In this document: piece by piece, positions 1 through 64,000 of the stretch
How positions within the stretch are numbered: the first letter of the stretch is position 1
Layout: each line of letters opens with the position of its first letter
Source of the DNA: Cyanidium caldarium
Lineage: Eukaryota; Rhodophyta; Bangiophyceae; Cyanidiales; Cyanidiaceae
NCBI GenBank assembly: GCA_026184775.1
Contig: JANCYW010000003.1
Location: 124,001 to 188,000, forward strand
DNA: 64,000 nt
Reading direction: 5' to 3'
Made by a program: the position numbers and the translations under genes
Notes under the pieces: generated by a model
Databases searched by the model: none
Seen by the model: only the letters and a program-made list of their open reading frames with translations
Told to the model about the DNA's origin: nothing

Positions 1-493
1 CGCGTGCCGTCAATTGCGCGCGTTCGGTCACCAGCACCTGCGCGTCCCCGCGCAACGACCGCAACAGCGTCTGCGCCTTGGACCGACCGGAGGCGATCTC
101 CTCCAGACACCCGTGGATAGCGTCGAGCAGATCGAGCAGGCGCCGTGCCTGCTGCCCACGGCTCTCCAGGGCATCAAGCGCCTGCTGGTATTCGGTCACC
201 TGGGCCTGCTCCACCGCCTGGTCTACCTGGTTCAGCCGTCGATAAAAGTCCGCGGCCGAGTCGATTCGCGAAACGACGTCGGCGGCTGCCGCCGTCGCGC
301 CCACCGGCGTCTCGACGGTCACACTCGCCTCCCGTCCACTCGGCGCCCGCCGGCCGCGATCCAGCGCCGCCACCTCGCATGGAAACACCGCCGCCACCTC
401 CGCCTCCAACGCCTCCACTGCCGCCTGCTGCTCCTCCGACAAACGCACGTTCCGCTCCCACGACTTGAACCACTCGGCCGTCTTGGCACTCAT
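1..493 (-). CDS. COG3: Conserved oligomeric Golgi complex subunit 3 (N-terminal part, cut by window edge)
   Basis: The frame opens with ATG at 491-493 on the minus strand and runs without a stop off the left edge, giving 164 codons. The N-terminus carries a WERN..LSEEQQAAVEAL segment that resembles the start of plant COG3, where a WEQN..LTEQQQAAI motif occurs. It is followed by a low-complexity linker and then a long helical stretch beginning DFYRRLNQVDQAVEQ and continuing through LLDLLDAIHGCLEEI, the pattern of the Sec34/COG3 N-terminal coiled coil. COG3 belongs to lobe A of the COG tether, which acts in retrograde traffic within the Golgi in the cytosol. The C-terminal two thirds lie outside the window. 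Identity rests on motif resemblance to the family from memory. Confidence 0.75.
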   Translation of the reverse strand, partial: MSAKTAEWFKSWERNVRLSEEQQAAVEALEAEVAAVFPCEVAALDRGRRAPSGREASVTVETPVGATAAAADVVSRIDSAADFYRRLNQVDQAVEQAQVTEYQQALDALESRGQQARRLLDLLDAIHGCLEEIASGRSKAQTLLRSLRGDAQVLVTERAQLTAR

Positions 494-736
494 GGCGGTG
501 TGCGACACGCTATTGCTGTTTGGTGCCCAACCGTCGCTTCAGGCTGCTCGCACCAAAGCCTCCATGACCTCTAGGACTGGGAGCGGGCGACAGGTTTCAC
601 GCAGCCAGTCGCCATCGGGCGCGGTGCCCGAGCACCCCGATCAGCGGACACACACATATGTCGAGCGCTGGAACGTATCACGGAAGAGAAGACATCCCGG
701 GAGATACCACAGCGGGCGAGCATACCTCCGGCCGGT

Positions 737-1552
737 TTACAGCGTGAAGAGGTCAAAGGCCGGCGTCTCCCACGCCTCCATGGGCCGCACGTACGGCCGG
801 GTGTACAGCAGGCGCGTCATATCCAGTGCGGTGAGCGTCTTGCCGAGGGCGCGCTCAGAGCGCGCGACATCGATCAGGAGGTTGGCCATGTCCTTGCGGG
901 TGATGCAACCGTAGCCGGTGGTGTCGGCGGTGGTGATGGGCTCGCCGTCGGCCTCGCCCTCCTCCAGCACACCCGAGCGCACGATGGTGTAAGGCAGGCC
1001 GCTGCGTTCCACGCACGTCTCCGCCAGCGTCAGCTCCTCCAAGAACGGCATCAGCGGCTCACGCACCGGCCAAGGCAGCACCTGTTCCGAGCTGCCGCAT
1101 CCGACCAGACTCACCAGGATGAAACGTCGCGACACGTCGCCGTCAGCGGCGCGCACATCCTTCACCGCTTCCTCGATCAGGTTCACGCTATCGGCATAGG
1201 TGGTCATGCACTCGTCCCGGAACGAGTCGTCGCTGACCGAAAAGATGGTCTGCGGCGGTCGTCGGGCGAATGCCTGCCGCACCCACTCGGGCGAACGCAG
1301 ATCGCCACGCATCGCCACCACCCCCGGCAACGAGTGGAGGGGCCGCGCCGCCTCTTCCGCACTGTACACCACCGCGACTGAATCCGGTTTGGCGACAGCG
1401 TCGGTCATGCGCGACAACGCTCGCGTCAGCTCCACCGCCAACGCGGTATCGCCGCCGGTCACCCACACATGCCCCAGCGGCCGTCGCGCGGGAGTTGATA
1501 AAGCGCCGGCGCTCTGTTCAGCCTTTCCGGCGGAGGCGTTTGGCGCGCTCAT
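737..1552 (-). CDS. Atypical short-chain dehydrogenase/NmrA-like NAD(P)-binding protein
   Basis: A protein of 271 residues when started at ATG 1550-1552. It has a degenerate Rossmann start (VWVTGGDTALAVELTRAL), an acidic residue near the end of the second strand region (MRGDLRSPEWV), and the atypical-SDR pattern FILVSLVGCG, followed by LAETCVERSGLPYTIVRSG typical of NmrA/Tic62/HCF173-type proteins in which the classical YxxxK is replaced. The C-terminus (TRPYVRPMEAWETPAF) is short. Such proteins act as oxidoreductases or as NADP sensors, often in plastids; no substrate can be assigned. The same frame stays open upstream with another ATG about 100 codons earlier, so an N-terminal targeting extension is possible. 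Transcribed away from uvrC. Confidence 0.7.
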   Translation of the reverse strand: MSAPNASAGKAEQSAGALSTPARRPLGHVWVTGGDTALAVELTRALSRMTDAVAKPDSVAVVYSAEEAARPLHSLPGVVAMRGDLRSPEWVRQAFARRPPQTIFSVSDDSFRDECMTTYADSVNLIEEAVKDVRAADGDVSRRFILVSLVGCGSSEQVLPWPVREPLMPFLEELTLAETCVERSGLPYTIVRSGVLEEGEADGEPITTADTTGYGCITRKDMANLLIDVARSERALGKTLTALDMTRLLYTRPYVRPMEAWETPAFDLFTL

Positions 1553-2215
1553 CTCCCAGTGCAACCGCGATAGCAGCGGCGCCGCGCGCCCTCCAACGCT
1601 GGGCACGCACCGTCGACGCCCTCCGGCTCCCCCGCCTGCAGCGCGTTGCCCGAGTCGTTGCCGTGCGGGCGGCGCCCAAGACTCTCGCGCCCTCCATGGA
1701 ACAAACGTCTGAAACGCCGCCGGGACACTCACAAAGTCGAGTGTACCCGTCTGTCTTCGTCGTCGATTGCAGCGACCGGCCGCACTGCCTCTCCGTCCCG
1801 TCTCCCTGGCGCCCGCGGCGTCCTCCACCGTCGAGGAGCTTTTCATCCCCTGCAAAACACCAACGATCGTCTCCTTGCCCTGAATGCAACACAGACTGCC
1901 CTCCGGCACGCTCCAACTCGGCGTGCTGCGCGGTCGTCCAGCACAGCACACCGCGGCCACACCGGCCAACCGGCGGACGCCTCGCGAGCGTCCACCGCCG
2001 CGGCGGCGCACCGGTGCACGGACCTCGTTCGGGCGTCCTACCGTCGTCGTCCTGGCGTTTGCATGGCCAGGACGCACCCGTTGCCCGCAGTACTGCCAAG
2101 ACACTGGCGGTGTTTTTGGATAGTGTGGAGTGGCGGTGTGTTATGGCGGCGTCGACGGGGCACGAGTCGGTTGCCCGGGCGGGCGAGTGGCACTGCCGCC
2201 CGCGCACCGGGCCGG
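1553..2215. other. Intergenic spacer between divergent genes
   Basis: 663 bp between the SDR gene and uvrC, which are transcribed apart. GC-rich, long open frames occur on both strands but none shows a recognisable protein. It should hold both promoters and may include N-terminal extensions of either gene. Confidence 0.5.
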
Positions 2216-4366
2216 ATGGAGGTGGTGCCGCCCAGGTCTGGTGATACGGTGTTGTCGGTGGGCAAGACGTCGTCCGAGCTATCTGAGGCGACTGCGCGGG
2301 AGCGCGGCCCGTCTCCATCCACTTCATCTCTTCGACGAGCTGACGGCAGCGGGCAGTTTGCGGCTCGGCGTTGGCGAGAGGCGTTGCGCCACGTGCCCGA
2401 GGCGCCGGGAGTGTATTGGTTTCGGGATGCTGCCGGCCAGTGGTTATACGTGGGCAAGTCCAAGTGTCTGCGGGCGCGCGTGGCCACGTACTTTCACAGG
2501 AGCGGTGCGGTACGCGAGCGCGGTCTGCACTTTGAGGCGTTGGCGCAGCGCGTGGACACCATCGACTACCTCGTGACGCGGTCGGAGGTGGAGGCGCTGG
2601 CGCTCGAGGCCAACCTCATCCGCGAACAGCAACCACCGTACAACGCCCTGCTCAAAGATGACAAGCGGTATCCGTATGTGTGCGTCACTTGGAGCGAGGC
2701 GTATCCGCGCATCTTGGTGACGCGGCGGCGGCGCCGGGAGGCGGGCGGGCCGCTCGGGCGCGACCGCCTCTACGGACCATTTGTGGATTCCAAGCGGCTG
2801 CAGGTGGTGTTGAGCGCCGTCAAACGGGCGTTTCCGCTGCGCCAACGGCCAGTGCCGGTGCACACCGACCGGCCGTGTCTCAACTACGATATCGGGCTGT
2901 GTCCGGGCGTGTGCCAGCGCCTCATCACACCCGAGGCGTATCGGCAAGTGGTGCAGCGGGCGGAATGGGTGTTCCAGGGTCGTTACGGGGAGCTGGCGCA
3001 ACATTTGGAGGAGCAGATGGTGCAGGCGGCGCTGCACGAAGAGTTTGAACGGGCCGCCCGACTGCGCGATGCTCACCGGGTGCTCTGCGCGCCGGCAGAT
3101 GCCCCGACGGCGGCCGCAGCATTGCCGCCGTCGCGGTCGCATCTGGAGGCACACGCCTCGCAGTGCGTCGTGCTGGAGGATTCCCGCGTCTCCTGCGATG
3201 CGGTGGCGGCGGCCTTGTCGGCGGACGGCGCGCTGGCCTCGGTGCATCTGCTGCAAGTGCGCAGCGGCCTCATTGTGAACCGGTTGGTGTTTCGCACCGG
3301 CGTGTCCAGCGTGCGCCTGGCGCATCATCAGCCGCCGGGCGCCTCCTCGACGACGATGTCGCCGTCGGATTGGCGCGAGGCCAGTATCGCCCAAGACGTG
3401 CTGGAATCGTATTACGCGCGCGCCGAGAGCGCCGCCGAGATACCCGACGAGGTGGTGAGCCTGCACGCATTGCCGCGAGCCGATCTACTGGCGGCATACC
3501 TGACGCAGCGGCGCGATGGCCACGGCGTCAGCGTGAGCGCACCATCGCGCGGCGCCCGCCACCAGATCACCGTGCTGGCGCGCGACAACGCCCAGTTGGA
3601 CGTGCAGCAGGCGGCTGCCGAGGGCGCCCACACCGCCGCCGCCTTGGATCAGTTGCAGACGCTGTTGCAGCTGCCGCGCCGACCGCACCGCATCGAGTGC
3701 TTCGATGTGAGCCACACCGGCGGCGCGGAGACCGTGGCCGCGCGCGCGGTACTGATCGACGGCCTGCCGGCGCCACAAGCGTACCGCCGCTACCGCTTGC
3801 GCACGCCGGCGGCCACGCCGGGCCATCCCGACGACGTGGCCTGCATGTACGAAGTGCTGCAGCGGCGGTTTCGGCCTCGCGACGTGGACGCTGAGGCGCC
3901 GTCCGACTGGCCAGACGTGGTGCTGATCGACGGCGGTCGGCCACAGTTGCAAGCGGCACTAGCGGCGCTGGCGCTGCTGCAAGTGCCCGTCGGCGGCGTG
4001 GCCGGCGTGCGCATCGCGGCCATCGCCAAGAAACTCGAAGAGCTCTACGTGCCCGAACGCGCACTGCCCCTCGTTATCGGGGATGCGCGCGGGCCGGACG
4101 CGCCCGCGCTTCGATTGCTGCGACAGGCGCGCGACGAAGCGCACCGCTTCGCCATCACCTTCCATCGGTATCGACGCGGCCGCGCCGCCCTGCAATCGGC
4201 GCTGGATGGCATTCGCGGTCTGGGCGCGGCGCGACGGCAGCGTCTGCTGCAGCAGTTCCAATCGGTCGAGGGCGTGGCCGCAGCCACATGCGAACAACTG
4301 GCCAGCGTGTCTGGTATCGGTGTGGACTTGGCAGAACGCATCCACCGCGCCCTGCACCAACCGTGA
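2216..4366 (+). CDS. uvrC: UvrC, bacterial-type excinuclease subunit C
   Basis: 716 residues from ATG 2216. Domains in order: GIY-YIG nuclease at about residues 60-145 (GVYWFRD, YVGKSKCLRARV, and the catalytic-type glutamate in LEANLIREQQPPYN); UVR helical hairpin at about 260-290 (LEEQMVQAALHEEFERAARLRD); RNase-H-like second nuclease at about 485-610 with IECFDVSHTGG and VLIDGGRPQLQ, supplying the expected aspartates; a helix-hairpin-helix pair at the end (GLGAARRQRLLQQF, VSGIGVDLAERI). In bacteria UvrC makes the 3' and then the 5' incision beside a lesion marked by UvrA2-UvrB. Length and motif order match the full bacterial protein, so it looks functional. The first about 45 residues are Ser/Thr/Arg-rich and could be an organelle presequence; the frame is open for 190 more codons upstream with another ATG at 2063. 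UvrA and UvrB are not in this window. Confidence 0.93.
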   Translation: MEVVPPRSGDTVLSVGKTSSELSEATARERGPSPSTSSLRRADGSGQFAARRWREALRHVPEAPGVYWFRDAAGQWLYVGKSKCLRARVATYFHRSGAVRERGLHFEALAQRVDTIDYLVTRSEVEALALEANLIREQQPPYNALLKDDKRYPYVCVTWSEAYPRILVTRRRRREAGGPLGRDRLYGPFVDSKRLQVVLSAVKRAFPLRQRPVPVHTDRPCLNYDIGLCPGVCQRLITPEAYRQVVQRAEWVFQGRYGELAQHLEEQMVQAALHEEFERAARLRDAHRVLCAPADAPTAAAALPPSRSHLEAHASQCVVLEDSRVSCDAVAAALSADGALASVHLLQVRSGLIVNRLVFRTGVSSVRLAHHQPPGASSTTMSPSDWREASIAQDVLESYYARAESAAEIPDEVVSLHALPRADLLAAYLTQRRDGHGVSVSAPSRGARHQITVLARDNAQLDVQQAAAEGAHTAAALDQLQTLLQLPRRPHRIECFDVSHTGGAETVAARAVLIDGLPAPQAYRRYRLRTPAATPGHPDDVACMYEVLQRRFRPRDVDAEAPSDWPDVVLIDGGRPQLQAALAALALLQVPVGGVAGVRIAAIAKKLEELYVPERALPLVIGDARGPDAPALRLLRQARDEAHRFAITFHRYRRGRAALQSALDGIRGLGAARRQRLLQQFQSVEGVAAATCEQLASVSGIGVDLAERIHRALHQP

Positions 4367-4368
4367 AG

Positions 4369-4407
4369 ACGTTGTGCGGGTGCGCAAAAGAGCGGCGCCC
4401 ACAACGT
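4369..4407. repeat. Inverted repeat just after uvrC
   Basis: ACGTTGTG at 4369-4376 is the exact reverse complement of CACAACGT at 4400-4407, with further partial pairing inside (GGGTGC against GCGCCC). It starts three bases after the uvrC stop codon and lies in the space before the convergent 6PGD gene. It may fold in the 3' UTR; no function is shown. Confidence 0.45.
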
Positions 4408-4502
4408 GGTGGAAGTTTAGGGGCGCGATCGATACGAACAGCATTCGCCGATACCCACCGCCCACACCCTCTCGTCTTCCTCCTCTTGCAGCGGTTCGGC
4501 GT

Positions 4503-6047
4503 TCACCCGCTTTTTTCGTCCATCCGCACGCTGTGCTTGTCGGAGCTCCAGCGCGTGTGCCACACCTGATCGGGCGCGTCCAGACGGGCGTAGGTGTGCG
4601 CGCCAAAATAATCGCGCTGCGCTTGCACCAGCTGGCTGGCCGGTAACACCGCCCGCCGATACGTGTCGTAATACGCCAAGCTGCCGCTGAGCGCCGGCGT
4701 GGGCAGACCAGCGGCAGCCGCCTGCGCCACCACCCGCCGCCAACTGGCCTGTCCGCGTTCCATATCGGCCGCAAACGCCGGGTCCACCAGCAGGTTGGGC
4801 AGTGCCGCGTCACGCTGGTACGCGGCCTGAATGCGTCCCAGGAACTGCGCGCGAATGATGCAGCCGCCCTGCCAGATGCGGGCGATCTCGCCGAGCCGCA
4901 ACCGCCAGCCGAATGCCTCTGCGGCCGCCCGCAGCACATTCATGCCCTGGGCGTAACTGCAGATCTTGCTGCAGTACAGCGCCTGTCGTACATCGGTTAT
5001 CAGCGTGGACACCTCCGCGGCGGGTATGCGTGCCGAAGACGGATTTGGTGCGGTGAAACGCGTTGCCGCCCGCACCCGCTCCGTCTTCATCGCCGACAGG
5101 TAGCGGTTGTCCAGGGCGGCAGCGATGGTGGGCACCGGCACGCCACGACGCGCCGCCTCCTGCACCGTCCACATGCCGGTGCCCTTGCTGCCGCTGCGAT
5201 CCAGTACGCGATCGATCAGCGCTGCGCCGTCATCGCGCACGTCGTCGCGGGTGCCGAGGATGTCCGCGGTGATCTCGATCAGGAAACTCTGTAGCTCGCC
5301 CTGATTCCACTCGGCGAACACCTGCTGCAGCTGCGAGTTGCTCAGGCCGCCGAGCGTCTTCAGCAGATCGTATGCCTCGCCCACCAGCTGCATGTCGCCG
5401 TATTCGATGCCGTTGTGTACCATCTTGACGTAATTTCCCGCGCCGCCCGGACCGATGTACGTCACACAGGCGCCCGCACCGGGCACGTGCGCGGCAATGC
5501 GCTGCAGAATCGGTTCGAGCTGGGGATAGGCATCGGCCGGCCCGCCCGGCATCAGCGACGGGCCGTGGCGCGCGCCATCCTCGCCACCGCTCACGCCCAT
5601 GCCGAATAGGATGAGACCGTCGGCGGCCAGCGCCTGGGCGCGCCGTTCGGTGTTCTCGTACCACTCGTTACCGCCGTCAATGAGAATATCACCCGGTTCC
5701 AGCAGCGGTCGCAGTGCTGCCAGGGTCGCATCCACCGCGGCGCCCGCTTTCACCATGAGCAGCACCTTGCGCGGCCGCTGCAGCGAGCGCACGAACGCGG
5801 CGACGTCGTGGAACCCCCGCAACCGGTCGCGGGTGTCAGCAATGTCCGCGTCAGCTTGCGCCCGCGCCACCGTCTCATCGGTTCGGCTGGCAGTGCGGTT
5901 GTACACCGACACCGAGATGCCCTTGGAGGCCAGATTGAGTGCCAAGTTCTGGCCCATAACCGCCAAGCCGATCACGCCGATCTCCGAGCACGCCCGCTGA
6001 TCCGCAGCGCCGGAGCTGTCGGTCGCCTGAGGTGACACAGACGACAT
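4503..6047 (-). CDS. gnd: 6-phosphogluconate dehydrogenase, decarboxylating
   Basis: 514 residues from ATG 6045-6047. It oxidatively decarboxylates 6-phosphogluconate to ribulose-5-phosphate with NADP in the pentose phosphate pathway. Visible motifs: dinucleotide fold GVIGLAVMGQNLALN near residue 25, substrate-site GGNEWYENTERR, the signature MGVSGGEDGARHGPSLMPGG, KMVHNGIEYGDMQL with the catalytic lysine, GSKGTGMWTVQEA, and the C-terminal ALSGSLAYYDTYR. Length is slightly above the usual 470-490. The frame stays open upstream, and ATG 6255-6257 would add 70 Ser/Thr/Arg-rich residues resembling a plastid transit peptide; cytosolic and plastid forms both exist in algae, so compartment is undecided. 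Convergent with uvrC. Confidence 0.95.
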   Translation of the reverse strand: MSSVSPQATDSSGAADQRACSEIGVIGLAVMGQNLALNLASKGISVSVYNRTASRTDETVARAQADADIADTRDRLRGFHDVAAFVRSLQRPRKVLLMVKAGAAVDATLAALRPLLEPGDILIDGGNEWYENTERRAQALAADGLILFGMGVSGGEDGARHGPSLMPGGPADAYPQLEPILQRIAAHVPGAGACVTYIGPGGAGNYVKMVHNGIEYGDMQLVGEAYDLLKTLGGLSNSQLQQVFAEWNQGELQSFLIEITADILGTRDDVRDDGAALIDRVLDRSGSKGTGMWTVQEAARRGVPVPTIAAALDNRYLSAMKTERVRAATRFTAPNPSSARIPAAEVSTLITDVRQALYCSKICSYAQGMNVLRAAAEAFGWRLRLGEIARIWQGGCIIRAQFLGRIQAAYQRDAALPNLLVDPAFAADMERGQASWRRVVAQAAAAGLPTPALSGSLAYYDTYRRAVLPASQLVQAQRDYFGAHTYARLDAPDQVWHTRWSSDKHSVRMDEKSG

Positions 6048-6607
6048 GCACCATACACGAAGAGGGCGTTGAAGCGGGGAGCGAGTCGACCAGTGTCGGT
6101 GACTTGGCGGCGCGACGGTCGACCGGCCCCACCGCGGGCTACCCTCGTCGCACGTTTGCGAAGATGTATAGCTTGGAATCGTTCCACGCTCCACTCGCCC
6201 AATCCAATCGGACGGACGCGGCACCGACCATGGCAGCACAAACGCTGTCGGGTGCATGAAGCCCCGTGGGTGATCGGACAGGCGATGGGTTCGCGTCGTC
6301 TCGTTCCGCTCGCTCCACGCGTGTGCCACCGCCGCCTGCACAACGGCGCGCACACCGGCATCACCGATCGCTCGGCGCCCCGATCGATGGGCGCTGCGTG
6401 CGCGCCGTCTCGACGATGAACGTGTGCGGCGGACGATCCGAGCGCACCGCATCGACGGGAGGCAGTCGGTTGGACGGGAAGTGGGTGAGAGCCGGGGTAT
6501 GTAGATATATACACACACACACACAATGTACGACGTTCGGTATTTTCTCCGCAGTGTCGTGCGCTCGGGGTACGAGCACAGGACGGCGGCGGACGGGGGC
6601 GCCGCTT
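6048..6607. other. Intergenic spacer with AT-rich tract and AC microsatellite
   Basis: 560 bp upstream of 6PGD and downstream of the MINDY gene, both on the minus strand. A TATATA run followed by an (AC)7 tract at about 6504-6524 is the only AT-rich spot and could serve as a minus-strand TATA element for 6PGD, or could simply be a microsatellite. Part may encode a longer 6PGD N-terminus. Confidence 0.45.
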
Positions 6608-7861
6608 TCATTGAAGGCCACAGCGGCGATGGCTCGATGTTGAAGCGGTCTTCGATGCCGCGGAGGAGGTTGTGCGGGGCGTGCCGCGAGTGCCAATCCA
6701 CGGCAGGCGCTTGTGGGGCGGTGGTGGTTTTCGCTGCGCACCGCTTCGCGCATTCGCGGATAGGGCGGCGGCCACGCGCGCATCCTCTTCTTCCTGGATT
6801 TTCCGAGCGATCCAGTAATCGTCCGTAGCGCTGGCTCCAGGCGCTGCGCGCCCACCGCCCTCATCTCTCACCGGATGCGTGGCGCTGGGCAACGCTGCGG
6901 ACGCCTCCGTCCCTGGCTCGCCACCAGGCGATGCTAGACATATCGCCGGCTGAAAATCGCCGTCCACAAACACGCTATCGCCGCCAATCTCCACCAACTG
7001 CTCCCACACAATATACGGCTCGTCGATGTAGCCGGCATCGGTGACCAGCACATACACTGCGCCAGCGTGTTTGGTGATGGTGGCAAAGTGGTTGCTGCGA
7101 AACAGCACCGCGTATTCGCCCTCGTTGAGCAGTTCGTGGATGCGCACCAGTCCGCGATAGGTAAACTGCCACGGCGACGCGTCCAGAAAGGCGCGCACAT
7201 AAGTCGCCCGTGCAGCCGGGTCGCCCATGCCCGTTCCGAACCCCGAAAAGTCATCGCTGTTGCTCGGCTCCGGGGCGTCCGCCTCGGGCGTGGACTCGCG
7301 GCTCTTCTCATCCGCCGCCGCCCCCGTCGCTGCCGCCGTTGCTGGACATGATGTCGCATTCGCCGGGGTGCTCGCCGACGCCACCAACAGATCCAGAGCG
7401 GCGTTGTACTTGAGTCGGTGCAGTGCCGCCCACATATCCCCCTCTTGCGGGTCCACCAGCCAGCCGTGAAATAGACGCACCCGAAAGGCGTCAAACGCGA
7501 TGGTCTCGTGCGTCAGTTCATACACGTTGCAGTCACCGAACCCGACGTTCACCGCCATGCCATGCTGCAGCTGCGGATAGAGCGCCATCACGTCGGCCAG
7601 GTTCTTGTGCACATCCAGCGCGTGCTCCTGGTCAGACTGCAACAACGACGCATGGGTGCGAAACAGGTACTCGTTCAGGGCACCACACAGCGCCTCCATG
7701 CTCACGCGGCCGCCGACCACTTTCAGCGCGTCCAGGTTGCCGCGCAACAGCAGCGCGTTGGCGATAGCCAATAGCGGACACGGCCCGTTGCGGTCCTGCA
7801 GCAAGATGAGGCGGCTGTGCCCGCGCACCCTCACCCGCTTCACCAAGTATTGGGGATCCAT
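6608..7861 (-). CDS. MINDY-family (FAM63) ubiquitin carboxyl-terminal hydrolase
   Basis: 417 residues from ATG 7859-7861. The N-terminal block ILLQDRNGPCPLLAIANALLLRG at about residues 17-40 holds the glutamine and nucleophilic cysteine that define MINDY deubiquitinases, and RSNHFATITKHAGAVYVLVTD at about 250-270 holds the catalytic histidine. Known members cleave K48-linked polyubiquitin chains from the distal end in the cytosol. The middle (about 175-225) is an Ala/Ser/Pro-rich insertion and the C-terminus (IARKIQEEEDARVAAAL) resembles a ubiquitin-interacting helix. All catalytic motifs are present, so it should be active. Confidence 0.9.
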   Translation of the reverse strand: MDPQYLVKRVRVRGHSRLILLQDRNGPCPLLAIANALLLRGNLDALKVVGGRVSMEALCGALNEYLFRTHASLLQSDQEHALDVHKNLADVMALYPQLQHGMAVNVGFGDCNVYELTHETIAFDAFRVRLFHGWLVDPQEGDMWAALHRLKYNAALDLLVASASTPANATSCPATAAATGAAADEKSRESTPEADAPEPSNSDDFSGFGTGMGDPAARATYVRAFLDASPWQFTYRGLVRIHELLNEGEYAVLFRSNHFATITKHAGAVYVLVTDAGYIDEPYIVWEQLVEIGGDSVFVDGDFQPAICLASPGGEPGTEASAALPSATHPVRDEGGGRAAPGASATDDYWIARKIQEEEDARVAAALSANARSGAQRKPPPPHKRLPWIGTRGTPRTTSSAASKTASTSSHRRCGLQ

Positions 7862-8377
7862 GGGAGTGAAATCAGACGAGTGGATTCGGCGGGCAGCAGC
7901 GCGCACCTCCCACGCAGTCTGTCCTGCGCCTCCCGACGACCGACTTCCGCGGCCCTCGACCACACACGCTGTGTTGCCCGCTCTCCACCGTGCGCTTCCG
8001 CCACGCCAGCCCCACCAGACCGCACCACACACAAGGATACACACTGCTCCGCGTCCCGACTACGCCAACACACCTCTCTGCTCCTCACCACATCACGGGA
8101 CACTCTCCCAACGGTCCATGGCCTCTCCCGACCGACCGACCGACCGACCGACCAACCCTGCCAGGTGTCCAACCGACACGCGTTCCGAATCGATCCGCCT
8201 TTCCGGCACGCGCCGTCGCGGGACGCGGTGCCGCGGACGACACGGCCACGCACCCCTCGAAAGAGACACCGTTGCGGGAGGCCGTGCTGCCGACGGGGAG
8301 GACGTTTCCGGTGCACAGGTGTTGAGGACGTTTCATCGTAGGACTCGCCACCCTTCTGAAATTTTCTCTCTTCCCCC
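7862..8377. other. Divergent intergenic spacer with CGAC tetranucleotide repeat
   Basis: 516 bp between the divergent MINDY and FCF1 genes. Contains a short (CGAC)6 tandem repeat at 8129-8153. No RNA gene or protein recognised; it must hold both promoters. Confidence 0.5.
8129..8153. repeat. CGAC tetranucleotide repeat
   Basis: About six CGAC units in the MINDY-FCF1 divergent spacer; non-coding. Confidence 0.85.
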
Positions 8378-8974
8378 ATGGGCAAGGCGCGCAAGACCCG
8401 ACGCATAGCGGCGGTGAAGCGGCTGATCGACCCCGGCGACGAGCGGCTGCAACAAAGACAGCGCGCTCGGGCCAAGACGGCACCGACGGTGCGACACCAG
8501 TCCGACGCCGAACGGCTCGGACCGACGCCGCCGGAGCTCTTCTTTCAGTACAACACCGCGCTCGGCCCGCCGTTCCGCGTGCTGCTGGACACCAACTTTA
8601 TCAACTTTTCCATACGCAACAAGATCGATATCACGCGCGGGCTCACCGACTGTCTCTATGCGCCGGCCACGCCATATGTGACTGACTGTGTGGTGGCCGA
8701 GTTGGAGAAGCTGGGGCGGACGTACCGGGTGGCGCTGCGTATCGCCCGCGACACCCGCTATATCCAGCGACTCACCTGCACGCACAAGGGCACTTACGCC
8801 GACGACTGCCTGGTGGACCGGTGTCTCGCGCACCGCGTGTATGTCGTGGCTACGTGTGATCGTGACTTGCGCCGCCGTCTGCGCAAGATCCCCGGCGTGC
8901 CCATTATGTACATCGCCCAACACAAGTACACCGTCGAACGGCTGCCGGACGCGTTCATGGCGCCGCGTATATAG
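8378..8974 (+). CDS. FCF1: FCF1/UTP24 PIN-domain rRNA-processing endonuclease
   Basis: 198 residues, the usual family size. The N-terminus [17 protein letters not shown] is the basic start typical of Fcf1. The PIN domain runs from about residue 68 ([18 protein letters not shown]) to 185, with acidic catalytic residues visible in [23 protein letters not shown] and [11 protein letters not shown]. In yeast Utp24/Fcf1 cuts pre-rRNA at the 5' end of 18S (site A1) and at A2 within the small-subunit processome in the nucleolus. Sequence is highly conserved to the last residues ([13 protein letters not shown]), so assignment is firm. Convergent with the hotdog protein, 32 bp away. Confidence 0.96.
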
Positions 8975-9006
8975 AGCATCGCGACGGACGCGGTGCACCG
9001 CTGCGC

Positions 9007-9582
9007 TTACCGTGTTGGCGGTGATGATGACGATGATGATGATGATATTGGGGGTGGTGGTGGTGGTGGTGGCTCGAGCGGCACCATTTTGAACAGCAGC
9101 TGCACGGTCGGCTGCGCGCCCCAGTCGACGCGCTCTGCAGTACTGACCGTACCGAACGCGGCTGCTGCATGCACCAGCTCAAAGTGGCGCGCTTGTCGCC
9201 GCTGCCACTCGGCACGCACATAAAGACACGCAGCGGCACTCGGGCGCTCGGCGGCACTCCCGGCGCTGCCCCTATCGGTCGTCCAATCGTACCCGCTCAC
9301 CCGCACGATATACCCGAGGTGGCGACGATACGCCGGAACGTTCTGCAACAGCACCGCACTGGCCTGCCCCATGGCCTCCAGCACGTACGCGCCCCGGCCG
9401 GACAGCGGGAAGGGGTGCGGAGTGGACGTCCGGCACTGCGCCACCAGCTGCTCGCCGGGTACGTGCTGTACAACCCGCTCCAGCGTCAACCACGGCGGCC
9501 GTTGCTGCAGCACCCGCAGCAGTGTCTCCGAAGATGACATGAACCCCAGAAAAAAGTCTCGTACAGGCCCCGAAAAGGGCAT
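9007..9582 (-). CDS. Hotdog-fold protein, FabZ/ApeP-like thioester dehydratase relative
   Basis: 191 residues from ATG 9580-9582. The segment RPPWLTLERVVQHVPGEQLVAQ followed by HPFPLSGRGAYVLEAMGQASAVLL aligns by eye with beta-hydroxyacyl-ACP dehydratases: the dehydratase strand-and-loop, a histidine in HPFP and a glutamate in LEAMGQA in the central helix. The canonical FabZ loop HFPGxPxxPG is not present, so activity on acyl-ACP is uncertain and an ApeP-like or non-catalytic role is possible. The C-terminus is a low-complexity run of prolines and serines encoded by the GGT and GAT triplet repeats at 9021-9072. Convergent with FCF1. Confidence 0.5.
   Translation of the reverse strand: MPFSGPVRDFFLGFMSSSETLLRVLQQRPPWLTLERVVQHVPGEQLVAQCRTSTPHPFPLSGRGAYVLEAMGQASAVLLQNVPAYRRHLGYIVRVSGYDWTTDRGSAGSAAERPSAAACLYVRAEWQRRQARHFELVHAAAAFGTVSTAERVDWGAQPTVQLLFKMVPLEPPPPPPPPISSSSSSSSPPTR
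9021..9072. repeat. Triplet microsatellites in coding sequence
   Basis: A run of GAT triplets followed by a run of GGT triplets (plus-strand reading). On the minus strand they encode the poly-Ser and poly-Pro tail of the hotdog protein, so length variation would change the protein tail without breaking the frame. Confidence 0.8.
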
Positions 9583-9747
9583 CGGCGGCACCTCCGAGCC
9601 CCGAGCACACCAAGGCAGGCGGTGGGCGGGCGGTCGTCGTCGCCAACGCCGTCACTCCACTCCGCCGTCCCCAACCAGATCATATGGCACTGCCCAGACC
9701 ACCCTCATGACTTCACGGCACGCTTTCCGACCGAACCGCAACATCGT

Positions 9748-11868
9748 TTACGCACCGGGCGACGGCGGCGTCGGACGGCCGAGTGCATTGTCCACCGTGG
9801 CCACCAGCACACTCTCGTATGCCCGTGCCTCTTCTTCATGCTGTTTCCCGACGCTCACCGCGCCGGCCAGGCGGTCGGCGAGCACGCGCTCGGCCAACGC
9901 GTACTCCCGCATGAACATCGACAGCTGCAACACGGCTATGTACAGGTGGCCGGTGGGGTTGCGGCGCGCTTGGCGCAGCGCGTCCCACGCGCGCGCTAGA
10001 AAGTTGAGTTGCTGTCGGGCGTCGGGCAGGCAGGCGCACAACAGCGCCGCGTACGTGTGGCGGTCGGGCGAGTGCGTCGACCGGAGCAGGCGCTTCAACG
10101 ATCGGCACGCCGAGCCCGCCGCCCCGGCGCGCACGCTGGCCTCGATCAGCGCGTTATGCGTGACCACATTGGGCCATATACGCGCACGACACATCGCGTC
10201 GTAGATGTGCAGGCATTCGTCCACGCGGCCGCGCAGGCCGTGCGCACGAATGCACAACGTGAACAGCACCACGTCGGGCCGCAGGTCGGGTTGTTCGCGG
10301 CGCATGCGCTCGTAGGTGGAGAGCGCCAGCTCGGGCTCGTGCGCGTTCAAGCAGGCGCCCATGCAGGCGGCGTAGCTCACCTCATTCTCCGGTACGCCGT
10401 CGGCGCGCATCCGTCGGGCCGTGGCCAGCGCGCTGCCCAGCCGGCCGGCGGCGCCGTACGCGCTGATCATCAGCGTGTACACGTGCAGCGGCCATGGCGG
10501 CGGAATGCGCTCGAGGAGGCGCTCGGCGCGGTCCAGACGGCCGGCGCGCACACACACCTTCAGTACCTGGGTGTAGGTGTGGGGATCCGGCGGCACGCCG
10601 CGCGCCATCATCTCGTTCAACACCTCGACGGCTGCCTCCCAGTGCAGACACGACACGTAGCCGTCGATGAGGGTGTTGAAGAGGCGCGCGTCCGGCTGGA
10701 GGTCGCGGCGGGACAGCGCCTCCTCCATGGTAGCGCGCGCCCGGTCCATCTGGCGTGCCCGCGCGTACCCCTTGATGAGGGTGGAGTAGGTGACTAGCGA
10801 CGGCTGACAGCCGGCCTGGCGCATTCGCTGGCGCACTTGCTCCATGCTGTCGACGTCGCCGGTGCGCGCGTGCCAGTTGAGTATGGTGTTGTAGGTGACG
10901 TCGTTGGGCGCCAAGTGGTCTTCGTCCACCATCTGGCGCAACAGCGATTGCGCGGTGTTCCACTTGCCGGCGGAGAGGCACGCGGCGATGACCGCGTTGT
11001 AGGTGTTGGCGTTGGGCGCGATGGCGCGGGCGCTGCCGTGGGCGGTACTGCGGTGTGGATCATCGGAGACGGTGCTATCACGGCGCGCATCGACTGGCGT
11101 CGCCTTGAGTGCGGTCTCCGCGGACGCCGTGCGCCCATCGGCCGGTTGTCGGCGCTCGCGGTGGTCGGTGGGCGGGCGTGCGGCCGGCGTCCCATCGGTG
11201 GCGGCGGGCGTGGCTGCTGCCGCAGCCGGTTCGACGTCGACACCGGCCGTGTGATCATCCTCTGCGGTATCGCCGGCATGGCCGCCGTCATCACAGTGAC
11301 GTTGCTCCCGGGCAGCCTGACGCAACTCCTGGAACACCCGGAGCGCCTCTTGCGGCCGGCCCAAGTGCCCGTACGCTGTGATGCGGGTGGTGTGGCACTC
11401 GACGGTGGGACCCTCCGAACATGCCGTGGCGAACTCGTCGAAGAAGCGCAGGGCGGCCTCTGCTTCGCCCATGCTCAGACACCGGGCCATCAGCGCGTTC
11501 AACAGCGCCGCCGGCAGAGGCCATCCGCGCGAGAGGCCGTGCTGCAGCACGCTGCGCGTCCGCTTGACGTCGTCGCGGCACTGCATGCGGTATATGCTCG
11601 TCCGCAACGACCCGAACCAGCCGCGCGCAGAATCGGCCACTTGCAGTTCGGACGGGTTGCTCTCGGTGGCACGGTCGCCAGTAGCTGCCGTGGACGACTC
11701 CATGGCGGCGGCGACGTCCGCCGATTGTGGCATCGGCGGTTCGCAGGCGCGCAACGTCCGCAAGCTGCTCGGACGGTACCGCCTGAAATGACCGGGCAGA
11801 AAGAGGCGGCATCGGCAGACGGCCTGACGGTGACGCGAAATGTGCCGCGCGCTGCCGAGTCGGTGCAT
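9748..11868 (-). CDS. Pentatricopeptide repeat (PPR) protein, probably organellar
   Basis: 706 residues from ATG 11866-11868. The first about 45 residues are rich in Arg/His with no acids (MHRLGSARHISRHRQ...), typical of a mitochondrial or plastid targeting peptide; a later ATG at 11733 would remove it. One PPR-like unit near residue 110 is followed by an about 100-residue acidic/Ala/Thr linker, then about nine tandem P-type PPR motifs of about 35 residues, recognisable by VTYNTILNWHARTGDVDS, VTYSTLIKGYARARQMDR, RLFNTLIDGYVS, HTYTQVLKVCVRAGRLDR, VTHNALIEASVRAGAAGS. No PLS, E, DYW or SMR domain is visible. PPR proteins bind organelle RNA in a sequence-specific way for processing, stability or translation; the target cannot be inferred. 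Confidence 0.88.
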   Translation of the reverse strand: MHRLGSARHISRHRQAVCRCRLFLPGHFRRYRPSSLRTLRACEPPMPQSADVAAAMESSTAATGDRATESNPSELQVADSARGWFGSLRTSIYRMQCRDDVKRTRSVLQHGLSRGWPLPAALLNALMARCLSMGEAEAALRFFDEFATACSEGPTVECHTTRITAYGHLGRPQEALRVFQELRQAAREQRHCDDGGHAGDTAEDDHTAGVDVEPAAAAATPAATDGTPAARPPTDHRERRQPADGRTASAETALKATPVDARRDSTVSDDPHRSTAHGSARAIAPNANTYNAVIAACLSAGKWNTAQSLLRQMVDEDHLAPNDVTYNTILNWHARTGDVDSMEQVRQRMRQAGCQPSLVTYSTLIKGYARARQMDRARATMEEALSRRDLQPDARLFNTLIDGYVSCLHWEAAVEVLNEMMARGVPPDPHTYTQVLKVCVRAGRLDRAERLLERIPPPWPLHVYTLMISAYGAAGRLGSALATARRMRADGVPENEVSYAACMGACLNAHEPELALSTYERMRREQPDLRPDVVLFTLCIRAHGLRGRVDECLHIYDAMCRARIWPNVVTHNALIEASVRAGAAGSACRSLKRLLRSTHSPDRHTYAALLCACLPDARQQLNFLARAWDALRQARRNPTGHLYIAVLQLSMFMREYALAERVLADRLAGAVSVGKQHEEEARAYESVLVATVDNALGRPTPPSPGA

Positions 11869-12829
11869 CTCCACGCCGTACGGAGTGGTTGCAGTCGGTG
11901 ATGCATGCGCAGCCAGCGATCCCTCCACCACCCGTATCGCTCGAGGCCAACCGGCGATAGGTCGCGAATTGCCCGTCCACCACGACGCCGCCGGTCTGCC
12001 GCAAACTCGAGCATCCGCACGACACTTCGGTGTGTCCAGCGCGTTGGCGACGAAACCACACGATGACCTTGTGGCCGTGCACCCTCGCCATTCCGGGCTC
12101 GAAGATCGACGCCCGGCCTGAACACGCACCAAGGCGCTGACCTCCCATAGAACCGCACCGTCCGCGCTCGCCTCCTTGCGAAGCGTCCTCGCAGGCCTGT
12201 TCGCGGACTTCTCGCACTTGCCCGCCGTCCGCCACCGCGACTGCGAAGGGACGCCAGGGCGTGGCATCCGCCACCGCACCTCGTCACCGACCACCCCGGG
12301 CACGCCCATGCCTCTACTGCCGCGCCACTGTGCCGACCAATTCAATCCAGCTGGCAATTGGGTCTGGTTGCACTGTCCTCACCAGGCGATCCAGTGGTGC
12401 AGCAACCGTCGCAGCGCATCGTCTCCAGGGCGACGTTGCGTTGCGACTTGTCCGACGTCACGCCCGCTCGACAGCGTCGACGGTGGCGCGGCAGTTCGGG
12501 CTGAAGTGGGCAAGGCGGTGGAGAACAGGCGCACAAGGACCGAGTGTCGGAAAGAGACCAACGCGCATAGAGAGAGACAGGAGACGGCAATAGCAGCAAG
12601 CAGCTGCGGGCGTTGTGGTGTCTGGGCCGTTGGACAGGGCACAGACGTGGCCAGCGCGCGATCGCGAGGGACATCCGCTGCCGACGGGTGGGTGAGGACG
12701 TACGCCGTCTGGGGAGCGCACTGCGTAACGCGCAGTGGGGGTGCGGGTGTTGTACGCCAGACCAACTGCCGGTGTGCGCGTGTGCCAGGTTGATCGATCG
12801 CCGGGCTCGCCTCCTGCATCTGGTGATCC
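11869..12829. other. Long divergent intergenic spacer
   Basis: 961 bp between the divergent PPR and NEDD8 genes. Frames are open on both strands but show no known protein features. The PPR frame itself continues open for about 160 codons into this region. No RNA gene recognised. Confidence 0.45.
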
Positions 12830-13081
12830 ATGTTGGTCAAGGTGAAGACTCTGACCGGCAAGGAGATCGAGTTGGATATCGAGCCGAACGACAACATCCA
12901 GCGCATCAAAGAGAGGGTGGAGGAGAAGGAGGGTATTCCGCCACAGCAGCAGCGACTGATCTTTGGCGGAAAGCAGCTGGCGGACGACCGATCCGCGAGA
13001 GAATACAACATCGAGGGCGGCTCGGTGCTGCATCTGGTACTGGCGCTGCGGGGCGGAGTGCACCGACGACGACGGTGGTGA
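12830..13081 (+). CDS. NEDD8: NEDD8/RUB ubiquitin-like modifier precursor
   Basis: 83 residues, beginning [20 protein letters not shown]. The whole 76-residue ubiquitin fold is present and ends [10 protein letters not shown]. Alanine at position 72 (arginine in ubiquitin) is the residue that directs NEDD8 to its own E1, which separates it from ubiquitin. Lys48 is kept. After Gly75-Gly76 comes a short basic tail, VHRRRRW, that a NEDD8 protease must remove before conjugation. NEDD8 activates cullin-RING ligases; an F-box protein lies at the far end of this window. No N-terminal fusion partner. Confidence 0.96.
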
Positions 13082-13259
13082 GTGGTGGTGTGTTTACGGG
13101 GAGAGACATTGCGCCGGACGCGGGCAAAGTGGACGGCGGCGGAAGCGAAGCACTTCAACGGAAAACGCCGTTAGCCGAGTCACATCCTCGCCGCCTGAGT
13201 GACGCGAGGCATGGCCGGCGCATAGACAGCGCGTTTGCGCACCCATATACACCGTTACG

Positions 13260-14228
13260 TCACGGCCCTGATCGCTCTGGTTTTTGCAGCTGTGCCATCG
13301 CCTGCTCGATGGCGCCAATCCACCCATCCATGCCGGGCGCTTCCGGGCAGTACACGCGGGTAAAGCCGCCGCGGCTGGCTGCTTGCGCCGAAGTCTCACC
13401 GATGCACGCGGCCGCCTGCTGCACGCCGATGCGCGCCGCCCACACTTGCACCGCCGATGGCGAGGCGAACGTGACCACATCCACCTCGTGCCGTGCCCGC
13501 TGCCACTCCAACTCGCTCCACGGCGCCTCGACGGTGTCGTAGGCGTTGATGCGTAGGAACGGCAAGTCCGGCCGACGAGCGCGCAATCCCGTCTCGATGT
13601 CGTTACTGGCGCGCACCGAGGCAGGATACAGCACGCGCGCTGCCTCCTCTACAGGCAGTTCTCGTGCCAGACACGCTCCGGTCGCTTTGGAGGGCACAAA
13701 GTCGGGCGCGATACCGCCGGTCCGCAGCGCGTCCGCAGTGGCGCCGCCCACGGCGGCCACGCGGTGATACGGTCGCAGCGTTCCCGGGCACACCGACAAA
13801 AACACCTTGGCGGCTTCGGGAGAGGTGATGAGAATCCATTCTGTGGTCGAATCATCTGGTGTACGATTCGCCTGCAAGTGCGCTCGCAGATGCTCCAGTT
13901 CGGCCGTCGTGGCGTGCTCTATGCACGGCAGTTCGTGCAACGACAGGTGCGGCCAACGCGACCGCAGCGCTGTAGCCAACTTGACGTTCTTGCCACGTTC
14001 ACGCGTCAGGGCAATCCGCGCTACAGTGGCCTCGAGTCGAAAAGGCAGTGGCAGGCGCCGATGAGGGCACGTCGCCGCAGAGCGGTCGTATGGCCGCGTT
14101 GTCCCGCCGCCAAAGGTCACGAAAGCGATTCGTGAGGGGAGCGACGAGTGTGGAAGATGATGGCGTGGAGCTCGGCTTTCGAGCAGTTCAAGCGACGAGG
14201 GGTCACTCCAAGCACCTGGTAACCTCAT
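13260..14228 (-). CDS. hemD: Uroporphyrinogen-III synthase
   Basis: 322 residues from ATG 14226-14228. HemD closes and inverts ring D of hydroxymethylbilane to give uroporphyrinogen III, the last common step of heme, chlorophyll and siroheme synthesis, in plastids. The mature protein begins near VARIALTRERGKN (about residue 70), then LPCIEH, WILITSPEAAKVFL, RVAAVGGATADALR, ARVLYPASVRASNDIETGLR, VDVVTFASPSAVQVWAA and ACIGETSAQAASRGG, which are the family's scattered conserved blocks. The N-terminal 65 or so residues are Ser/Arg-rich and suit a plastid transit peptide. An earlier in-frame start would lie inside the 5S repeat block, so the 14228 start is preferred. Sequence conservation in this family is low. 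Confidence 0.85.
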   Translation of the reverse strand: MRLPGAWSDPSSLELLESRAPRHHLPHSSLPSRIAFVTFGGGTTRPYDRSAATCPHRRLPLPFRLEATVARIALTRERGKNVKLATALRSRWPHLSLHELPCIEHATTAELEHLRAHLQANRTPDDSTTEWILITSPEAAKVFLSVCPGTLRPYHRVAAVGGATADALRTGGIAPDFVPSKATGACLARELPVEEAARVLYPASVRASNDIETGLRARRPDLPFLRINAYDTVEAPWSELEWQRARHEVDVVTFASPSAVQVWAARIGVQQAAACIGETSAQAASRGGFTRVYCPEAPGMDGWIGAIEQAMAQLQKPERSGP

Positions 14229-14376
14229 CGCGGCACTTGCCTCAACACCTCCTTGCGAAGCACCGGATGAGAGGCACGCGCGCCCGACCTCCTCCGACGC
14301 CGTTCGCACCGGATGACCGCCCCGACCGCCCGCACACGCTCCCCCACCACACAGTCACCCGCTCGTGCGGCCGGCC

Positions 14377-14382
14377 AAAAAA
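14377..14382 (-). terminator. RNA polymerase III terminator of 5S rRNA
   Basis: Six consecutive T residues on the minus strand at the 3' end of the 5S gene, the standard Pol III stop signal. Confidence 0.9.
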
Positions 14383-14502
14383 CTTGCGTCACTCTCGTTT
14401 CGCGTGCGATCACTCATCACACTACTCAGAGAGCCCGAGGCCGCTTAACTTCGCAATTCGGAAAGGGAATGCGGTGCGCGTGGCTCTGGTATGAACGCAA
14501 GT
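14382..14502 (-). rRNA. 5S ribosomal RNA, copy 1
   Basis: 121 nt on the minus strand. The 5' end ACTTGCGTT (14494-14502) pairs over nine positions with the 3' end GACGCAAGT (14382-14390) as helix I. Right after it comes CATACCAG, the eukaryotic 5S start, then GCGAAGTTAAGCGG (box A and loop A/helix III region, 14441-14454), CCTCGGGCTC, GTAGT, and GTGATGAGTGATC (box C-like, 14408-14420). Order, spacing and length all match eukaryotic 5S rRNA. It stands alone between two protein genes, not in an rDNA array. An identical copy lies at 29756-29876. Confidence 0.96.
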
Positions 14503-14521
14503 GAGAACATGCGCGCCCGAG

Positions 14522-14532
14522 AAATATATAAA
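14522..14532 (-). promoter_or_regulatory. TATA-like element of 5S rRNA gene, copy 1
   Basis: TTTATATATTT on the minus strand; TATATA lies at about -23 to -28 from the 5S start, and the base at -1 is C. This matches the upstream layout known for plant 5S genes (TATA at about -28, C at -1). The rest of this flank is GC/purine-rich, which makes the element conspicuous. Confidence 0.8.
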
Positions 14533-14570
14533 GGCTGCGTCGCGGGCGGTTCCCGATCAGGGATTCCGAG

Positions 14571-14747
14571 GGAGCGCGCGGAGGCGGGGAGAGAGGGAGA
14601 GAGGCAGTGGGCAACGGAGCGTGCAGAGGTGGTGCTAGCCTGTCGGGAGAGAGGAAAGTGGGCGTGTGGCGCGAGCATACGAGGAATATCGTAGGGGTGT
14701 TGCTGGGGAGCGCGCGGAGGCGGGGAGAGAGGGAGAGAGGCAGTGGG
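14571..14747. repeat. 41-bp direct repeat pair within the 5S flank
   Basis: The same 41-bp sequence, beginning GGAGCGCGCGGAGGC and ending GGCAGTGGG, occurs at 14571-14611 and 14707-14747. In the second 5S block the matching positions are 29945-29985 (intact) and about 30081-30119 (two bases shorter). Confidence 0.9.
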
Positions 14748-14836
14748 GGTAGCAAGGCACGCCCCGCTTCCAAGAACATGACCATCCCATCCTCTCTATC
14801 AAAAACACCCTCCCTGTTCGCACCACTTCCCATTGT

Positions 14837-16477
14837 TTAGACCAGTGAGGGCGCGGGCGCCTTGCGCTCTTTGCGCGCCGGCTGCGGCGCTGGCTGCGGC
14901 CGCAGTTTGTTCTTAGCGTTGTGCATACCCTCGCGGATACGCACCACCAGTTCGTCGTATCGCGGGTGATATTCCTGAATCGGCTTCACCTCCAGCGCCT
15001 GACTGCGCATTGCGCGAATGGCTGCTGCGGCCGCTTTGGCGGCGGCCAACGTGGTGATGATGGGCACCTTGCTCATCAGCGCGGTGCGGCGTACGTGGCG
15101 CGCCGAGTCGCCCGGCAACGAGGGCGTGATGATGAACAGATGGATGTCGCCGTTCTTGAACGCGTCGACGACATCGGGACGACCCTCGCCCGACTTGTAA
15201 ATAAAATGGATGCTCTGCGGGTCGATGCCCGCTGCCACCAACGCATTGCGAGTGCCGTGCGTGGCCAGCACCTTGAAGCCGAGGTCGAGAAAGTCGCGCG
15301 CCAGCGCCAGCGCGTTCGGCTTGTCGGCATCGCGCAGCGACATCAGCACCGTGCCGTGGTGCGGGAGCGGCGTGCCGGCGGCGGCCTGCGACTTGGCGTA
15401 TGCCGCGCCGAAACTGTAGTCGGTGCCCATCACCTCGCCGGTGGAGCGCATCTCCGGCGAGAGCAGCGTGTCCGCGCCGGCGAACTTGTCGAACGGCAGC
15501 ACCGACTCCTTCACCGAGATGGCCCGCGGCAACAGCTCGGTGGTGAAGCCAAGCTCCTCCAGCGTGGCGCCGGCCATCACCAGCGCCGCGATCTTGGCCA
15601 CCGGCGCGCCGATGGCCTTGCTCACGTACGGCACCGTGCGCGAGGCGCGCGGATTCGCCTCCAGAATGTACACGTCAGTGCCCTGCACGGCCCACTGGAT
15701 GTTGATCAGGCCGACCACTTTCAGGCGCCGCGTCAGCTCCACCGTCCATTGGCGGATCTGCACCTGCGCCTCGTACGGCAGCGACACCGCCGGGATGGAG
15801 CAGGCGCTGTCACCGCTATGGATGCCCGCCTGCTCAATATGCTCCATCAGACCGGCGATCACCACCCGGCCGGTGTCGTCCGCCAGTGCGTCCACATCCA
15901 CCTCGGTGGCGTTGATCAGGAAGCGGTCGATCAGCACCGGATGCTCTGACTCCACCACCACCTCCTCTGACATGTAGCGCTCCAGCTCGCGCTCCGAGTA
16001 CACGATCTCCATACCGCGCCCGCCCAGCACGTACGACGGCCGCACCACCACCGGGTAGCCGATCTTGGCAGCCACGCGCTTGGCGTCGGCATAACTGCGC
16101 GCCACGCCGTTCGCCGGCTGGCGGATGTTCAGCTCACGCAAGATCGCCTGGAAGCGGTCGCGATCCTCAGCGGTGTCGATGGAGTCGGGCGAAGTGCCCA
16201 GAATCCGAGTGCGCACGCCAGCTGAACGCGCCTCCCGACTCGACAGGTACTTTTGCAGCGGCACGGCGAGTTTGAGCGGCGTCTGCCCACCGAAGGTCAC
16301 GATGATGCCGTCCGGCTTCTCCACCTCCAGGATCGCGATCACGTCCTCCAGGGTGAGCGGCTCAAAGTAGAGCCGGTCGCTGGTGTCGTAGTCGGTGGAT
16401 ACCGTCTCCGGATTCGAGTTGACCATGATGGTCTCGTAACCGGCGTCGCGCAACGCGAAACACGCGTGGCAGCAGAC

Positions 16478-16510
<33 letters not shown>

Positions 16511-17438
16511 CGGCCCGCCGCCGAGGATCATCACCTTGGCCTTGTTCGGGTCCGAGGGCGGCACCTCCGACACGATGCCCTTGATCATCTCGTCGCGCTT
16601 GTGGTCCCACGCTTGTGAGGTCTCGTACGCCGAGTAGAGGTAGGGCGTGTAGGCCTCGAACTCGCCGGCGCAGGTGTCCACGCGCTTGAACGCCGGCCGG
16701 ATGCCCAGCTTCTTGCGGTAGCGCCGCACCTTCTCCTCGGTGGCGCCCGAGTGGCGCAGCGCGTACGCGATCTGCTTGTCGCTGAGGCCGAACTTTTTCA
16801 AAAAGAACATGTGTTCCCGATCGATCTCCTCCAGCTTGGGCACGCGCTCCAGCCACTCCTGCAACTCCAAAATGTCGGCCATCTTGTACAGATACCACGG
16901 GTCGTAGCCGGAGAGGTCGGCGATCTCCAGCACCGACATGCCCGCTTTCAGTGCCTGTCGCACCTTGAAGATGCGGTTCGGGCGTGGTACCCGCAGCGCT
17001 GCTTCCAGCTCGGCGCGCGTCATCGGTTCCTCGTCCTTGCCGTCGAGGCCCCAGCCGGCGCGCCCGATCTCCAACGAGCGCAGACCCTTCTGGAACGACT
17101 CCACGAACGAGCGGCCGATGGACATCGCCTCGCCCACCGACTTCATCTGTGTGCTGAGCACATCGCTGCTGCCGGGGAACTTTTCAAAGGTGAACCGCGG
17201 AAACTTGCACACCACATAGTCGAGCGCCGGTTCGAACGCCGCCGGCGTCTTGCGGGTGATGTCGTTGGGGATTTCGGTGAGCGACAGGCCGGTGGCCAGC
17301 TTGGCGGCCACTTTGGCGATCGGATAGCCGGTGGCCTTGGAGGCCAGCGCCGAAGACCGGCTCACCCGCGGGTTCATCTCGATGACGATGGTATCGCCGG
17401 TGCGCGGACAAACCGCAAACTGGATGTTGCTGCCGCCG

Positions 17439-17469
<31 letters not shown>

Positions 17470-18676
17470 TGGACATGTCGCGCAACTCCTGATACTCCAC
17501 ATCCGTCAGGGTTTGCGTCGGTGCCACCGTGAAGCTGTCACCGGTGTGCACGCCCATCGGGTCCACGTTCTCGACGGAGCAGATGATCACCACGTTGTCC
17601 ATCATATCGCGCACCACCTCCAACTCGTACTCCTTCCAGCCGAGCAACGACTTCTCCACCAGAATCTGGGACACCGGTGACGCCTCCAGGCCCGCCTGGG
17701 CGATGTCGTCAAACTCCTCGCGATTGTACGCGATGCCGCCGCCGGTGCCGCCCAGCGTATACGCCGGCCGTATGATCAGCGGGTAGGAGCCGATATCGGA
17801 GGCGACTTCACGCGCCTCCTCCACCGTGCGAGCGATGCCGCTTGGACACACTTTGACCCCGATGCGCTCCATGGCCTCGCGAAACGCCAACCGATCCTCG
17901 CCCTTGGTGATGGCCGCCAGGTCAGCCCCGATCAGCCGCACGTTGTAGCGCTCCAGCACGCCCGTCTTGGATAGCGTCATGGCCATGTTCAGACCGGTCT
18001 GTCCGCCCATGGTGGGCAACAGCGCGTCCGGCTTCTCGCGCTGGATGATCATCTCCACCACCTCGGGCGTAATCGGCTCGATGTAGGTGCGGTCGGCAAT
18101 CTCCGGATCGGTCATAATCGACGCCGGATTGCTGTTCACCAGCACCACCTCGTAACCCTCGGCGCGGAGCGCTTTGCAAGCCTGCGTGCCCGAATAGTCA
18201 AACTCGCATGCCTGTCCGATGCGGATGGCGCCCGAGCCGATGACCAGAATACGCCGCATCGGCGGCCGCGGCGCTGCCTCGGCGTACGTTTTGGAGAACA
18301 GCGTCGGGAAGCCGAGCTCCGGGTGGTCGGGCTCGTTGACGAACGGCGCGTCCTTGGCCAGGTCGTACACGAATTTGGGGTTGACCTCCTCCTCCTCCTC
18401 TGGCTGCTCTTGAAACATGAAGTCCAACTCGGAGGGATCGAATTCGGAGTCGTCGGGCGGATTCTCCAGATCGGATCCCACGCCCGGCCGCGACATGCGC
18501 AACGCGTGGCGAGCGCCGAGTGGCCGGCGCGACGGCGGCGCGGCGCGTTGCGTCGGCAGAGGCAGCCCGTACCACTCACTGCGGGAGCGCAGCGACGATA
18601 ACATTTGGCGGCGATGCCCCAAACGCCCCGTGGGGAACACTGACTGGGCGTAATCCGCCGTCGTGAATGAGGCCAT
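14837..18676 (-). CDS. carB: Carbamoyl-phosphate synthase large subunit, plastid-type
   Basis: 1279 residues from ATG 18674-18676. It makes carbamoyl phosphate from bicarbonate, ammonia (channelled from the small subunit) and two ATP for arginine and pyrimidine synthesis. The two homologous halves are clear: [20 protein letters not shown] near residue 140 and [20 protein letters not shown] near 714, each with ATP-grasp motifs ([10 protein letters not shown] and [33 protein letters not shown] and [18 protein letters not shown]) and an MGS-like allosteric domain at the end. The first about 65 residues ([20 protein letters not shown]...) resemble a plastid transit peptide, followed by an acidic stretch. 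It is not fused to ATCase or DHOase; red algal plastid genomes usually encode the partner carA. The frame stays open upstream to 19009. Its last codons overlap the 5S repeat block. Confidence 0.97.
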
Positions 18677-19375
18677 GCGCAAGCGGCAACGGCCGCGGGA
18701 GATCGATGTGCCGCTGCCCTCCGTCGCCTCGAGGCGTCGACGCAACGTGGCCGCCACGCCCCCAGCCCCCGTTGCTGCACCGGTAAACACAAACATGATG
18801 ACGAGGGCAGAGAATCCTCTTGCAGGGATGTCGGTACGCGTTGCACGGACCCACGCAACGGCGACACTCTGCAACGTGTTGAACGGCGCACTGCAGGCCG
18901 ATGTAACCCGACCAACCGAGGCCGTCATCGACCAACCGATCCAACGGCTGTGTGCCCCTAAATGTCTCATAGAGTACATTTGTGTCTCATGTCGATACGA
19001 AAACGCCACCTGGATGCGAAACGGATTCTACCGATCCGCACGCCATCGCCTGTCGCTCACAGCGTTAAGAACGTGGGAACGGTCGCGCGCGCTTTTTCAC
19101 CCGAGGTTATGCAACTCCGCGGCGCCTCATTGTGCGGCGTGCGCGCGTCGCCTTTTCTGGAGGCGACTGCTAGGCGTGCGTAGGTCCCTCAGTTACCCAA
19201 GGCTGCGCGGCCACGCGGCGGCGGCGCCCTGAGGTGCGGTTCGCGGTTCCCCGCCCAGGGTTGGCTGCTGAGGCGCCGCGATCGCGAGAGCGCTCTTAGC
19301 GACCCGAAGGCGGCCGCAAGAACATTTCCAGCTCGAGGGCAGCAGTGAATTCAAGCGCGCCTAACGCATCAAAAG
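18677..19375. other. Divergent spacer with hairpin-forming segments, possible untranslated RNA
   Basis: 699 bp between divergent carB and the PIN-PhoH gene. The part from about 19080 to 19330 contains strong complementary segments: GTCGCC/GGCGAC around 19147-19168, and CCCTG/CAGGG nested within GGCGCC/GGCGCC around 19225-19282. I compared it by eye with SRP, RNase P/MRP, U2-U6 and tRNA signatures and found no convincing match, so it may just be promoter and 5' UTR. Confidence 0.3.
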
Positions 19376-21655
19376 ATGGCGCTGCGCAGCACTGCGGCTG
19401 TGTCGCCTCTTACCTGCACGGACTCGCGCCCGCTAGGGTTTGTGGTCGGCGGACACGACGCCGCCCGTCCACGCGCGCTAGACTGGCGCCCGCGCACGCC
19501 GATCCCTAGATGCCTTATTCGCGGAAAGCGTAAGGCAGGTGGCGGCGCGTGGCGCACCCTGAAGAGCCAAGGCGGTGGCGAGGGCGGCCCGCGCGATATG
19601 CGTTACGTGGGCAGGGCGGCGGCCATTCACACCTATGTACCCGTCGGTCGGGGCGTCGGTTTCGGCTTGGTGGTGCAGCAGCATCGCGAGCGGCTGCGGC
19701 GGCGCACCGGCCACGAGGCCTCTGAAAATGGGAGTGCGGCGCGGACCGCATCTCCGTCTGCAACCGGCAACAACTCGGCCGAACGCCGCCGTGCATCGCG
19801 CATCACCACCCGGCGGCTGTACGTCATCGACACGAACGTCATTTTGCATGATTCGTCGTGCTTGTGGCGCTTCGGTCGGCACGACATCTGCTTGCCGATA
19901 ACGGTGCTGGAGGAGCTCGACAAGTTCAAGCGCGGCAACGAGGAGATCAACTTTCATGCGCGCGAGTTTCTGCGCATGCTGGACGAAATGACCGTGGAGC
20001 GGGCGGCGCGTCGAAACGGTACACATCGTGACAACGCGGACCAAACGATGTGCCCCGACGACGCCGAGGCGGCGATGCTGCCTCAGCATCCGGAGCGTAA
20101 CAGCACCGCCTCCGCCGATCGCTGGCAAGACCACTTCATCAGGGACGGCGTGCTGCTGGGCGAAGACGAGGAACGACGCGGCCGCATGCGCATATCACTG
20201 CACTGTCGGGATGACGACGTGGAGCGACTCTTCTTTTACGACTGCCCCGACACGCGCATTCTGTCGTGCGTACAGGCGCTGGCGGCCGGCAAGCCGGAAC
20301 CGCAATGCGACTGGACCGCGGAATCGTGCACAGACGCCGACGGACACCACGGTGATGCCGCATTTGCAGAGACATCGGTCGCACCGCGGTATGAACGGGT
20401 GGTGTTGGTCACCAAAGACGTCAACTTGCGCATGAAGGCGCGAGCGATGGGACTCTTCGCCGAGGACTACGAACAGGATCGCGTGGAGAGCGTCAGCAAG
20501 CTGTACACCGGCCAGCGGCTCGTCGAGAATGTGCCCGATGCCATCATCGAGCAGTTGCACCGACCGCCATTCGGCGTCACGCTGGAGGAGGTGGAGCGGG
20601 AGCTTCGCAACTGGTACGACGCGCAAGGACTCAGCACCACCGTCACTGCTGGCGAGGCGCCCTGGTCGCGCCGCCTGCAGCAGGGCGAATCGAGAGGCGG
20701 CGCGAACGCGCCCGCCGAGCACGGTCCGTGGGCGTGGATGGCGCACCACTTGCTGCCACGAGAACACCGGCCGGCAACACCCAATGCGGCATCGGGCGTG
20801 CCCGCCGCGAATGCACCCGACGGTGATGGGACTGCGGCGTCGACGTCGTCGTCATCCCTGCAGCCACTGGCCAACGAGCATTTCGTCTTCCGCAATCCGG
20901 CACGGTCGGTACTGGCCAGCTACTCCTTCTCCAAAGCCGCTGGTCGTTTCCTCTTCCAACGCGTCGCCACGTTTGGCGCGTACGGCATCATGCCGCGCAA
21001 CGCCGAGCAGCGCTTTGCGCTGCAGGCGTTGGTCGATCCGGACATCCCCCTGGTGTCCATCGCCGGCGTGGCCGGCACCGGCAAGACGCTGATTTGCCTG
21101 GCAGCCGCGCTAGAGATGCAGTCGCGCGGGGCGTGTGACCAGATCTACGTCTCGCGACCGGTGGTGCCGCTGGGCAACCGCGATGTCGGCTTCTTGCCCG
21201 GCGACCTGGAGGAAAAGTTGGCGCCGTATATGCAACCGCTATACGACAATCTGAGCGTCATCAAAGCGGCCGACTGCCATGTGCGGGACAACGGCAAGGT
21301 GGTGCCCGGCCCGCGCAGCCGGGCGATCGACGAGCTGCTGGCCAGCGCGCGCCTCAAAGTGGCCGCGTTGGCGTACGTGCGCGGCCGCTCCCTGACGCGC
21401 ACCTTCTTCATCATCGATGAGAGCCAGAATCTGACGCCGCACGAGGTGAAAGCGATCATCACGCGTGCTGGCGACGGCACCAAGATCGTTTTGTGTGGCG
21501 ACCTGCACCAGATCGACAACCCGTATGTGGACGGCTGCAGCAACGGACTGAGTTACTTGATCGAGCGCATGAAAGGGCAGCGATTGTACGCGCATGTGAC
21601 GCTGGAACGCGGCGAGCGCAGCGAATTGAGCAAACTGGCCAGTGAGCTGTTGTGA
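19376..21655 (+). CDS. PIN-domain/PhoH-like ATPase (YlaK/PhoH2 type)
   Basis: 759 residues from ATG 19376. A PIN nuclease domain begins at about residue 146 (RLYVIDTNVILHDSS, LPITVLEELDKFK) and continues to VLVTKDVNLRMKA near 350. A PhoH P-loop ATPase fills about 545-759: Walker A GVAGTGKT near 564, YVSRPVVPLGNRDVGFLPGD, Walker B FFIIDESQNLTPHE near 680, and GDLHQIDNPYVDG. The gene order PIN then PhoH is that of bacterial YlaK/PhoH2 proteins, some of which act as helicase-RNases. It differs by two low-complexity insertions (about 205-265 and 430-500) and an N-terminal extension of about 140 residues without clear domain; an ATG at 19598 is an alternative start. The extension may carry organelle targeting. 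Confidence 0.88.
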   Translation: MALRSTAAVSPLTCTDSRPLGFVVGGHDAARPRALDWRPRTPIPRCLIRGKRKAGGGAWRTLKSQGGGEGGPRDMRYVGRAAAIHTYVPVGRGVGFGLVVQQHRERLRRRTGHEASENGSAARTASPSATGNNSAERRRASRITTRRLYVIDTNVILHDSSCLWRFGRHDICLPITVLEELDKFKRGNEEINFHAREFLRMLDEMTVERAARRNGTHRDNADQTMCPDDAEAAMLPQHPERNSTASADRWQDHFIRDGVLLGEDEERRGRMRISLHCRDDDVERLFFYDCPDTRILSCVQALAAGKPEPQCDWTAESCTDADGHHGDAAFAETSVAPRYERVVLVTKDVNLRMKARAMGLFAEDYEQDRVESVSKLYTGQRLVENVPDAIIEQLHRPPFGVTLEEVERELRNWYDAQGLSTTVTAGEAPWSRRLQQGESRGGANAPAEHGPWAWMAHHLLPREHRPATPNAASGVPAANAPDGDGTAASTSSSSLQPLANEHFVFRNPARSVLASYSFSKAAGRFLFQRVATFGAYGIMPRNAEQRFALQALVDPDIPLVSIAGVAGTGKTLICLAAALEMQSRGACDQIYVSRPVVPLGNRDVGFLPGDLEEKLAPYMQPLYDNLSVIKAADCHVRDNGKVVPGPRSRAIDELLASARLKVAALAYVRGRSLTRTFFIIDESQNLTPHEVKAIITRAGDGTKIVLCGDLHQIDNPYVDGCSNGLSYLIERMKGQRLYAHVTLERGERSELSKLASELL

Positions 21656-21765
21656 GCGGTGGGGAGGCGAGGTGGAGAGCGACGTGGCGAGGCGGGTACG
21701 CAAGTCACCCGTGCCGAGGCGCGGCTGCGCCGAAAGTGCTGAACGCCAACTACATCGCCGCCGCC

Positions 21766-23469
21766 TCACTCTACCGCTGGCGGAATGTACACACTGCGTG
21801 CCAATACTCGATGTGGGACGTGGCGCGCGAAGCGCGATATCGACGGCAGCACCTGCGCCCGCAATCGGTCGGGCAGCGCGTGCAGCGGCTTCGGCGCTCC
21901 GGCATCCGGCCACCACACCGACACGGCGTGCCAAGCGGGCGCTGGCGATGGCGCTCCCGCGACACCTGCCACTGGCTGCCCGTTCTCGCAGCGCTCCGGA
22001 TCACCCGCCGCCTCTGCAAACCCGTCGCAGTGCTCGTCGCGATCCAGCGCCGGCCGTGCCACGGTGGCCCAGTCCACCCACTGGCCGTTGAAGCCGCATC
22101 GCAGCTGGGACGGCCGGAATGCCGCTTTGTAGCGCATCTTGCCGCAAGAATGAATATAGTAGCCCATGTAGTAAAACGGTTCGCGGAACAGCTCGCGCGT
22201 GAGACGCACCTCGCACAGCGTCGAGAACACGCCCGGCGACAGGCGCGACGGCAGCTCCGGGTCGTAGAAGAGGTATTTGCTGGAGATGGCACCCGGCAAG
22301 ACATCCAGCACGCCCACCATGACCAACCGCTCGTCGAGGTAGGTGTGCAAGTGGTAGGCGCCGTCTCGCGAGGTCGCGTGTGGGTAGCGCGGGAACGGAT
22401 GCTGCACCAGGAAGCGGGCGTATCGGTGGGGCGTGAGCTCGTGCTCGTCGTCGCCGTGAATGGCGCGTTGATATCGGCAGTACAGTGCGAAAGCGTCCGA
22501 CCGGAATGCCGCCTCCACCAGTTGCATTCGCAGACGGTGCGTCGGTGTTGATCGTCGCGGAGAGCATCGGGTGTTGGCGGGTGAAAGCCGGGACGAAGTC
22601 GGCACATGCAGCGGCTCTTGGCGTGCGTGCACATTCACATAACCGCCACATACCAGCACCTCTCGCACCAGGGCCTCGTGCGGCCGCAAGGCATCGGCGA
22701 TGCGTTGCGCCACCACCTCCACGGCCTCACCGCTGTGGTGTGCCCGGGAAAAGGCCGCCGCGGTCATGTAATGGGCGCCGCCGCTGGCCGCCCGACGCGC
22801 CGGTGGCACCGGTCGCAACGTCGGCTCGATGCGCCGCAGTGCCTCCAACTGCTCATCGAGGTTTGCTCGGGGTGTGAGATGACCGGTGGCAGGAATGGGT
22901 GCTGACGTCGCCTCGGTGGCCGACCGGTGCGATGCCGCGGCGGACGTGTTGCAGCGACGCATGCCATTCATAGCGTCGGCGAGTCGAGTGGGCGACGACT
23001 TTCGCTCCTCCGGCAACGTTGCCGCGCTTTTCTCCGCCTGATCGACCTCGGCATCCATCTCGTCTTCATCACCGGACAGGCAGAGCCGCGACAGCGAGTC
23101 GACCGGTGTGGCATAAGCCGTCCACCGCCGCAGCACTCGGCGCTGTGAGCGACTCGGTCGGAACGCCTCCACCGGTAGCCGAATCGCATACTGCGGACAA
23201 CAGGTGCGCCGATTATCCGGCAGGTACAGAAAGCAGCCCGACCGCCGCCAGCCAGCGTCCATCAGTGCCTTGTAGTCTTCCGACAACAACAGGTGCGCCC
23301 ACAGCGACGCCAGCAACACGTGACACGGAGCGTCTTGTCCGGTGCCTCTGGTGGCGGGGTCATCTTCCGACGCCGGCCGGCGTCTGCGGCGCGATGCACA
23401 GTAGCCGCAGTGGGTGCGTTCCGCCGATTCGCCCAGGTCTTGCAACACCGAAGTCACAGTGGTCGACAT
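21766..23469 (-). CDS. ATE1: Arginyl-tRNA--protein transferase
   Basis: 567 residues from ATG 23467-23469. ATE1 moves arginine from Arg-tRNA to acidic or oxidised N-termini, creating N-degrons of the Arg/N-end rule pathway. N-terminal domain: CGYC at about residues 21-24, YKALMDAGWRRSG, YLPDNRRTCCPQYAIRLPVEAFRPSRSQRRVLRRW with the conserved paired cysteines. C-terminal domain: ALYCRYQRAIHGD, HLHTYLDERLVMVGVLDVLPG, SSKYLFYDPEL, PFYYMGYYIHSCGKMRYKAAFRPSQL. A low-complexity linker (about 125-230) separates the two. All landmark motifs are present. The gene ends convergently with PIN-PhoH, 110 bp away. Confidence 0.95.
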   Translation of the reverse strand: MSTTVTSVLQDLGESAERTHCGYCASRRRRRPASEDDPATRGTGQDAPCHVLLASLWAHLLLSEDYKALMDAGWRRSGCFLYLPDNRRTCCPQYAIRLPVEAFRPSRSQRRVLRRWTAYATPVDSLSRLCLSGDEDEMDAEVDQAEKSAATLPEERKSSPTRLADAMNGMRRCNTSAAASHRSATEATSAPIPATGHLTPRANLDEQLEALRRIEPTLRPVPPARRAASGGAHYMTAAAFSRAHHSGEAVEVVAQRIADALRPHEALVREVLVCGGYVNVHARQEPLHVPTSSRLSPANTRCSPRRSTPTHRLRMQLVEAAFRSDAFALYCRYQRAIHGDDEHELTPHRYARFLVQHPFPRYPHATSRDGAYHLHTYLDERLVMVGVLDVLPGAISSKYLFYDPELPSRLSPGVFSTLCEVRLTRELFREPFYYMGYYIHSCGKMRYKAAFRPSQLRCGFNGQWVDWATVARPALDRDEHCDGFAEAAGDPERCENGQPVAGVAGAPSPAPAWHAVSVWWPDAGAPKPLHALPDRLRAQVLPSISRFARHVPHRVLARSVYIPPAVE

Positions 23470-23778
23470 CGTAAGACTATGAGGACTGGCGCTGCTCCCG
23501 TCGTGCACGATGACGCAAGCTTCTTGGCGCCCGTTCCATTGCGACAAGTGCGTGAGACACGCGGGCACCGTGACGTCGGATGCGGAGTGGCTTTTGCGTG
23601 ACGCTCGCTCCGACGTGCAAGCTGGGCGCGACGTTGAGGCGCAGCGCGCGGCGGCGTGAGGAGCGGAACTGGCGCGAAAGACGGGAGACACAGCGCGTCT
23701 GTGCTTGCTTCGGGAAGACAGCCGTTGCCTGCCGTAATACCTCACGTCACGGGGTCGTGACTCTAGTTTTTGCGCCTC
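23470..23778. other. Divergent intergenic spacer
   Basis: 309 bp between ATE1 and the orphan gene. The ATE1 frame is open for about 90 codons upstream without a recognisable domain. No RNA gene seen. Confidence 0.45.
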
Positions 23779-24633
23779 ATGCCCTTAGGCCAAGGCGCTC
23801 CTCCACGGCTGACGTCGGAGGAGTGCGCTGAGTACACGCGGGCCGTGTTGGCGGCGACGGCGGTGGAAGAGGTGCGATGGAGGGGTTTCTGTGAGCTGGC
23901 ACCACAGCCGGTGTGGCCATCGCGGCGAAAGCGGCAGCACACGATATCGAGGGTGGCCGTCGACGCAACCGCCGACTCGTTGGCAACGGCTAGCGACGAA
24001 GACCGCCTGGGATACGAGAGTGTGTCTACCCTGTCGAGCGCGACCCGGAACGATACATCGAGCGAGCGGTCCCTCTTCGAGGACGAGGACGAGGACGGCA
24101 CCAGCTCGGCAGCTGCTTCCGCCACCGGCGATGCCGGCCGGCTGCCGGCAGCACCAGATCTGCCTATTGCTGAGCGGCGCTTGCGGCGGGCGGTATCGGA
24201 ATGCCTCGGCCAGCAGCTGACGCCAGCAGCGGCGCTGCACCTGAGCGAGCAAGAGGCCTGCCGCTTGATGGTGGATTGGGCGCATCGGGTGGCCGCCATG
24301 TACACCGCGAGCGGTGGTGGTCCTGCCGCGGCCACCACTGAAGCGCATCTGGCGGAACCGGCCGCCGCCTCGTTTACCGACGAGTCGTGGCAGGCGCCAG
24401 TGAACAACGTGCGCGATGCCGCCGAGCTGGCGCATCTCACCGAGGCGTTGCCGGTGGCGGACATGCACCGAGTGCTCGAACGATACGAGGCGCGCATGCA
24501 GGCGTTGCTGGCGAATGTGCCGTCGCCGGGCGCGCCGCAGCGCTGGTGCCGGGGCAGTCGACGCGGTGGCGACAGGGGCCGACGAACGCAAAGGCGACGG
24601 GAGCGAGTGTCGGACGAGCGCGATCGACGGTGA
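23779..24633 (+). CDS. Unrecognised protein with acidic serine-rich centre
   Basis: 284 residues from ATG 23779. I do not recognise the family. An N-terminal helical part contains LTSEECAEYTRAVLAATAVEEVRW; the middle (about 85-125) is Ser/Thr/Asp/Glu-rich with an EDEDEDGTSS stretch; then come predicted helices, IAERRLRRAVSECLGQQLTPAAALHLSEQEACRLMVDW and VRDAAELAHLTEALPVADMHRVLERYEARMQALL; the C-terminus is strongly basic (RGSRRGGDRGRRTQRRRERV). Helical pairs plus a basic tail would suit a nuclear regulatory subunit, but that is a guess. It is supported as a gene by its position divergent to ATE1 and the compact spacing; a spurious frame in GC-rich DNA cannot be excluded. Confidence 0.55.
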   Translation: MPLGQGAPPRLTSEECAEYTRAVLAATAVEEVRWRGFCELAPQPVWPSRRKRQHTISRVAVDATADSLATASDEDRLGYESVSTLSSATRNDTSSERSLFEDEDEDGTSSAAASATGDAGRLPAAPDLPIAERRLRRAVSECLGQQLTPAAALHLSEQEACRLMVDWAHRVAAMYTASGGGPAAATTEAHLAEPAAASFTDESWQAPVNNVRDAAELAHLTEALPVADMHRVLERYEARMQALLANVPSPGAPQRWCRGSRRGGDRGRRTQRRRERVSDERDRR

Positions 24634-24916
24634 TGAAGGGTGCGCGCGATCCGGCATTCTGGCGGTCAACCGCGAATAGTGCCTTGCCGTTACCGACTGC
24701 TTTATGTCCTTCGCTGTTAGCCACTGCTCCTGCGGCGCACCTGCGCACATCCAAGCACGGCCGTGATCTCCATCGCACGCTCTTTGGCGGTCACGCTTTG
24801 GTGATGCCCGCTCCCTTCATGTCGACGCCGGCCGCCGGCACCACCCGCCTCTCTCCCGCCACCGACACACCGTGCACGTGCCGCCGCTTCCGCACTGCCC
24901 TGCTGCTGCATGCCCC

Positions 24917-25681
24917 TCAGAAATCGAAACGCTTCTTGAAGCTAACCTCGGACTGCTCTAGCGTGTCCCTAACCTTGGTGTTCTCGTCCAAGACGCCCTT
25001 CATCGCCAGGATGTAAGGCCCGCCAGACTCCGACTCCGCCTTGTACTCCACGCGGTACGCCTTGGATTTGAAGTTGCCGCCGACTTTGATGCTCTTGGTG
25101 TCTGAGAGGCGCCGAATCAGGTTCCCGCTGAACGACTCCGTGTTGTAGTGGTACGTGGCATCCCAGCTCCACTTGTCATCCACGCGGTGCGTCAATTTCA
25201 CATCGGCGTCCGTCTCCGAGCCCAGCGTGTACTTGATCTGCAGCGCGTCCACGTCGTCCAGCGAGGCATCCCACTTGAGGTGCACCTTGCGGTCGTTGTC
25301 CTTCTTAAAAGCTCCGAACACACCGCTGCCAGCCGTCACGGCCAACGAATACTTGTTCTTGTCGTCCACCGTCGTCTGGTAGGTGCACTTGGAGCTGCGC
25401 ACGCGGTCACCGTTGCCGTCGCCCAGCTGAAACTCCACGTCCAGCGCACCGTCGCGTACGCCCTTCACACCTTGCAACGCGTAAGAGGCGCCCACGCTAT
25501 TCAGCGCCTTGCCCTTCAGCTTGCCCGACCCGAACAGCTTCACCCGGTCGCTCGCCTTGTATACCACCGTGTAATTCAAACCACCCTTGCCGGGCTTCTC
25601 CAGCGTGACCGAGCCGCGCTTGCCGGTCTTGTGCTCATCGGTGACGTAGTGCGCGTACGCCAAACACTCCCGCCGAACCAT
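24917..25681 (-). CDS. Predicted organelle outer-membrane beta-barrel protein
   Basis: 254 residues from ATG 25679-25681. The sequence consists almost entirely of short alternating polar/hydrophobic stretches with glycine turns (GLNYTVVYKASDRVKLFGSGKLKGK, KYSLAVTAGSGVFGAFKKD, ALQIKYTLGSETDADVKLTHRVDDKWSWDATYHYN, KSIKVGGNFKSKAYRVEYKAES) and ends in aromatic FKKRFDF, which are features of mitochondrial or plastid outer-membrane barrels. Lys and Asp content is high and there is no signal peptide. I considered VDAC and the plastid OEP24/OEP21 porins; the short length and C-terminus lean to OEP24-like, but no diagnostic motif is seen. Codon use here is unusually rich in AAG lysine, fitting high expression. 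Confidence 0.6.
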   Translation of the reverse strand: MVRRECLAYAHYVTDEHKTGKRGSVTLEKPGKGGLNYTVVYKASDRVKLFGSGKLKGKALNSVGASYALQGVKGVRDGALDVEFQLGDGNGDRVRSSKCTYQTTVDDKNKYSLAVTAGSGVFGAFKKDNDRKVHLKWDASLDDVDALQIKYTLGSETDADVKLTHRVDDKWSWDATYHYNTESFSGNLIRRLSDTKSIKVGGNFKSKAYRVEYKAESESGGPYILAMKGVLDENTKVRDTLEQSEVSFKKRFDF

Positions 25682-26413
25682 TGCTGATGTGCTCACAGAA
25701 CCAAACGCTCGCGTGCGTCTCTCTCGCTCGATCGATGCCGAGTGCAATTCAACACGGTGTGCCGCCGTGCTGTGTGGCCAAGCCGCAGTTCAAACACCAG
25801 CCGACGACGACCTGTCGCGCGGGAGGCTCCCGCCGGCGAGGCGATGCGGTCGCCGCTGCTCCGATTCAAATCAGCGGTGCGCCGGAGATCCAAACGGTTC
25901 GTTGAGAAAAATGTAACGCGCGTGACGGAACTTCGGACGGCTCGCACGCACCGCCGCGGGAATTCACGAGGCCGCAACGCGCTCGCTTTTTCAAGGGCTC
26001 CTGCAACGCCACGTAAATGCGTCGGTAGAGAGGTGTGTCGACCGATTAGTGGTGCTTGGCGCGAGAGCGGCCGTACGAGTGGATGGGATACACAGGGGAT
26101 CGAGACAGCTCCGGTCGTGATTCGACTTCGGATAGGATGGTATTTGAAATGCCGAAATAAGGGCGCTGTCTCTCGCACAGCAGAACACTTTGTCCTTGTT
26201 CTCCTTGGTGGACTCCGGCTCTCAGGCACCTCCACTCCCACGCTTCCAACTTTATCCCTTTTCACCCAACTTGGTCATTCTGTGAGCGCTCCATCCAGGG
26301 AATCGCCAATTCCGCCGTCTCATCGTGCCTCTGCGCGCCCAGTTGCACGCCCCACCCGCTCCCACCATCTCCTTTCGCGCAAACTCGCAGGGTCCCTCTC
26401 CCGCGTGTAAGGC
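25682..26413. other. Divergent intergenic spacer of lower GC
   Basis: 732 bp between the beta-barrel gene and SWI3. Base composition is visibly more AT-rich than the flanks around 25890-26280. No protein, tRNA or snRNA recognised. Contains the promoters of both genes. Confidence 0.45.
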
Positions 26414-29400
26414 ATGCCGGCGGCCTCACGACGCACGCGCTCATCAGCGCTGGCAACGCGACCGGACGAGGCGGAAAGTTCTCCCCGCAGCGGCGGCCGG
26501 CGGGCGGTGGACGCCCCCGAGGGCGGGTCGCGCCCACCCAAAAGCGCCAAGAAGCGCGGATATAGCGCCGCGGCCACCGAGGATCCCGCGGCGGCATCAG
26601 CGTCTGCGACGGATCGCCCGCGCCGGAAGAAGGGTTGTTTCATCAACCTCAAGGACTACGACGATCCGCAGCAGGTGGCCAAGTTCGAGGCCATCTCGCA
26701 TCAACTGAACGCGACCTCGCCACAGGAGCTGGGTTTTCGTCCGGGCGATGCTGTGGACGTGTCCCCGCGGGCACTCAGTCAATTGACCGCGCAACTGTTG
26801 TTGTTCCAGGAGCGGGTGCTGGGTCGCGACTCGACTGAGGCGCCCGAACTGCGTTCGCGCCTGACCAAACTGCCGTGGCGACTCTTCCGAGACTACTCAG
26901 GAGACGGCCCACTGCGCACCATTCTGGAGACCTGCTTCCGTTACAAAGCGCAGCACGGCATCCGCCGCTTTGACTGGCACAAACCCGAGCACACCGGAGT
27001 GTATGTGGACATGTTGGTGGAGGCGCAACGGGCGCTCGTTCAGCGCGGTCAGCTGCACTTTGCCCGTTTCTACCTCGCCAAGAGCATCCCGGCGCAACAG
27101 GCGTCTCGGTTGCGGAACACCGCCGAGCGCCACGGCGCCCAGGTAGTGTCGTCCGTGGCGCAGGCGACGCACGTAGTGTACCCGGATCCGCCGGGCACCA
27201 CCGAAGCCGAAACAGCCCACGAGGATTATTGCGTGAGTTTGCGGCGCAAAGGCAATCAGGTGCTGACGCACTGGTGGTACTTTCCGGACTCGTACGACTC
27301 GTGGATACCGGCGCAAGAGGTGGATGATCCGGATGCGGCGATGGGCGGCGACAGCGACAGTCCGTCGGGAGTGGTCGAGGGCAAGGTGTGGCACGTGCAG
27401 CAGCGCTTTATTGAAGACGTCGACAAGTTCAACGAATGGGGCAACGAGAACGACTATGACACCATTCCCGACGAGCAGAAGATCGAGGTGAGTGCGGCAC
27501 CGTCGCCCGCGCCGGCCGCGCCCGAGGCGACGGCCAGAGGCGGCGCCAAACGGGAGGCGGCGGCCGCGGATAGGCATCCGGGATCGACGCAGCCGTACCC
27601 GTCGACGACGGCCGCTAGCGGCGCCGGCAACAGCGCCGAGCCGGTGAAGATCAAGCTGCGGCTCGGTGGGGAGCTGGACAGTGGTGCGCAAGCGACTCCA
27701 GCAGCCGCACCATCCCCACCGGCGCCAGCTCCGCCGGCCTCCCCGGCACCAACCGCCGCGACCAACGGCCCCAGATCGATTCGTCTGGTCGGGTTGAAAC
27801 GCACGGCAACGCCAGCGCAGACCGCCAGCACCGACGAGGCGCCCGCGGAGAACCGCCTGGCTGCCAGCGCGTTGCGTCCCAACGTGTTGCCGCCGTATCA
27901 CGACGACGCTACGCTGCGCTTGCGAAACATCTCCGGCACGTCCCGCGATGAGGAAGCACAGCGTAAACGCGCCGAAGAGGAGGAGGAGGCGCGGCGCAAA
28001 CGCAAAGAGCGCCACGACGCGGCCGCTGCCGAAGAGGATGCGTTGCCCGGACCGAGAGAGCGGGCCGCTCGAGACCGCGAATCGCTGGCTCCCGCCGCGG
28101 TGGCCGAGGCGCTCGGCGGTATCGGCAGTGTGCCCTTCGGCCCGGACGCCGCCGCCATGGCCGCCCTGCCGGAGACGGCACCCGTGCGGATTCCGTCGCA
28201 CAGCCGCTGGTTCAATATCCACCACATCCACGATATTGAGCGACGAGCGCTGCCCGAGTTTTTCTCCGGCAAACACGCCTCTAAGACGCCGGAGACGTAC
28301 CGCATGTATCGCAACTTCATGATCGACACCTGGCGACGCGACCCGAGCCGGTACCTGACGGCGACTGCGGCCCGCCGACACCTGGCCGGTGACGTTTGTG
28401 CCATCCTGCGCGTGCACGCTTTTCTGGAACACTGGGGACTGATCAATTACGGGGTGGAGAATGACACGCGGCCGCCAGCGAGCGGCGGGCCACCTTCGGC
28501 GATGCTCATGGCTGGCGGTGCGGCCGATGGAGCGGCACGCGCTGCCGGCATCGAAGCGGGCATGCCGCGCATACTGTTATTCGACGACGGCTCGGCGGTG
28601 CCCAAGTCACGACGTGCGTTGGCACCCACGGTGACGCGCCGCGAACTGTTCGCCGCCGCCGCCGCCGTGGAATACACTTGTGACGTATGCGGCGGTGACT
28701 GCTCGGCACTGCGTTACCACTGTGTGCAGCGCGCTGACATGGACCTTTGTCCGACGTGTCACGCCAACGGACGGTACCCGGCCGAGCTGCGCGCGGAAGA
28801 CTTTGTGGAGCTACGGCCGGTGTTGTCGCTGGGCGACGGCGCCGCCACCGCCGACGAATGGTCAGATGCGGAAGTGTTGCAATTGTTGGAGGGCATCGAG
28901 CTGCACGGCGACAACTGGGACGCCGTGGCCGAGCACGTGGGCACCAAAGGCAAGGACGCGTGCGTGACCAAGTTTTTGCGGCTGCCCATCGAGGATCCGT
29001 TTCTGGAGGATGACCTGGCGCGCTTGGCGGTGCCCGGTGTGCGACAAGCCGCGCGAGCCAAGGGACCGGAGTCGATTACGGCGGCGGCTGCCGAGCTGCC
29101 GTTCGCCGATGCCGCCAACCCGGTCATGGCGCAGGTGGCGTTCCTGACCTCGACGGTGTCGCCGGATGTGGCGGCGGCGGCGGCGCGCGCGGCATTGCAG
29201 AAACTGGTGCCGGCCGATGGCGACGGTGCGGTGGCCGATCAGGAGGCAGTGCAGGCGGCGGCGGCGACTGCGCTGGCGGCAGCGGCCACTCGCGCCGGTG
29301 CTCTAGCGGCCGCCGAGGATGTGGAGATGCGACGCGCAACCGAGGCGCTGCTGCACGCGCAGCTGAACAAGCTCGAGGCCAAGATGCACGCATTGGAGGC

Positions 29401-29581
29401 GCTGGACACCAGCGTGGAGCAGGAGCGCGGGCGGTTGGAGCGATATCGCAAGGAGTTGTTCGCGGAGCGGTTGAACTTGGTGGCGCGCCGGGAGCTGCTG
29501 CAAGCGTCGGGCGATGTGCAGGCGCCCGTGCTCGCGCCTGTGGCAGATGAGAAGAGAGAAGAGGGGAAGATGGAGGGATGA
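26414..29581 (+). CDS. SWI3: SWI3/SMARCC-type SWI/SNF chromatin-remodelling subunit
   Basis: 1055 residues from ATG 26414. Domains: an N-terminal SMARCC-type module at about 76-310 ([73 protein letters not shown]) as in animal BAF155/Moira; a disordered Ala/Pro-rich stretch with an Arg/Glu-rich helix (about 520-550); SWIRM at about 595-690 ([34 protein letters not shown]); a ZZ zinc finger at about 755-785 ([27 protein letters not shown]); SANT at about 813-865 ([28 protein letters not shown]); and a C-terminal coiled coil at about 970-1030. SWI3 proteins are dimeric scaffold subunits of SWI/SNF in the nucleus. An ARP7-like gene lies 10 kb downstream. Confidence 0.95.
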   Translation: [1055 protein letters not shown]

Positions 29582-29750
29582 AAAATAAAAAAAAGGAGAA
29601 GTGGAGGGTGCAAATTTGAGAAAAAGGCCCGTTGCACCGGATGAGAGGCACGCGCGCCCGACCTCCTCCGACGCCGTTCGCACCGGATGACCGCCCCGAC
29701 CGCCCGCACACGCTCCCCCACCACACAGTCACCCGCTCGTGCGGCCGGCC

Positions 29751-29756
29751 AAAAAA
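29751..29756 (-). terminator. RNA polymerase III terminator of 5S rRNA, copy 2
   Basis: Six T residues on the minus strand directly at the 3' end of the second 5S gene. Confidence 0.9.
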
Positions 29757-29876
29757 CTTGCGTCACTCTCGTTTCGCGTGCGATCACTCATCACACTACT
29801 CAGAGAGCCCGAGGCCGCTTAACTTCGCAATTCGGAAAGGGAATGCGGTGCGCGTGGCTCTGGTATGAACGCAAGT
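29756..29876 (-). rRNA. 5S ribosomal RNA, copy 2
   Basis: 121 nt, identical to copy 1 across the transcribed region as far as I can compare: helix I pairing ends, CATACCAG, GCGAAGTTAAGCGG and the box C-like segment are all the same. It lies between SWI3 and the ABC1 kinase gene and is transcribed against both. Confidence 0.96.
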
Positions 29877-29895
29877 GAGCACATGCGCGCCCGAG

Positions 29896-29906
29896 AAATA
29901 TATAAA
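29896..29906 (-). promoter_or_regulatory. TATA-like element of 5S rRNA gene, copy 2
   Basis: Same TTTATATATTT element as in copy 1, with TATATA at about -23 to -28 from the 5S start. Confidence 0.8.
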
Positions 29907-30220
29907 GGCTGCGTCGCGGGCGGTTCCCGATCAGGGATTCCGAGGGAGCGCGCGGAGGCGGGGAGAGAGGGAGAGAGGCAGTGGGCAACGGAGCGTGCAG
30001 AGGTGGTGCTAGCCTGTCGGGAGAGAGGAAAGTGGGCGTGTGGCGCGAGCATACGAGGAATATCGTAGGGGTGTTGCTGGGGAGCGCGCGGAGGCGGGGA
30101 GAGAGGGAGAGAAAGTGGGGGTAGCAAGGCACGCCCCGCTTCCAAGAACATGACCATCCCATCCTCTCTATCAAAAACACCCTCCCTGTTCGCACCACTT
30201 CCCATTGTTTAGACCAGTGA

Positions 30221-30593
30221 TGAAGAGAGTGGCGCTCCTCTCCCGTCACGTACCCGCAGCCTTTCCGCCCCGCAACCGACCATTGCTGCGAATCACGTCG
30301 CCTCGGTTCGATCTCTGCTTGTCACGGTGAACCGAGGCCCGCCTCGCACCGTCGCTCAGGGTCGTGAGTGGTCTGGGTGTGGTGGCCAGCGCCCATTTGC
30401 CCACTTACAACTGGACGTTGGTTGGTTCTCTGCAACTCCCTGGCGGCACTGCCCGACGCGGTGTTGTTTGCGAGTGCACCTCCGCGGCAGCGCCTCCCAC
30501 CCTTCCGCAGTCCGATCACGCTGTCCGCCGTCGGTTTTCGGTCACACGCACAACCACGCCACGGACTCGGAAGATCGATATGCGCCTTCATCG
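30221..30593. other. Intergenic spacer
   Basis: 373 bp between the 5S block and the ABC1 kinase start. The kinase frame is open through most of it, but no ATG precedes 30594 in that frame nearby. No other feature recognised. Confidence 0.45.
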
Positions 30594-33038
30594 ATGGGCG
30601 TGATGACCGATCGTTATCACCCGGCCTTTGTGGTGCCCGAGACGGCACCCATGGCGAGTCGGTTCACCGTGAACGGCACGCGACACGCGCTGCGTCGTTG
30701 CATCCCGTGGCGCACCGCGCAACGACTCGGACGCGAGCCACCGCAATCTCTACGTAGAAGCTGGGAACGGAGACCGCGACGGGCGACGGCGTTACATATG
30801 ACGTTGGCGGAGGAGCCGTCGCGAGTGCGCTCGCCGTGGTCGACCTCACCGCCTCCCTCGGCAGCCGCCGGCGCCACCGGCGAGGCAGCGCCTTCTTGGC
30901 GACTGGAACGCGCGGGACGCGTACTGGAACGCGTGCGCCGCGACCTGAACGACGAGCCTGGTGATATCAAGGCCCGCAACGGCACCAGCGCACTGGTGCG
31001 GGCGGACGCCACCGCCACGAACCCGCTTTCCCCTCCGCCGCCTTCCCGACGCCCGGCCTCCTCGTCTACTGTCTATTCCTTCGAGACGGTCTCCAAGACG
31101 GCAGCGCCGGCAGCGCGATACGACCCGGAGCGACTGAGCACGATGTACCGCGCGCGCACGCTGGAGGTGCGCACGCGGCAGGTGCGCATCGCCACCCCGA
31201 TGTTCATCTTCTTGGGGCGGGTGCTGCTGGATTATCGAGCCGGCCGCGAACAGGAGAACCGCAAACAGCGGGCACACGAGTTTCTGCAGATTTTCGCCAA
31301 TCTCGGCCCGGCATTCATCAAGGCCGGGCAGGCGTTGGCGTCCCGCCCGGATCTGCTGCCGCCGGAGTATCTGGAGGAGATGCAGAAGTTGCAGGACCGT
31401 CTGCCGCCGTTTGACAACGCCGACGCTTTCCGCGTCATCGAGGAGGAGCTTGGCGCGTCGGTGGACGAGATATTCTCGCGCATCGAACCGGAGCCGGTTG
31501 CCGCCGCCTCCATCGGCCAGGTGTACAAGGCGTACTTGCGGGACGGCCGCAACACCCCCGTGGCCGTCAAAGTGCAACGGCTGAACTGCGAAGACATCAT
31601 CTCGCTAGACATCTACATCCTGCGACAACTGAGCGGGGTGATCAGTCGGGCGCTGAATTGGCTGCGGCGCGACATCAACGTGGTGTCCATCATCGACGAG
31701 CTGGGCAAGCTGATCTTCGAGGAGATCGACTACCTGAACGAGGCCCGCAACGCCGAGCGCTTCTACGAACTGTACGGCAACCTGGCGGATGTGCGTGTGC
31801 CCACCATCTACTGGCAGTTCACCCGGCGACGTGTGTTGACCATGTCGTGGGTGGACGGGGTGCGTCTCAACTCGTCGCAGCTGCGACCGGAGCAGGCACA
31901 GCGCCTGGTAGAGATCATGGTGCAGTGTTCGCTGCGGCAGATGCTGGAGAACGGCTTCTTCCACGCCGACCCGCACGGCGGCAACCTGCTGGCCACACCC
32001 GATGGCAAGCTGTGCTGGCTGGATTTCGGCATGGTGAGCGAGGTGGAACCGGCGCAGCGGTACGGCATTATCGAGGCGGTGATGCATATGGTGAACCGTG
32101 ATTTCGAGTCGCTGGCCAAACTGTACGTGCGCCTCGGATTCATTCCGCCCGAGACCGACCTGCAACCGCTGGTGGAGGCACTGAACCGGGCGCTGCCGGA
32201 CGTGCTGGGCGCGCCGGTGTCCGAGCTGAACTTTAAGAACGTCATCGACAAGCTCGGTTCGGTGATGTACAAGTTCCCGTTCCGGCTGCCGCCGTACTAC
32301 ACCGCCATCATTCGGTGTCTGGGGGTGTTGGAGGGGCTGGCCATCCAAGTGCGCCGCGACTTTAAGATCATCAACAACGCCTACCCGTACATCGCGTCGC
32401 GGCTGCTGACCGACCCGTCGCCGGAGCTGCAGAATGCGCTGTCGGTGCTGATCTTCAAGGACGGGCGCATCCGCTGGAACCGCCTGGAGAACCTGCTGGA
32501 CACCGCATCCACCAGCGAGGGCTACGATTTCAGCATCGCCGCACGGCAGTTGGTGGAGTTTATCCTCAGCAGCCGTGGCGAGGAGATACGGCTGAACCTG
32601 GCCACCGACCTGGTGAACGAGTTCGACCAGTTCCTGCTGGACCTGACGGATTACACACGCGAATGGGTGAGCGGCCGCCGTCCGCAACCGCGCAAGTCGA
32701 TGCTGTACGTGCAAAAGGCGCTGATGCTGTCGCTGGCCAACTCGGCGGTGGCGCGCAGCTGGCGCCACGCGCAAACATCGCCATCGCCCGCGCTCGCCGA
32801 CCTGCTGATGCCGTACGCCACCGAGGCGCGCAAGTTCGCACCCGTTGTGAAGTTGCTGGGCACCTCGCCCGAGGGACGACAACTCGGACTGGAGATTGTG
32901 ATCAGCGTGGCCGAGCGCATGACCCTGCGCGGCATTCGAGCGCTGTTCGGACTGAGTCAACAGGAGCCGCCCGACGAGCGCGCCTCGTCGATGGGTGTGA
33001 ATGTGCGGTGGAAGCGTCCGGATTCGCCGCCGTCGTAA
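30594..33038 (+). CDS. ABC1/UbiB atypical kinase (plastid ABC1K type)
   Basis: 814 residues from ATG 30594; ATG 30651 (MASRFTVNGTRHALRRCIPW...) has a stronger context and starts a typical Ser/Arg-rich transit peptide, so 795 residues is equally likely. The ABC1 core runs from about 200 to 500: the KxGQ motif in FIKAGQALASRPDLLPPEY, the Ala-rich nucleotide loop AAASIGQVYKA, VAVKVQRLNCEDIISLD with the ion-pair lysine, HADPHGGNLLATPDGKLCWLDFGMV with catalytic loop and DFG. The long C-terminal region (about 500-814) is that of plastid ABC1K1/ABC1K3-like plastoglobule kinases, which influence prenylquinone and tocopherol metabolism. Followed on the same strand by a plastoglobule-type methyltransferase, consistent with a shared role. 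Confidence 0.92.
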   Translation: MGVMTDRYHPAFVVPETAPMASRFTVNGTRHALRRCIPWRTAQRLGREPPQSLRRSWERRPRRATALHMTLAEEPSRVRSPWSTSPPPSAAAGATGEAAPSWRLERAGRVLERVRRDLNDEPGDIKARNGTSALVRADATATNPLSPPPPSRRPASSSTVYSFETVSKTAAPAARYDPERLSTMYRARTLEVRTRQVRIATPMFIFLGRVLLDYRAGREQENRKQRAHEFLQIFANLGPAFIKAGQALASRPDLLPPEYLEEMQKLQDRLPPFDNADAFRVIEEELGASVDEIFSRIEPEPVAAASIGQVYKAYLRDGRNTPVAVKVQRLNCEDIISLDIYILRQLSGVISRALNWLRRDINVVSIIDELGKLIFEEIDYLNEARNAERFYELYGNLADVRVPTIYWQFTRRRVLTMSWVDGVRLNSSQLRPEQAQRLVEIMVQCSLRQMLENGFFHADPHGGNLLATPDGKLCWLDFGMVSEVEPAQRYGIIEAVMHMVNRDFESLAKLYVRLGFIPPETDLQPLVEALNRALPDVLGAPVSELNFKNVIDKLGSVMYKFPFRLPPYYTAIIRCLGVLEGLAIQVRRDFKIINNAYPYIASRLLTDPSPELQNALSVLIFKDGRIRWNRLENLLDTASTSEGYDFSIAARQLVEFILSSRGEEIRLNLATDLVNEFDQFLLDLTDYTREWVSGRRPQPRKSMLYVQKALMLSLANSAVARSWRHAQTSPSPALADLLMPYATEARKFAPVVKLLGTSPEGRQLGLEIVISVAERMTLRGIRALFGLSQQEPPDERASSMGVNVRWKRPDSPPS

Positions 33039-33409
33039 ACATCCAGAGGAGAATGTGAATGAGACGGGAGTGCGGTGTTCATACCGCTGTTGTGGCGCTT
33101 CGGTCAAGGACGTATGGGCGAGTTGCCCAGTCGTGCGCAGACCCGTCCGTGATGTTCGGTGTCCGGCGCCACCGAATCGGCCAACGGGCCGTCGAACGCG
33201 CAAGTCGTCGCGCGTGGCGACTCCGAAACTCGGGAGCCCATCACGCCCCCAGCAGGTGCCATCGTGGAGCGCCTCGGGAGCGTTGAAGCTCGTGTGCGAT
33301 CATTCGACGCGGAGACTTGTTGAAGGGACACTTGATGAAGATAAAGAGCGACTCGGAGTCGAGTGAGGACGAGGGCAGCACGCATCACTCGATCGCTTTC
33401 ACCAGCGCC
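33039..33409. other. Intergenic spacer
   Basis: 371 bp between the tandem ABC1 kinase and methyltransferase genes. A longer start for the methyltransferase at 33335 would add an acidic stretch unlike a transit peptide. No RNA gene recognised. Confidence 0.45.
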
Positions 33410-34609
33410 ATGGCAACTCCATCGGCAGCCGCCGCCACTGCTGTGCCGTGCTGGGCACTGGTGTGCGCACACACCGGTTGGGCGCATCGGGTGCAGCCAC
33501 GGAAGGTTTGTGTGGCGCAGCGGCAAGTGCCGAGTGTGTTCCTCAGCGATGTGGACGGTGCACCGGCGCGGGGGCCGGCGTCGTGGGTGAAGTGGGCCAA
33601 ACGCGGGCGCCTCGGCGCGCGCCAGCCCATGAAGACGATGGAGGCATCCCGTATTGCCGCGCATATGCTGGCGACGCCGCCGTCGGTGGCAGTCGACGCC
33701 AGCAGTGCCCCTGTGCGTGATTGGGAGACGCGCGCCGAGGGGGCACAGCTGGCGTGCCCGCTATGCCATCAGCCGCTCCAACGGAATCAGAGGCGTTGGC
33801 TGCAGTGTCCCTGCTGCAAGCAGGCGGTGCCAGCTGCCCGCGACTGGCAGGAGCGTGGCTACTTCGATCTGATGCCAGAGCGCTTCGCTGCCGGCCGGCG
33901 CGACGAGCGGCTGCGCCCGGTGTTCACCGTGCGTCAAGACCTCTTTCGCACGCCGTTCGTAGCGTACTTGTACGAACGCGGCTGGCGGGATCAGTTCCAA
34001 TCGTACGGCTTTCCGGGTCCTGACGAAGAGACGCGCCTGGCACTGGCGTTCTTCGGTCGCGACGCCCGCCGCGTGATGGACCTGTCCTGCGGTTCCGGTC
34101 TGATGGCTCGCCGTCTGGTGCGCAGCGGCCCATTCGACAGCGTCGTCGCCGTCGACTACTCCGAAGCGATGCTGCAGGAGACCGTCGAGCGTGCCGCCCG
34201 CGAACGCGTCGTCATCGACGGTCGGTCGGTGCGACTGCTCGACCGTCTCACCGCCGTGGTGCGCGCCGATGTCGCCCACTTGCCGTTCGCCACCGAATCG
34301 CTGGACGGCGTACATGCCGGCGCCGCATTACACTGCTGGCCGTGCGTGCAAGACGGACTCGCCGAGGTGCATCGGGTGCTCAAGCGCGGCGACGGCACCA
34401 ACACTGGCCGCTTCTTCGCCACCACCTTTCTCTGGGCGCCCTCCGCCTGGGGTTCGGCGTTGCGCGTGGCCGAGTCCGCGCCCGCACCCGCCGCCTCCTA
34501 CCGCTTCTTCGATGAGCGCGAACTGGAGTGGCTGGTGCGCGCTGCCGGTTTCCGCAGCGTGGACGTGCAAGTGCGCCAGCGCTGTGCCATCATCCGGGCA
34601 GAGAAGTGA
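33410..34609 (+). CDS. Plastoglobule-type SAM-dependent methyltransferase
   Basis: 399 residues from ATG 33410. After a plastid-targeting-like N-terminus (MATPSAAAATAVPCW...) comes a zinc-ribbon-like segment, CPLCHQPL...CPCC, at about 117-140, then FRTPFVAYLYERGWRDQFQSYGFPGPDEE, a hallmark of the Arabidopsis At2g41040/At1g78140 methyltransferases found in plastoglobules. The SAM fold follows: motif I MDLSCGSGLMARR near 223, AVDYSEAML, RADVAHLPFATESLDGVHAGAALHCWP near 285, and VLKRGDGTNTGRFFATTF. The substrate is unknown even in plants; the family resembles UbiE/MenG prenylquinone methyltransferases. Placement just after the ABC1 kinase supports a plastid lipid or quinone role. Confidence 0.9.
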   Translation: MATPSAAAATAVPCWALVCAHTGWAHRVQPRKVCVAQRQVPSVFLSDVDGAPARGPASWVKWAKRGRLGARQPMKTMEASRIAAHMLATPPSVAVDASSAPVRDWETRAEGAQLACPLCHQPLQRNQRRWLQCPCCKQAVPAARDWQERGYFDLMPERFAAGRRDERLRPVFTVRQDLFRTPFVAYLYERGWRDQFQSYGFPGPDEETRLALAFFGRDARRVMDLSCGSGLMARRLVRSGPFDSVVAVDYSEAMLQETVERAARERVVIDGRSVRLLDRLTAVVRADVAHLPFATESLDGVHAGAALHCWPCVQDGLAEVHRVLKRGDGTNTGRFFATTFLWAPSAWGSALRVAESAPAPAASYRFFDERELEWLVRAAGFRSVDVQVRQRCAIIRAEK

Positions 34610-35005
34610 GCCGGAATGGAGAGACCGAGAGTGGAGACATACGAGTGTGCAGAGCAGCAGGGAGGCGGCGAGCGGGTTGTGGATAAACTCTGAGCGCTGA
34701 CGATTCGGGACTGCCGACAGGGGCGCGTCTCTGGAAGTAGATGCTGTTTCAGACGACCGAAAGATTCGGTGAGTATGCTGTTGTGCTTGTCTTGTTCACG
34801 ACGTTCACGCACATCTCGCTCGCTCACCGACGAGGGATCGCTCGCAGCGAGACGCCGTCCGCACTGCCCGACCGACTTGCGCGCGGTCCCTTTGTGGCGA
34901 CCACGGGCGGTCCCGTCGACGCGTCGTCCAGCTCGACACACGAGGGCATCCCCCCCCCGCTTGCAGTCGATTGGCGATCGGATTGAAGTGAACAATCACT
35001 GTGTC
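34610..35005. other. Intergenic spacer
   Basis: 396 bp between the methyltransferase and the TAF8-like gene, same strand. The TAF8 frame is open here for about 79 codons without conserved features. Nothing else recognised. Confidence 0.45.
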
Positions 35006-36304
35006 ATGGCGCGTCCGAGGAGAGAGGCGGCGACGCCGGAAAAGCTGGTCAAAGCCGAGGACGGCGTTGACGACCGCGGACTGGACGACCGGGAGGGCGC
35101 TACCGCGGACGACGACGACGGCGGCGGCGGCGGCGTTAAACTGACCGCGGCGGCCGAAAAGAGGCACGCTGCAGCGTCAGCGGTGGACAGCTATGCCCGT
35201 GCGGCGTTGCGAGTGTCGTGTGCGGCCATTGTGGGTGTGCGGGCGCGTGCGAGCGTGGACGCGGCGGTGCGTAAGCGCGCCTCGTTTTATATGACCCGCG
35301 AGACGTGCGAGATCCTGGTAGAATTGTGTGAAGCACTGATAGGTCACATTGGCCGGTTGGCACACGATGTCGCCGAGCACGCCGGGCGCGCTCAGGTCAC
35401 CGTAGCGGACACTGTCGAGGTGCTGGACCGGTGGGTGACGCGAGTGGGCGGCGACGGGCTGCGGGTGTTGGAGCTGGCGCAATATGCCGGACTGGAGGAA
35501 CTGGCATCGCCGCGGGTGATACCGGAGTTTCCGCGAAAGCGCTTCCGGCCGTCATCGTCAGCGCCGTCGTTGTACGCGCGATGGCCGGCGGGACCGACCG
35601 GCGGGCGCCGCCGACCGCGATTGTCCGGCGAGCCCGCCGAGGACGCAGAAGGCGACGTCGAGACGGATGAGGCGGAGGCGCTAGGGGGTGGCGACAAACT
35701 GGCCTGGGATGAGCGGCTGTTGCGACCGCCGCCGACCGACGCGGGCGATTGGCCGAGCGACGGCGATATTCCCACGCTGGACAAGTCATCCGCCGATACC
35801 CGGCCTGCATCTGCCGACCCAACCGCGCCCTCGGTACCGTCGCGGGTGCCCGGCGCTGGCGCCCATATCGCCTCCTGGATGCCGGCCTTTCCGCCGGTGC
35901 ACACCTTTATGGACACGCCGATGTACGCCTCCGCCGACACCCAGGATGAGATGGAAAAGCTGCGGCAATGGAATGAGGAGCGGCTACAGGTGCAAGACGC
36001 CCTGGCGCGAGCGCGCGGGATGGCCAGTCGTGCCCTGGATAATCCGTATTTGCAGCCGCCGAAAGCGGCAGAGCACCGGACGCGGCCGGCCGCGACGACG
36101 AGAACGACGGGGACGTTGCGAGAGCTGACGGACACGGAAGCGCCGTCGGCGGCACCACGCGGTATCCAAGCAGAAGTGGTGCAGCGCGCCGAGCGCATTC
36201 TCACCGAGAGCGGCGGCGCGGCGCCAGGGGATGCCGCAACGACCATCACCGCCAGTGTCGGCCGCCGCAGCAGCAGCACCGCGTCGTTCACCTCCCCGGG
36301 ATGA
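35006..36304 (+). CDS. TAF8: TAF8-like TFIID subunit with histone fold
   Basis: 432 residues from ATG 35006. A bromodomain-associated histone fold occupies about 55-165 (ASAVDSYARAALRVSCAAIVGVRA, CEILVELCEALIGHIGRLAHDVAEHAGRAQVTVADTVEVLDRW). Near residue 288 the short motif IASWMPAFPPVHTFMDTPMY matches the TAF8 C-terminal signature (PPFPDPHTYIxTP). The rest is acidic or Ala/Pro-rich and probably disordered. TAF8 pairs with TAF10 and joins TAF2 to TFIID in the nucleus. TAF3 has a similar histone fold but ends in a PHD finger, absent here. Ends convergently, 54 bp from the LisH gene. Confidence 0.82.
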   Translation: MARPRREAATPEKLVKAEDGVDDRGLDDREGATADDDDGGGGGVKLTAAAEKRHAAASAVDSYARAALRVSCAAIVGVRARASVDAAVRKRASFYMTRETCEILVELCEALIGHIGRLAHDVAEHAGRAQVTVADTVEVLDRWVTRVGGDGLRVLELAQYAGLEELASPRVIPEFPRKRFRPSSSAPSLYARWPAGPTGGRRRPRLSGEPAEDAEGDVETDEAEALGGGDKLAWDERLLRPPPTDAGDWPSDGDIPTLDKSSADTRPASADPTAPSVPSRVPGAGAHIASWMPAFPPVHTFMDTPMYASADTQDEMEKLRQWNEERLQVQDALARARGMASRALDNPYLQPPKAAEHRTRPAATTRTTGTLRELTDTEAPSAAPRGIQAEVVQRAERILTESGGAAPGDAATTITASVGRRSSSTASFTSPG

Positions 36305-36358
36305 GCGGCGATAAACGGAAACGCAGAGTCCGGTGCACGCGTCGGGCCGTCCGCCGTT

Positions 36359-37810
36359 TTACGATCCCGCCGGGGCGCTCGCGTCCACATACTTCACCTT
36401 GGAGGCGAGGAACGCGTCAATGTCCAGTTGGCGCAGTTTCTCTCGCTTCTCCTGCAGCACCGATGACGTCGGCGCCGTCTCGGTCGTGGATGGCGACGAT
36501 TGCGCCGTCGCCGTGTGTGCGCGGTTGCCGTTCTCGAGCGCCCGTCGCGAGACATCCGCATCTCCGACGCTCGCCGCCTCGGTGGCTGCCGCCGGCTGCA
36601 CGGACACCGCCACACCCCGGTTGTCGGTCGGTGTCGGCGCTTCACTCGTGTGTCGGCGGCGGGCGGCTTGCTCGCCTCGCCGTTGCATCTGCTGCAGCAA
36701 CAAATACTCGGCCAGCTGCGCCTCCAACGCCGCATCAGCGGCGATCGGCGGCGGCGGCGCGGGTGCCGACGCTGCACCGGTCTCCAATCCGGCCGCCGCC
36801 GCCGTTGCTGCTGTTGCTCGCGTATCGCCGTGCTCGCGGTTGATGCGCTCCGCGATGGTGCCGGCCAGTTGCGCCATCCACTCCGGCATCGACTCGTTGT
36901 CCACCGATGCGCGCGCCTCGCCTGCGCGCGCCGTCGACGGCAACCACGCGAAATCGTTCACCGAAGCGGTACTGTGGCTGCGGCCGCCATCAACAGCGGG
37001 AGCAACTTCGCCTCGCTCCCCCTTGCCCGCCGCATCCTCCTCGTCGCCGCTCGAGTCCGGCAGGCGGTCGCGTATCGGTTCAACGAAACGCGCCACCCCC
37101 GCCGATGCGTTATCGCGGCCGCGCCGAGTGCGCCGCGGCTGCGACTGCTTCTTACGCCGGCTGCGCGGTCTTTCCGATGTCGTGACATCCGTCTCTTCAC
37201 ATCCGCCAGCGGCACCGTTCGCCGTGGTCATCGACGACCGTCGCCTTGACCGCGCCTCCGTCGCCCACTCCTGCTCCGAGAACCGATACCGTAACCGTCG
37301 TCGTCGTCGCATTTGCGCCGCCTCCTCCAGCATATCCAACAGCGCGTCGGCGTCGTCGGCGTCCACGGCCAGTGCGCGCCGCGCGCCGTATAAAATCGCC
37401 GCGCCCACAAACAGCGCGTCCAGGTCGCCAGCCATCGCAACACCGACCCCAATGCGCCCGCTGACACCGGCCGGCTCTTGACAGCAAGAGCAAACCGGCG
37501 CCGGCGGCTGTCCATCTCCACCGTCCACCGCTGCTCCGCTCGTTGTAAACAGTCCGAGGGCGTCTCCCGTCCCGCCCTCCGCGCTCCCCGCCGGCAACCG
37601 CCGACACTCCCGCTCCAACACCGTCGCCGCCTCCGCCAATCCCTCTCGACGTAGAAACTCTCCTACACAACGCAACACACCCCAGCGCCACGTCGTCGTC
37701 CAGCGCGTCCAACCGCGATCAGCCGGGAACGCGGTGTGCGCGGGTGCCGCAGTTGCGGGCTCCGCGTCTGCCGCGGTACCGGCCCGTGCTCGCTTGCTCG
37801 CGCGTGGCAT
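36359..37810 (-). CDS. LisH-motif protein of unknown function
   Basis: 483 residues from ATG 37808-37810. A LisH-like motif lies at about 45-75 (WGVLRCVGEFLRREGLAEAATVLEREC), a dimerisation helix pair found in many nuclear and cytoskeletal scaffold proteins. CSCCQ near 106 is the only cysteine cluster. A further helical segment lies at about 125-160 (LDALFVGAAILYGARRALAVDADDADALLDMLEEA), then a long basic/disordered region with nuclear-localisation-like RPRSRRKKQSQPRRTRRGR. Near the C-terminus are EYLLLQQMQRRGEQAARRR and LQEKREKLRQLDIDAFLASKVKYVD, probably coiled. No catalytic domain or WD repeats are seen. Likely a nuclear scaffold, but this is inference. Confidence 0.65.
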   Translation of the reverse strand: MPRASKRARAGTAADAEPATAAPAHTAFPADRGWTRWTTTWRWGVLRCVGEFLRREGLAEAATVLERECRRLPAGSAEGGTGDALGLFTTSGAAVDGGDGQPPAPVCSCCQEPAGVSGRIGVGVAMAGDLDALFVGAAILYGARRALAVDADDADALLDMLEEAAQMRRRRRLRYRFSEQEWATEARSRRRSSMTTANGAAGGCEETDVTTSERPRSRRKKQSQPRRTRRGRDNASAGVARFVEPIRDRLPDSSGDEEDAAGKGERGEVAPAVDGGRSHSTASVNDFAWLPSTARAGEARASVDNESMPEWMAQLAGTIAERINREHGDTRATAATAAAAGLETGAASAPAPPPPIAADAALEAQLAEYLLLQQMQRRGEQAARRRHTSEAPTPTDNRGVAVSVQPAAATEAASVGDADVSRRALENGNRAHTATAQSSPSTTETAPTSSVLQEKREKLRQLDIDAFLASKVKYVDASAPAGS

Positions 37811-38321
37811 GCCAGCAGCCACAATCACGAAATCGCCTCCAATGAGATGTTCTCCACCTATCGATATGGCGGTGGAAGCGTCTCTGTCAATTTTGTAGCC
37901 CCCTCATGGGCGCCCACAACTCCGGTCCACCCAGCGAACGATCTCGTCCTGGCGCGACCGAGTGTGGGACGGGTGTGTCGCGCGAAGCGGTCGTAGTGGG
38001 TTGCACCGCTGAGGGGCACACGCCAACGCGGTCTCTGCGGCGGACAGTCGGATGACGCGAGCGCCGAATGAGAGAGAGCTATTTGAGGCGATCGGGTGGA
38101 TGAGGTGCTCTCCGTGCACCATGTTCTCGGCGCCTTTTGCGGCCGGCGGGATCCCGGCGGCCGCCCGAAGAGAGACGGCTTGCAGGAGACGGGCGACAGC
38201 AGAGCGGCGCAGGACGCGACTTGATGGCGGTGGCCTTTCCCAATCAAGAGACGACTGTCGAAGTGATCGTCGAAGGAGGCGCTTACACGGTAGTAGTGCA
38301 ACTTGCCTGATCAATTGGTCG
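37811..38321. other. Divergent intergenic spacer
   Basis: 511 bp between the LisH gene and the small membrane protein gene. The downstream frame stays open for 90 codons without conserved features. No RNA gene recognised. Confidence 0.45.
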
Positions 38322-38708
38322 ATGGCCGCGGATGACCCGCGTCCGGCTCCCGCCCCATCGGCCTCACACACATCGTCGCCGCCGGCAGAGACGCTGTCGG
38401 TTGCGCCACTCCCTGCCCACTCTCCGACAGCGCCGCGCGGCGTCGGCTGGATATTGCGACGCACTCTGGCGTTGGCGCTGCTATGTCTGTTCATCGAAAT
38501 ATATCTGTCGCTGCTGGTGATCACCGTAGGCTTTATCATGGCAGCTGTCGCGCTGATCTATCCACAGTTCATCCCGCGGTACGTGGCACCGTTGCGAGAG
38601 CACATCGCCCGCACCCGACAACAGCTGCGCGCTGCGGCAGGCCGCGGCGTCGACGCCGGACGGCGACGCCTCGTGCAGGCCATGCGCCGCTTTCTGGAGA
38701 ACTTGTGA
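38322..38708 (+). CDS. Small predicted membrane protein
   Basis: 128 residues from ATG 38322. An N-terminal Pro/Ser/Ala-rich segment of about 45 residues is followed by two closely spaced hydrophobic helices (about 50-90: RRTLALALLCLFIEIYLSLL and VITVGFIMAAVALIYP), then an amphipathic Arg-rich tail (LREHIARTRQQLRAAAGRGVD...RRFLENL). I do not recognise the family. The Arg-rich start of the helix suggests an internal N-terminus; the membrane cannot be told. The hydrophobic hairpin followed by an amphipathic helix recalls membrane-shaping proteins, but this is only a resemblance. Confidence 0.55.
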   Translation: MAADDPRPAPAPSASHTSSPPAETLSVAPLPAHSPTAPRGVGWILRRTLALALLCLFIEIYLSLLVITVGFIMAAVALIYPQFIPRYVAPLREHIARTRQQLRAAAGRGVDAGRRRLVQAMRRFLENL

Positions 38709-38826
38709 GCGCAGCGGGCGACCACCTGAAACGGTCTCGCTGGCGCCAACCACCAGCCGCACCGACCGTCGCGTCACCCTGAACATCCTCCGCACGCCTC
38801 TTACCCCCGAATGCTCTTTGCACAGC

Positions 38827-39477
38827 TCACTCCACGGTCGACAGTTCAATACGGCGCGCGCCAAACACCAGCCCCTGTTTCTCGGCCACCGCTCGCCACA
38901 TGTCGTCCTCGTCGCGGAACACCACGCAGGCAATGCCGCGCGACGTCGACGGCAACGAATCGGAGGCGCGTGCCTCAGCGGATGCGTCCTCCGAGGTGCT
39001 CAGCCGCACGCATTGGATGTCGTACCCGTCGGAGAAGAGCGACCGCAGCGATGCCTCGTTCATATTGCGCGGCAAATTGCGGAGCATCACCGCGTGATCC
39101 CGATCACTCGGCTGCCAATACGCCCGCGCCTCGGCATCGCGCTGCGCAAACGTCGCCGACACCAGCGCCACCGGCGGCAGCAACAGGCGCCGTTGCGCGT
39201 CGGTCACCCGGCCGCGCCGCCGCTGCGCTATCGCCAACAACTGCTCCTCCCGCCGCCGCCTCCAGTCCTGTGACGCCTGTTCCGCCAGCGCCGGTGCAGA
39301 AAACTGCACCAACCAGCGCGAGAGCCCCATCTTGGGCTGTACGGCGGTGCGCTGCACGTTCACCAACCCCGCCAGGCACTCCCGCCGCACGTGCCGTTGC
39401 AGCTGGTATAGGACGTCGGCCTTGATGGCATGCCGCGTCGTATTCAATAACATGTAAACCGTCTCCGGCCTGCTCAT
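38827..39477 (-). CDS. Single-RRM RNA-binding protein
   Basis: 216 residues from ATG 39475-39477. The C-terminal half holds one RRM: RNP2-like AVMLRNLPRNMN, helix EASLRSLFSDGYDIQCVRL, then RNP1-like TSRGIACVVFRDEDDMWRAV and the final strand FGARRIELS. The aromatic residues usual in RNP1 are partly replaced, so RNA binding may be weak or protein-directed. The N-terminal half is helical and Arg-rich (AIKADVLYQLQRHVRRECLAGLVNVQR, QDWRRRREEQLLAIAQRRRG). No homolog recognised; short single-RRM proteins act in mRNA processing or organelle RNA handling. Confidence 0.68.
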   Translation of the reverse strand: MSRPETVYMLLNTTRHAIKADVLYQLQRHVRRECLAGLVNVQRTAVQPKMGLSRWLVQFSAPALAEQASQDWRRRREEQLLAIAQRRRGRVTDAQRRLLLPPVALVSATFAQRDAEARAYWQPSDRDHAVMLRNLPRNMNEASLRSLFSDGYDIQCVRLSTSEDASAEARASDSLPSTSRGIACVVFRDEDDMWRAVAEKQGLVFGARRIELSTVE

Positions 39478-39931
39478 CGTAGAGGGTGAGCCGAAAGAAG
39501 AAGGAGCGGGACGGCTGGAGCACGCGCTCAGGATGACCCGACGCGTCGCGCCCGGGGCACGAAACGATGCAAACCGGACGCCAGCCCCCAGAATGCCTAG
39601 CGCCAGGCGTATGCAACCAACGCTTCCGGCTGGTGCAGTTGTCTACTCTCCCGCCAGCCTCACGGATCAGCACTTTTCAACACGTTCTCTCGTTCACGTT
39701 ATGGGGTGTGGGGTTCGTCGAAACCGCCGGCCGCCGCCTTGCCGCCGCCGAATCGCCCCGCGTCGATCGTCGCCGACGCCGGCCTGTACGAGGTGTCGAT
39801 GGAGACGTCGATAACGCCACCTGCTCGTCGACAGCTCTAGTCAGGTACTACCCGCTCGACTTGCCGCTCCAAAGGGTGCGACGGGGTGGAGGTGTTCGAG
39901 TCTGCCTGGGGATCACTGCGCTGGAAGAGGC
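39478..39931. other. Divergent intergenic spacer
   Basis: 454 bp between the RRM and ARP7-like genes. No coding or RNA gene recognised; holds both promoters. Confidence 0.45.
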
Positions 39932-41092
39932 ATGTCCGAGGAGACGCGGCCGATTGTTTTGGAGACGGGCTCGCTGTACGTGCGGGCGGGATGGGCCGGC
40001 GACGAGAAGCCGTCGGTGACGGTGCCGGCGCGTGGAGAGAAATCACCTGGGGATGCAGTGGGGGACTCGGAGAAAACCACAGAATCCTTGCTGGATATGG
40101 CTGCCGGGCGCATCGACAACTGGGAGGCGGCTGCGCGGGTATGGGCGTCGGCGGTAAGCGAGGGTCTGGGCGCGAGCTGGGAGAGCCGGCCGGTGTTGTT
40201 TGTGGACGTGCCGGGATCGTATAAACTCGCCCGCGAACAGTGGGCGCAGGTGGCGTTCGAGGAGCTGCGCGTGCCGGCGATGTACTTGGCGGCGCCGGCG
40301 GTGCTGGCGCTGTACGCCAACAACAAGACCACCGGGTTGGCCGTGGGTATCGGGCACGGCTGCACCCAAATTATGCCGGTGTTCGAGGGCTATCAACTAG
40401 GCTATGCCAGCAGCGGCATGGAGATGGCCGGGCGCGAGATCGAGACCCAGCTCCAGGTGCTGATGCACGAAGGACACAGCGGCGGCGATGTGCTGCAATG
40501 GCAGCTGGAACGAATGGACTGGCGCGCGCTGAAAGAATCGGTTTGTGAAGTGCGGCCGTATCGCAGCGTGGCGGCATCGAGCGCTCCCGATGCCGCCGAG
40601 GCTGACGGCGGGCAGACCGCGGCCGCGGCGTCCTCCACGTCCGCATCGCCACCGCCCAAGAGCTTCTCCTTGGACGCGCAGACCACCGTTACGGTGTCGG
40701 CCGAGGAGTATCAGGGCGCGCCGGAGATCCTCTTCGCTCCCGACGCGTTTCCCAACCGGAAGCGCAGTCAGTCGAGCTTGCCAGAGAAGATCCACCTCTC
40801 GTTGCAGCAATGCGAGCCGGACACCCGACGTGAACTGCTCTCCAACGTGCTGCTGTACGGCGGCACCGCGGCGCTGCCCGGTTTGGATGCGCGACTCGAG
40901 GCCGAGCTGGCGGACGTCGTGCCGTCGTCCATGCACGTCGGCGTGCACCGCGCTCACGAACCGGCATGGGCCAGCTGGCAGGGCGGCTCCATCCTGGCGT
41001 CGCTCACCGCCTTTCAGCAGATGTGGGTGACCCGACAAGAGTACAACGAGAGCGGGCCGCCGTGCATCATGCGCAAAGATGTCATGCGATAG
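39932..41092 (+). CDS. ARP7: Actin-related protein, ARP7-like
   Basis: 386 residues from ATG 39932. The actin fold is visible throughout but diverged: VLETGSLYVRAGWAGDE in place of the actin phosphate-1 loop, VPAMYLAAPAVLALYANNKTTGLAVGIGHGCTQIMPVFEGY around the phosphate-2 loop, GREIETQLQVL, LLSNVLLYGGTAALPGLDARLEAEL, and the end AWASWQGGSILASLTAFQQMWVTRQEYNESGP. The IGHG loop and the (V/H)VT..(E/D)Y(N/D)E(S/T)GP ending resemble plant ARP7, a nuclear subunit of SWI/SNF complexes. Nucleotide-binding residues are altered, so ATP binding may be weak. The SWI3 gene in this window would be a natural partner. Confidence 0.8.
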   Translation: MSEETRPIVLETGSLYVRAGWAGDEKPSVTVPARGEKSPGDAVGDSEKTTESLLDMAAGRIDNWEAAARVWASAVSEGLGASWESRPVLFVDVPGSYKLAREQWAQVAFEELRVPAMYLAAPAVLALYANNKTTGLAVGIGHGCTQIMPVFEGYQLGYASSGMEMAGREIETQLQVLMHEGHSGGDVLQWQLERMDWRALKESVCEVRPYRSVAASSAPDAAEADGGQTAAAASSTSASPPPKSFSLDAQTTVTVSAEEYQGAPEILFAPDAFPNRKRSQSSLPEKIHLSLQQCEPDTRRELLSNVLLYGGTAALPGLDARLEAELADVVPSSMHVGVHRAHEPAWASWQGGSILASLTAFQQMWVTRQEYNESGPPCIMRKDVMR

Positions 41093-41353
41093 AGAGCGGG
41101 GGGGAATGGAGGGGAGTTGGGAGCGCGCAGGATGCTGGCAGCAATGTCAGGGCAACACAAGGCGCTCCGTCGGTCGTGGCCGGCTCCCGCTGGCCTCTCC
41201 TCCAGCGACCATGCCCGCTGCAGAATGACCCTCGACGACCGAGTTCGGCTGGCCGTCCGACGGCCGTATCGCGTGGTGTTGGTAAAGTACGCGGTTTGAC
41301 CAGAGTGGACGCGCGTGCGTCCGTTGCCAGCGTACGCCTCTCTGCCCACTGTC

Positions 41354-43162
41354 ATGGAGTCACCATCCTCCTCGCCCAGCGCGACGGCCGCGGATCGAAC
41401 GAGTCATCCGGACGGCCTGCCTGCCCGACCACCGCCGCCCTTCCCATCGTTCTGGTCGGGCATCCTCTACCGCGCCATCCGAGCGCTGGAGCACGAGCAC
41501 GTCGGCCGTGTCTCGTTCACCGCCCGGGAGATTGTGGAGTACGTGGAGGGCCACTGGGAGCGCGTCTCCAACGGTGCTGAATTCCGGCGGCGCTTCAGCA
41601 CCGAGTTGATGAAGCGGTTGACCGTCAACGGCCGGCTGGTATGTCGCGACACCGCGCCGCCGTCGTCGCCGCCGGAGAATATCGCCAACAGCACTGCCGC
41701 CCGGTGGAAACTGGTGGACGGCCTGGACGCGTACGACTGGGATTTGTTGACGGCGGACGGGCCGGCGCCGGCCGCGACCGCGGACGAGGACGGCGGGCGG
41801 GAGGCGCTGCCGAAGCGGCAGCGCACCGACAGCGCCCAGTCGGACACTGCCGGGCACCGGCTGAATGTCTCGATGCCCGTGGCCGACGCTGCCGCGGATG
41901 TACAGGCGGCGGACTCGAGCGGGCTAGCGCATTCCGAGGAGGCCGCCGCCGGCGATGTGACCGCGGCGGCGGCGGCCGTGCCCGCGAGTGCTCCGGCAGC
42001 GAGCAAGAGCGCGCCTACCGAAGCGCGGCGTCGAGGCATTCGCCGCACCGGCCTGGTGGCGCAATTTAGCGAGTCGGTGCTGGCGCGGCTCAAGGCCGGC
42101 GTCCCGGTGGAGGAGATCGACCCCATCGAGCTCATCAGCGACCCGGCCATTCTGGAGTGGCGTCAGCCGCCCAGAGGCGTGCCGCTCACCCTCAGCGAGC
42201 ACCAGCGCGACAAACACCTGGTGCTGCTGCCGGACCGGCTCACCGTGGTGGGCGACCGCGGCTTTCGTAGCGTTCGCGGCACGCACGGCGTCAGCACCGG
42301 CGACTGGTATTACGAGATCGAGGTGCTGGAGGGCGCGCCGCCCCCGGCGCTCGCTGCCGAGAGTGGTGCACGCGGTGCCAGCGAAATCCAGCCGCACCTG
42401 CGCGTCGGTTACGGTTCGTGCCGAGCCGAGGTGTCCTTCCCGGTGGGCTGGGAGGTGCACGGCTACGCGTACCGCGACAAGACCGGCGATAAGTATCACG
42501 ACTGCCGACCGGTGCCGTATGGTCAGCCGTGGGGCGTGCCCGGCGATGTCATCGGCTGCCGTCTGCATCTGCCTGCGGCGCTGACCGAGGCCGAGCGCGC
42601 CCTAATCGCCTGCTGCGACGACGCCTGGTTCGACTACAAGGGCATGAACATGGGCATCGGTGCCAAGCCGAAAATGCCGCCTCGCGAGCACCTGCGCTAC
42701 GAGGCGGATGCCGACGGAGGCGGAGAGGCGGACGGCACCTATATCGAGTTTTTCCGGAATGGCGTGTCGCAGGGGGTCGCTTTCCGTGCTTTAATACCCG
42801 CGGTGTATTACCCGATGATATCGCTGTATATGGGCGCCAAGTGCCGCGCCAACTTTGGCAACGCACCGTTTCGGTACGGTCTGCCGCCAGGCAGTCGGGC
42901 GTTGACGGAGGCGGTGCCGCCGACCGATGCATCCGTGCCAGCGGAGCGGGAGGGCAGCGCGGAGGACAGGAGCGTCGCGGGTTCCGCAGCGACGGGCCTC
43001 GATGGGGAACCGGCGGATGCGTTCCGGTCGGCGCAGGCCGCCGCACCACCACCGTCCAAGTCGGCCGCAACCCGCATCGAACAGGCGCCTATCGCGCCGG
43101 GACCGACGAACGAGGCGGAAGCTGCACCTGACGCGCCTCCAATTCCGCCAGCTCGCGTTTGA
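41354..43162 (+). CDS. ASH2: ASH2/Bre2-type COMPASS subunit (winged helix plus SPRY)
   Basis: 602 residues from ATG 41354. The N-terminal winged-helix region is at about 30-135 (FWSGILYRAIRALEHEHVGRVSFTAREIVEYVEGHW), followed by an Ala-rich linker with a basic patch (KSAPTEARRRGIRRTG). The split SPRY domain covers about 260-525: LSEHQRDKHLVLLPDRLTVVGDRGFRSVRGTHGV, GDWYYEIEVLE, LRVGYGSCRAEVSFPVGWEVHGYAYRDKTGDKYHDCRPVPYG, GDVIGCRLHLP, YIEFFRNGVSQGVAFRALIPAVYYPMISLYMGAKCRANFG. ASH2 stabilises the SET1/MLL H3K4 methyltransferase with RbBP5 and WDR5. The last 74 bp overlap the coding end of the gene on the other strand. Confidence 0.94.
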   Translation: MESPSSSPSATAADRTSHPDGLPARPPPPFPSFWSGILYRAIRALEHEHVGRVSFTAREIVEYVEGHWERVSNGAEFRRRFSTELMKRLTVNGRLVCRDTAPPSSPPENIANSTAARWKLVDGLDAYDWDLLTADGPAPAATADEDGGREALPKRQRTDSAQSDTAGHRLNVSMPVADAAADVQAADSSGLAHSEEAAAGDVTAAAAAVPASAPAASKSAPTEARRRGIRRTGLVAQFSESVLARLKAGVPVEEIDPIELISDPAILEWRQPPRGVPLTLSEHQRDKHLVLLPDRLTVVGDRGFRSVRGTHGVSTGDWYYEIEVLEGAPPPALAAESGARGASEIQPHLRVGYGSCRAEVSFPVGWEVHGYAYRDKTGDKYHDCRPVPYGQPWGVPGDVIGCRLHLPAALTEAERALIACCDDAWFDYKGMNMGIGAKPKMPPREHLRYEADADGGGEADGTYIEFFRNGVSQGVAFRALIPAVYYPMISLYMGAKCRANFGNAPFRYGLPPGSRALTEAVPPTDASVPAEREGSAEDRSVAGSAATGLDGEPADAFRSAQAAAPPPSKSAATRIEQAPIAPGPTNEAEAAPDAPPIPPARV

Positions 43163-43727
43163 CTCGCGCGATATCGTGCTCCAGATCCTCCTTACGCAGG
43201 TGCAACGTCGCCCACGCCTCGCGCTCCTCCCGCACTCGCCGCGCGTCGCGCAGCGCCGGAAACCAGGTGGGCGACTCGCGCAGCCAGGGACGAACCCCAG
43301 TGGCGCGCTCCTCCGACGCCTCTTCGGTGCGCTGACCGCGCTCGCGCCACTGCTGCATGACCCAAACACCGCTAGCGTGCCCCACACCCCCCAACAACGC
43401 CAACGTGACCGCGCCCTGCACACACCGCGACGGCCCCCTCGTCAGCAGCGCCGCAAACCACCCCACGCCCGCCCCGGCGAACACCGAGTTCCACGCGTCA
43501 CCCACTCCACCTCGTCGCTGTTGCAGCAACTGCTGCAGGGTAAAGAACGGCAACGCCACAAGAGCCCACCGGACGCCCATACGCCCCGCATAACGGGGTA
43601 TGCTGGCGCCCGTGGCCAGCGCCACCATCGCGCCCGCCCCGCATCCGGCCACCGCCGTCACCGCCGTCCGCTGACCAATGCATCGTTGCGTGTCATGCTC
43701 CCGCAGAATAGACCACGTCGTCGTCAT
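43089..43727 (-). CDS. TIM17/22/23 (PRAT) family membrane protein
   Basis: 212 residues from ATG 43725-43727. Three to four hydrophobic segments with small-residue GxxxG-like spacing fill about 18-120 (AVTAVAGCGAGAMVALATG, WALVALPFFTLQQLL, DAWNSVFAGAGVGWFAALLTRGP, GAVTLALLGGVGHASGVWVM). The D-WNSV-AGAG-GW segment is the PRAT signature of Tim17/22/23 and plastid relatives. The C-terminus is a charged coiled coil (LHLRKEDLEHDIARVKRELAELEARQVQL), which is unusual for core translocase subunits, so it may be an assembly factor such as a TIMMDC1-like protein or a plastid PRAT protein. Its stop codon (43089-43091) lies inside the ASH2 coding region. Confidence 0.7.
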   Translation of the reverse strand: MTTTWSILREHDTQRCIGQRTAVTAVAGCGAGAMVALATGASIPRYAGRMGVRWALVALPFFTLQQLLQQRRGGVGDAWNSVFAGAGVGWFAALLTRGPSRCVQGAVTLALLGGVGHASGVWVMQQWRERGQRTEEASEERATGVRPWLRESPTWFPALRDARRVREEREAWATLHLRKEDLEHDIARVKRELAELEARQVQLPPRSSVPAR

Positions 43728-43818
43728 TCATAACGATGACATTGGGAGAGGTGAGACGTGCACGGGAAGCGCCGGGTGTACCCGTCGCATCGGGCCACCC
43801 GGCAGGAGGGGCGAGACA

Positions 43819-43820
<2 letters not shown>

Positions 43821-43858
<38 letters not shown>
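43821..43858. repeat. CGA trinucleotide repeat
   Basis: About 12 uninterrupted CGA units in the 264-bp divergent spacer between the TIM17-family gene and panB. Non-coding position; likely polymorphic. Confidence 0.9.
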
Positions 43859-43991
43859 TTCTCAATGAAAACGGTGCTCGGCGCGGGTGCTCGGCAGACA
43901 CCCAGCGGAGACCGGCTTTCCGGGGTTACACAGGAGGAAATGGGGGAGGGAATGACCTAGAGCGTTGAGGGTGTTGTGGACGAGTGAGGAA

Positions 43992-45227
43992 ATGTGGTGG
44001 CGCGCTTTTCGGTTGTGGAATTCCGGGGGTTGCCGGGAACGGGCAGCTCGAGGCGGATGGGGCGACCCGGACGCGCGGCCCCTGGCCGCCCTGCATCGAC
44101 GTTTCACTCTCGGCACGCGCGTCCAGGGCACGCTCGCGCATCTATCTCTCATTCGATCCCTGTCCGGCACTTCTCGGGAGTACTCTGCACCCCGTGCGCA
44201 TCACCGACCGGCCGAGGCGCCGCCTCCGCCCCGGCGCTGGACGCTCGGGGATATCCGACGGGCGTACGCGCGCCGCGTGCCCATCTGCGTGGTCACCGCC
44301 TACAACTACCCTCAGGCGGTGCACGCCGATCTGGCCGAGATGGATATCGTGCTGGTGGGCGATTCGCTGGGTATGGTGGAGCTCGGCTACCCGACCACCC
44401 AATTCGTCACGCTGGAGCAGATGCTGCACCACGCGCAGGCGGTGGCGCGCGGGTGTCATCGGGCGCTCATCGTCGCGGACATGCCATTCGGCAGTTACGA
44501 GGTGAGCGTCGCGGACGCCATGCGCAATGTGATGCGTATGATCCGCGAGGGTCACGTGCAGGCGGTGAAGATGGAGGGTGGTCGACGCATTGCGGCGACG
44601 GTGCGGGCGTGTGTGCAGCAGGCGGGCGTAGCCGTGATGGGACATTGCGGGCTGCTGCCGCAGACGGTGAGCGCGTTGGGCGGGTTCCGGTCTTATGGCA
44701 AAAACGCGGCGGAGGCGCAGACGTGTCTGGAGGACGCGTTGGCGTTGCAGGATGCGGGCGCGTTCAGTGTGGTGCTGGAATGCGTGCCCGAGCGACTCGC
44801 GCGGGCGATCACCGCCGCATTGGAAGTGCCCACCATCGGTATCGGGGCTGGTGCGGGCACCAGCGGGCAAGTGCTGGTGTATCACGATCTGTGCGGTCTG
44901 TTATCGCACCCGCATCATGCCAAAGTGACGCCCAAGTTTTGCAAACGGTTTGCGCGCGCTGGTGAGGTGATTCAGGAGGCGCTGGAACGGTATCGCGACG
45001 AGGTGAAGCACGGCGCGTTTCCTTCGGCGGAACACTCGCCGTACAGCATCCCCGACCGGGAGTGGGAGCGCTTCGCGACCGCGTACGAGAAGCTGACGGG
45101 TCGATCGACCGATGCGGCCGACTCGCCGAGCGCCGAGGTGCCTGCAGCAGCGGCAGGAGTAGAGAAAAAGACGACTGTGGCGAATGATGAGAGCCGGGAT
45201 ACCGAGGAGGTGCTATATCCGCGGTGA
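43992..45227 (+). CDS. panB: 3-methyl-2-oxobutanoate hydroxymethyltransferase
   Basis: 411 residues from ATG 43992. PanB makes ketopantoate from ketoisovalerate and methylene-tetrahydrofolate, the first committed step to pantothenate and coenzyme A. The (beta/alpha)8 core spans about 85-345: VTAYNYPQAVHADLAEMDIVLVGDSLGMVELGY, DMPFGSYEVS, AVKMEGGRR, MGHCGLLPQTVSALGGFR, VVLECVPERLA, GIGAGAGTSGQVLVYHDL. The Mg-binding and substrate residues (GDS, D of DMPF, E of KMEGG, E of LECVP) are present; TSGQ replaces the usual CDGQ. The first about 80 residues are Arg/Ser-rich without acids early on, a mitochondrial presequence as in plant PanB. The C-terminal 45 residues are disordered. Confidence 0.96.
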   Translation: MWWRAFRLWNSGGCRERAARGGWGDPDARPLAALHRRFTLGTRVQGTLAHLSLIRSLSGTSREYSAPRAHHRPAEAPPPPRRWTLGDIRRAYARRVPICVVTAYNYPQAVHADLAEMDIVLVGDSLGMVELGYPTTQFVTLEQMLHHAQAVARGCHRALIVADMPFGSYEVSVADAMRNVMRMIREGHVQAVKMEGGRRIAATVRACVQQAGVAVMGHCGLLPQTVSALGGFRSYGKNAAEAQTCLEDALALQDAGAFSVVLECVPERLARAITAALEVPTIGIGAGAGTSGQVLVYHDLCGLLSHPHHAKVTPKFCKRFARAGEVIQEALERYRDEVKHGAFPSAEHSPYSIPDREWERFATAYEKLTGRSTDAADSPSAEVPAAAAGVEKKTTVANDESRDTEEVLYPR

Positions 45228-45317
45228 AGACGTACGCAAGTGGATAGGTGCGGAGGGCGATCTGCGGGATGGGGGGCGCGCCAACGCGCGCCCTCACAAC
45301 ACCCCCCCCACTCCGGT

Positions 45318-46451
45318 TCATTCTTGCGATCGCGGACGTTTGGCAGCGCTGGCGACGCCGTCCTCACCACTCGATGACTGCCGGTTCACCTGCCCGTCCG
45401 CAACGTCGTCCGCATTCACCGCGCGCACGCTGGCGGCTAATCGCTGTGACCAATCGGGCGGCAACAGCGCCTCCTCGCGGGGGGTGCCGGCGCGAATGCG
45501 ATTGGCCACCATGCGCACCACATTTTCCGACAATCCGGACACTTGGGTGAGGCGCACTAGCAGGCTCGACGCCGACGGCACCTTGTCCTGCTCGGCGACG
45601 TGCTTTGCCCAAAACTCCCGCCACAGCGTGATCACGTAGTGTAACGCGCCCGCCGCGATCGACACATGTGTGCGTCCGTGGACGCCCTCGATATCGCGCG
45701 CCTGTCGCGCCACTTGCAGCGCCGCCGCCATCACAAACGATGGCAGCCCCAAGTGCGACGCGAATCGCACCACGAAATCGTCGGTGGTGCGTCGGCGACT
45801 CGCCTTGGCCGCCTCGCCCAGCGACAACTCGATGGCCTTGACGTAGGCGGCGACGCGCGAACGCGCCACCCTCACCAGCGCGGACACTTCGTTGAACGTG
45901 CGCGGCGCGCCTTCGTTGCGGCAGGCGATGAACAGCGCGCCGGATACCATGGCCAGCGTCTCGTCCTCCCGAAAACGCACCCGCGAGCGCGTGCCGTCGG
46001 CGTTCAGCGTCAGTCGATCGTAGTACATCTTGAACAGCTCACAGGTGCGGTCCTTGAGCAGCTGCGGCAGCCCGGCGCGCTCGCACAGGTAACCGATGCG
46101 TCCGAAACACTCGGATACATAGCGGTCGCTGGCGCTCATGGCGCTGCGCGACTGTGCCTTGTTCAGCCGCGCATTCAACGCGTTGCCCATCGCCGGCCCG
46201 TTGGATATGGAGGTGGTCGGCCCGGTGTCCAACAGCGGGTTCATCACGCCGCCGATACGGTTGGGGTCGGCGGCGGCCTCGTCGTTCTCGAACGTGCGCC
46301 ATTCGTGACCCAAATCTACCAACAGACTCGCCGCCACCAGACCGCACTCTGGACACACCAGGTCACCGTTCTTGGTGTCCTCCACCAGGTCACGACATCC
46401 GCACTCTTCGCAGTGGTCAGGCACGTCGCGCTCCAGCGTGGGCGCCGACAT
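45318..46451 (-). CDS. TFIIB: Transcription initiation factor IIB
   Basis: 377 residues from ATG 46449-46451. The N-terminal zinc ribbon is at about 14-38 (CEECGCRDLVEDTKNGDLVCPECGLV), followed by the B-reader/linker (HEWRTFENDE..DPNRIGG). Two cyclin-fold repeats follow at about 110-205 (CFGRIGYLCERAGLP, LAMVSGALFIACRNEGAPRTFNEVSALV) and 215-320 (VVRFASHLGLPSFVMAAALQVARQA, SIAAGALHYVITLWREF, SGLSENVVRMVANRI). The normal length and intact ribbon favour TFIIB over the larger TFIIIB subunit BRF1. It bridges TBP-DNA and RNA polymerase II. Confidence 0.93.
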   Translation of the reverse strand: MSAPTLERDVPDHCEECGCRDLVEDTKNGDLVCPECGLVAASLLVDLGHEWRTFENDEAAADPNRIGGVMNPLLDTGPTTSISNGPAMGNALNARLNKAQSRSAMSASDRYVSECFGRIGYLCERAGLPQLLKDRTCELFKMYYDRLTLNADGTRSRVRFREDETLAMVSGALFIACRNEGAPRTFNEVSALVRVARSRVAAYVKAIELSLGEAAKASRRRTTDDFVVRFASHLGLPSFVMAAALQVARQARDIEGVHGRTHVSIAAGALHYVITLWREFWAKHVAEQDKVPSASSLLVRLTQVSGLSENVVRMVANRIRAGTPREEALLPPDWSQRLAASVRAVNADDVADGQVNRQSSSGEDGVASAAKRPRSQE

Positions 46452-46764
46452 CCATGCGGGGCGTCGCCCGGGGCAGGAGCGGGTGGACGGTTGCCGCAAA
46501 CACTGGTGTGAACCACCGATGACTCCAGAATCACTGCTGCGCCTCAGACGAGTCCTGTACAACGCGCTACCCTCCGCGCCACTTGTGACCGTAAGCGGGC
46601 ACCGACAACCGTCTCTCAGCACTGCTCGAAGGGTGCAGAGACGAGCGTGCGCCCGACCCGTCCCGGCACCCCGCCCCGATCCGCGCGCGGCGTTCGCGCG
46701 GGCGCCGCCGTGGCCTGCGTGTGCCTTCAACGCGGGCCACGGCGCGCCAGCTGACTGGATCGTT
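46452..46764. other. Divergent spacer or presequence of the aminotransferase
   Basis: 313 bp between TFIIB and the preferred start of the aminotransferase. An ATG at 46519 in the aminotransferase frame would add 82 residues rich in Arg, Leu, Ala and Pro and almost free of acids, which fits an organelle presequence. Confidence 0.45.
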
Positions 46765-47997
46765 ATGGCGAGCTCGGTGTCGCAGACGCTGTATGGCAAG
46801 GGAGATGGAGACACGATTCTGTTATCCAAAGGACACCCCAATCCGAAGCTGTTGCCGCTCGACGCCCTGGCCACCGCGTTGGAGACGTCGTGCACACGGT
46901 CGCAGGCCCCGACGACGCATATGCAGTACGGCTCGCCGTACGGCCTGACCGAGTTGCGCAAGGAGATCGCGCGCATGTTGCGGGAGGAGACTGGTTCGAC
47001 GACTGCGCGAGAGGAGAACATCATGATCACCAACGGCAGTGGCCAGGCGTTGGATATGATCTGCGCGCTGATGTTACGGCGCGGTGACCTGGTGGTGGTG
47101 GAGAATCCCACCTACTTTTTGGCGTTTTACACCTTTCGCGACTACGGCTTGCACGTGGCGGAGATCGACACCGACGAGCACGGCTTGCAGGTGGAGATAC
47201 TGGAGCAACGACTCGGGAGTGATGCGACCTTTCGGCCGGCGCTGGTGTACACCGTGCCCATCTGTCAGAATCCCACCGGGGTGACCTTGCCGCGAGAGCG
47301 TATGCGCAAACTGGTGGAGCTGTCGCGCCGCTACCACTTCAAGATCGCCAGCGACGAGGTGTATGGGATGTTGTCGTTTGCAGAAGCGCCGCCGCCGTCG
47401 CTGATGGCCTTCGACGACCCACAACAGCCGACGGTGCTGGCGATGAACTCGTTCAGCAAGATCCTCGGACCGGGCATGCGTCTCGGCTGGATCGAGACGC
47501 ACCCGTCGCATATCGAGCGACTGGTCTCCAGCGGGTTGTTGCTGAGCGGCGGCGGCCTGAATCCGTTCACCTCGGCCATCGTGGTGGAACTGTTGCGTTC
47601 CGGATTCCAACAGCAACACGTAAGCCGACTGCGTCTGCACTACGCCGCCTGTTGCCACGCCATGTGCCAGACGTTGGACGAGTGCCTGCCGCCGGAAATC
47701 GCTGCGGACACGCACTACGTCCATCCGGAGGGCGGTTTCTTCCTGTGGCTGCGACTGCCATCGTGGGTCGACACCGAGCAGCTGCTGGAGTTGGCGGTGG
47801 CCGAACACGGGGTGAGTTTTTTCGCGGGCGCACGCTTCACCAGCGTTCCCGACTCGCAACGCCACACGCTGCGATTGTGTTTCGCATGGCTCGACCGCGA
47901 CCACATCGTCGCCGGCGTGCGACGACTCGGTGCCGCAATACAGGCCTATGCACGACAGCACCCAAAACCGCACCCAACCAACAAGCCGGCGTTGTAA
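46765..47997 (+). CDS. PLP-dependent class I/II aminotransferase (2-aminoadipate transaminase-like)
   Basis: 410 residues from ATG 46765, or 492 from ATG 46519 with an organelle presequence. Fold-type I motifs: YGSPYGLTELRKEIARML, ITNGSGQALDMICALML, VENPTYFLAF, VPICQNPTGVTL, IASDEVYGML, and the PLP-lysine in NSFSKILGPGMRLGW at about residue 232; LRLCFAW near the end holds the carboxylate-binding arginine. The layout resembles LysN/kynurenine-type and valine-type aminotransferases, often annotated as 2-aminoadipate transaminase; the exact substrate cannot be read from sequence. The gene lies upstream of an acyl-CoA dehydrogenase of branched-chain catabolism type, compatible with amino-acid degradation. 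Confidence 0.88.
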   Translation: MASSVSQTLYGKGDGDTILLSKGHPNPKLLPLDALATALETSCTRSQAPTTHMQYGSPYGLTELRKEIARMLREETGSTTAREENIMITNGSGQALDMICALMLRRGDLVVVENPTYFLAFYTFRDYGLHVAEIDTDEHGLQVEILEQRLGSDATFRPALVYTVPICQNPTGVTLPRERMRKLVELSRRYHFKIASDEVYGMLSFAEAPPPSLMAFDDPQQPTVLAMNSFSKILGPGMRLGWIETHPSHIERLVSSGLLLSGGGLNPFTSAIVVELLRSGFQQQHVSRLRLHYAACCHAMCQTLDECLPPEIAADTHYVHPEGGFFLWLRLPSWVDTEQLLELAVAEHGVSFFAGARFTSVPDSQRHTLRLCFAWLDRDHIVAGVRRLGAAIQAYARQHPKPHPTNKPAL

Positions 47998-48189
47998 AAA
48001 GTGCGTGTCCGCTGCGGCCTCCGTAAACGTTTTCCCCAACGGTCAACTTTCGATAGGCGTCTCTGCCGCTGTGCCGAAGGCGTTCCCCAACGCGCTTTCC
48101 CGGCAGCCGACCCGCGCCCGGTGGCGTTCGAGATGGCGCGTGCGGTGCGTGGTCGCTCTCGGTGACCGCTGCTGCCGTTCGCCGCCAAA

Positions 48190-49680
48190 ATGACACTCCC
48201 TGCACAGAGTTCAATTCGAGTCGCCTGGCAAGCAGCGCGAACACTGGCGCAGCGGCAGGGGCACGGGGTGCGCTCGCTTCACAACTTTTTGTCGCGCCGC
48301 CGCCCCTCATTCCATTCGGTCCGGGCGTGCTCCTCGCTGGCCACGCACAAGGTGCCCGGCCCGGCAACGCCCTACTCGGAAGATGAACTGCTGTTACGGG
48401 AGACGGTGGCCAAATTCGCGCAGCACCACATCGCCCCGCGCGCGTCCGCTATGGACCGCGCCGGCGAGCTGGACCCGCAGGTGCTGCAGGCGCTGTTTGA
48501 GCAGGGCCTGATGGGCATCGAGACACCCGAGGAGCTGGGTGGCAGCGGCATGAGCTTCACCCATGCGTGTATCGTGGTGGAGGAGATCGCCAAAGTGGAT
48601 CCGGCGGTATCGGTGGTGGTGGATATTCACAACACGCTGCTGAACACGGCGGTGCGCAAGCACGGCAGCGAGGCGCAGCGACAACGCTGGTTGCCGCAGC
48701 TGGCACAGCGGTCGCTGGGCGCGTTCGCCCTCAGTGAGGCGGAGAGCGGCTCGGATGCCTTTGCGCTCAAGACCGTGGCCACGCGACACCCGAACGCGGC
48801 CTCTGGCGAGGTGTACCGATTGCGAGGCACCAAGTTGTGGATTAGCAACGCCATCGAGGCCGAGTGGATGCTGGTGTTCGCCAACGCTGACCCGACCGCC
48901 AGCTACCGCGGCATCACCGCACTGGTCATCGACGATTTGCCGCGCGCCCGGCAGAGCGGCCAGGTGCGCATCAGCAAGAAAGAGGACAAGCTGGGCATTC
49001 GAGCCTCCTCCTGCTGCGAGGTGGTGCTGGAGGAGTGCGAGGTGCCCGCGGCGACGCACGTGCTGGGCGCGCCTGGCACCGGCTACCGCATCGCCATCGA
49101 GCTGCTCAACGAGGGTCGCATCGGCATCGGGGCGCAGATGGTGGGTCTGGCGCAGGGCGCGCTGGACGCCACGCTGCCCTATTTACATGCGCGACGACAG
49201 TTCGGCCGCCCGATTGCCGACTTTCAAGGCGTGCAATTCCAAGTGGCGCAGGCGGTGGCCGAACTGGAGGCGGCGCGCACGCTGGTGTATCACGCGGCGC
49301 GCATGAACGATCAGCTGCAGGAGGCGTCGGAGAATGCCGCCGCCGCCACCGCCGCGGTGAAAGACCAGCGCCATCTGGCGTACCTGGCCGCGTGTGCCAA
49401 ACTGTTGGCATCGCAAGTGGCGTGCCGGGTGTCGCGCCAGTGTGTCGAGTGGATGGGCGGGGTGGGGTTCACCCGTGACTTTCCACAGGAAAAGTACTAT
49501 AGGGATGCGGTGATCGGGAAGATCTACGAAGGCACCGAGAATATCCAGTTGCAGACCATCTTCAAGCACGTGGCGGCGGCTGCCAACGCTGGCGCTGCTC
49601 ACACAGGCGGTTCGGCAACGCCCACCGCCGCCGCCACCACCACCACCACCACCACCGCTACCGCCCAGTCCAGTACCTGA
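48190..49680 (+). CDS. Mitochondrial short/branched-chain acyl-CoA dehydrogenase
   Basis: 496 residues from ATG 48190. The first about 55 residues (MTLPAQSSIRVAWQAARTLAQRQG...) form a mitochondrial presequence. The ACAD domain covers about 60-470: LRETVAKFAQHHIAPRA, GLMGIETPEELGGSGMSFT, GAFALSEAESGSDAFALKT near 181, KLWISNAIEAEWMLVFA, GYRIAIELLNEGRIGIGAQMVGLAQGALDATLPYLHARRQFG, CVEWMGGVGFTRDFPQEKYYRDAVIGKIYEGTENIQLQ. The glutamate in IYEGT near 447 is at the catalytic position. Features fit SBCAD/SCAD, which oxidise 2-methylbutyryl- and butyryl-CoA with FAD. The C-terminal tail is a poly-Thr run from an ACC repeat. Confidence 0.93.
   Translation: MTLPAQSSIRVAWQAARTLAQRQGHGVRSLHNFLSRRRPSFHSVRACSSLATHKVPGPATPYSEDELLLRETVAKFAQHHIAPRASAMDRAGELDPQVLQALFEQGLMGIETPEELGGSGMSFTHACIVVEEIAKVDPAVSVVVDIHNTLLNTAVRKHGSEAQRQRWLPQLAQRSLGAFALSEAESGSDAFALKTVATRHPNAASGEVYRLRGTKLWISNAIEAEWMLVFANADPTASYRGITALVIDDLPRARQSGQVRISKKEDKLGIRASSCCEVVLEECEVPAATHVLGAPGTGYRIAIELLNEGRIGIGAQMVGLAQGALDATLPYLHARRQFGRPIADFQGVQFQVAQAVAELEAARTLVYHAARMNDQLQEASENAAAATAAVKDQRHLAYLAACAKLLASQVACRVSRQCVEWMGGVGFTRDFPQEKYYRDAVIGKIYEGTENIQLQTIFKHVAAAANAGAAHTGGSATPTAAATTTTTTTATAQSST
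49620..49661. repeat. ACC/CCG triplet repeat at the acyl-CoA dehydrogenase 3' end
   Basis: An ACC run within the coding sequence specifies the poly-Thr part of the C-terminal tail. Confidence 0.75.
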
Positions 49681-49815
49681 CGCTAGAGGGGAGAACGACG
49701 GCCGTTGGCTCCCAGTTCCATGGTCGGTCAAATTTATACCCGCTTATGGGCACCCGCCGCGGCACTTGTCCCCGTGCCTTTCAGGGTGGCTGCCAACATC
49801 GCGACGATCTCCCGT

Positions 49816-52800
49816 CTACTCCCGCGTCGGTGCCCGTCGCGAAGACACCCGCACCAGACGCTCGGCAAAGCGCGCCGGCTCCACGCGCTCCGCTCCGCCG
49901 ATCATAACGTTGCGCTCGCGCCGCTCGCTGATATCGTAAGCCGCCCGCACCTCGTTGGTGCTCACACCGCCCAGCACGAACAACAGCGTGCGCGGCCGCA
50001 TCTTGGCGCCCTCCGACTCCGCCGTCGAGCCGGCCACATCCGCCGAACTCGCTCCCGCCGTGGCGGCCGCCGAACTGGCCAGCGAGCCGGCGCGCATGGA
50101 CGACGCCGGCGACAGCGACGACGACGACACCGACCACGAGCCGGTGTGCTGCGAGTCGCCCGATAGCCGTGGCGAATGGGAGCGGTCGCGCTCCTCGTCG
50201 CTGCCGCTGCCGCTCGGGCTGGGACGCCGCAACGCCTCCGCCTCCAGGTCCAACTCGAAGTCGTCCTCCGCACCGCCGCCGCCGCTGTTGCTCGATGCGC
50301 CCGGCAGCACCCGACGGAACAACGAGGTGAGCAACATACTACCGGCCGCCAGGCGCGCTGCGGCTGCCGCCGCCCGCCGCGACCGCGACGGTGGCGAATG
50401 ACCGCGGGCCAGCGGGAACGCCTCGTACGGCAACGCGTCCAGCGCAGTGTCCTCGATCAGATCGCGCATCAGCGGCACGTACCGCTCTGAGATGCCGACG
50501 GTGTCCAGCGCGGCTCGTTGACGACCGGCAGCGCGCACCGACCGCCGCAGCGCCTCCTGCTCCCGGCGTGCCATCTCCCGCAGCTGCCGCACGTTGCGCA
50601 ACACCGCGGGCGCCTCGACAGCGCGCACGGCTCCGCTCTGCACCAACATGTTGACGCTGTCGGCTTCGGGCTCGCTGTGGCAGGTGAGAAGGTACAGTAG
50701 CACCACCCGCAACTTGTCCAGCGAGTCATAAGCGATGCTAGCGGTACGGCTACTGGATGGCACGTCGGCGCCGTTCGCCTGCAGCCGTTCCCACACCAGC
50801 GTGCGCGCCTCGTCATCGCGCAGCGCGGCCCCGGTGGGTGCCTGTCGCCGCGTGGCCAGCGCCTGTTCCACCTGTAGCAGCTGTTGCAGGCCGCGCTGGT
50901 GAAAGTGCTGCAGCAACTGCTCCAGCATCGAGGCGTGAAAGTCCACGCTCGCCAGCCAGCGGTGCCCGTCCGCGGCAGCGGAGGCAGCCTCTTCTTGATC
51001 GCGCAACCGCGACTGCACCTCGCGACGCAACGAATGCAAGTCGAACACGCTGGTGGCACGCACGCCGCCGGCATGGCACGCCTCGTGGTACAGCTCGATG
51101 AGGCGACGCGTCGCCTCGGTGACGTGCACGAAGCGCAGTGCCCGCCAGATGTCGTCGCGGTTCTCGTCCATGAAGGTTGCCGCCGCTTCATCGGTCGGCG
51201 ACGGCAACAGATCCTGCACCAGCGCCTCGTAGGAAAGGGCGTGCAACAGCGGCGCGATGAGGTCGACGGTGCGCGGCACCAGAATCACCGTCGCCCGCGC
51301 CCGCGGCGCTTGCCGCAACCGTGAATCGTTCACCACCATCTCCGGATGCTTGCGCAACAGGCGCGCCAGCCGCTCGGCCACGGCGCGCGCCGTCTCCGAC
51401 GGAGCCAGATACCGCACCCGCGGCACTTCGCCCAGCACACAGCACGCGGTGAATAATGCGGTGGCGATGTCGGCCGTGCCGGCCTCGGGCAACGTAAACA
51501 CGCGCTGCTCAATGGCGGCAAAGTGCACGTTCACATCGTGCACCGCGAACGGCAGCGTGGGCGACGGCTCGGTGGATACAGCAGTGAGCAGGCGCTGGCG
51601 CGGCGACACCGCGAACAGATCGGCGTCGACCGCATAGGTAAAGTACACCCCGGCGATCGGTCTCTGCTGGGAACGCAGCGCCAACACCTGATCCACCGTG
51701 CGCGAGGCCGGCTCGATCAGCACCACCATGGGTGATGCAGCACCCTCCTGCTCCTGCTCGGCCTGCTCGATGGACAACAGCCGCGAGTAGCCGGCGACGC
51801 GCAACTCTTCCGCGGAGAACGCCGCCAACAGGATCTGGCGCGAGGCCGCGTCCACCACCAGCGTGTTGGCGTGCCGCGGCGTGGCCGCATCATCGTACAA
51901 CATCAACCGCACCAGGCGCTCGCGGGTGAGGTCGCGGAGGAAGGCGTTCGGGTCGAGCGGCTCGTTGGAGAGCAGCGGGCGCGGCGTCGGCGGTCGACTC
52001 AGGTCGTCGTCGTCGTCGGGCGCGGGCGGTACGGCCACGGCCAGCGGCGGCGGCTCTGCAACGGGTGCAGCTGGCGGTGTGGCATCCCATTCGGCGCCGG
52101 GTTTTTCCGCCAACGACCGATCGGGTTTCAGACACGACTCCACGCCGAGTATCACCGCAGCGATGGCGACGGTCAGCAATGCACCGCCCACCAGCCCGCC
52201 CACCAGCGCCGCCAACAACACCGGCTCGCCGCTCGAGCCCGGCAAGCCCCTGACCGTGTCGCCGCTCCAGCTGGAGGACTGCACCGAGGCGCCGCCACCG
52301 GACCACGCATCATCGATGGCCGTCTGCAAAGCGGTGGCATCCGCGGCGCGGGTCACACGATCGCCGCTGCCCCACGGCGACTGCAGCTGCACCAGTGCCA
52401 CGGTGCCGGATCCGGTCGAGGTGGCAGCCGCGGCGTGCACTGCGATTGCCCACCGCGCTACGGTGCCATCATCCGGCGCCAGCACACCGCGCAGCGCGTA
52501 CACCGATGCGCCCAACGCCACCGTGGTGTCGATGGCGACGGCACTGTGGGTGGTGCTGGAGGCGTGTGTGGCCGCCGAACTGTCGTTGGACGGCGACGCC
52601 AACGACTGCTGCACCAGGCTGGCGAGTGCAGCGCGGAAATGCGCATTGGAGGCGGCGGCGTTGAAAGTGTCCGGCGTGATGCCGTTCACCGTGACCAGGA
52701 CGTTGCTGGCGTCGTGTCCCAGTTGCGGGAACGGGTACTGAAAGCGGAGCGATCCGGCGAGTGCCGTCGCCGTCGGCGTCGACGCGGGAGAGGCGGAGGA

Positions 52801-53502
52801 AGAGGAAGATGGCGACGGCGATGGTGACGGGCCTGATGATACCGTCGATGCCAACGACGTGCGCGGCGCCGAATGATGCTCCGACGGCGATGGCGATGGC
52901 GTCAACGACGATGAGCGGGTTCTGCCCGAGGGATGGTGATGCTCCGATGGCGATGGCGCCAGCGTGTCTTGATGCGGAGTGTGGCGTGGCGGGCGCGTCG
53001 TCGGCATCGGGGTGGGGATCGGTGTGGGCGTGGGCGTATGCGATGGATGCTGCGGCACCACCCGCTCGGGCGTCGGCGTCGGCGTGGGGGCCACCGCTCG
53101 CGGTTCGGTCGTCCGCCGCGGCCGCGTCGGTGTGCGCTTCGGCGGCGCGGTGGCGATATCACAAATTTCACACAACGTCCCCGACCAGCCATAACCGCAC
53201 TGACACTCCCACCGTCCCTGCACGGCGCCGGTGTCCGTCGCCCAGCGCTGGTTGCCCGTGCCGCTGCCGTCCCAGGTCACAAACTCGCAAGTGCCGTGTC
53301 CCGAGCACAGCTGCCCGCTCGGGTCGTCGGCCTTGCGGCAATACCACACCCCGTCCACCTCCTTGCGGTCCACGACGGCACGTTCTACCGGCGGGACTGC
53401 CGCAAGGCGCTGCGGAAGCGCCTCGGCTGACGCCGAGAGCGAGCTCAGCGCGACGAGGCCGAGCGAAACAAAGTAGAGGAGAAAAGTACGACGCGGATAC
53501 AT
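49816..53502 (-). CDS. Membrane-anchored EGF-Sec1/Munc18 fusion protein
   Basis: 1228 residues in one unbroken frame from ATG 53500-53502. In order: signal peptide at about 1-26 (MYPRRTFLLYFVSLGLVALS...ASA); an EGF-like domain at about 54-114 (CSGHGTCEF, WECQCGYGWSGTLCEICD); a Pro/Thr/Ser stalk at about 118-250; a further lumenal segment at about 251-425 (LRFQYPFPQLGHDASNVLVTVNG...); one transmembrane helix at about 428-453 (VLLAALVGGLVGGALLTVAIAAVILG); a short acidic linker; and an SM domain at about 518-1228. SM landmarks: VVDAASRQIL, RTVDQVLALRS, GVYFTYAVDADLF, VILVPRTVDLIAPLLHALSYEALVQDLL, ISERYVPLMRDLIEDTALD, and the C-terminal TLLFVLGGVSTNEVRAAYDIS. A long Ser-rich insert precedes the last block. 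SM proteins clasp SNARE bundles for membrane fusion and are normally soluble; here the domain would be cytosolic on a type I membrane protein. The first methionine after the membrane helix would already truncate the SM fold. Confidence 0.92.
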   Translation of the reverse strand: MYPRRTFLLYFVSLGLVALSSLSASAEALPQRLAAVPPVERAVVDRKEVDGVWYCRKADDPSGQLCSGHGTCEFVTWDGSGTGNQRWATDTGAVQGRWECQCGYGWSGTLCEICDIATAPPKRTPTRPRRTTEPRAVAPTPTPTPERVVPQHPSHTPTPTPIPTPMPTTRPPRHTPHQDTLAPSPSEHHHPSGRTRSSSLTPSPSPSEHHSAPRTSLASTVSSGPSPSPSPSSSSSASPASTPTATALAGSLRFQYPFPQLGHDASNVLVTVNGITPDTFNAAASNAHFRAALASLVQQSLASPSNDSSAATHASSTTHSAVAIDTTVALGASVYALRGVLAPDDGTVARWAIAVHAAAATSTGSGTVALVQLQSPWGSGDRVTRAADATALQTAIDDAWSGGGASVQSSSWSGDTVRGLPGSSGEPVLLAALVGGLVGGALLTVAIAAVILGVESCLKPDRSLAEKPGAEWDATPPAAPVAEPPPLAVAVPPAPDDDDDLSRPPTPRPLLSNEPLDPNAFLRDLTRERLVRLMLYDDAATPRHANTLVVDAASRQILLAAFSAEELRVAGYSRLLSIEQAEQEQEGAASPMVVLIEPASRTVDQVLALRSQQRPIAGVYFTYAVDADLFAVSPRQRLLTAVSTEPSPTLPFAVHDVNVHFAAIEQRVFTLPEAGTADIATALFTACCVLGEVPRVRYLAPSETARAVAERLARLLRKHPEMVVNDSRLRQAPRARATVILVPRTVDLIAPLLHALSYEALVQDLLPSPTDEAAATFMDENRDDIWRALRFVHVTEATRRLIELYHEACHAGGVRATSVFDLHSLRREVQSRLRDQEEAASAAADGHRWLASVDFHASMLEQLLQHFHQRGLQQLLQVEQALATRRQAPTGAALRDDEARTLVWERLQANGADVPSSSRTASIAYDSLDKLRVVLLYLLTCHSEPEADSVNMLVQSGAVRAVEAPAVLRNVRQLREMARREQEALRRSVRAAGRQRAALDTVGISERYVPLMRDLIEDTALDALPYEAFPLARGHSPPSRSRRAAAAAARLAAGSMLLTSLFRRVLPGASSNSGGGGAEDDFELDLEAEALRRPSPSGSGSDEERDRSHSPRLSGDSQHTGSWSVSSSSLSPASSMRAGSLASSAAATAGASSADVAGSTAESEGAKMRPRTLLFVLGGVSTNEVRAAYDISERRERNVMIGGAERVEPARFAERLVRVSSRRAPTRE

Positions 53503-54329
53503 GACACACGGCGTCCGTCGCCAGACACGACACGCTCTACCACAATGATTCAATGCCCAATCAGAACGTCGTTAGGGAAGGTTTGGGTGCTTATCGCGTC
53601 AACCTTTCATACGAGGTGCTTTTTTGGCAACGCAGACACATCAGCCGACACGACGGTCTCGCGCACAAAACGAGCCGTCGGTGGACCCAATTTGCGGTGC
53701 AACGGTCGCAGGGTTTGCGTGAAGTTGGTCAAACTTGGGCGCAGCGGTGGAGAACGTCCAGGTGAGGTGACCTTCAAATTGCCGCCGAAGCACCTCATGA
53801 CAAAACCGCACTGGAGACTGTCCTGTGGAGGCAAGTCCTTGAAAAACGTCTCCCCACTCGATGGCGCGACCGAGTCGACTCGCCAGGGCCGGCCGGCGTA
53901 AGTGTCCGTGGGCAGACGCTGTTTTCGACAGGTCGAATATGGCGACATGCCACAGAATGGCCACCCACCTCTCCGGGAACACTGGCACCCGTTCTTCCTA
54001 GCACTGGCTATTCCCAACTCCTGTCTGACCCATACCCATTCTCCGTAGCCTCCTTCATCTCTTGCGGCTGCACCCAGCGATGCCAACGACGCATCGGGAG
54101 CCAGAATGGGCGATATCCGTATCCTCAGCTGCCGGAGTGCGCGCACCTCGATCACCGCCGACGCACCAGCCGTACCTCCTCGGGAGCGCCAAACCATTCC
54201 CGGTGAGGAATCATCACCACCATCACCCAGTGTGCGAGTGTCTGCCGGACGTCCCTTGCCGCTCGCCCTGCAGCCATGCCTTGCCCCCTCAGTCGCCAAG
54301 CCTAATTTTGGCGGGTCGTCGCTCGCGTT
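53503..54329. other. Divergent intergenic spacer
   Basis: 827 bp between the Sec1 fusion gene and the Su(z)12 gene. A minus-strand frame of about 230 codons (53607-54299) shows no recognisable features and is probably chance. Two short stretches recall RNase P RNA conserved regions but do not pair. A CACCATCACC-type run lies near 54210. Confidence 0.45.
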
Positions 54330-56867
54330 ATGGAAGATCTTGGCGACGAGGCTGGCAGGGAATCTCGATCGCCCACTGCTGACGTCGCCGTCTCTTCGAA
54401 TACCAGTGGATCCCCAGGCGGCCGGGCGTCTGCTTCAACCTCGACTGCCTCCCGCACAGCGCCACCGTTCCTGCAGCGCACGCTGGACATTTCCGCAACG
54501 ACCTCTCCCAACGCGTCACACCCCGTTCGTAAGCGGCAGCGGCGACACTGCTGCCGCTCTCTAGACCAAGTGGCGGCGTGGGCGACGGCGGCGGCACTGG
54601 GTCTGCCGCCGCCGTCCTCACCCGACTGGTCGCGACGACTGCGGGCGGCTTTCCTGGAGCAACCGGACCAGCTGCGGCTGCGTCTCGGACCGTTGTGGCT
54701 GGCGGGGGCGGTGCGCAAAGTGGATGTGGCACCATGGACAGGCAGTCGCCCGCTGGATTGGAGCGCGGCATCGGCCAATACATCGGGCGCGGGCATCACC
54801 GAACATCCGCTGCAGCTGACGTTGGCGCTGGGCGATATCGGCGGCGTCACAAACATGCTGGGGCATCGGCCGACGTATCGGTGTTCGACAGGTCCCCGCT
54901 CGGCCTTGCAGTGCTCGCGGCGCAAAGCGAGCGCGGGCAAAACGGGCACATGTCCGCCGGTGCCGTGGCGCGTCCTGGCGCGACGCGAGGTTCAAGTGCC
55001 GCTGCGATCGCTGACCAGTGCGACGTCCAGCTGTGCGGTGACGAATGCAAGGGCGGTCTCGTCAAAGCAACTCGTCCTGGATATGAAAGGCGAACTCATT
55101 GGACTCCTAGGCAGAATCAGCCGTCACGAAGTTCCGGTGCTGCTGCTGACTGAAACGGTGACTCGACTGGTGGTCGGCTGGTCGAGCTGCAATGACCACG
55201 GCGGGAATCGAGAGTTGTCGCCCGTGTCCGAAACGCCGATGGTGTCAGAGGGTGTGTGCGGCCTGCTGCCGTTGGCGGACGTGGACGTCGCCGAATGGCT
55301 GCCTTCGGGCACGTTTTTCATACCCATCCGCTCGGTGGATGCGCGTGCGCAGCTGCTGGAATGCTCGCTGGAATGGCGTTCGGAGCGGTTGCAAGGACAC
55401 CAAAATGCGGCCAACGTGAGACCGCTGCCGGCCGGTGGAAGAGTGAACGGAGGCGACGGCAGTGGCTCTGTGGCGCCTGTGGAGAAATCCAAGGACGCGA
55501 CACAGTGCGATCTGCTCGCCAGCACGGCCGAGCAGCCGGTACAGCGGTATCGTGCCTGGCTTACACAACAGACAGAGCACCTGACGGCGCGGATGGGGAA
55601 TGGGGCCGCGGCGCCGCAGCCTGACCAGCATCCGCAATGTACCTGGTGTCACTGGCGCTTCTCTAGCGAGGAGCGGCTTTGGCGACACTGGGACGATTTT
55701 CATCACTTGCGACCGGTCGCTGCCTATGCGTGGGCACGCGGCAATCGTGCGCCAAACGCGCTGCCATCGCCTACTTCCCTTGCATGGCTGCCAGGCGCGA
55801 TGCCGCCGGCGGTAATGTCATGGCCACCGCGGACCGATCTGGCGAAAACTGGCGCCGGTCGCCGCACATGTTTGCCACCGCCGCTGACGCCAACCCGGCG
55901 GCAACCCACGACACCCCCCCGCGACTGGTTCATGTGGAGACGGACGCGGCGCCAGCGTGCACGGGAGGTGGATAGCGGACGCGAAACATGCGGCGCGGAT
56001 GTCCCGGCGACGCTGCAGACGAGCATACCGTTCACGGGGAAGCGTCCGGTCGATGTCGCTGCGGCGGACGCAGTCAACGATGTGGTGGATGATGCGTCAT
56101 CGATATGCTCCACGCTCGATGCGGGTCGTCGCGAGCCATGCGCCACTCAAGTCGCTGCGGAGAGTGCTGCAACCCATTCGCGGCGCACCCGACGCGCCAA
56201 CCTCGGTTTGCGCACGCTGGACCATATTCGCTGCGAGGCGCCGCCGACGGCCGAGACCATGACCGCCGCGACGACGACAACGGCACCCTCGACACGCAAG
56301 AGGGCCACCCGACGCACCACCACCACCACCACCAACGCGCAGGATGTACCCAGTCGCAAACGGCAACGCAGGTGGACAGAAGAGGTGCCCGGCACCACCT
56401 CCAGACTGTTCGACCGCACCTACTACCATTCGATGACGCTGGAGCCGATGACCCGCGCCGAGGTGCTGTCGGATTACGACTCGGAGGTGGACGGCCTGGA
56501 CGATGCGTGGGTGCTGCGCGTGGCCGAGCAGCGCCTCGAGCAGTTCACCGACGTGCTGCCCGAGGAGAACTTGCTGATGCGGTGGTGGAATGCGTTCATA
56601 CATCGGCAGCCGACGCCGCGGAGCGATCGCTCGGTGCGAGAGGCGGGTGTCGCATTCGCCGCGCAGCTGGGCACCCGTTGCGCCCGCGGCGACGCCGGCT
56701 GCGATGCTGGCGCCATGCGAGCGGCACTGCTGATGCATCTGAAGGCGTTGTGGCACTTCCACTTGGTGGATGTCGAGCGCCTGCACGAGTCCCTGACGGC
56801 TTTCGATACGGCGCTGGCGGAGCGTGCGACCGTGGACAAGCTCAAGGCCGAACACGGGAGCGGATAG
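54330..56867 (+). CDS. SUZ12: Su(z)12/EMF2-type Polycomb PRC2 subunit
   Basis: 845 residues from ATG 54330. A single C2H2 zinc finger lies at about 437-460 (CTWCHWRFSSEERLWRHWDDFHH), the position and spacing of the Su(z)12 finger. The VEFS box is at about 690-825: LFDRTYYHSMTLEPMTRAEVLSDYDSEVDGLDDAWVL, RLEQFTDVLPEENLLMRWWNAFIHR, and LLMHLKALWHFHLVDVERLHESL. The N-terminal half contains conserved-looking strands (LQLTLALGDIG, WRVLARREVQVPLRSL) and Thr/Ala-rich linkers. In PRC2 this subunit with Nurf55 and E(z) supports H3K27 methylation. E(z) and ESC are not in this window. Confidence 0.92.
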   Translation: MEDLGDEAGRESRSPTADVAVSSNTSGSPGGRASASTSTASRTAPPFLQRTLDISATTSPNASHPVRKRQRRHCCRSLDQVAAWATAAALGLPPPSSPDWSRRLRAAFLEQPDQLRLRLGPLWLAGAVRKVDVAPWTGSRPLDWSAASANTSGAGITEHPLQLTLALGDIGGVTNMLGHRPTYRCSTGPRSALQCSRRKASAGKTGTCPPVPWRVLARREVQVPLRSLTSATSSCAVTNARAVSSKQLVLDMKGELIGLLGRISRHEVPVLLLTETVTRLVVGWSSCNDHGGNRELSPVSETPMVSEGVCGLLPLADVDVAEWLPSGTFFIPIRSVDARAQLLECSLEWRSERLQGHQNAANVRPLPAGGRVNGGDGSGSVAPVEKSKDATQCDLLASTAEQPVQRYRAWLTQQTEHLTARMGNGAAAPQPDQHPQCTWCHWRFSSEERLWRHWDDFHHLRPVAAYAWARGNRAPNALPSPTSLAWLPGAMPPAVMSWPPRTDLAKTGAGRRTCLPPPLTPTRRQPTTPPRDWFMWRRTRRQRAREVDSGRETCGADVPATLQTSIPFTGKRPVDVAAADAVNDVVDDASSICSTLDAGRREPCATQVAAESAATHSRRTRRANLGLRTLDHIRCEAPPTAETMTAATTTTAPSTRKRATRRTTTTTTNAQDVPSRKRQRRWTEEVPGTTSRLFDRTYYHSMTLEPMTRAEVLSDYDSEVDGLDDAWVLRVAEQRLEQFTDVLPEENLLMRWWNAFIHRQPTPRSDRSVREAGVAFAAQLGTRCARGDAGCDAGAMRAALLMHLKALWHFHLVDVERLHESLTAFDTALAERATVDKLKAEHGSG

Positions 56868-57066
56868 GTCGGTGAGAGCGGCGGGCGCTTATGTCGTTGT
56901 CTCACAGGGCGAGAGGAAAGCAAGTGAAGTGTCGGTCGTCCTTGACGTTCGTCAATGCCCGCGCTGTCACCTCCAGTTCGGTGGTCTCCCCGCGACGGCT
57001 GGCTCCGTGTCGTTCGGTGCGTCGACGCGGCGCGAAAGGGCACGACGGCGCCACGCCCTCCGCCTC

Positions 57067-57864
57067 ATGTCCCCCGGTGCATTGCACACCTTTGATTCTC
57101 GAGTGTTGCAGGGAAGGACGGCGGTGGTGACGGGCGCGAGCCGGGGCATCGGGTTGGCGATTGCAGCGCTGTGCGTAGAGGCGGGGGCGTCGCGGCTGGC
57201 GGCGCTGAGTCGCACGCACACCCCCGAACTGCAGGCGTTGCAACAGCAGGCTGCCGGCGTCGGCTGCGACTGCCGATTCATAGCGGTGGACTTGGCGGAC
57301 GAGGCTTCGGTGCGCAAGGCGGCGCGAGAGATTCTGTCTTGGTGCGACCGCGTGGACATCGTGGTGAACAACGCCGGAGCCGCCCGCCTGGCACCGCTGC
57401 TGGAACAGAGCACGGACGACTGGGACGAGACGCTGCGAGTGAACCTGCGAGCGCCGTTTCTGCTCACCCGCGAGCTGGTGCGCGACGGCATGATCCCGCA
57501 CGGCCACGGCGGCAAGGTCGTACACATCAGTTCGGTGGCCGCCTACGGCGGCGTGCCCGACCATGCGGCATATTGCGCCTCGAAGGCCGCCCTGCACTCG
57601 CTCACCCGCACCATGGCGGTGGAATGGGGCCGCCACCGCATCCACTGCAACGCGGTGTGCCCGACCATCGTGATGACCGATATGGGGCGGCGGGTGTGGG
57701 GCGACCCGGCCAAGCACCAGCCAGTGCTGCAGCGCATACCGTTGCAACGATTCGCCAGCGTGGAGGAGATCGCCCACGTGGTGCTGTTTCTGCTCACGCC
57801 GGCCAGCGACATGCTCACCGGCAATGTGCTCACCCCGGATGGTGGACTCACCGCCGGGTTGTGA
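57067..57864 (+). CDS. Short-chain dehydrogenase, L-xylulose/dicarbonyl reductase-like
   Basis: 265 residues from ATG 57067. Classical SDR: cofactor motif TGASRGIG near residues 21-28, NNAG near 101, catalytic serine in VVHISSVAAYGG near 155, YCASKAA with Tyr and Lys near 168-172. The segment NAVCPTIVMTDMGRRVWGDPAKHQPVLQRIPLQRFASVEEI matches the substrate loop of dicarbonyl/L-xylulose reductase (NAVNPTVVMTxMG...W.DP.K), an NADPH enzyme of the glucuronate-xylulose pathway. The arginine after TGAS-type region (ALSRTH) favours NADPH. FabG (3-ketoacyl-ACP reductase) is the main alternative but lacks this loop. The frame is open upstream for 81 codons and overlaps the end of the Su(z)12 gene, so that extension is rejected. 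Confidence 0.88.
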   Translation: MSPGALHTFDSRVLQGRTAVVTGASRGIGLAIAALCVEAGASRLAALSRTHTPELQALQQQAAGVGCDCRFIAVDLADEASVRKAAREILSWCDRVDIVVNNAGAARLAPLLEQSTDDWDETLRVNLRAPFLLTRELVRDGMIPHGHGGKVVHISSVAAYGGVPDHAAYCASKAALHSLTRTMAVEWGRHRIHCNAVCPTIVMTDMGRRVWGDPAKHQPVLQRIPLQRFASVEEIAHVVLFLLTPASDMLTGNVLTPDGGLTAGL

Positions 57865-58285
57865 ACAGAGGGGACACGACTCGTGCGGCGAGGTGATGCG
57901 CGCGCGCGCGCCTCCGAGTTCATGCACACAGCCGTGGATGGGATGCGGGAAGGCGGTGCAGAGCGCGTGCTGGGAGAGCGAGCGGGCATGCAACAATCCC
58001 TTATCGTGTCCCTTCTGAAAATCCCTTGTGTGCGAGACGGTTTCGTCGCGGCGCGCACCAGCCGCAGCCGCAAGCGCAACGATCGCGTTCGGTGGGAGCG
58101 CGCGTGATGGCGGTGGTGGCGACTGTTCTTGAGGGGCGCACGCAGCGACACTCCATCTACCCCGCCGTTTGCTGTACGGCTCCATCACCGACGGCGTCAA
58201 GGGAAACTTCACTGGGAGAGAGTGCCGCGAATCGTCCTCACTGCCTCTCTTGACCTTATTCTCCCCTGGCTGCTCACCCTGCGCG
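57865..58285. other. Intergenic spacer
   Basis: 421 bp between the SDR and SLC35B-like genes, same strand. Contains a CG dinucleotide run near 57900. No gene recognised. Confidence 0.45.
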
Positions 58286-59434
58286 ATGAACCGGCTGCTC
58301 GCACCGCTCAACAACCCCGAGGGATGGCGGCGGGCGCGCATGGCGATGTGCACCAGCGGCATCATCGCCTCGCTGCTCCTTTACGCTTACCTGCAAGAGC
58401 GGATCATGGCCACGCCGCAAGGCCGCAATGAGCAGGGCGAGCCGGTGTTCTTCCGCGACTCGCTCTTCCTGGTGCTGCAGAACCGTCTCTGTGCGGCGTT
58501 GGCGGCTGCGGTCGTCATGGCGGTGCGCCGACAATGGGACGGCTTTCGCTGCATCGCCCCGCTGTACAAATACGCGTCGGTGTCGGTGAGCAATGTGGTG
58601 GCCACCTCGGCGCAGTACTCGGCGCTGGTGTGGGTGTCGATGCCGGCGCAGACGTTGGGCAAGTGCGCCAAGATGATCCCGGTGCTCGTCTGGGGCACCC
58701 TCATGTCCGGCAAACGGTACGGCTGGATGGACTATGGCGTGGCCACTGCCGTGGCCATCGGCTGCACCGTATTCTTGCTGTCCGGCAATATCCACGCCAA
58801 ACACAGCGACGCGGGCAGTTCGTGGATCGGCCTGGCGCTCATGGTGGTGTACCTGGCGTTCGACGGCTTCACCTCCACCTTCCAGGAGAAGCTATTCCGC
58901 GGATACACCATGTCAGCGTACAATCAGATGTTGTACGTGAACTTGACGTCGGCGGCGATCAGTCTGTTCGGCCTGCTGGTGAGCAACCGTCTGTGGGCCG
59001 ACCTGCGCTTCGGCTGGCAGCACCCGCAGTTTCTGCGCGATACACTGACACTGAGCCTGTCGGCGGTGTCCGCGCAGTTTTTCATCACCTTTACCATCAA
59101 GGAGTTTGGCGCGTTGCTGTACGCCACGGTGATGACCACCCGACAATTCCTCACCATCTTCCTCAGCAACATCCTGTTCGCGCACGCGATGAGCGGTGCG
59201 CAATGGCTCGGCACCGCGATGGTGTTCGGGGCGCTCTACTGGAAGACGTACATCCACCAGTGGAGCAAGAAATCGCCCAGCAGCAGCAACAGCGGGGACG
59301 ATCACGGCGCGTCGCACCGGCGACATGATGCGCCCGCCGGCGTGCAGCGGCCCGAGCACCGCATCGCGGTCGACCGCGGCAGTGCGGCCATCTCGCCAAT
59401 ATCGCCCGGCGGCCACGACAAGGGCCGGCCCTGA
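58286..59434 (+). CDS. SLC35B-family nucleotide-sugar/PAPS transporter
   Basis: 382 residues from ATG 58286. About nine to ten hydrophobic helices are visible, starting ARMAMCTSGIIASLLLYAYLQERIM and ending LGTAMVFGALYWKTYIHQW. Family motifs: YLQERIM, YKYASVSVSNVVATSAQYSALVWVSMPAQTLGKCAKMIPVLVWGTLMSGKRYGWMDY, LAFDGFTSTFQEKLFRGYTMSAYNQMLYVNL, and IKEFGALLYATVMTTRQFLTIFLSNILF. The QTLGKCAKMIPVM-type and FQEKLF motifs point to SLC35B2/B3, which carry PAPS into the Golgi for sulfation, rather than UDP-galactose carrier SLC35B1. Red algae make sulfated galactans, so a PAPS supply fits. The C-terminus is disordered and Ser-rich. Confidence 0.92.
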   Translation: MNRLLAPLNNPEGWRRARMAMCTSGIIASLLLYAYLQERIMATPQGRNEQGEPVFFRDSLFLVLQNRLCAALAAAVVMAVRRQWDGFRCIAPLYKYASVSVSNVVATSAQYSALVWVSMPAQTLGKCAKMIPVLVWGTLMSGKRYGWMDYGVATAVAIGCTVFLLSGNIHAKHSDAGSSWIGLALMVVYLAFDGFTSTFQEKLFRGYTMSAYNQMLYVNLTSAAISLFGLLVSNRLWADLRFGWQHPQFLRDTLTLSLSAVSAQFFITFTIKEFGALLYATVMTTRQFLTIFLSNILFAHAMSGAQWLGTAMVFGALYWKTYIHQWSKKSPSSSNSGDDHGASHRRHDAPAGVQRPEHRIAVDRGSAAISPISPGGHDKGRP

Positions 59435-59619
59435 CGCAGTCGAGCGAAAGGGACGGAACAGGAGATCGGCGGTGCGTCAGCAGAAAAGGAGGAAGGTGCG
59501 GCCATCATCGGATGATATCAAGCCACGCGCCGGAAGACGGACCATTGCCGCCCCACGCGAGCGCGCCCCATTCTCAGTAAAGCAACCGCGACTGGAGAGT
59601 GCCCCTCGTCGTGCCGCAT

Positions 59620-61716
59620 CTACCGGCCGAACCAGCGGGAGAGAAAGCCCGACTTGGCCGCCGCTGCGCGCTCTGGCCACTCGGGATAGCGCACAGCGTC
59701 CGCGGCCAGATCGAATACGAACGGTTTGCTGGGCACCGGGGTGTACGACGGCGGCAGTCGCACCACCTCGTCGGTCACCACGTACGCATCCAATCGATCT
59801 ACCATGTACGAGCGAGTGTCGCGTACCGCGACGCCGCTGCGCAACTGCTCGGAAAGCTCTTCCAGTGCCAGCACATGCTGCGCCGCCGCTTGACAACGCA
59901 GCGCTCGCGCCTCACGGGTGCTTTGCGCCAGTCGCTCCGGCGTCAGCTCCGAAAGACGCGGCACCTCCGCGGCACCGGCTGTCGGCGCCACGATCGCGTC
60001 ACTCGACGATAGGGTCTGCGCTAGCGATGCCGCGACCGTCAACGCCTCCGAGCACAGCGCATACACCTCCACCGCCGCGCTCACTCGTTGCTGAACCGGC
60101 GATTCCCCATTGGCTCGGCGGTGGCGGTCCACGGCGTCCCAACGCTTGCGCGCCGCCTGCAACGCCGCCTGCACCCGAAAGTACGCCTTGTCCTGCTCGA
60201 GCATCTCGTACAAGACCGCGCTGATACCGAACAACTCCATGGCCTGTTGTACCGCCGCCTGCGCCGCGCCGTAGTTCCCGCGTTGCCCGCTTTGCGCTAC
60301 CACCGCGCGCGCATGTTGATATCGCAAGTGCGCATCCAGCAAGCGCCACGCGTCGTTGGCCGGTTGGCGTTCCAACGCCGCACCGGTCAGCGCCATACAC
60401 TGAGCGTACAGGCGGGCCGCAAGCGCTGGTCTGGTGGACAGGAAACGAGTGGCGCGTCGATACAATTGCAGCAGAGACGTGGGGCGCTCGGTGGGGGCTC
60501 CCGGAGCAGCGACGACGACGACATCGCTGCCTACACTGTGGTTGATCACCACTGCATGGCCGCACCACGACGTGTGCACCGCAGCGTCTAGAGCCGTCTG
60601 CCCATCGACAGCCGCGTTGGACACGTCCGCATCAAGCCGGCGGCGCGCCGTGAGGGTTGCCAAGTACTGCCGCCATTCCCACGTTGCCTCGTGCGCTGCC
60701 CACTGTTCCAGTGTCTGCTCGTGGTGCGTACACCGACCAGCGTCAACGTTACCGTCGGCAGCCGCGGCAGCAACGCCCGCCTGCCTGCGGCAGAACCGCG
60801 TCGCCTTGTCCACCTCGGTCACCCGATCTCGATACGGCTGCGCTCGCGCCGGCGCCACCTGCACGACCGTGTCGGCCAGCGCCCGATACACCCGAGACGC
60901 CTCCTCCAGATGAGACGCGGCCACGTTCCACTGCTCTCCGCGCTCCATCAGCGATAAACCGCACATCCACGCGGCGTACGCGCTGGCATCCCAACGCGTC
61001 AGCGCCGGCACCCACTCGCGCGCCGACTCACACAGCCGCTGCAGCCGCTGGGCGTGTACCCGCGCGCGAGCCAGCCGCCGCCGTACATACCGCCGCTGAT
61101 GGCTGGTGTGCAGCGCGCGCCGTCGCCCCTCCTCGCCGACCGCTGGCGATGCCGCCGCATCGCCCGGCGTGCCGTCCGCATTCATACTGGCCGTCGCCGC
61201 GATCACCTGCTCTTTCACGTCCATGGCCTGCGCCCAGGCGCGCTCCGCCTCCATGAGCGGTATCTGCAGGAAGCGCCCATCGCCCTGCGCTTGCTCGATC
61301 AGCGTGCTCGCGTCCAGCACCGCCGGCGCATACCGTGACGACCGCCTCGAGGCACTGCAAGTGTAGTCGATGCCAGTGCGTAGTCGCCGCAGTCGGCTGC
61401 TGCAGTGCACTGCGTACCGCTTGTAGTCGCCGTGCTGCAGGCCGTGGGCGTCCTGTGCATCGCGGAGGAGCAGCGTGATGGGCAGGGGTGAGAAACGCTT
61501 CGGCTCATGGGATTCTGTGGCAGTGCCGGCCAGTCGCCCGGCCTTGGCTTTGCGGATCAGCGGCAACACCGCCGGTCGCGGTGGTGGTGGTGGCGGTGGT
61601 GGTGGCGAGTGTTGGCCAACGGGGCCACGTTTGCCCCGACGGTTCGATGCGCGGACCGCGACCGCGGCAGTGCCTGTCGATGCACCCGATGACTTGCGCC
61701 AGGAACGCTTGACCAT
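59620..61716 (-). CDS. SRP68: Signal recognition particle subunit SRP68
   Basis: 698 residues from ATG 61714-61716. After an Arg/Pro-rich N-terminus with nine prolines (GGT repeat at 61570-61612) comes the RNA-binding domain: ITLLLRDAQDAHGLQHGDYKRYAVHCSSRLRRLR, a conserved SRP68 start, then SHQRRYVRRRLARARVHAQRL, YAAWMCGLSLMERGEQWNVAASHLEEASRVYRALA and PYRDRVTEVDKATRFCR. The rest is helical repeats, with a C-terminal SRP72-binding part ending SYMVDRLDAYVV...KPFVFDLAADAVRYPEW. SRP68 with SRP72 bends SRP RNA and helps target secretory proteins to the ER. Length is in the normal range. Confidence 0.92.
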   Translation of the reverse strand: MVKRSWRKSSGASTGTAAVAVRASNRRGKRGPVGQHSPPPPPPPPPRPAVLPLIRKAKAGRLAGTATESHEPKRFSPLPITLLLRDAQDAHGLQHGDYKRYAVHCSSRLRRLRTGIDYTCSASRRSSRYAPAVLDASTLIEQAQGDGRFLQIPLMEAERAWAQAMDVKEQVIAATASMNADGTPGDAAASPAVGEEGRRRALHTSHQRRYVRRRLARARVHAQRLQRLCESAREWVPALTRWDASAYAAWMCGLSLMERGEQWNVAASHLEEASRVYRALADTVVQVAPARAQPYRDRVTEVDKATRFCRRQAGVAAAAADGNVDAGRCTHHEQTLEQWAAHEATWEWRQYLATLTARRRLDADVSNAAVDGQTALDAAVHTSWCGHAVVINHSVGSDVVVVAAPGAPTERPTSLLQLYRRATRFLSTRPALAARLYAQCMALTGAALERQPANDAWRLLDAHLRYQHARAVVAQSGQRGNYGAAQAAVQQAMELFGISAVLYEMLEQDKAYFRVQAALQAARKRWDAVDRHRRANGESPVQQRVSAAVEVYALCSEALTVAASLAQTLSSSDAIVAPTAGAAEVPRLSELTPERLAQSTREARALRCQAAAQHVLALEELSEQLRSGVAVRDTRSYMVDRLDAYVVTDEVVRLPPSYTPVPSKPFVFDLAADAVRYPEWPERAAAAKSGFLSRWFGR
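61570..61612. repeat. GGT triplet repeat encoding poly-Pro of SRP68
   Basis: A GGT/GGC run that on the minus strand codes for nine consecutive prolines near the SRP68 N-terminus. Confidence 0.8.
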
Positions 61717-61907
61717 AACAGGAGGATGGATGGAGGTGTCCCTAGCGTGGGGTGTCGGCGTAGCCCACCATAACGTGCTCGGCGGTGTGCGGCGTCATCG
61801 ACGAGCGGTGTCGAGTGTGAGCGCAGACGACGTGAAACCGTCACGTCGCGGCGTGCGTGTGACCGAATGAAACGGGCCCGTCCCGTCCACCGCCATGGTC
61901 AGCGGGA

Positions 61908-63983
61908 ATGGGGATGAGCGTGGGCGCACACCGAAAGGATGGAGGCGGACTGGACACGCTACTGGATAGGGTGCAGCGATGGCAGTGGAACGACGAGGGA
62001 GCCCGCCCCAGAGGTCCGGGCGTGGAGGCGCTGCCGGCGGACGTGTTGGTGGAGGTGGCGCGGCACCTGCACCCCGACGACGTGGAGTCGCTGCTGCGGG
62101 CGGTGAACGTGAAAGACGCAGTGTGGTATGATGGGCGGGAAGATGAGCTGTACTGGAGACTGTGTGAGAGACGGTTGCGACGAGCGCTGATTTCGGAAGT
62201 GCCGCCCTCCTCCAGAGATCCTGTGGGCGAGCGTACAGCGGGCGGGGAGGCGTCGCACCCCTCACTTGCCCTCATTTCGCACCCCCGCGTCCGTCGTTGG
62301 CGGTGGCGGGACGTGCTCCGGGTCTATTATATGTTCCATCGGTGGTTGCTGGGGGTGAATCTGTGGGCACCGTGGGCGGGCACTGTGCGGCGTACCGCCG
62401 ACGCGGCAGAGTCGTCGTGGTCGGCGGCATCGGCGTCTGCCTGCTCCGTATGGCTGCACACCACCGCGCCGGCGGGTGCCATCGGCCGTCCGCGTGCGCG
62501 CGTCTGTCTGCAACGCTTTCAGCAACGGTCGTTGGCGGCGTTGGGCGACGGTGCCCTGGGCGCATTTGTCGTGCGCGGTCGACAACAGCACGACGAAGAG
62601 GCGTTGGTGGTCAGCGCCCGGCGCATCGCAATATTCGAAGCGCAGTGCACCTGTGCCGCCCTCGGCAACGCTGTCGACGACAGCGCCAACGGTGATACGC
62701 CCTCCGTGCTGCCGCCGGCGATGCAGTTGTGCTCGGAGCGCAGCGCGTTGCTGGTGGCCGGGCTGGCGACGGCGGCGGCCGTGGACGATCGTCGCGAGCA
62801 ACTAGTGGTGGCGCGCGACGGCTGCATCGTGGAGTTGCGGTGCTGGCCGTCCTGGAACGTCATTGCCGATTTCCGGGTGCCATCGCGCGTCTCCAACCGC
62901 GACGTCATCGTCAGCGTGGATGTGGAGGGCGATCGTGTCGCCGCTGGCACCACCGACGGCCGTCTGCTGCTGTATGATGCAGCCGACGTAGCGCATCCCG
63001 ATCGTCTCGCCGGTGCGCATCGCCGCCACTGTCGTCCTGAGTGTATAGAACAGCACGGTATCGTCCCGGTGCGTTTTGTGCGCCTCTGCCGCTCGCACGA
63101 GGACGCCCGCCGACCGGATGTGGTGGTCAGCGCTAGCGCCCGCCAGATGCGGGTGTTCCACATCGAGCTCGGCGGTTTCGTCTTCCAGCGCGAATTCGAA
63201 TACGACGTGGTGGCGCTGCAGGCGGCGCGTCGTCGCAGCTGCGTGTACATTGCCTCGGGCGGCACCATCGACATCATCGAGCTGCCGCTGTTGCAGTATG
63301 CGGCGACGCTCGGGCGGCCGTCGATCCTCAGCGACGTCGCCCAACTCACCTGCATGGCGGTGGATGGTGTGGGCAACGTGGCTGGCGGTTGGAGCAGCGG
63401 CGATGTGACCTTCTGGCCGGCGGTCGGCAAGTTGACTGGTGTGGCGCTGGCCAGCATACGCGGTGACGGGGGAGGAGAGAGGCAAGGGAGCCGGACCATC
63501 GCGAGCGTCGGGAGGCCGCCCGGGGCGGAGGAGGTGGCCGACGAGCACGATATCCTGCGCGCGCCCATCGCCAGCGTGTATGTGGAGCGGGATCGAGTGG
63601 CGACGGTGTCGGCCGACGGACTGCTGGATGTGTTTGCCACGACGTCCACACAACGCCGAACTGGGCACGTCTCTGGCGCCGACGCGGTGGTGCGGGCGTG
63701 GCAGTATCGACGCACCGCCCGCATCGCTCTCGGCGCGCTGAGCGGCACGGTGAAGCATCTGGCGATGGGTGAATGCATGATCGTGGGCGGCCTGTGCGGA
63801 CGTGTGGCCGCCACGCAACCGCTGCCACTGGTGTTGTTGCGCATCATGCCACAGCCGGGAGCGGAAGCGGAGCGGGAAGCGGCCGATGATTGTCCGCTGC
63901 ACAGTGTCATGCAGGGCGTGCACTGGTGGCCGGCGCGCGAGTTTCTCCACGCCGCCGAGACCATGCATGCGTCGGTGACTTGA
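61908..63983 (+). CDS. F-box protein with beta-propeller-like C-terminal region
   Basis: 691 residues from ATG 61908. An F-box occupies about 40-92: VEALPADVLVEVARHLHPDDVESLLRAVNVKDAVWYDGREDELYWRLCERRL, with the Leu-Pro start and Trp-rich end expected for Skp1 binding. A Trp/Arg-rich segment (VRRWRWRDVLRVYYMFHRWLL) follows. From about 205 onwards repeated four-stranded units occur (DRVAAGTTDGRLLLYDAAD, DVVVSASARQMRVFHIE, GVGNVAGGWSSGDVTFWPAV, DRVATVSADGLLDVFATTS), which look like degenerate WD40 repeats. It is likely a substrate receptor of an SCF ubiquitin ligase, which NEDD8 (also in this window) would activate. The substrate is unknown. Confidence 0.8.
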   Translation: MGMSVGAHRKDGGGLDTLLDRVQRWQWNDEGARPRGPGVEALPADVLVEVARHLHPDDVESLLRAVNVKDAVWYDGREDELYWRLCERRLRRALISEVPPSSRDPVGERTAGGEASHPSLALISHPRVRRWRWRDVLRVYYMFHRWLLGVNLWAPWAGTVRRTADAAESSWSAASASACSVWLHTTAPAGAIGRPRARVCLQRFQQRSLAALGDGALGAFVVRGRQQHDEEALVVSARRIAIFEAQCTCAALGNAVDDSANGDTPSVLPPAMQLCSERSALLVAGLATAAAVDDRREQLVVARDGCIVELRCWPSWNVIADFRVPSRVSNRDVIVSVDVEGDRVAAGTTDGRLLLYDAADVAHPDRLAGAHRRHCRPECIEQHGIVPVRFVRLCRSHEDARRPDVVVSASARQMRVFHIELGGFVFQREFEYDVVALQAARRRSCVYIASGGTIDIIELPLLQYAATLGRPSILSDVAQLTCMAVDGVGNVAGGWSSGDVTFWPAVGKLTGVALASIRGDGGGERQGSRTIASVGRPPGAEEVADEHDILRAPIASVYVERDRVATVSADGLLDVFATTSTQRRTGHVSGADAVVRAWQYRRTARIALGALSGTVKHLAMGECMIVGGLCGRVAATQPLPLVLLRIMPQPGAEAEREAADDCPLHSVMQGVHWWPAREFLHAAETMHASVT

Positions 63984-64000
63984 TGGAGGGCAAGTCGGGA

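Follow-up and report, generated by a model that had tools for sequence, protein, structure and literature searches.

Sec1/Munc18-type (SM) proteins are soluble or peripheral chaperones that are recruited to SNAREs. A gene of the red alga Cyanidium caldarium raises the question of whether an SM protein can instead be built into the membrane behind an outward-facing domain, and what it would do there. The gene lies in the window, the 64,000-nucleotide stretch of DNA analyzed here (bases 124001-188000 of contig 3), and a sequence-only reading had described its product as an SM protein fused to a signal peptide, an EGF-like domain, and a transmembrane helix. We followed this up across the genome, scanning 8.79 Mb in 20 contigs; the published assembly of this species has 20 chromosomes (PMC9812998).

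One frame joins an ectodomain and a membrane helix to an SM domain

The gene occupies 49816..53502 on the minus strand, as do all of its features given below, and runs from an ATG at 53502 through 1228 codons to a stop at 49818-49816. The nearest in-frame stop 5′ of the ATG is 24 codons away. When the bases of the gene were shuffled 300 times and read in three frames, the longest stop-free run averaged 229 codons and reached at most 428, so the frame is longer than chance would give. All nine segments of the gene, helix and linker included, have a third-position GC of 0.74-0.94, and GC in the 827 bases upstream is 0.58-0.61 in each phase; in the stalk and linker, another codon position is richer in GC than the third. 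The neighbors are an acyl-CoA dehydrogenase gene downstream, convergent and ending 135 bases away, and a VEFS-box (Polycomb Su(z)12-like) gene upstream, divergent and starting 827 bases away. The single open frame of 1228 codons thus withstands scrutiny, with coding-type third-position GC throughout and a length far above that of the shuffles, and the fusion observed in this gene is confirmed as real.

The N-terminal part begins with a putative signal peptide (residues 1-26, 53425..53502), in which an MYPRRT n-region is followed by a FLLYFVSLGLVALSSL core and by ASA before E27; it is signal-peptide-like as judged purely by hydrophobicity and −3/−1 heuristics. Residues 55-114 (53161..53340) form an EGF-like Cys module with cysteines C66, C72, C100, C102, and C111 and 27 residues from C72 to C100. 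Taken as an isolated piece, this module matches Pfam EGF families at best with E values of 0.0035-0.067, all under the curated cut-offs; the EGF_2 match scores 15.5 bits against a cut-off of 22.1, in two split stretches, and a search with the whole protein returned no Pfam EGF domain at E values up to 1. The CxCGxGxxGxxC cysteine pattern of the EGF-like domain that had been proposed is therefore present, but a domain over the curated Pfam cut-off is not. A Pro/Ser/Thr-rich stalk follows (residues ~119-250, 52753..53148; 66% P+S+T in the richest 80 residues), and then a juxtamembrane alpha/beta domain (residues ~263-417, 52252..52716), whose ferredoxin-like order comes from a low-confidence model. 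A plain hydropathy scan finds exactly two hydrophobic peaks, at 6-24 and 433-451, the second within the transmembrane helix at residues 428-452 (52147..52221). Sequence, composition, and hydropathy are in keeping with the signal, the stalk, and the one membrane helix. The linker to the SM domain, which would be cytosolic, spans residues 453-520 (51943..52146) and includes Cys457 just after the helix.

The SM domain covers residues ~521-1220 (49843..51942). A domain search and a structure prediction had been proposed as checks, and both point the same way: PF00995 matches residues 547-1213 with 184.4 bits (cut-off, 30.7; E = 7.1e-54), a match that takes in profile positions 2-573 of 575, and the predicted model has the three-domain arch fold, with the Munc18 class as its best PDB fold matches. 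In the PDB, its nearest relatives are Munc18-2 and Munc18-1 (E = 1.4e-24 to 7.5e-23), and the domain is nearer to Munc18/Sec1 than to Sly1, Vps45, or Vps33. A C-terminal LLFVLGGVSTNEVR block (residues 1173-1186, 49945..49986) aligns to the LGGVS block of Munc18. Together with the Pfam score and the PDB matches, this upholds the description of a complete SM domain. Residues 1037-1165 (50008..50394) form a Ser/acidic insert that is probably disordered (pLDDT below 50, model residues 538-666). We take R39, K46, and E59 of Munc18-1 to be the charged domain-1 residues that contact closed syntaxin. The aligned window residues are Q, S, and L, so these are not kept and binding may differ; the C12 paralog described below has A, R, and E (two alignments combined). 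The first methionine after the membrane helix, Met534 (51901..51903), had been placed inside the SM fold. This is close to correct: it sits within the first predicted SM helix (522-535), where the sequence can be aligned with the N terminus of Munc18-1, but 13 residues before the Pfam start.

The architecture is shared by five paralogs

A Sec1 profile search of the genome gave 11 places, 10 of them over the cut-off. Five of these 10 loci have the same order of N-terminal hydrophobic segment, ectodomain, membrane helix, and SM domain, and they lie on five chromosomes: C3 (the window), C12 (C12:190781), C9, C1, and C2. The anchored SM architecture in C. caldarium is a family of five paralogs. 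For protein starts we took the NCBI start for C12 and the Met at 50 for C1; the C12 paralog is CDCA_CDCA12G3433 at NCBI, whose 1310 amino acids equal a genomic frame that runs without interruption from the Met of the signal peptide. By PDB match, the remaining loci include one each of Sly1 (C14), Vps45 (C12:261019), and Vps33 (C19), as well as C17:244729, a Sec1/Munc18 protein with neither a signal nor a membrane helix. A further paralog, C17:58049, begins with MGNALCG, which we take to resemble a motif for lipid anchoring in place of a helix.

Sec1/Munc18 was the best PDB match in each of the four anchored copies compared (window, C12, C1, and C2), and C9 and C2 form a group in each of the two trees (99/97 and 96/94). 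Sec1/Munc18-class genes thus number at least five, or seven if C9 and C17:58049 belong to the class too. Deeper branches are not resolved in either tree. The window copy and its relative P0004 share a long branch, with 1.17 and 0.99 changes per column.

The ectodomains differ among the copies. A P/S/T stalk is present in three of the five (P/S/T in the richest 80 residues: window, 66%; C12, 68%; C1, 97%; against C9, 31%, and C2, 35%), and an EGF-like module in two, both sub-threshold; as an isolated piece, that of C1 scores 21.7 bits with EGF_2 against the cut-off of 22.1. The start of the juxtamembrane domain is identical at 13 of 40 residues between the window protein and C1. The C9 and C2 ectodomains are 23% identical (pairwise E = 5e-10); that of C2 has a sub-threshold match to PF06439, a sugar-hydrolase jelly roll (E = 6.7e-4), and that of C9 has none. 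The pieces of anchored-copy ectodomain that were scanned contain no Pfam domain over cut-off. Directly 3′ of C1 lies a 1201-codon frame that encodes a C1-type ectodomain (two pieces, 48 and 40% identical) and ends before the helix; inspection by eye of three frames over the next ~690 bases showed no helix or SM sequence.

Membrane topology

In four of the five copies, the 15 residues after the helix include 5-7 basic residues, and the 15 before it include none, which argues for a cytosolic SM domain. In the window copy, 3 basic and 3 acidic residues follow the helix, so there is no positive-inside bias there. N-glycosylation sequons, counted outside/inside, number 8/0 in C12, 11/3 in C9, 6/2 in C1, 2/1 in C2, and 1/1 in the window protein, for whose topology glycosylation is thus uninformative. 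C12, C9, C1, and C2 each have a third hydropathy peak, which falls in the SM domain or signal region in three of them and in the ectodomain (347-365) in C9, making a single-pass topology less sure for C9. Overall, much speaks for the proposed type I-like arrangement, in which the ectodomain lies outside and the SM domain in the cytosol, 5 of 10 SM loci being alike; signal and helix are assigned by heuristics, and for the window copy this topology is best called probable.

The join is conserved in relatives

The sequence-only reading had taken the source, correctly, to be a cyanidiophyte and had suggested looking for the same architecture in other cyanidiophyte genomes. It is present in another genus: P0011 and P0012 from Cyanidiococcus yangmingshanensis are orthologs of the C12 paralog, 50% identical overall, in which the signal region, the stalk, the helix with the juxtamembrane KYREQQ segment, and the SM domain are all kept. 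P0008-P0010 start inside the ectodomain and have the helix and SM domain. Identity between C12 and P0011 is 347/587 in the SM domain, 36/74 in the juxtamembrane segment, 13/24 in the helix, 72/191 in the ectodomain, and 50/129 in the stalk; the juxtamembrane domain of the window protein has no meaningful match to P0011. Two relatives of the window gene, P0002 (92%) and P0004 (40%), also carry ectodomain, helix, and SM domain in frame. P0002 is identical to the window protein at 141/154 positions of the ectodomain (274-427), 25/25 of the helix, and 478/499 of the SM domain (547-1045), and P0004 at 30/127, 12/25, and 225/472 (547-1045), respectively. A third relative, P0003, keeps the ectodomain and helix, and its gene model diverges from the others partway through the SM domain. 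Since P0002, P0004, and P0011 retain the order of ectodomain, helix, and SM domain, the join is conserved, and the SM part is the most constrained.

What the anchored protein may do

Each of three Cyanidiales genomes has been reported to contain 10 SM genes, and Galdieria 8 (PMC13353863); our PF00995 count of 10 equals the published figure for C. caldarium, an agreement in number only. The same study lists 4, 5, and, in C. caldarium, 6 SM genes expressed mainly in the diploid, walled cells. It also describes two SYP1 Qa-SNAREs whose expression is biased by phase; in C. caldarium, one SYP1 is diploid-biased and the second only slightly haploid-biased, under the authors' threshold (PMC13353863). 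Its authors propose that at least one diploid SM protein cooperates with SYP1 while the nascent wall is being built (PMC13353863).

With this in mind, we favor, at a probability of roughly 0.55, a single-pass receptor-like Sec1/Munc18 protein, tethered at the plasma membrane by its ectodomain and working in cis on SYP1. Such a protein would enter the secretory pathway and reside at the plasma membrane, its ectodomain in the cell wall or extracellular matrix and its SM domain in the cytosol. There, the SM domain is predicted to bind a SYP1-type Qa-SNARE in cis, so that SNARE assembly would be templated where the ectodomain holds the SM protein. Secretion, mainly of wall material in the walled diploid phase, could then be confined to, or gated by, contact with the wall or matrix, and the membrane anchor would take the place of recruitment, on which soluble SM proteins usually depend. 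Given the architecture and the published expression, a plasma-membrane SM protein fixed wall-side by its ectodomain is probably the simplest mechanism. A SNARE-like peptide of Munc18c carrying an artificial membrane anchor stimulated reconstituted fusion on the t-SNARE side and not on the vesicle side (PMC9547204); by analogy, this activity on the t-SNARE membrane suggests that cis anchoring would be a workable geometry.

The sequence-only reading went further and made the ectodomain a sensor that links a cue directly to fusion. We would word this conditionally, as the EGF match is sub-threshold and the window SM copy divergent. Pushed to its limit, the idea is a tentative one, on the unlikely side: the family would be true receptors whose output is a SNARE-assembly template. 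The ectodomain would read the wall or matrix (a sugar, a force, or a partner cell) and switch local exocytosis on or off without a kinase, GTPase, or second messenger; differing ectodomains, EGF-like, jelly-roll-like, or mucin-like, would let different cues evoke a single response, and the tandem ectodomain-only gene might supply a secreted ligand or decoy.

The ectodomain could also be purely structural, with the helix merely keeping the SM domain on the plasma membrane, Golgi, or vesicles and no signal crossing the membrane. The divergence of the ectodomains, which have no Pfam domain over cut-off in the pieces scanned, is consistent with this, as are the single helix and long linker, which would make a poor conformational relay, and the MGNALCG start of C17:58049, which to us looks like lipid anchoring, as if membrane attachment itself were selected. 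Yet the C12 paralog has kept its signal region and a long wall-type ectodomain across two genera, which exceeds an anchor's needs, and C1 has a tandem ectodomain-only copy. About one chance in four is what we would allow such a plain anchor.

Less probable still, and rather doubtful in our view, is an SM fold that has been retained to act as a scaffold, or as a competitor that ties up SNAREs or Rabs, and does not template fusion. The divergent window copy, on its long joint branch with P0004 (1.17 and 0.99 changes per column) and lacking the R39/K46/E59 equivalents, would suit that role; against it, the three-domain fold is present at full length, the C-terminal LGGVS block is still there, and in the comparison with P0004 the SM part is more constrained than the ectodomain (225/472 against 30/127).

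An internal start, a polycistronic message, or proteolysis might free a soluble SM protein, so that the fusion would not be functional as such. Met534 of the window copy could start a nearly complete SM domain, methionines precede the SM domain in C12 (482 and 497) and C1 (1482), and the paper on the genome reports that polycistronic transcripts were looked for in these algae. In C12 and C1, and marginally in the window copy, Met position by itself is thus no bar to an internal start. However, the Pfam SM domain starts at 516 in C9 and at 568 in C2, and the first post-helix Met (566 and 679, respectively) falls 50 and 111 residues into it; we consider two products improbable. That two genes were joined in assembly, or are read through by chance, is conceivable in a GC-rich genome with long chance frames (mean 229 and maximum 428 codons in the 300 shuffles), but it is already contradicted by the same order at five independent loci, in other isolates, and in another genus, and hardly deserves weight.

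Comparison with known systems

Our search of the open-licence literature found no receptor-like, membrane-anchored SM protein in print. In the SM section and matching passages of the cyanidiophyte study, neither an ectodomain nor a membrane helix of SM proteins is mentioned (PMC13353863); its SM set comes from the same species and has the same number, which does not imply one-to-one gene identity. If anchored, these proteins could in principle carry an outside signal to the secretion machinery in one step. With five anchored copies among 10 SM loci in an 8.8-Mb genome, the contribution of recruitment to SM function becomes testable in a natural system, and Cyanidioschyzon is described as a genetically tractable member of the group. 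Anchored SM proteins may also help explain how an alga that has two SYP1 syntaxins (PMC13353863) makes a different coat in each life phase.

The three-domain arch fold and PF00995 are common to the window protein and to the exocytic SM proteins Munc18-1, Munc18-2, yeast Sec1, and plant KEULE. Those proteins are soluble or peripheral, whereas the window protein has a putative signal peptide, an ectodomain, and a membrane helix. Absence of a membrane helix is a usual, although not strictly defining, SM trait, and the helix at 428-452 with its signal peptide departs from it. Known exocytic SM proteins are 60-70 kDa (PMC3693963), and the window protein is about twice as long. The anchored Munc18c peptide demonstrates that a portion of an SM protein can function from a tether in the t-SNARE membrane, but it is an engineered construct of 25 residues (PMC9547204), whereas the window protein is a natural, full SM protein.

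Yeast Wsc1 and Mid2 are single-pass wall sensors with a Ser/Thr-rich stalk, and they resemble the window protein in architecture, with a signal peptide (putative in the window protein), a P/S/T stalk, one helix, and a cytosolic effector part. The tails of Wsc1 and Mid2 recruit a Rho exchange factor, whereas the tail of the window protein would itself be a SNARE chaperone.

Additional SM-related genes and segments

The ectodomain of the membrane-anchored Sec1/Munc18 (SM) protein encoded on contig C1 of the Cyanidium caldarium genome (G000) is repeated, EGF-like module included, in a frame of 1201 codons that adjoins the gene on its 3′ side (L028, the stretch excised around this locus, 1086-4688, plus strand). 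The two copies align in two pieces, with 48 and 40% identity. The downstream frame stops ahead of the membrane helix and probably encodes a secreted copy of the ectodomain alone.

In the C12 paralog (L012), the juxtamembrane segment that leads from the membrane helix to the SM domain (residues 432-505, KYREQQ..) is conserved, with 36 of 74 residues identical between Cyanidium and Cyanidiococcus. The SM domain of the window protein is broken, ahead of the C-terminal LGGVS block, by a low-confidence Ser/acidic insert (residues 1037-1165; 50394-50008), and several paralogs carry RS-rich inserts at the equivalent position. This part of the domain may be a phosphorylation region. In the divergent neighbor of the window gene (54330-56867, plus strand), PF09733 identifies a VEFS box (9.5e-18), and a C2H2 finger scores below threshold; its predicted product is a Su(z)12-like Polycomb protein.

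A weak Sec1 match on contig C7 (G000:C7:233925-234113, in L018; 23 bits, under the cut-off) is confined to the C-terminal end of a 934-codon frame, which returned zero PDB matches at E up to 10. This frame could encode an eleventh, highly diverged SM protein. An SM paralog (G000:C17:58049-60220, in L014) begins with MGNALCG, which resembles an N-myristoylation/palmitoylation signal. Such a lipid-type start is possibly a second means of attaching an SM protein to membranes.
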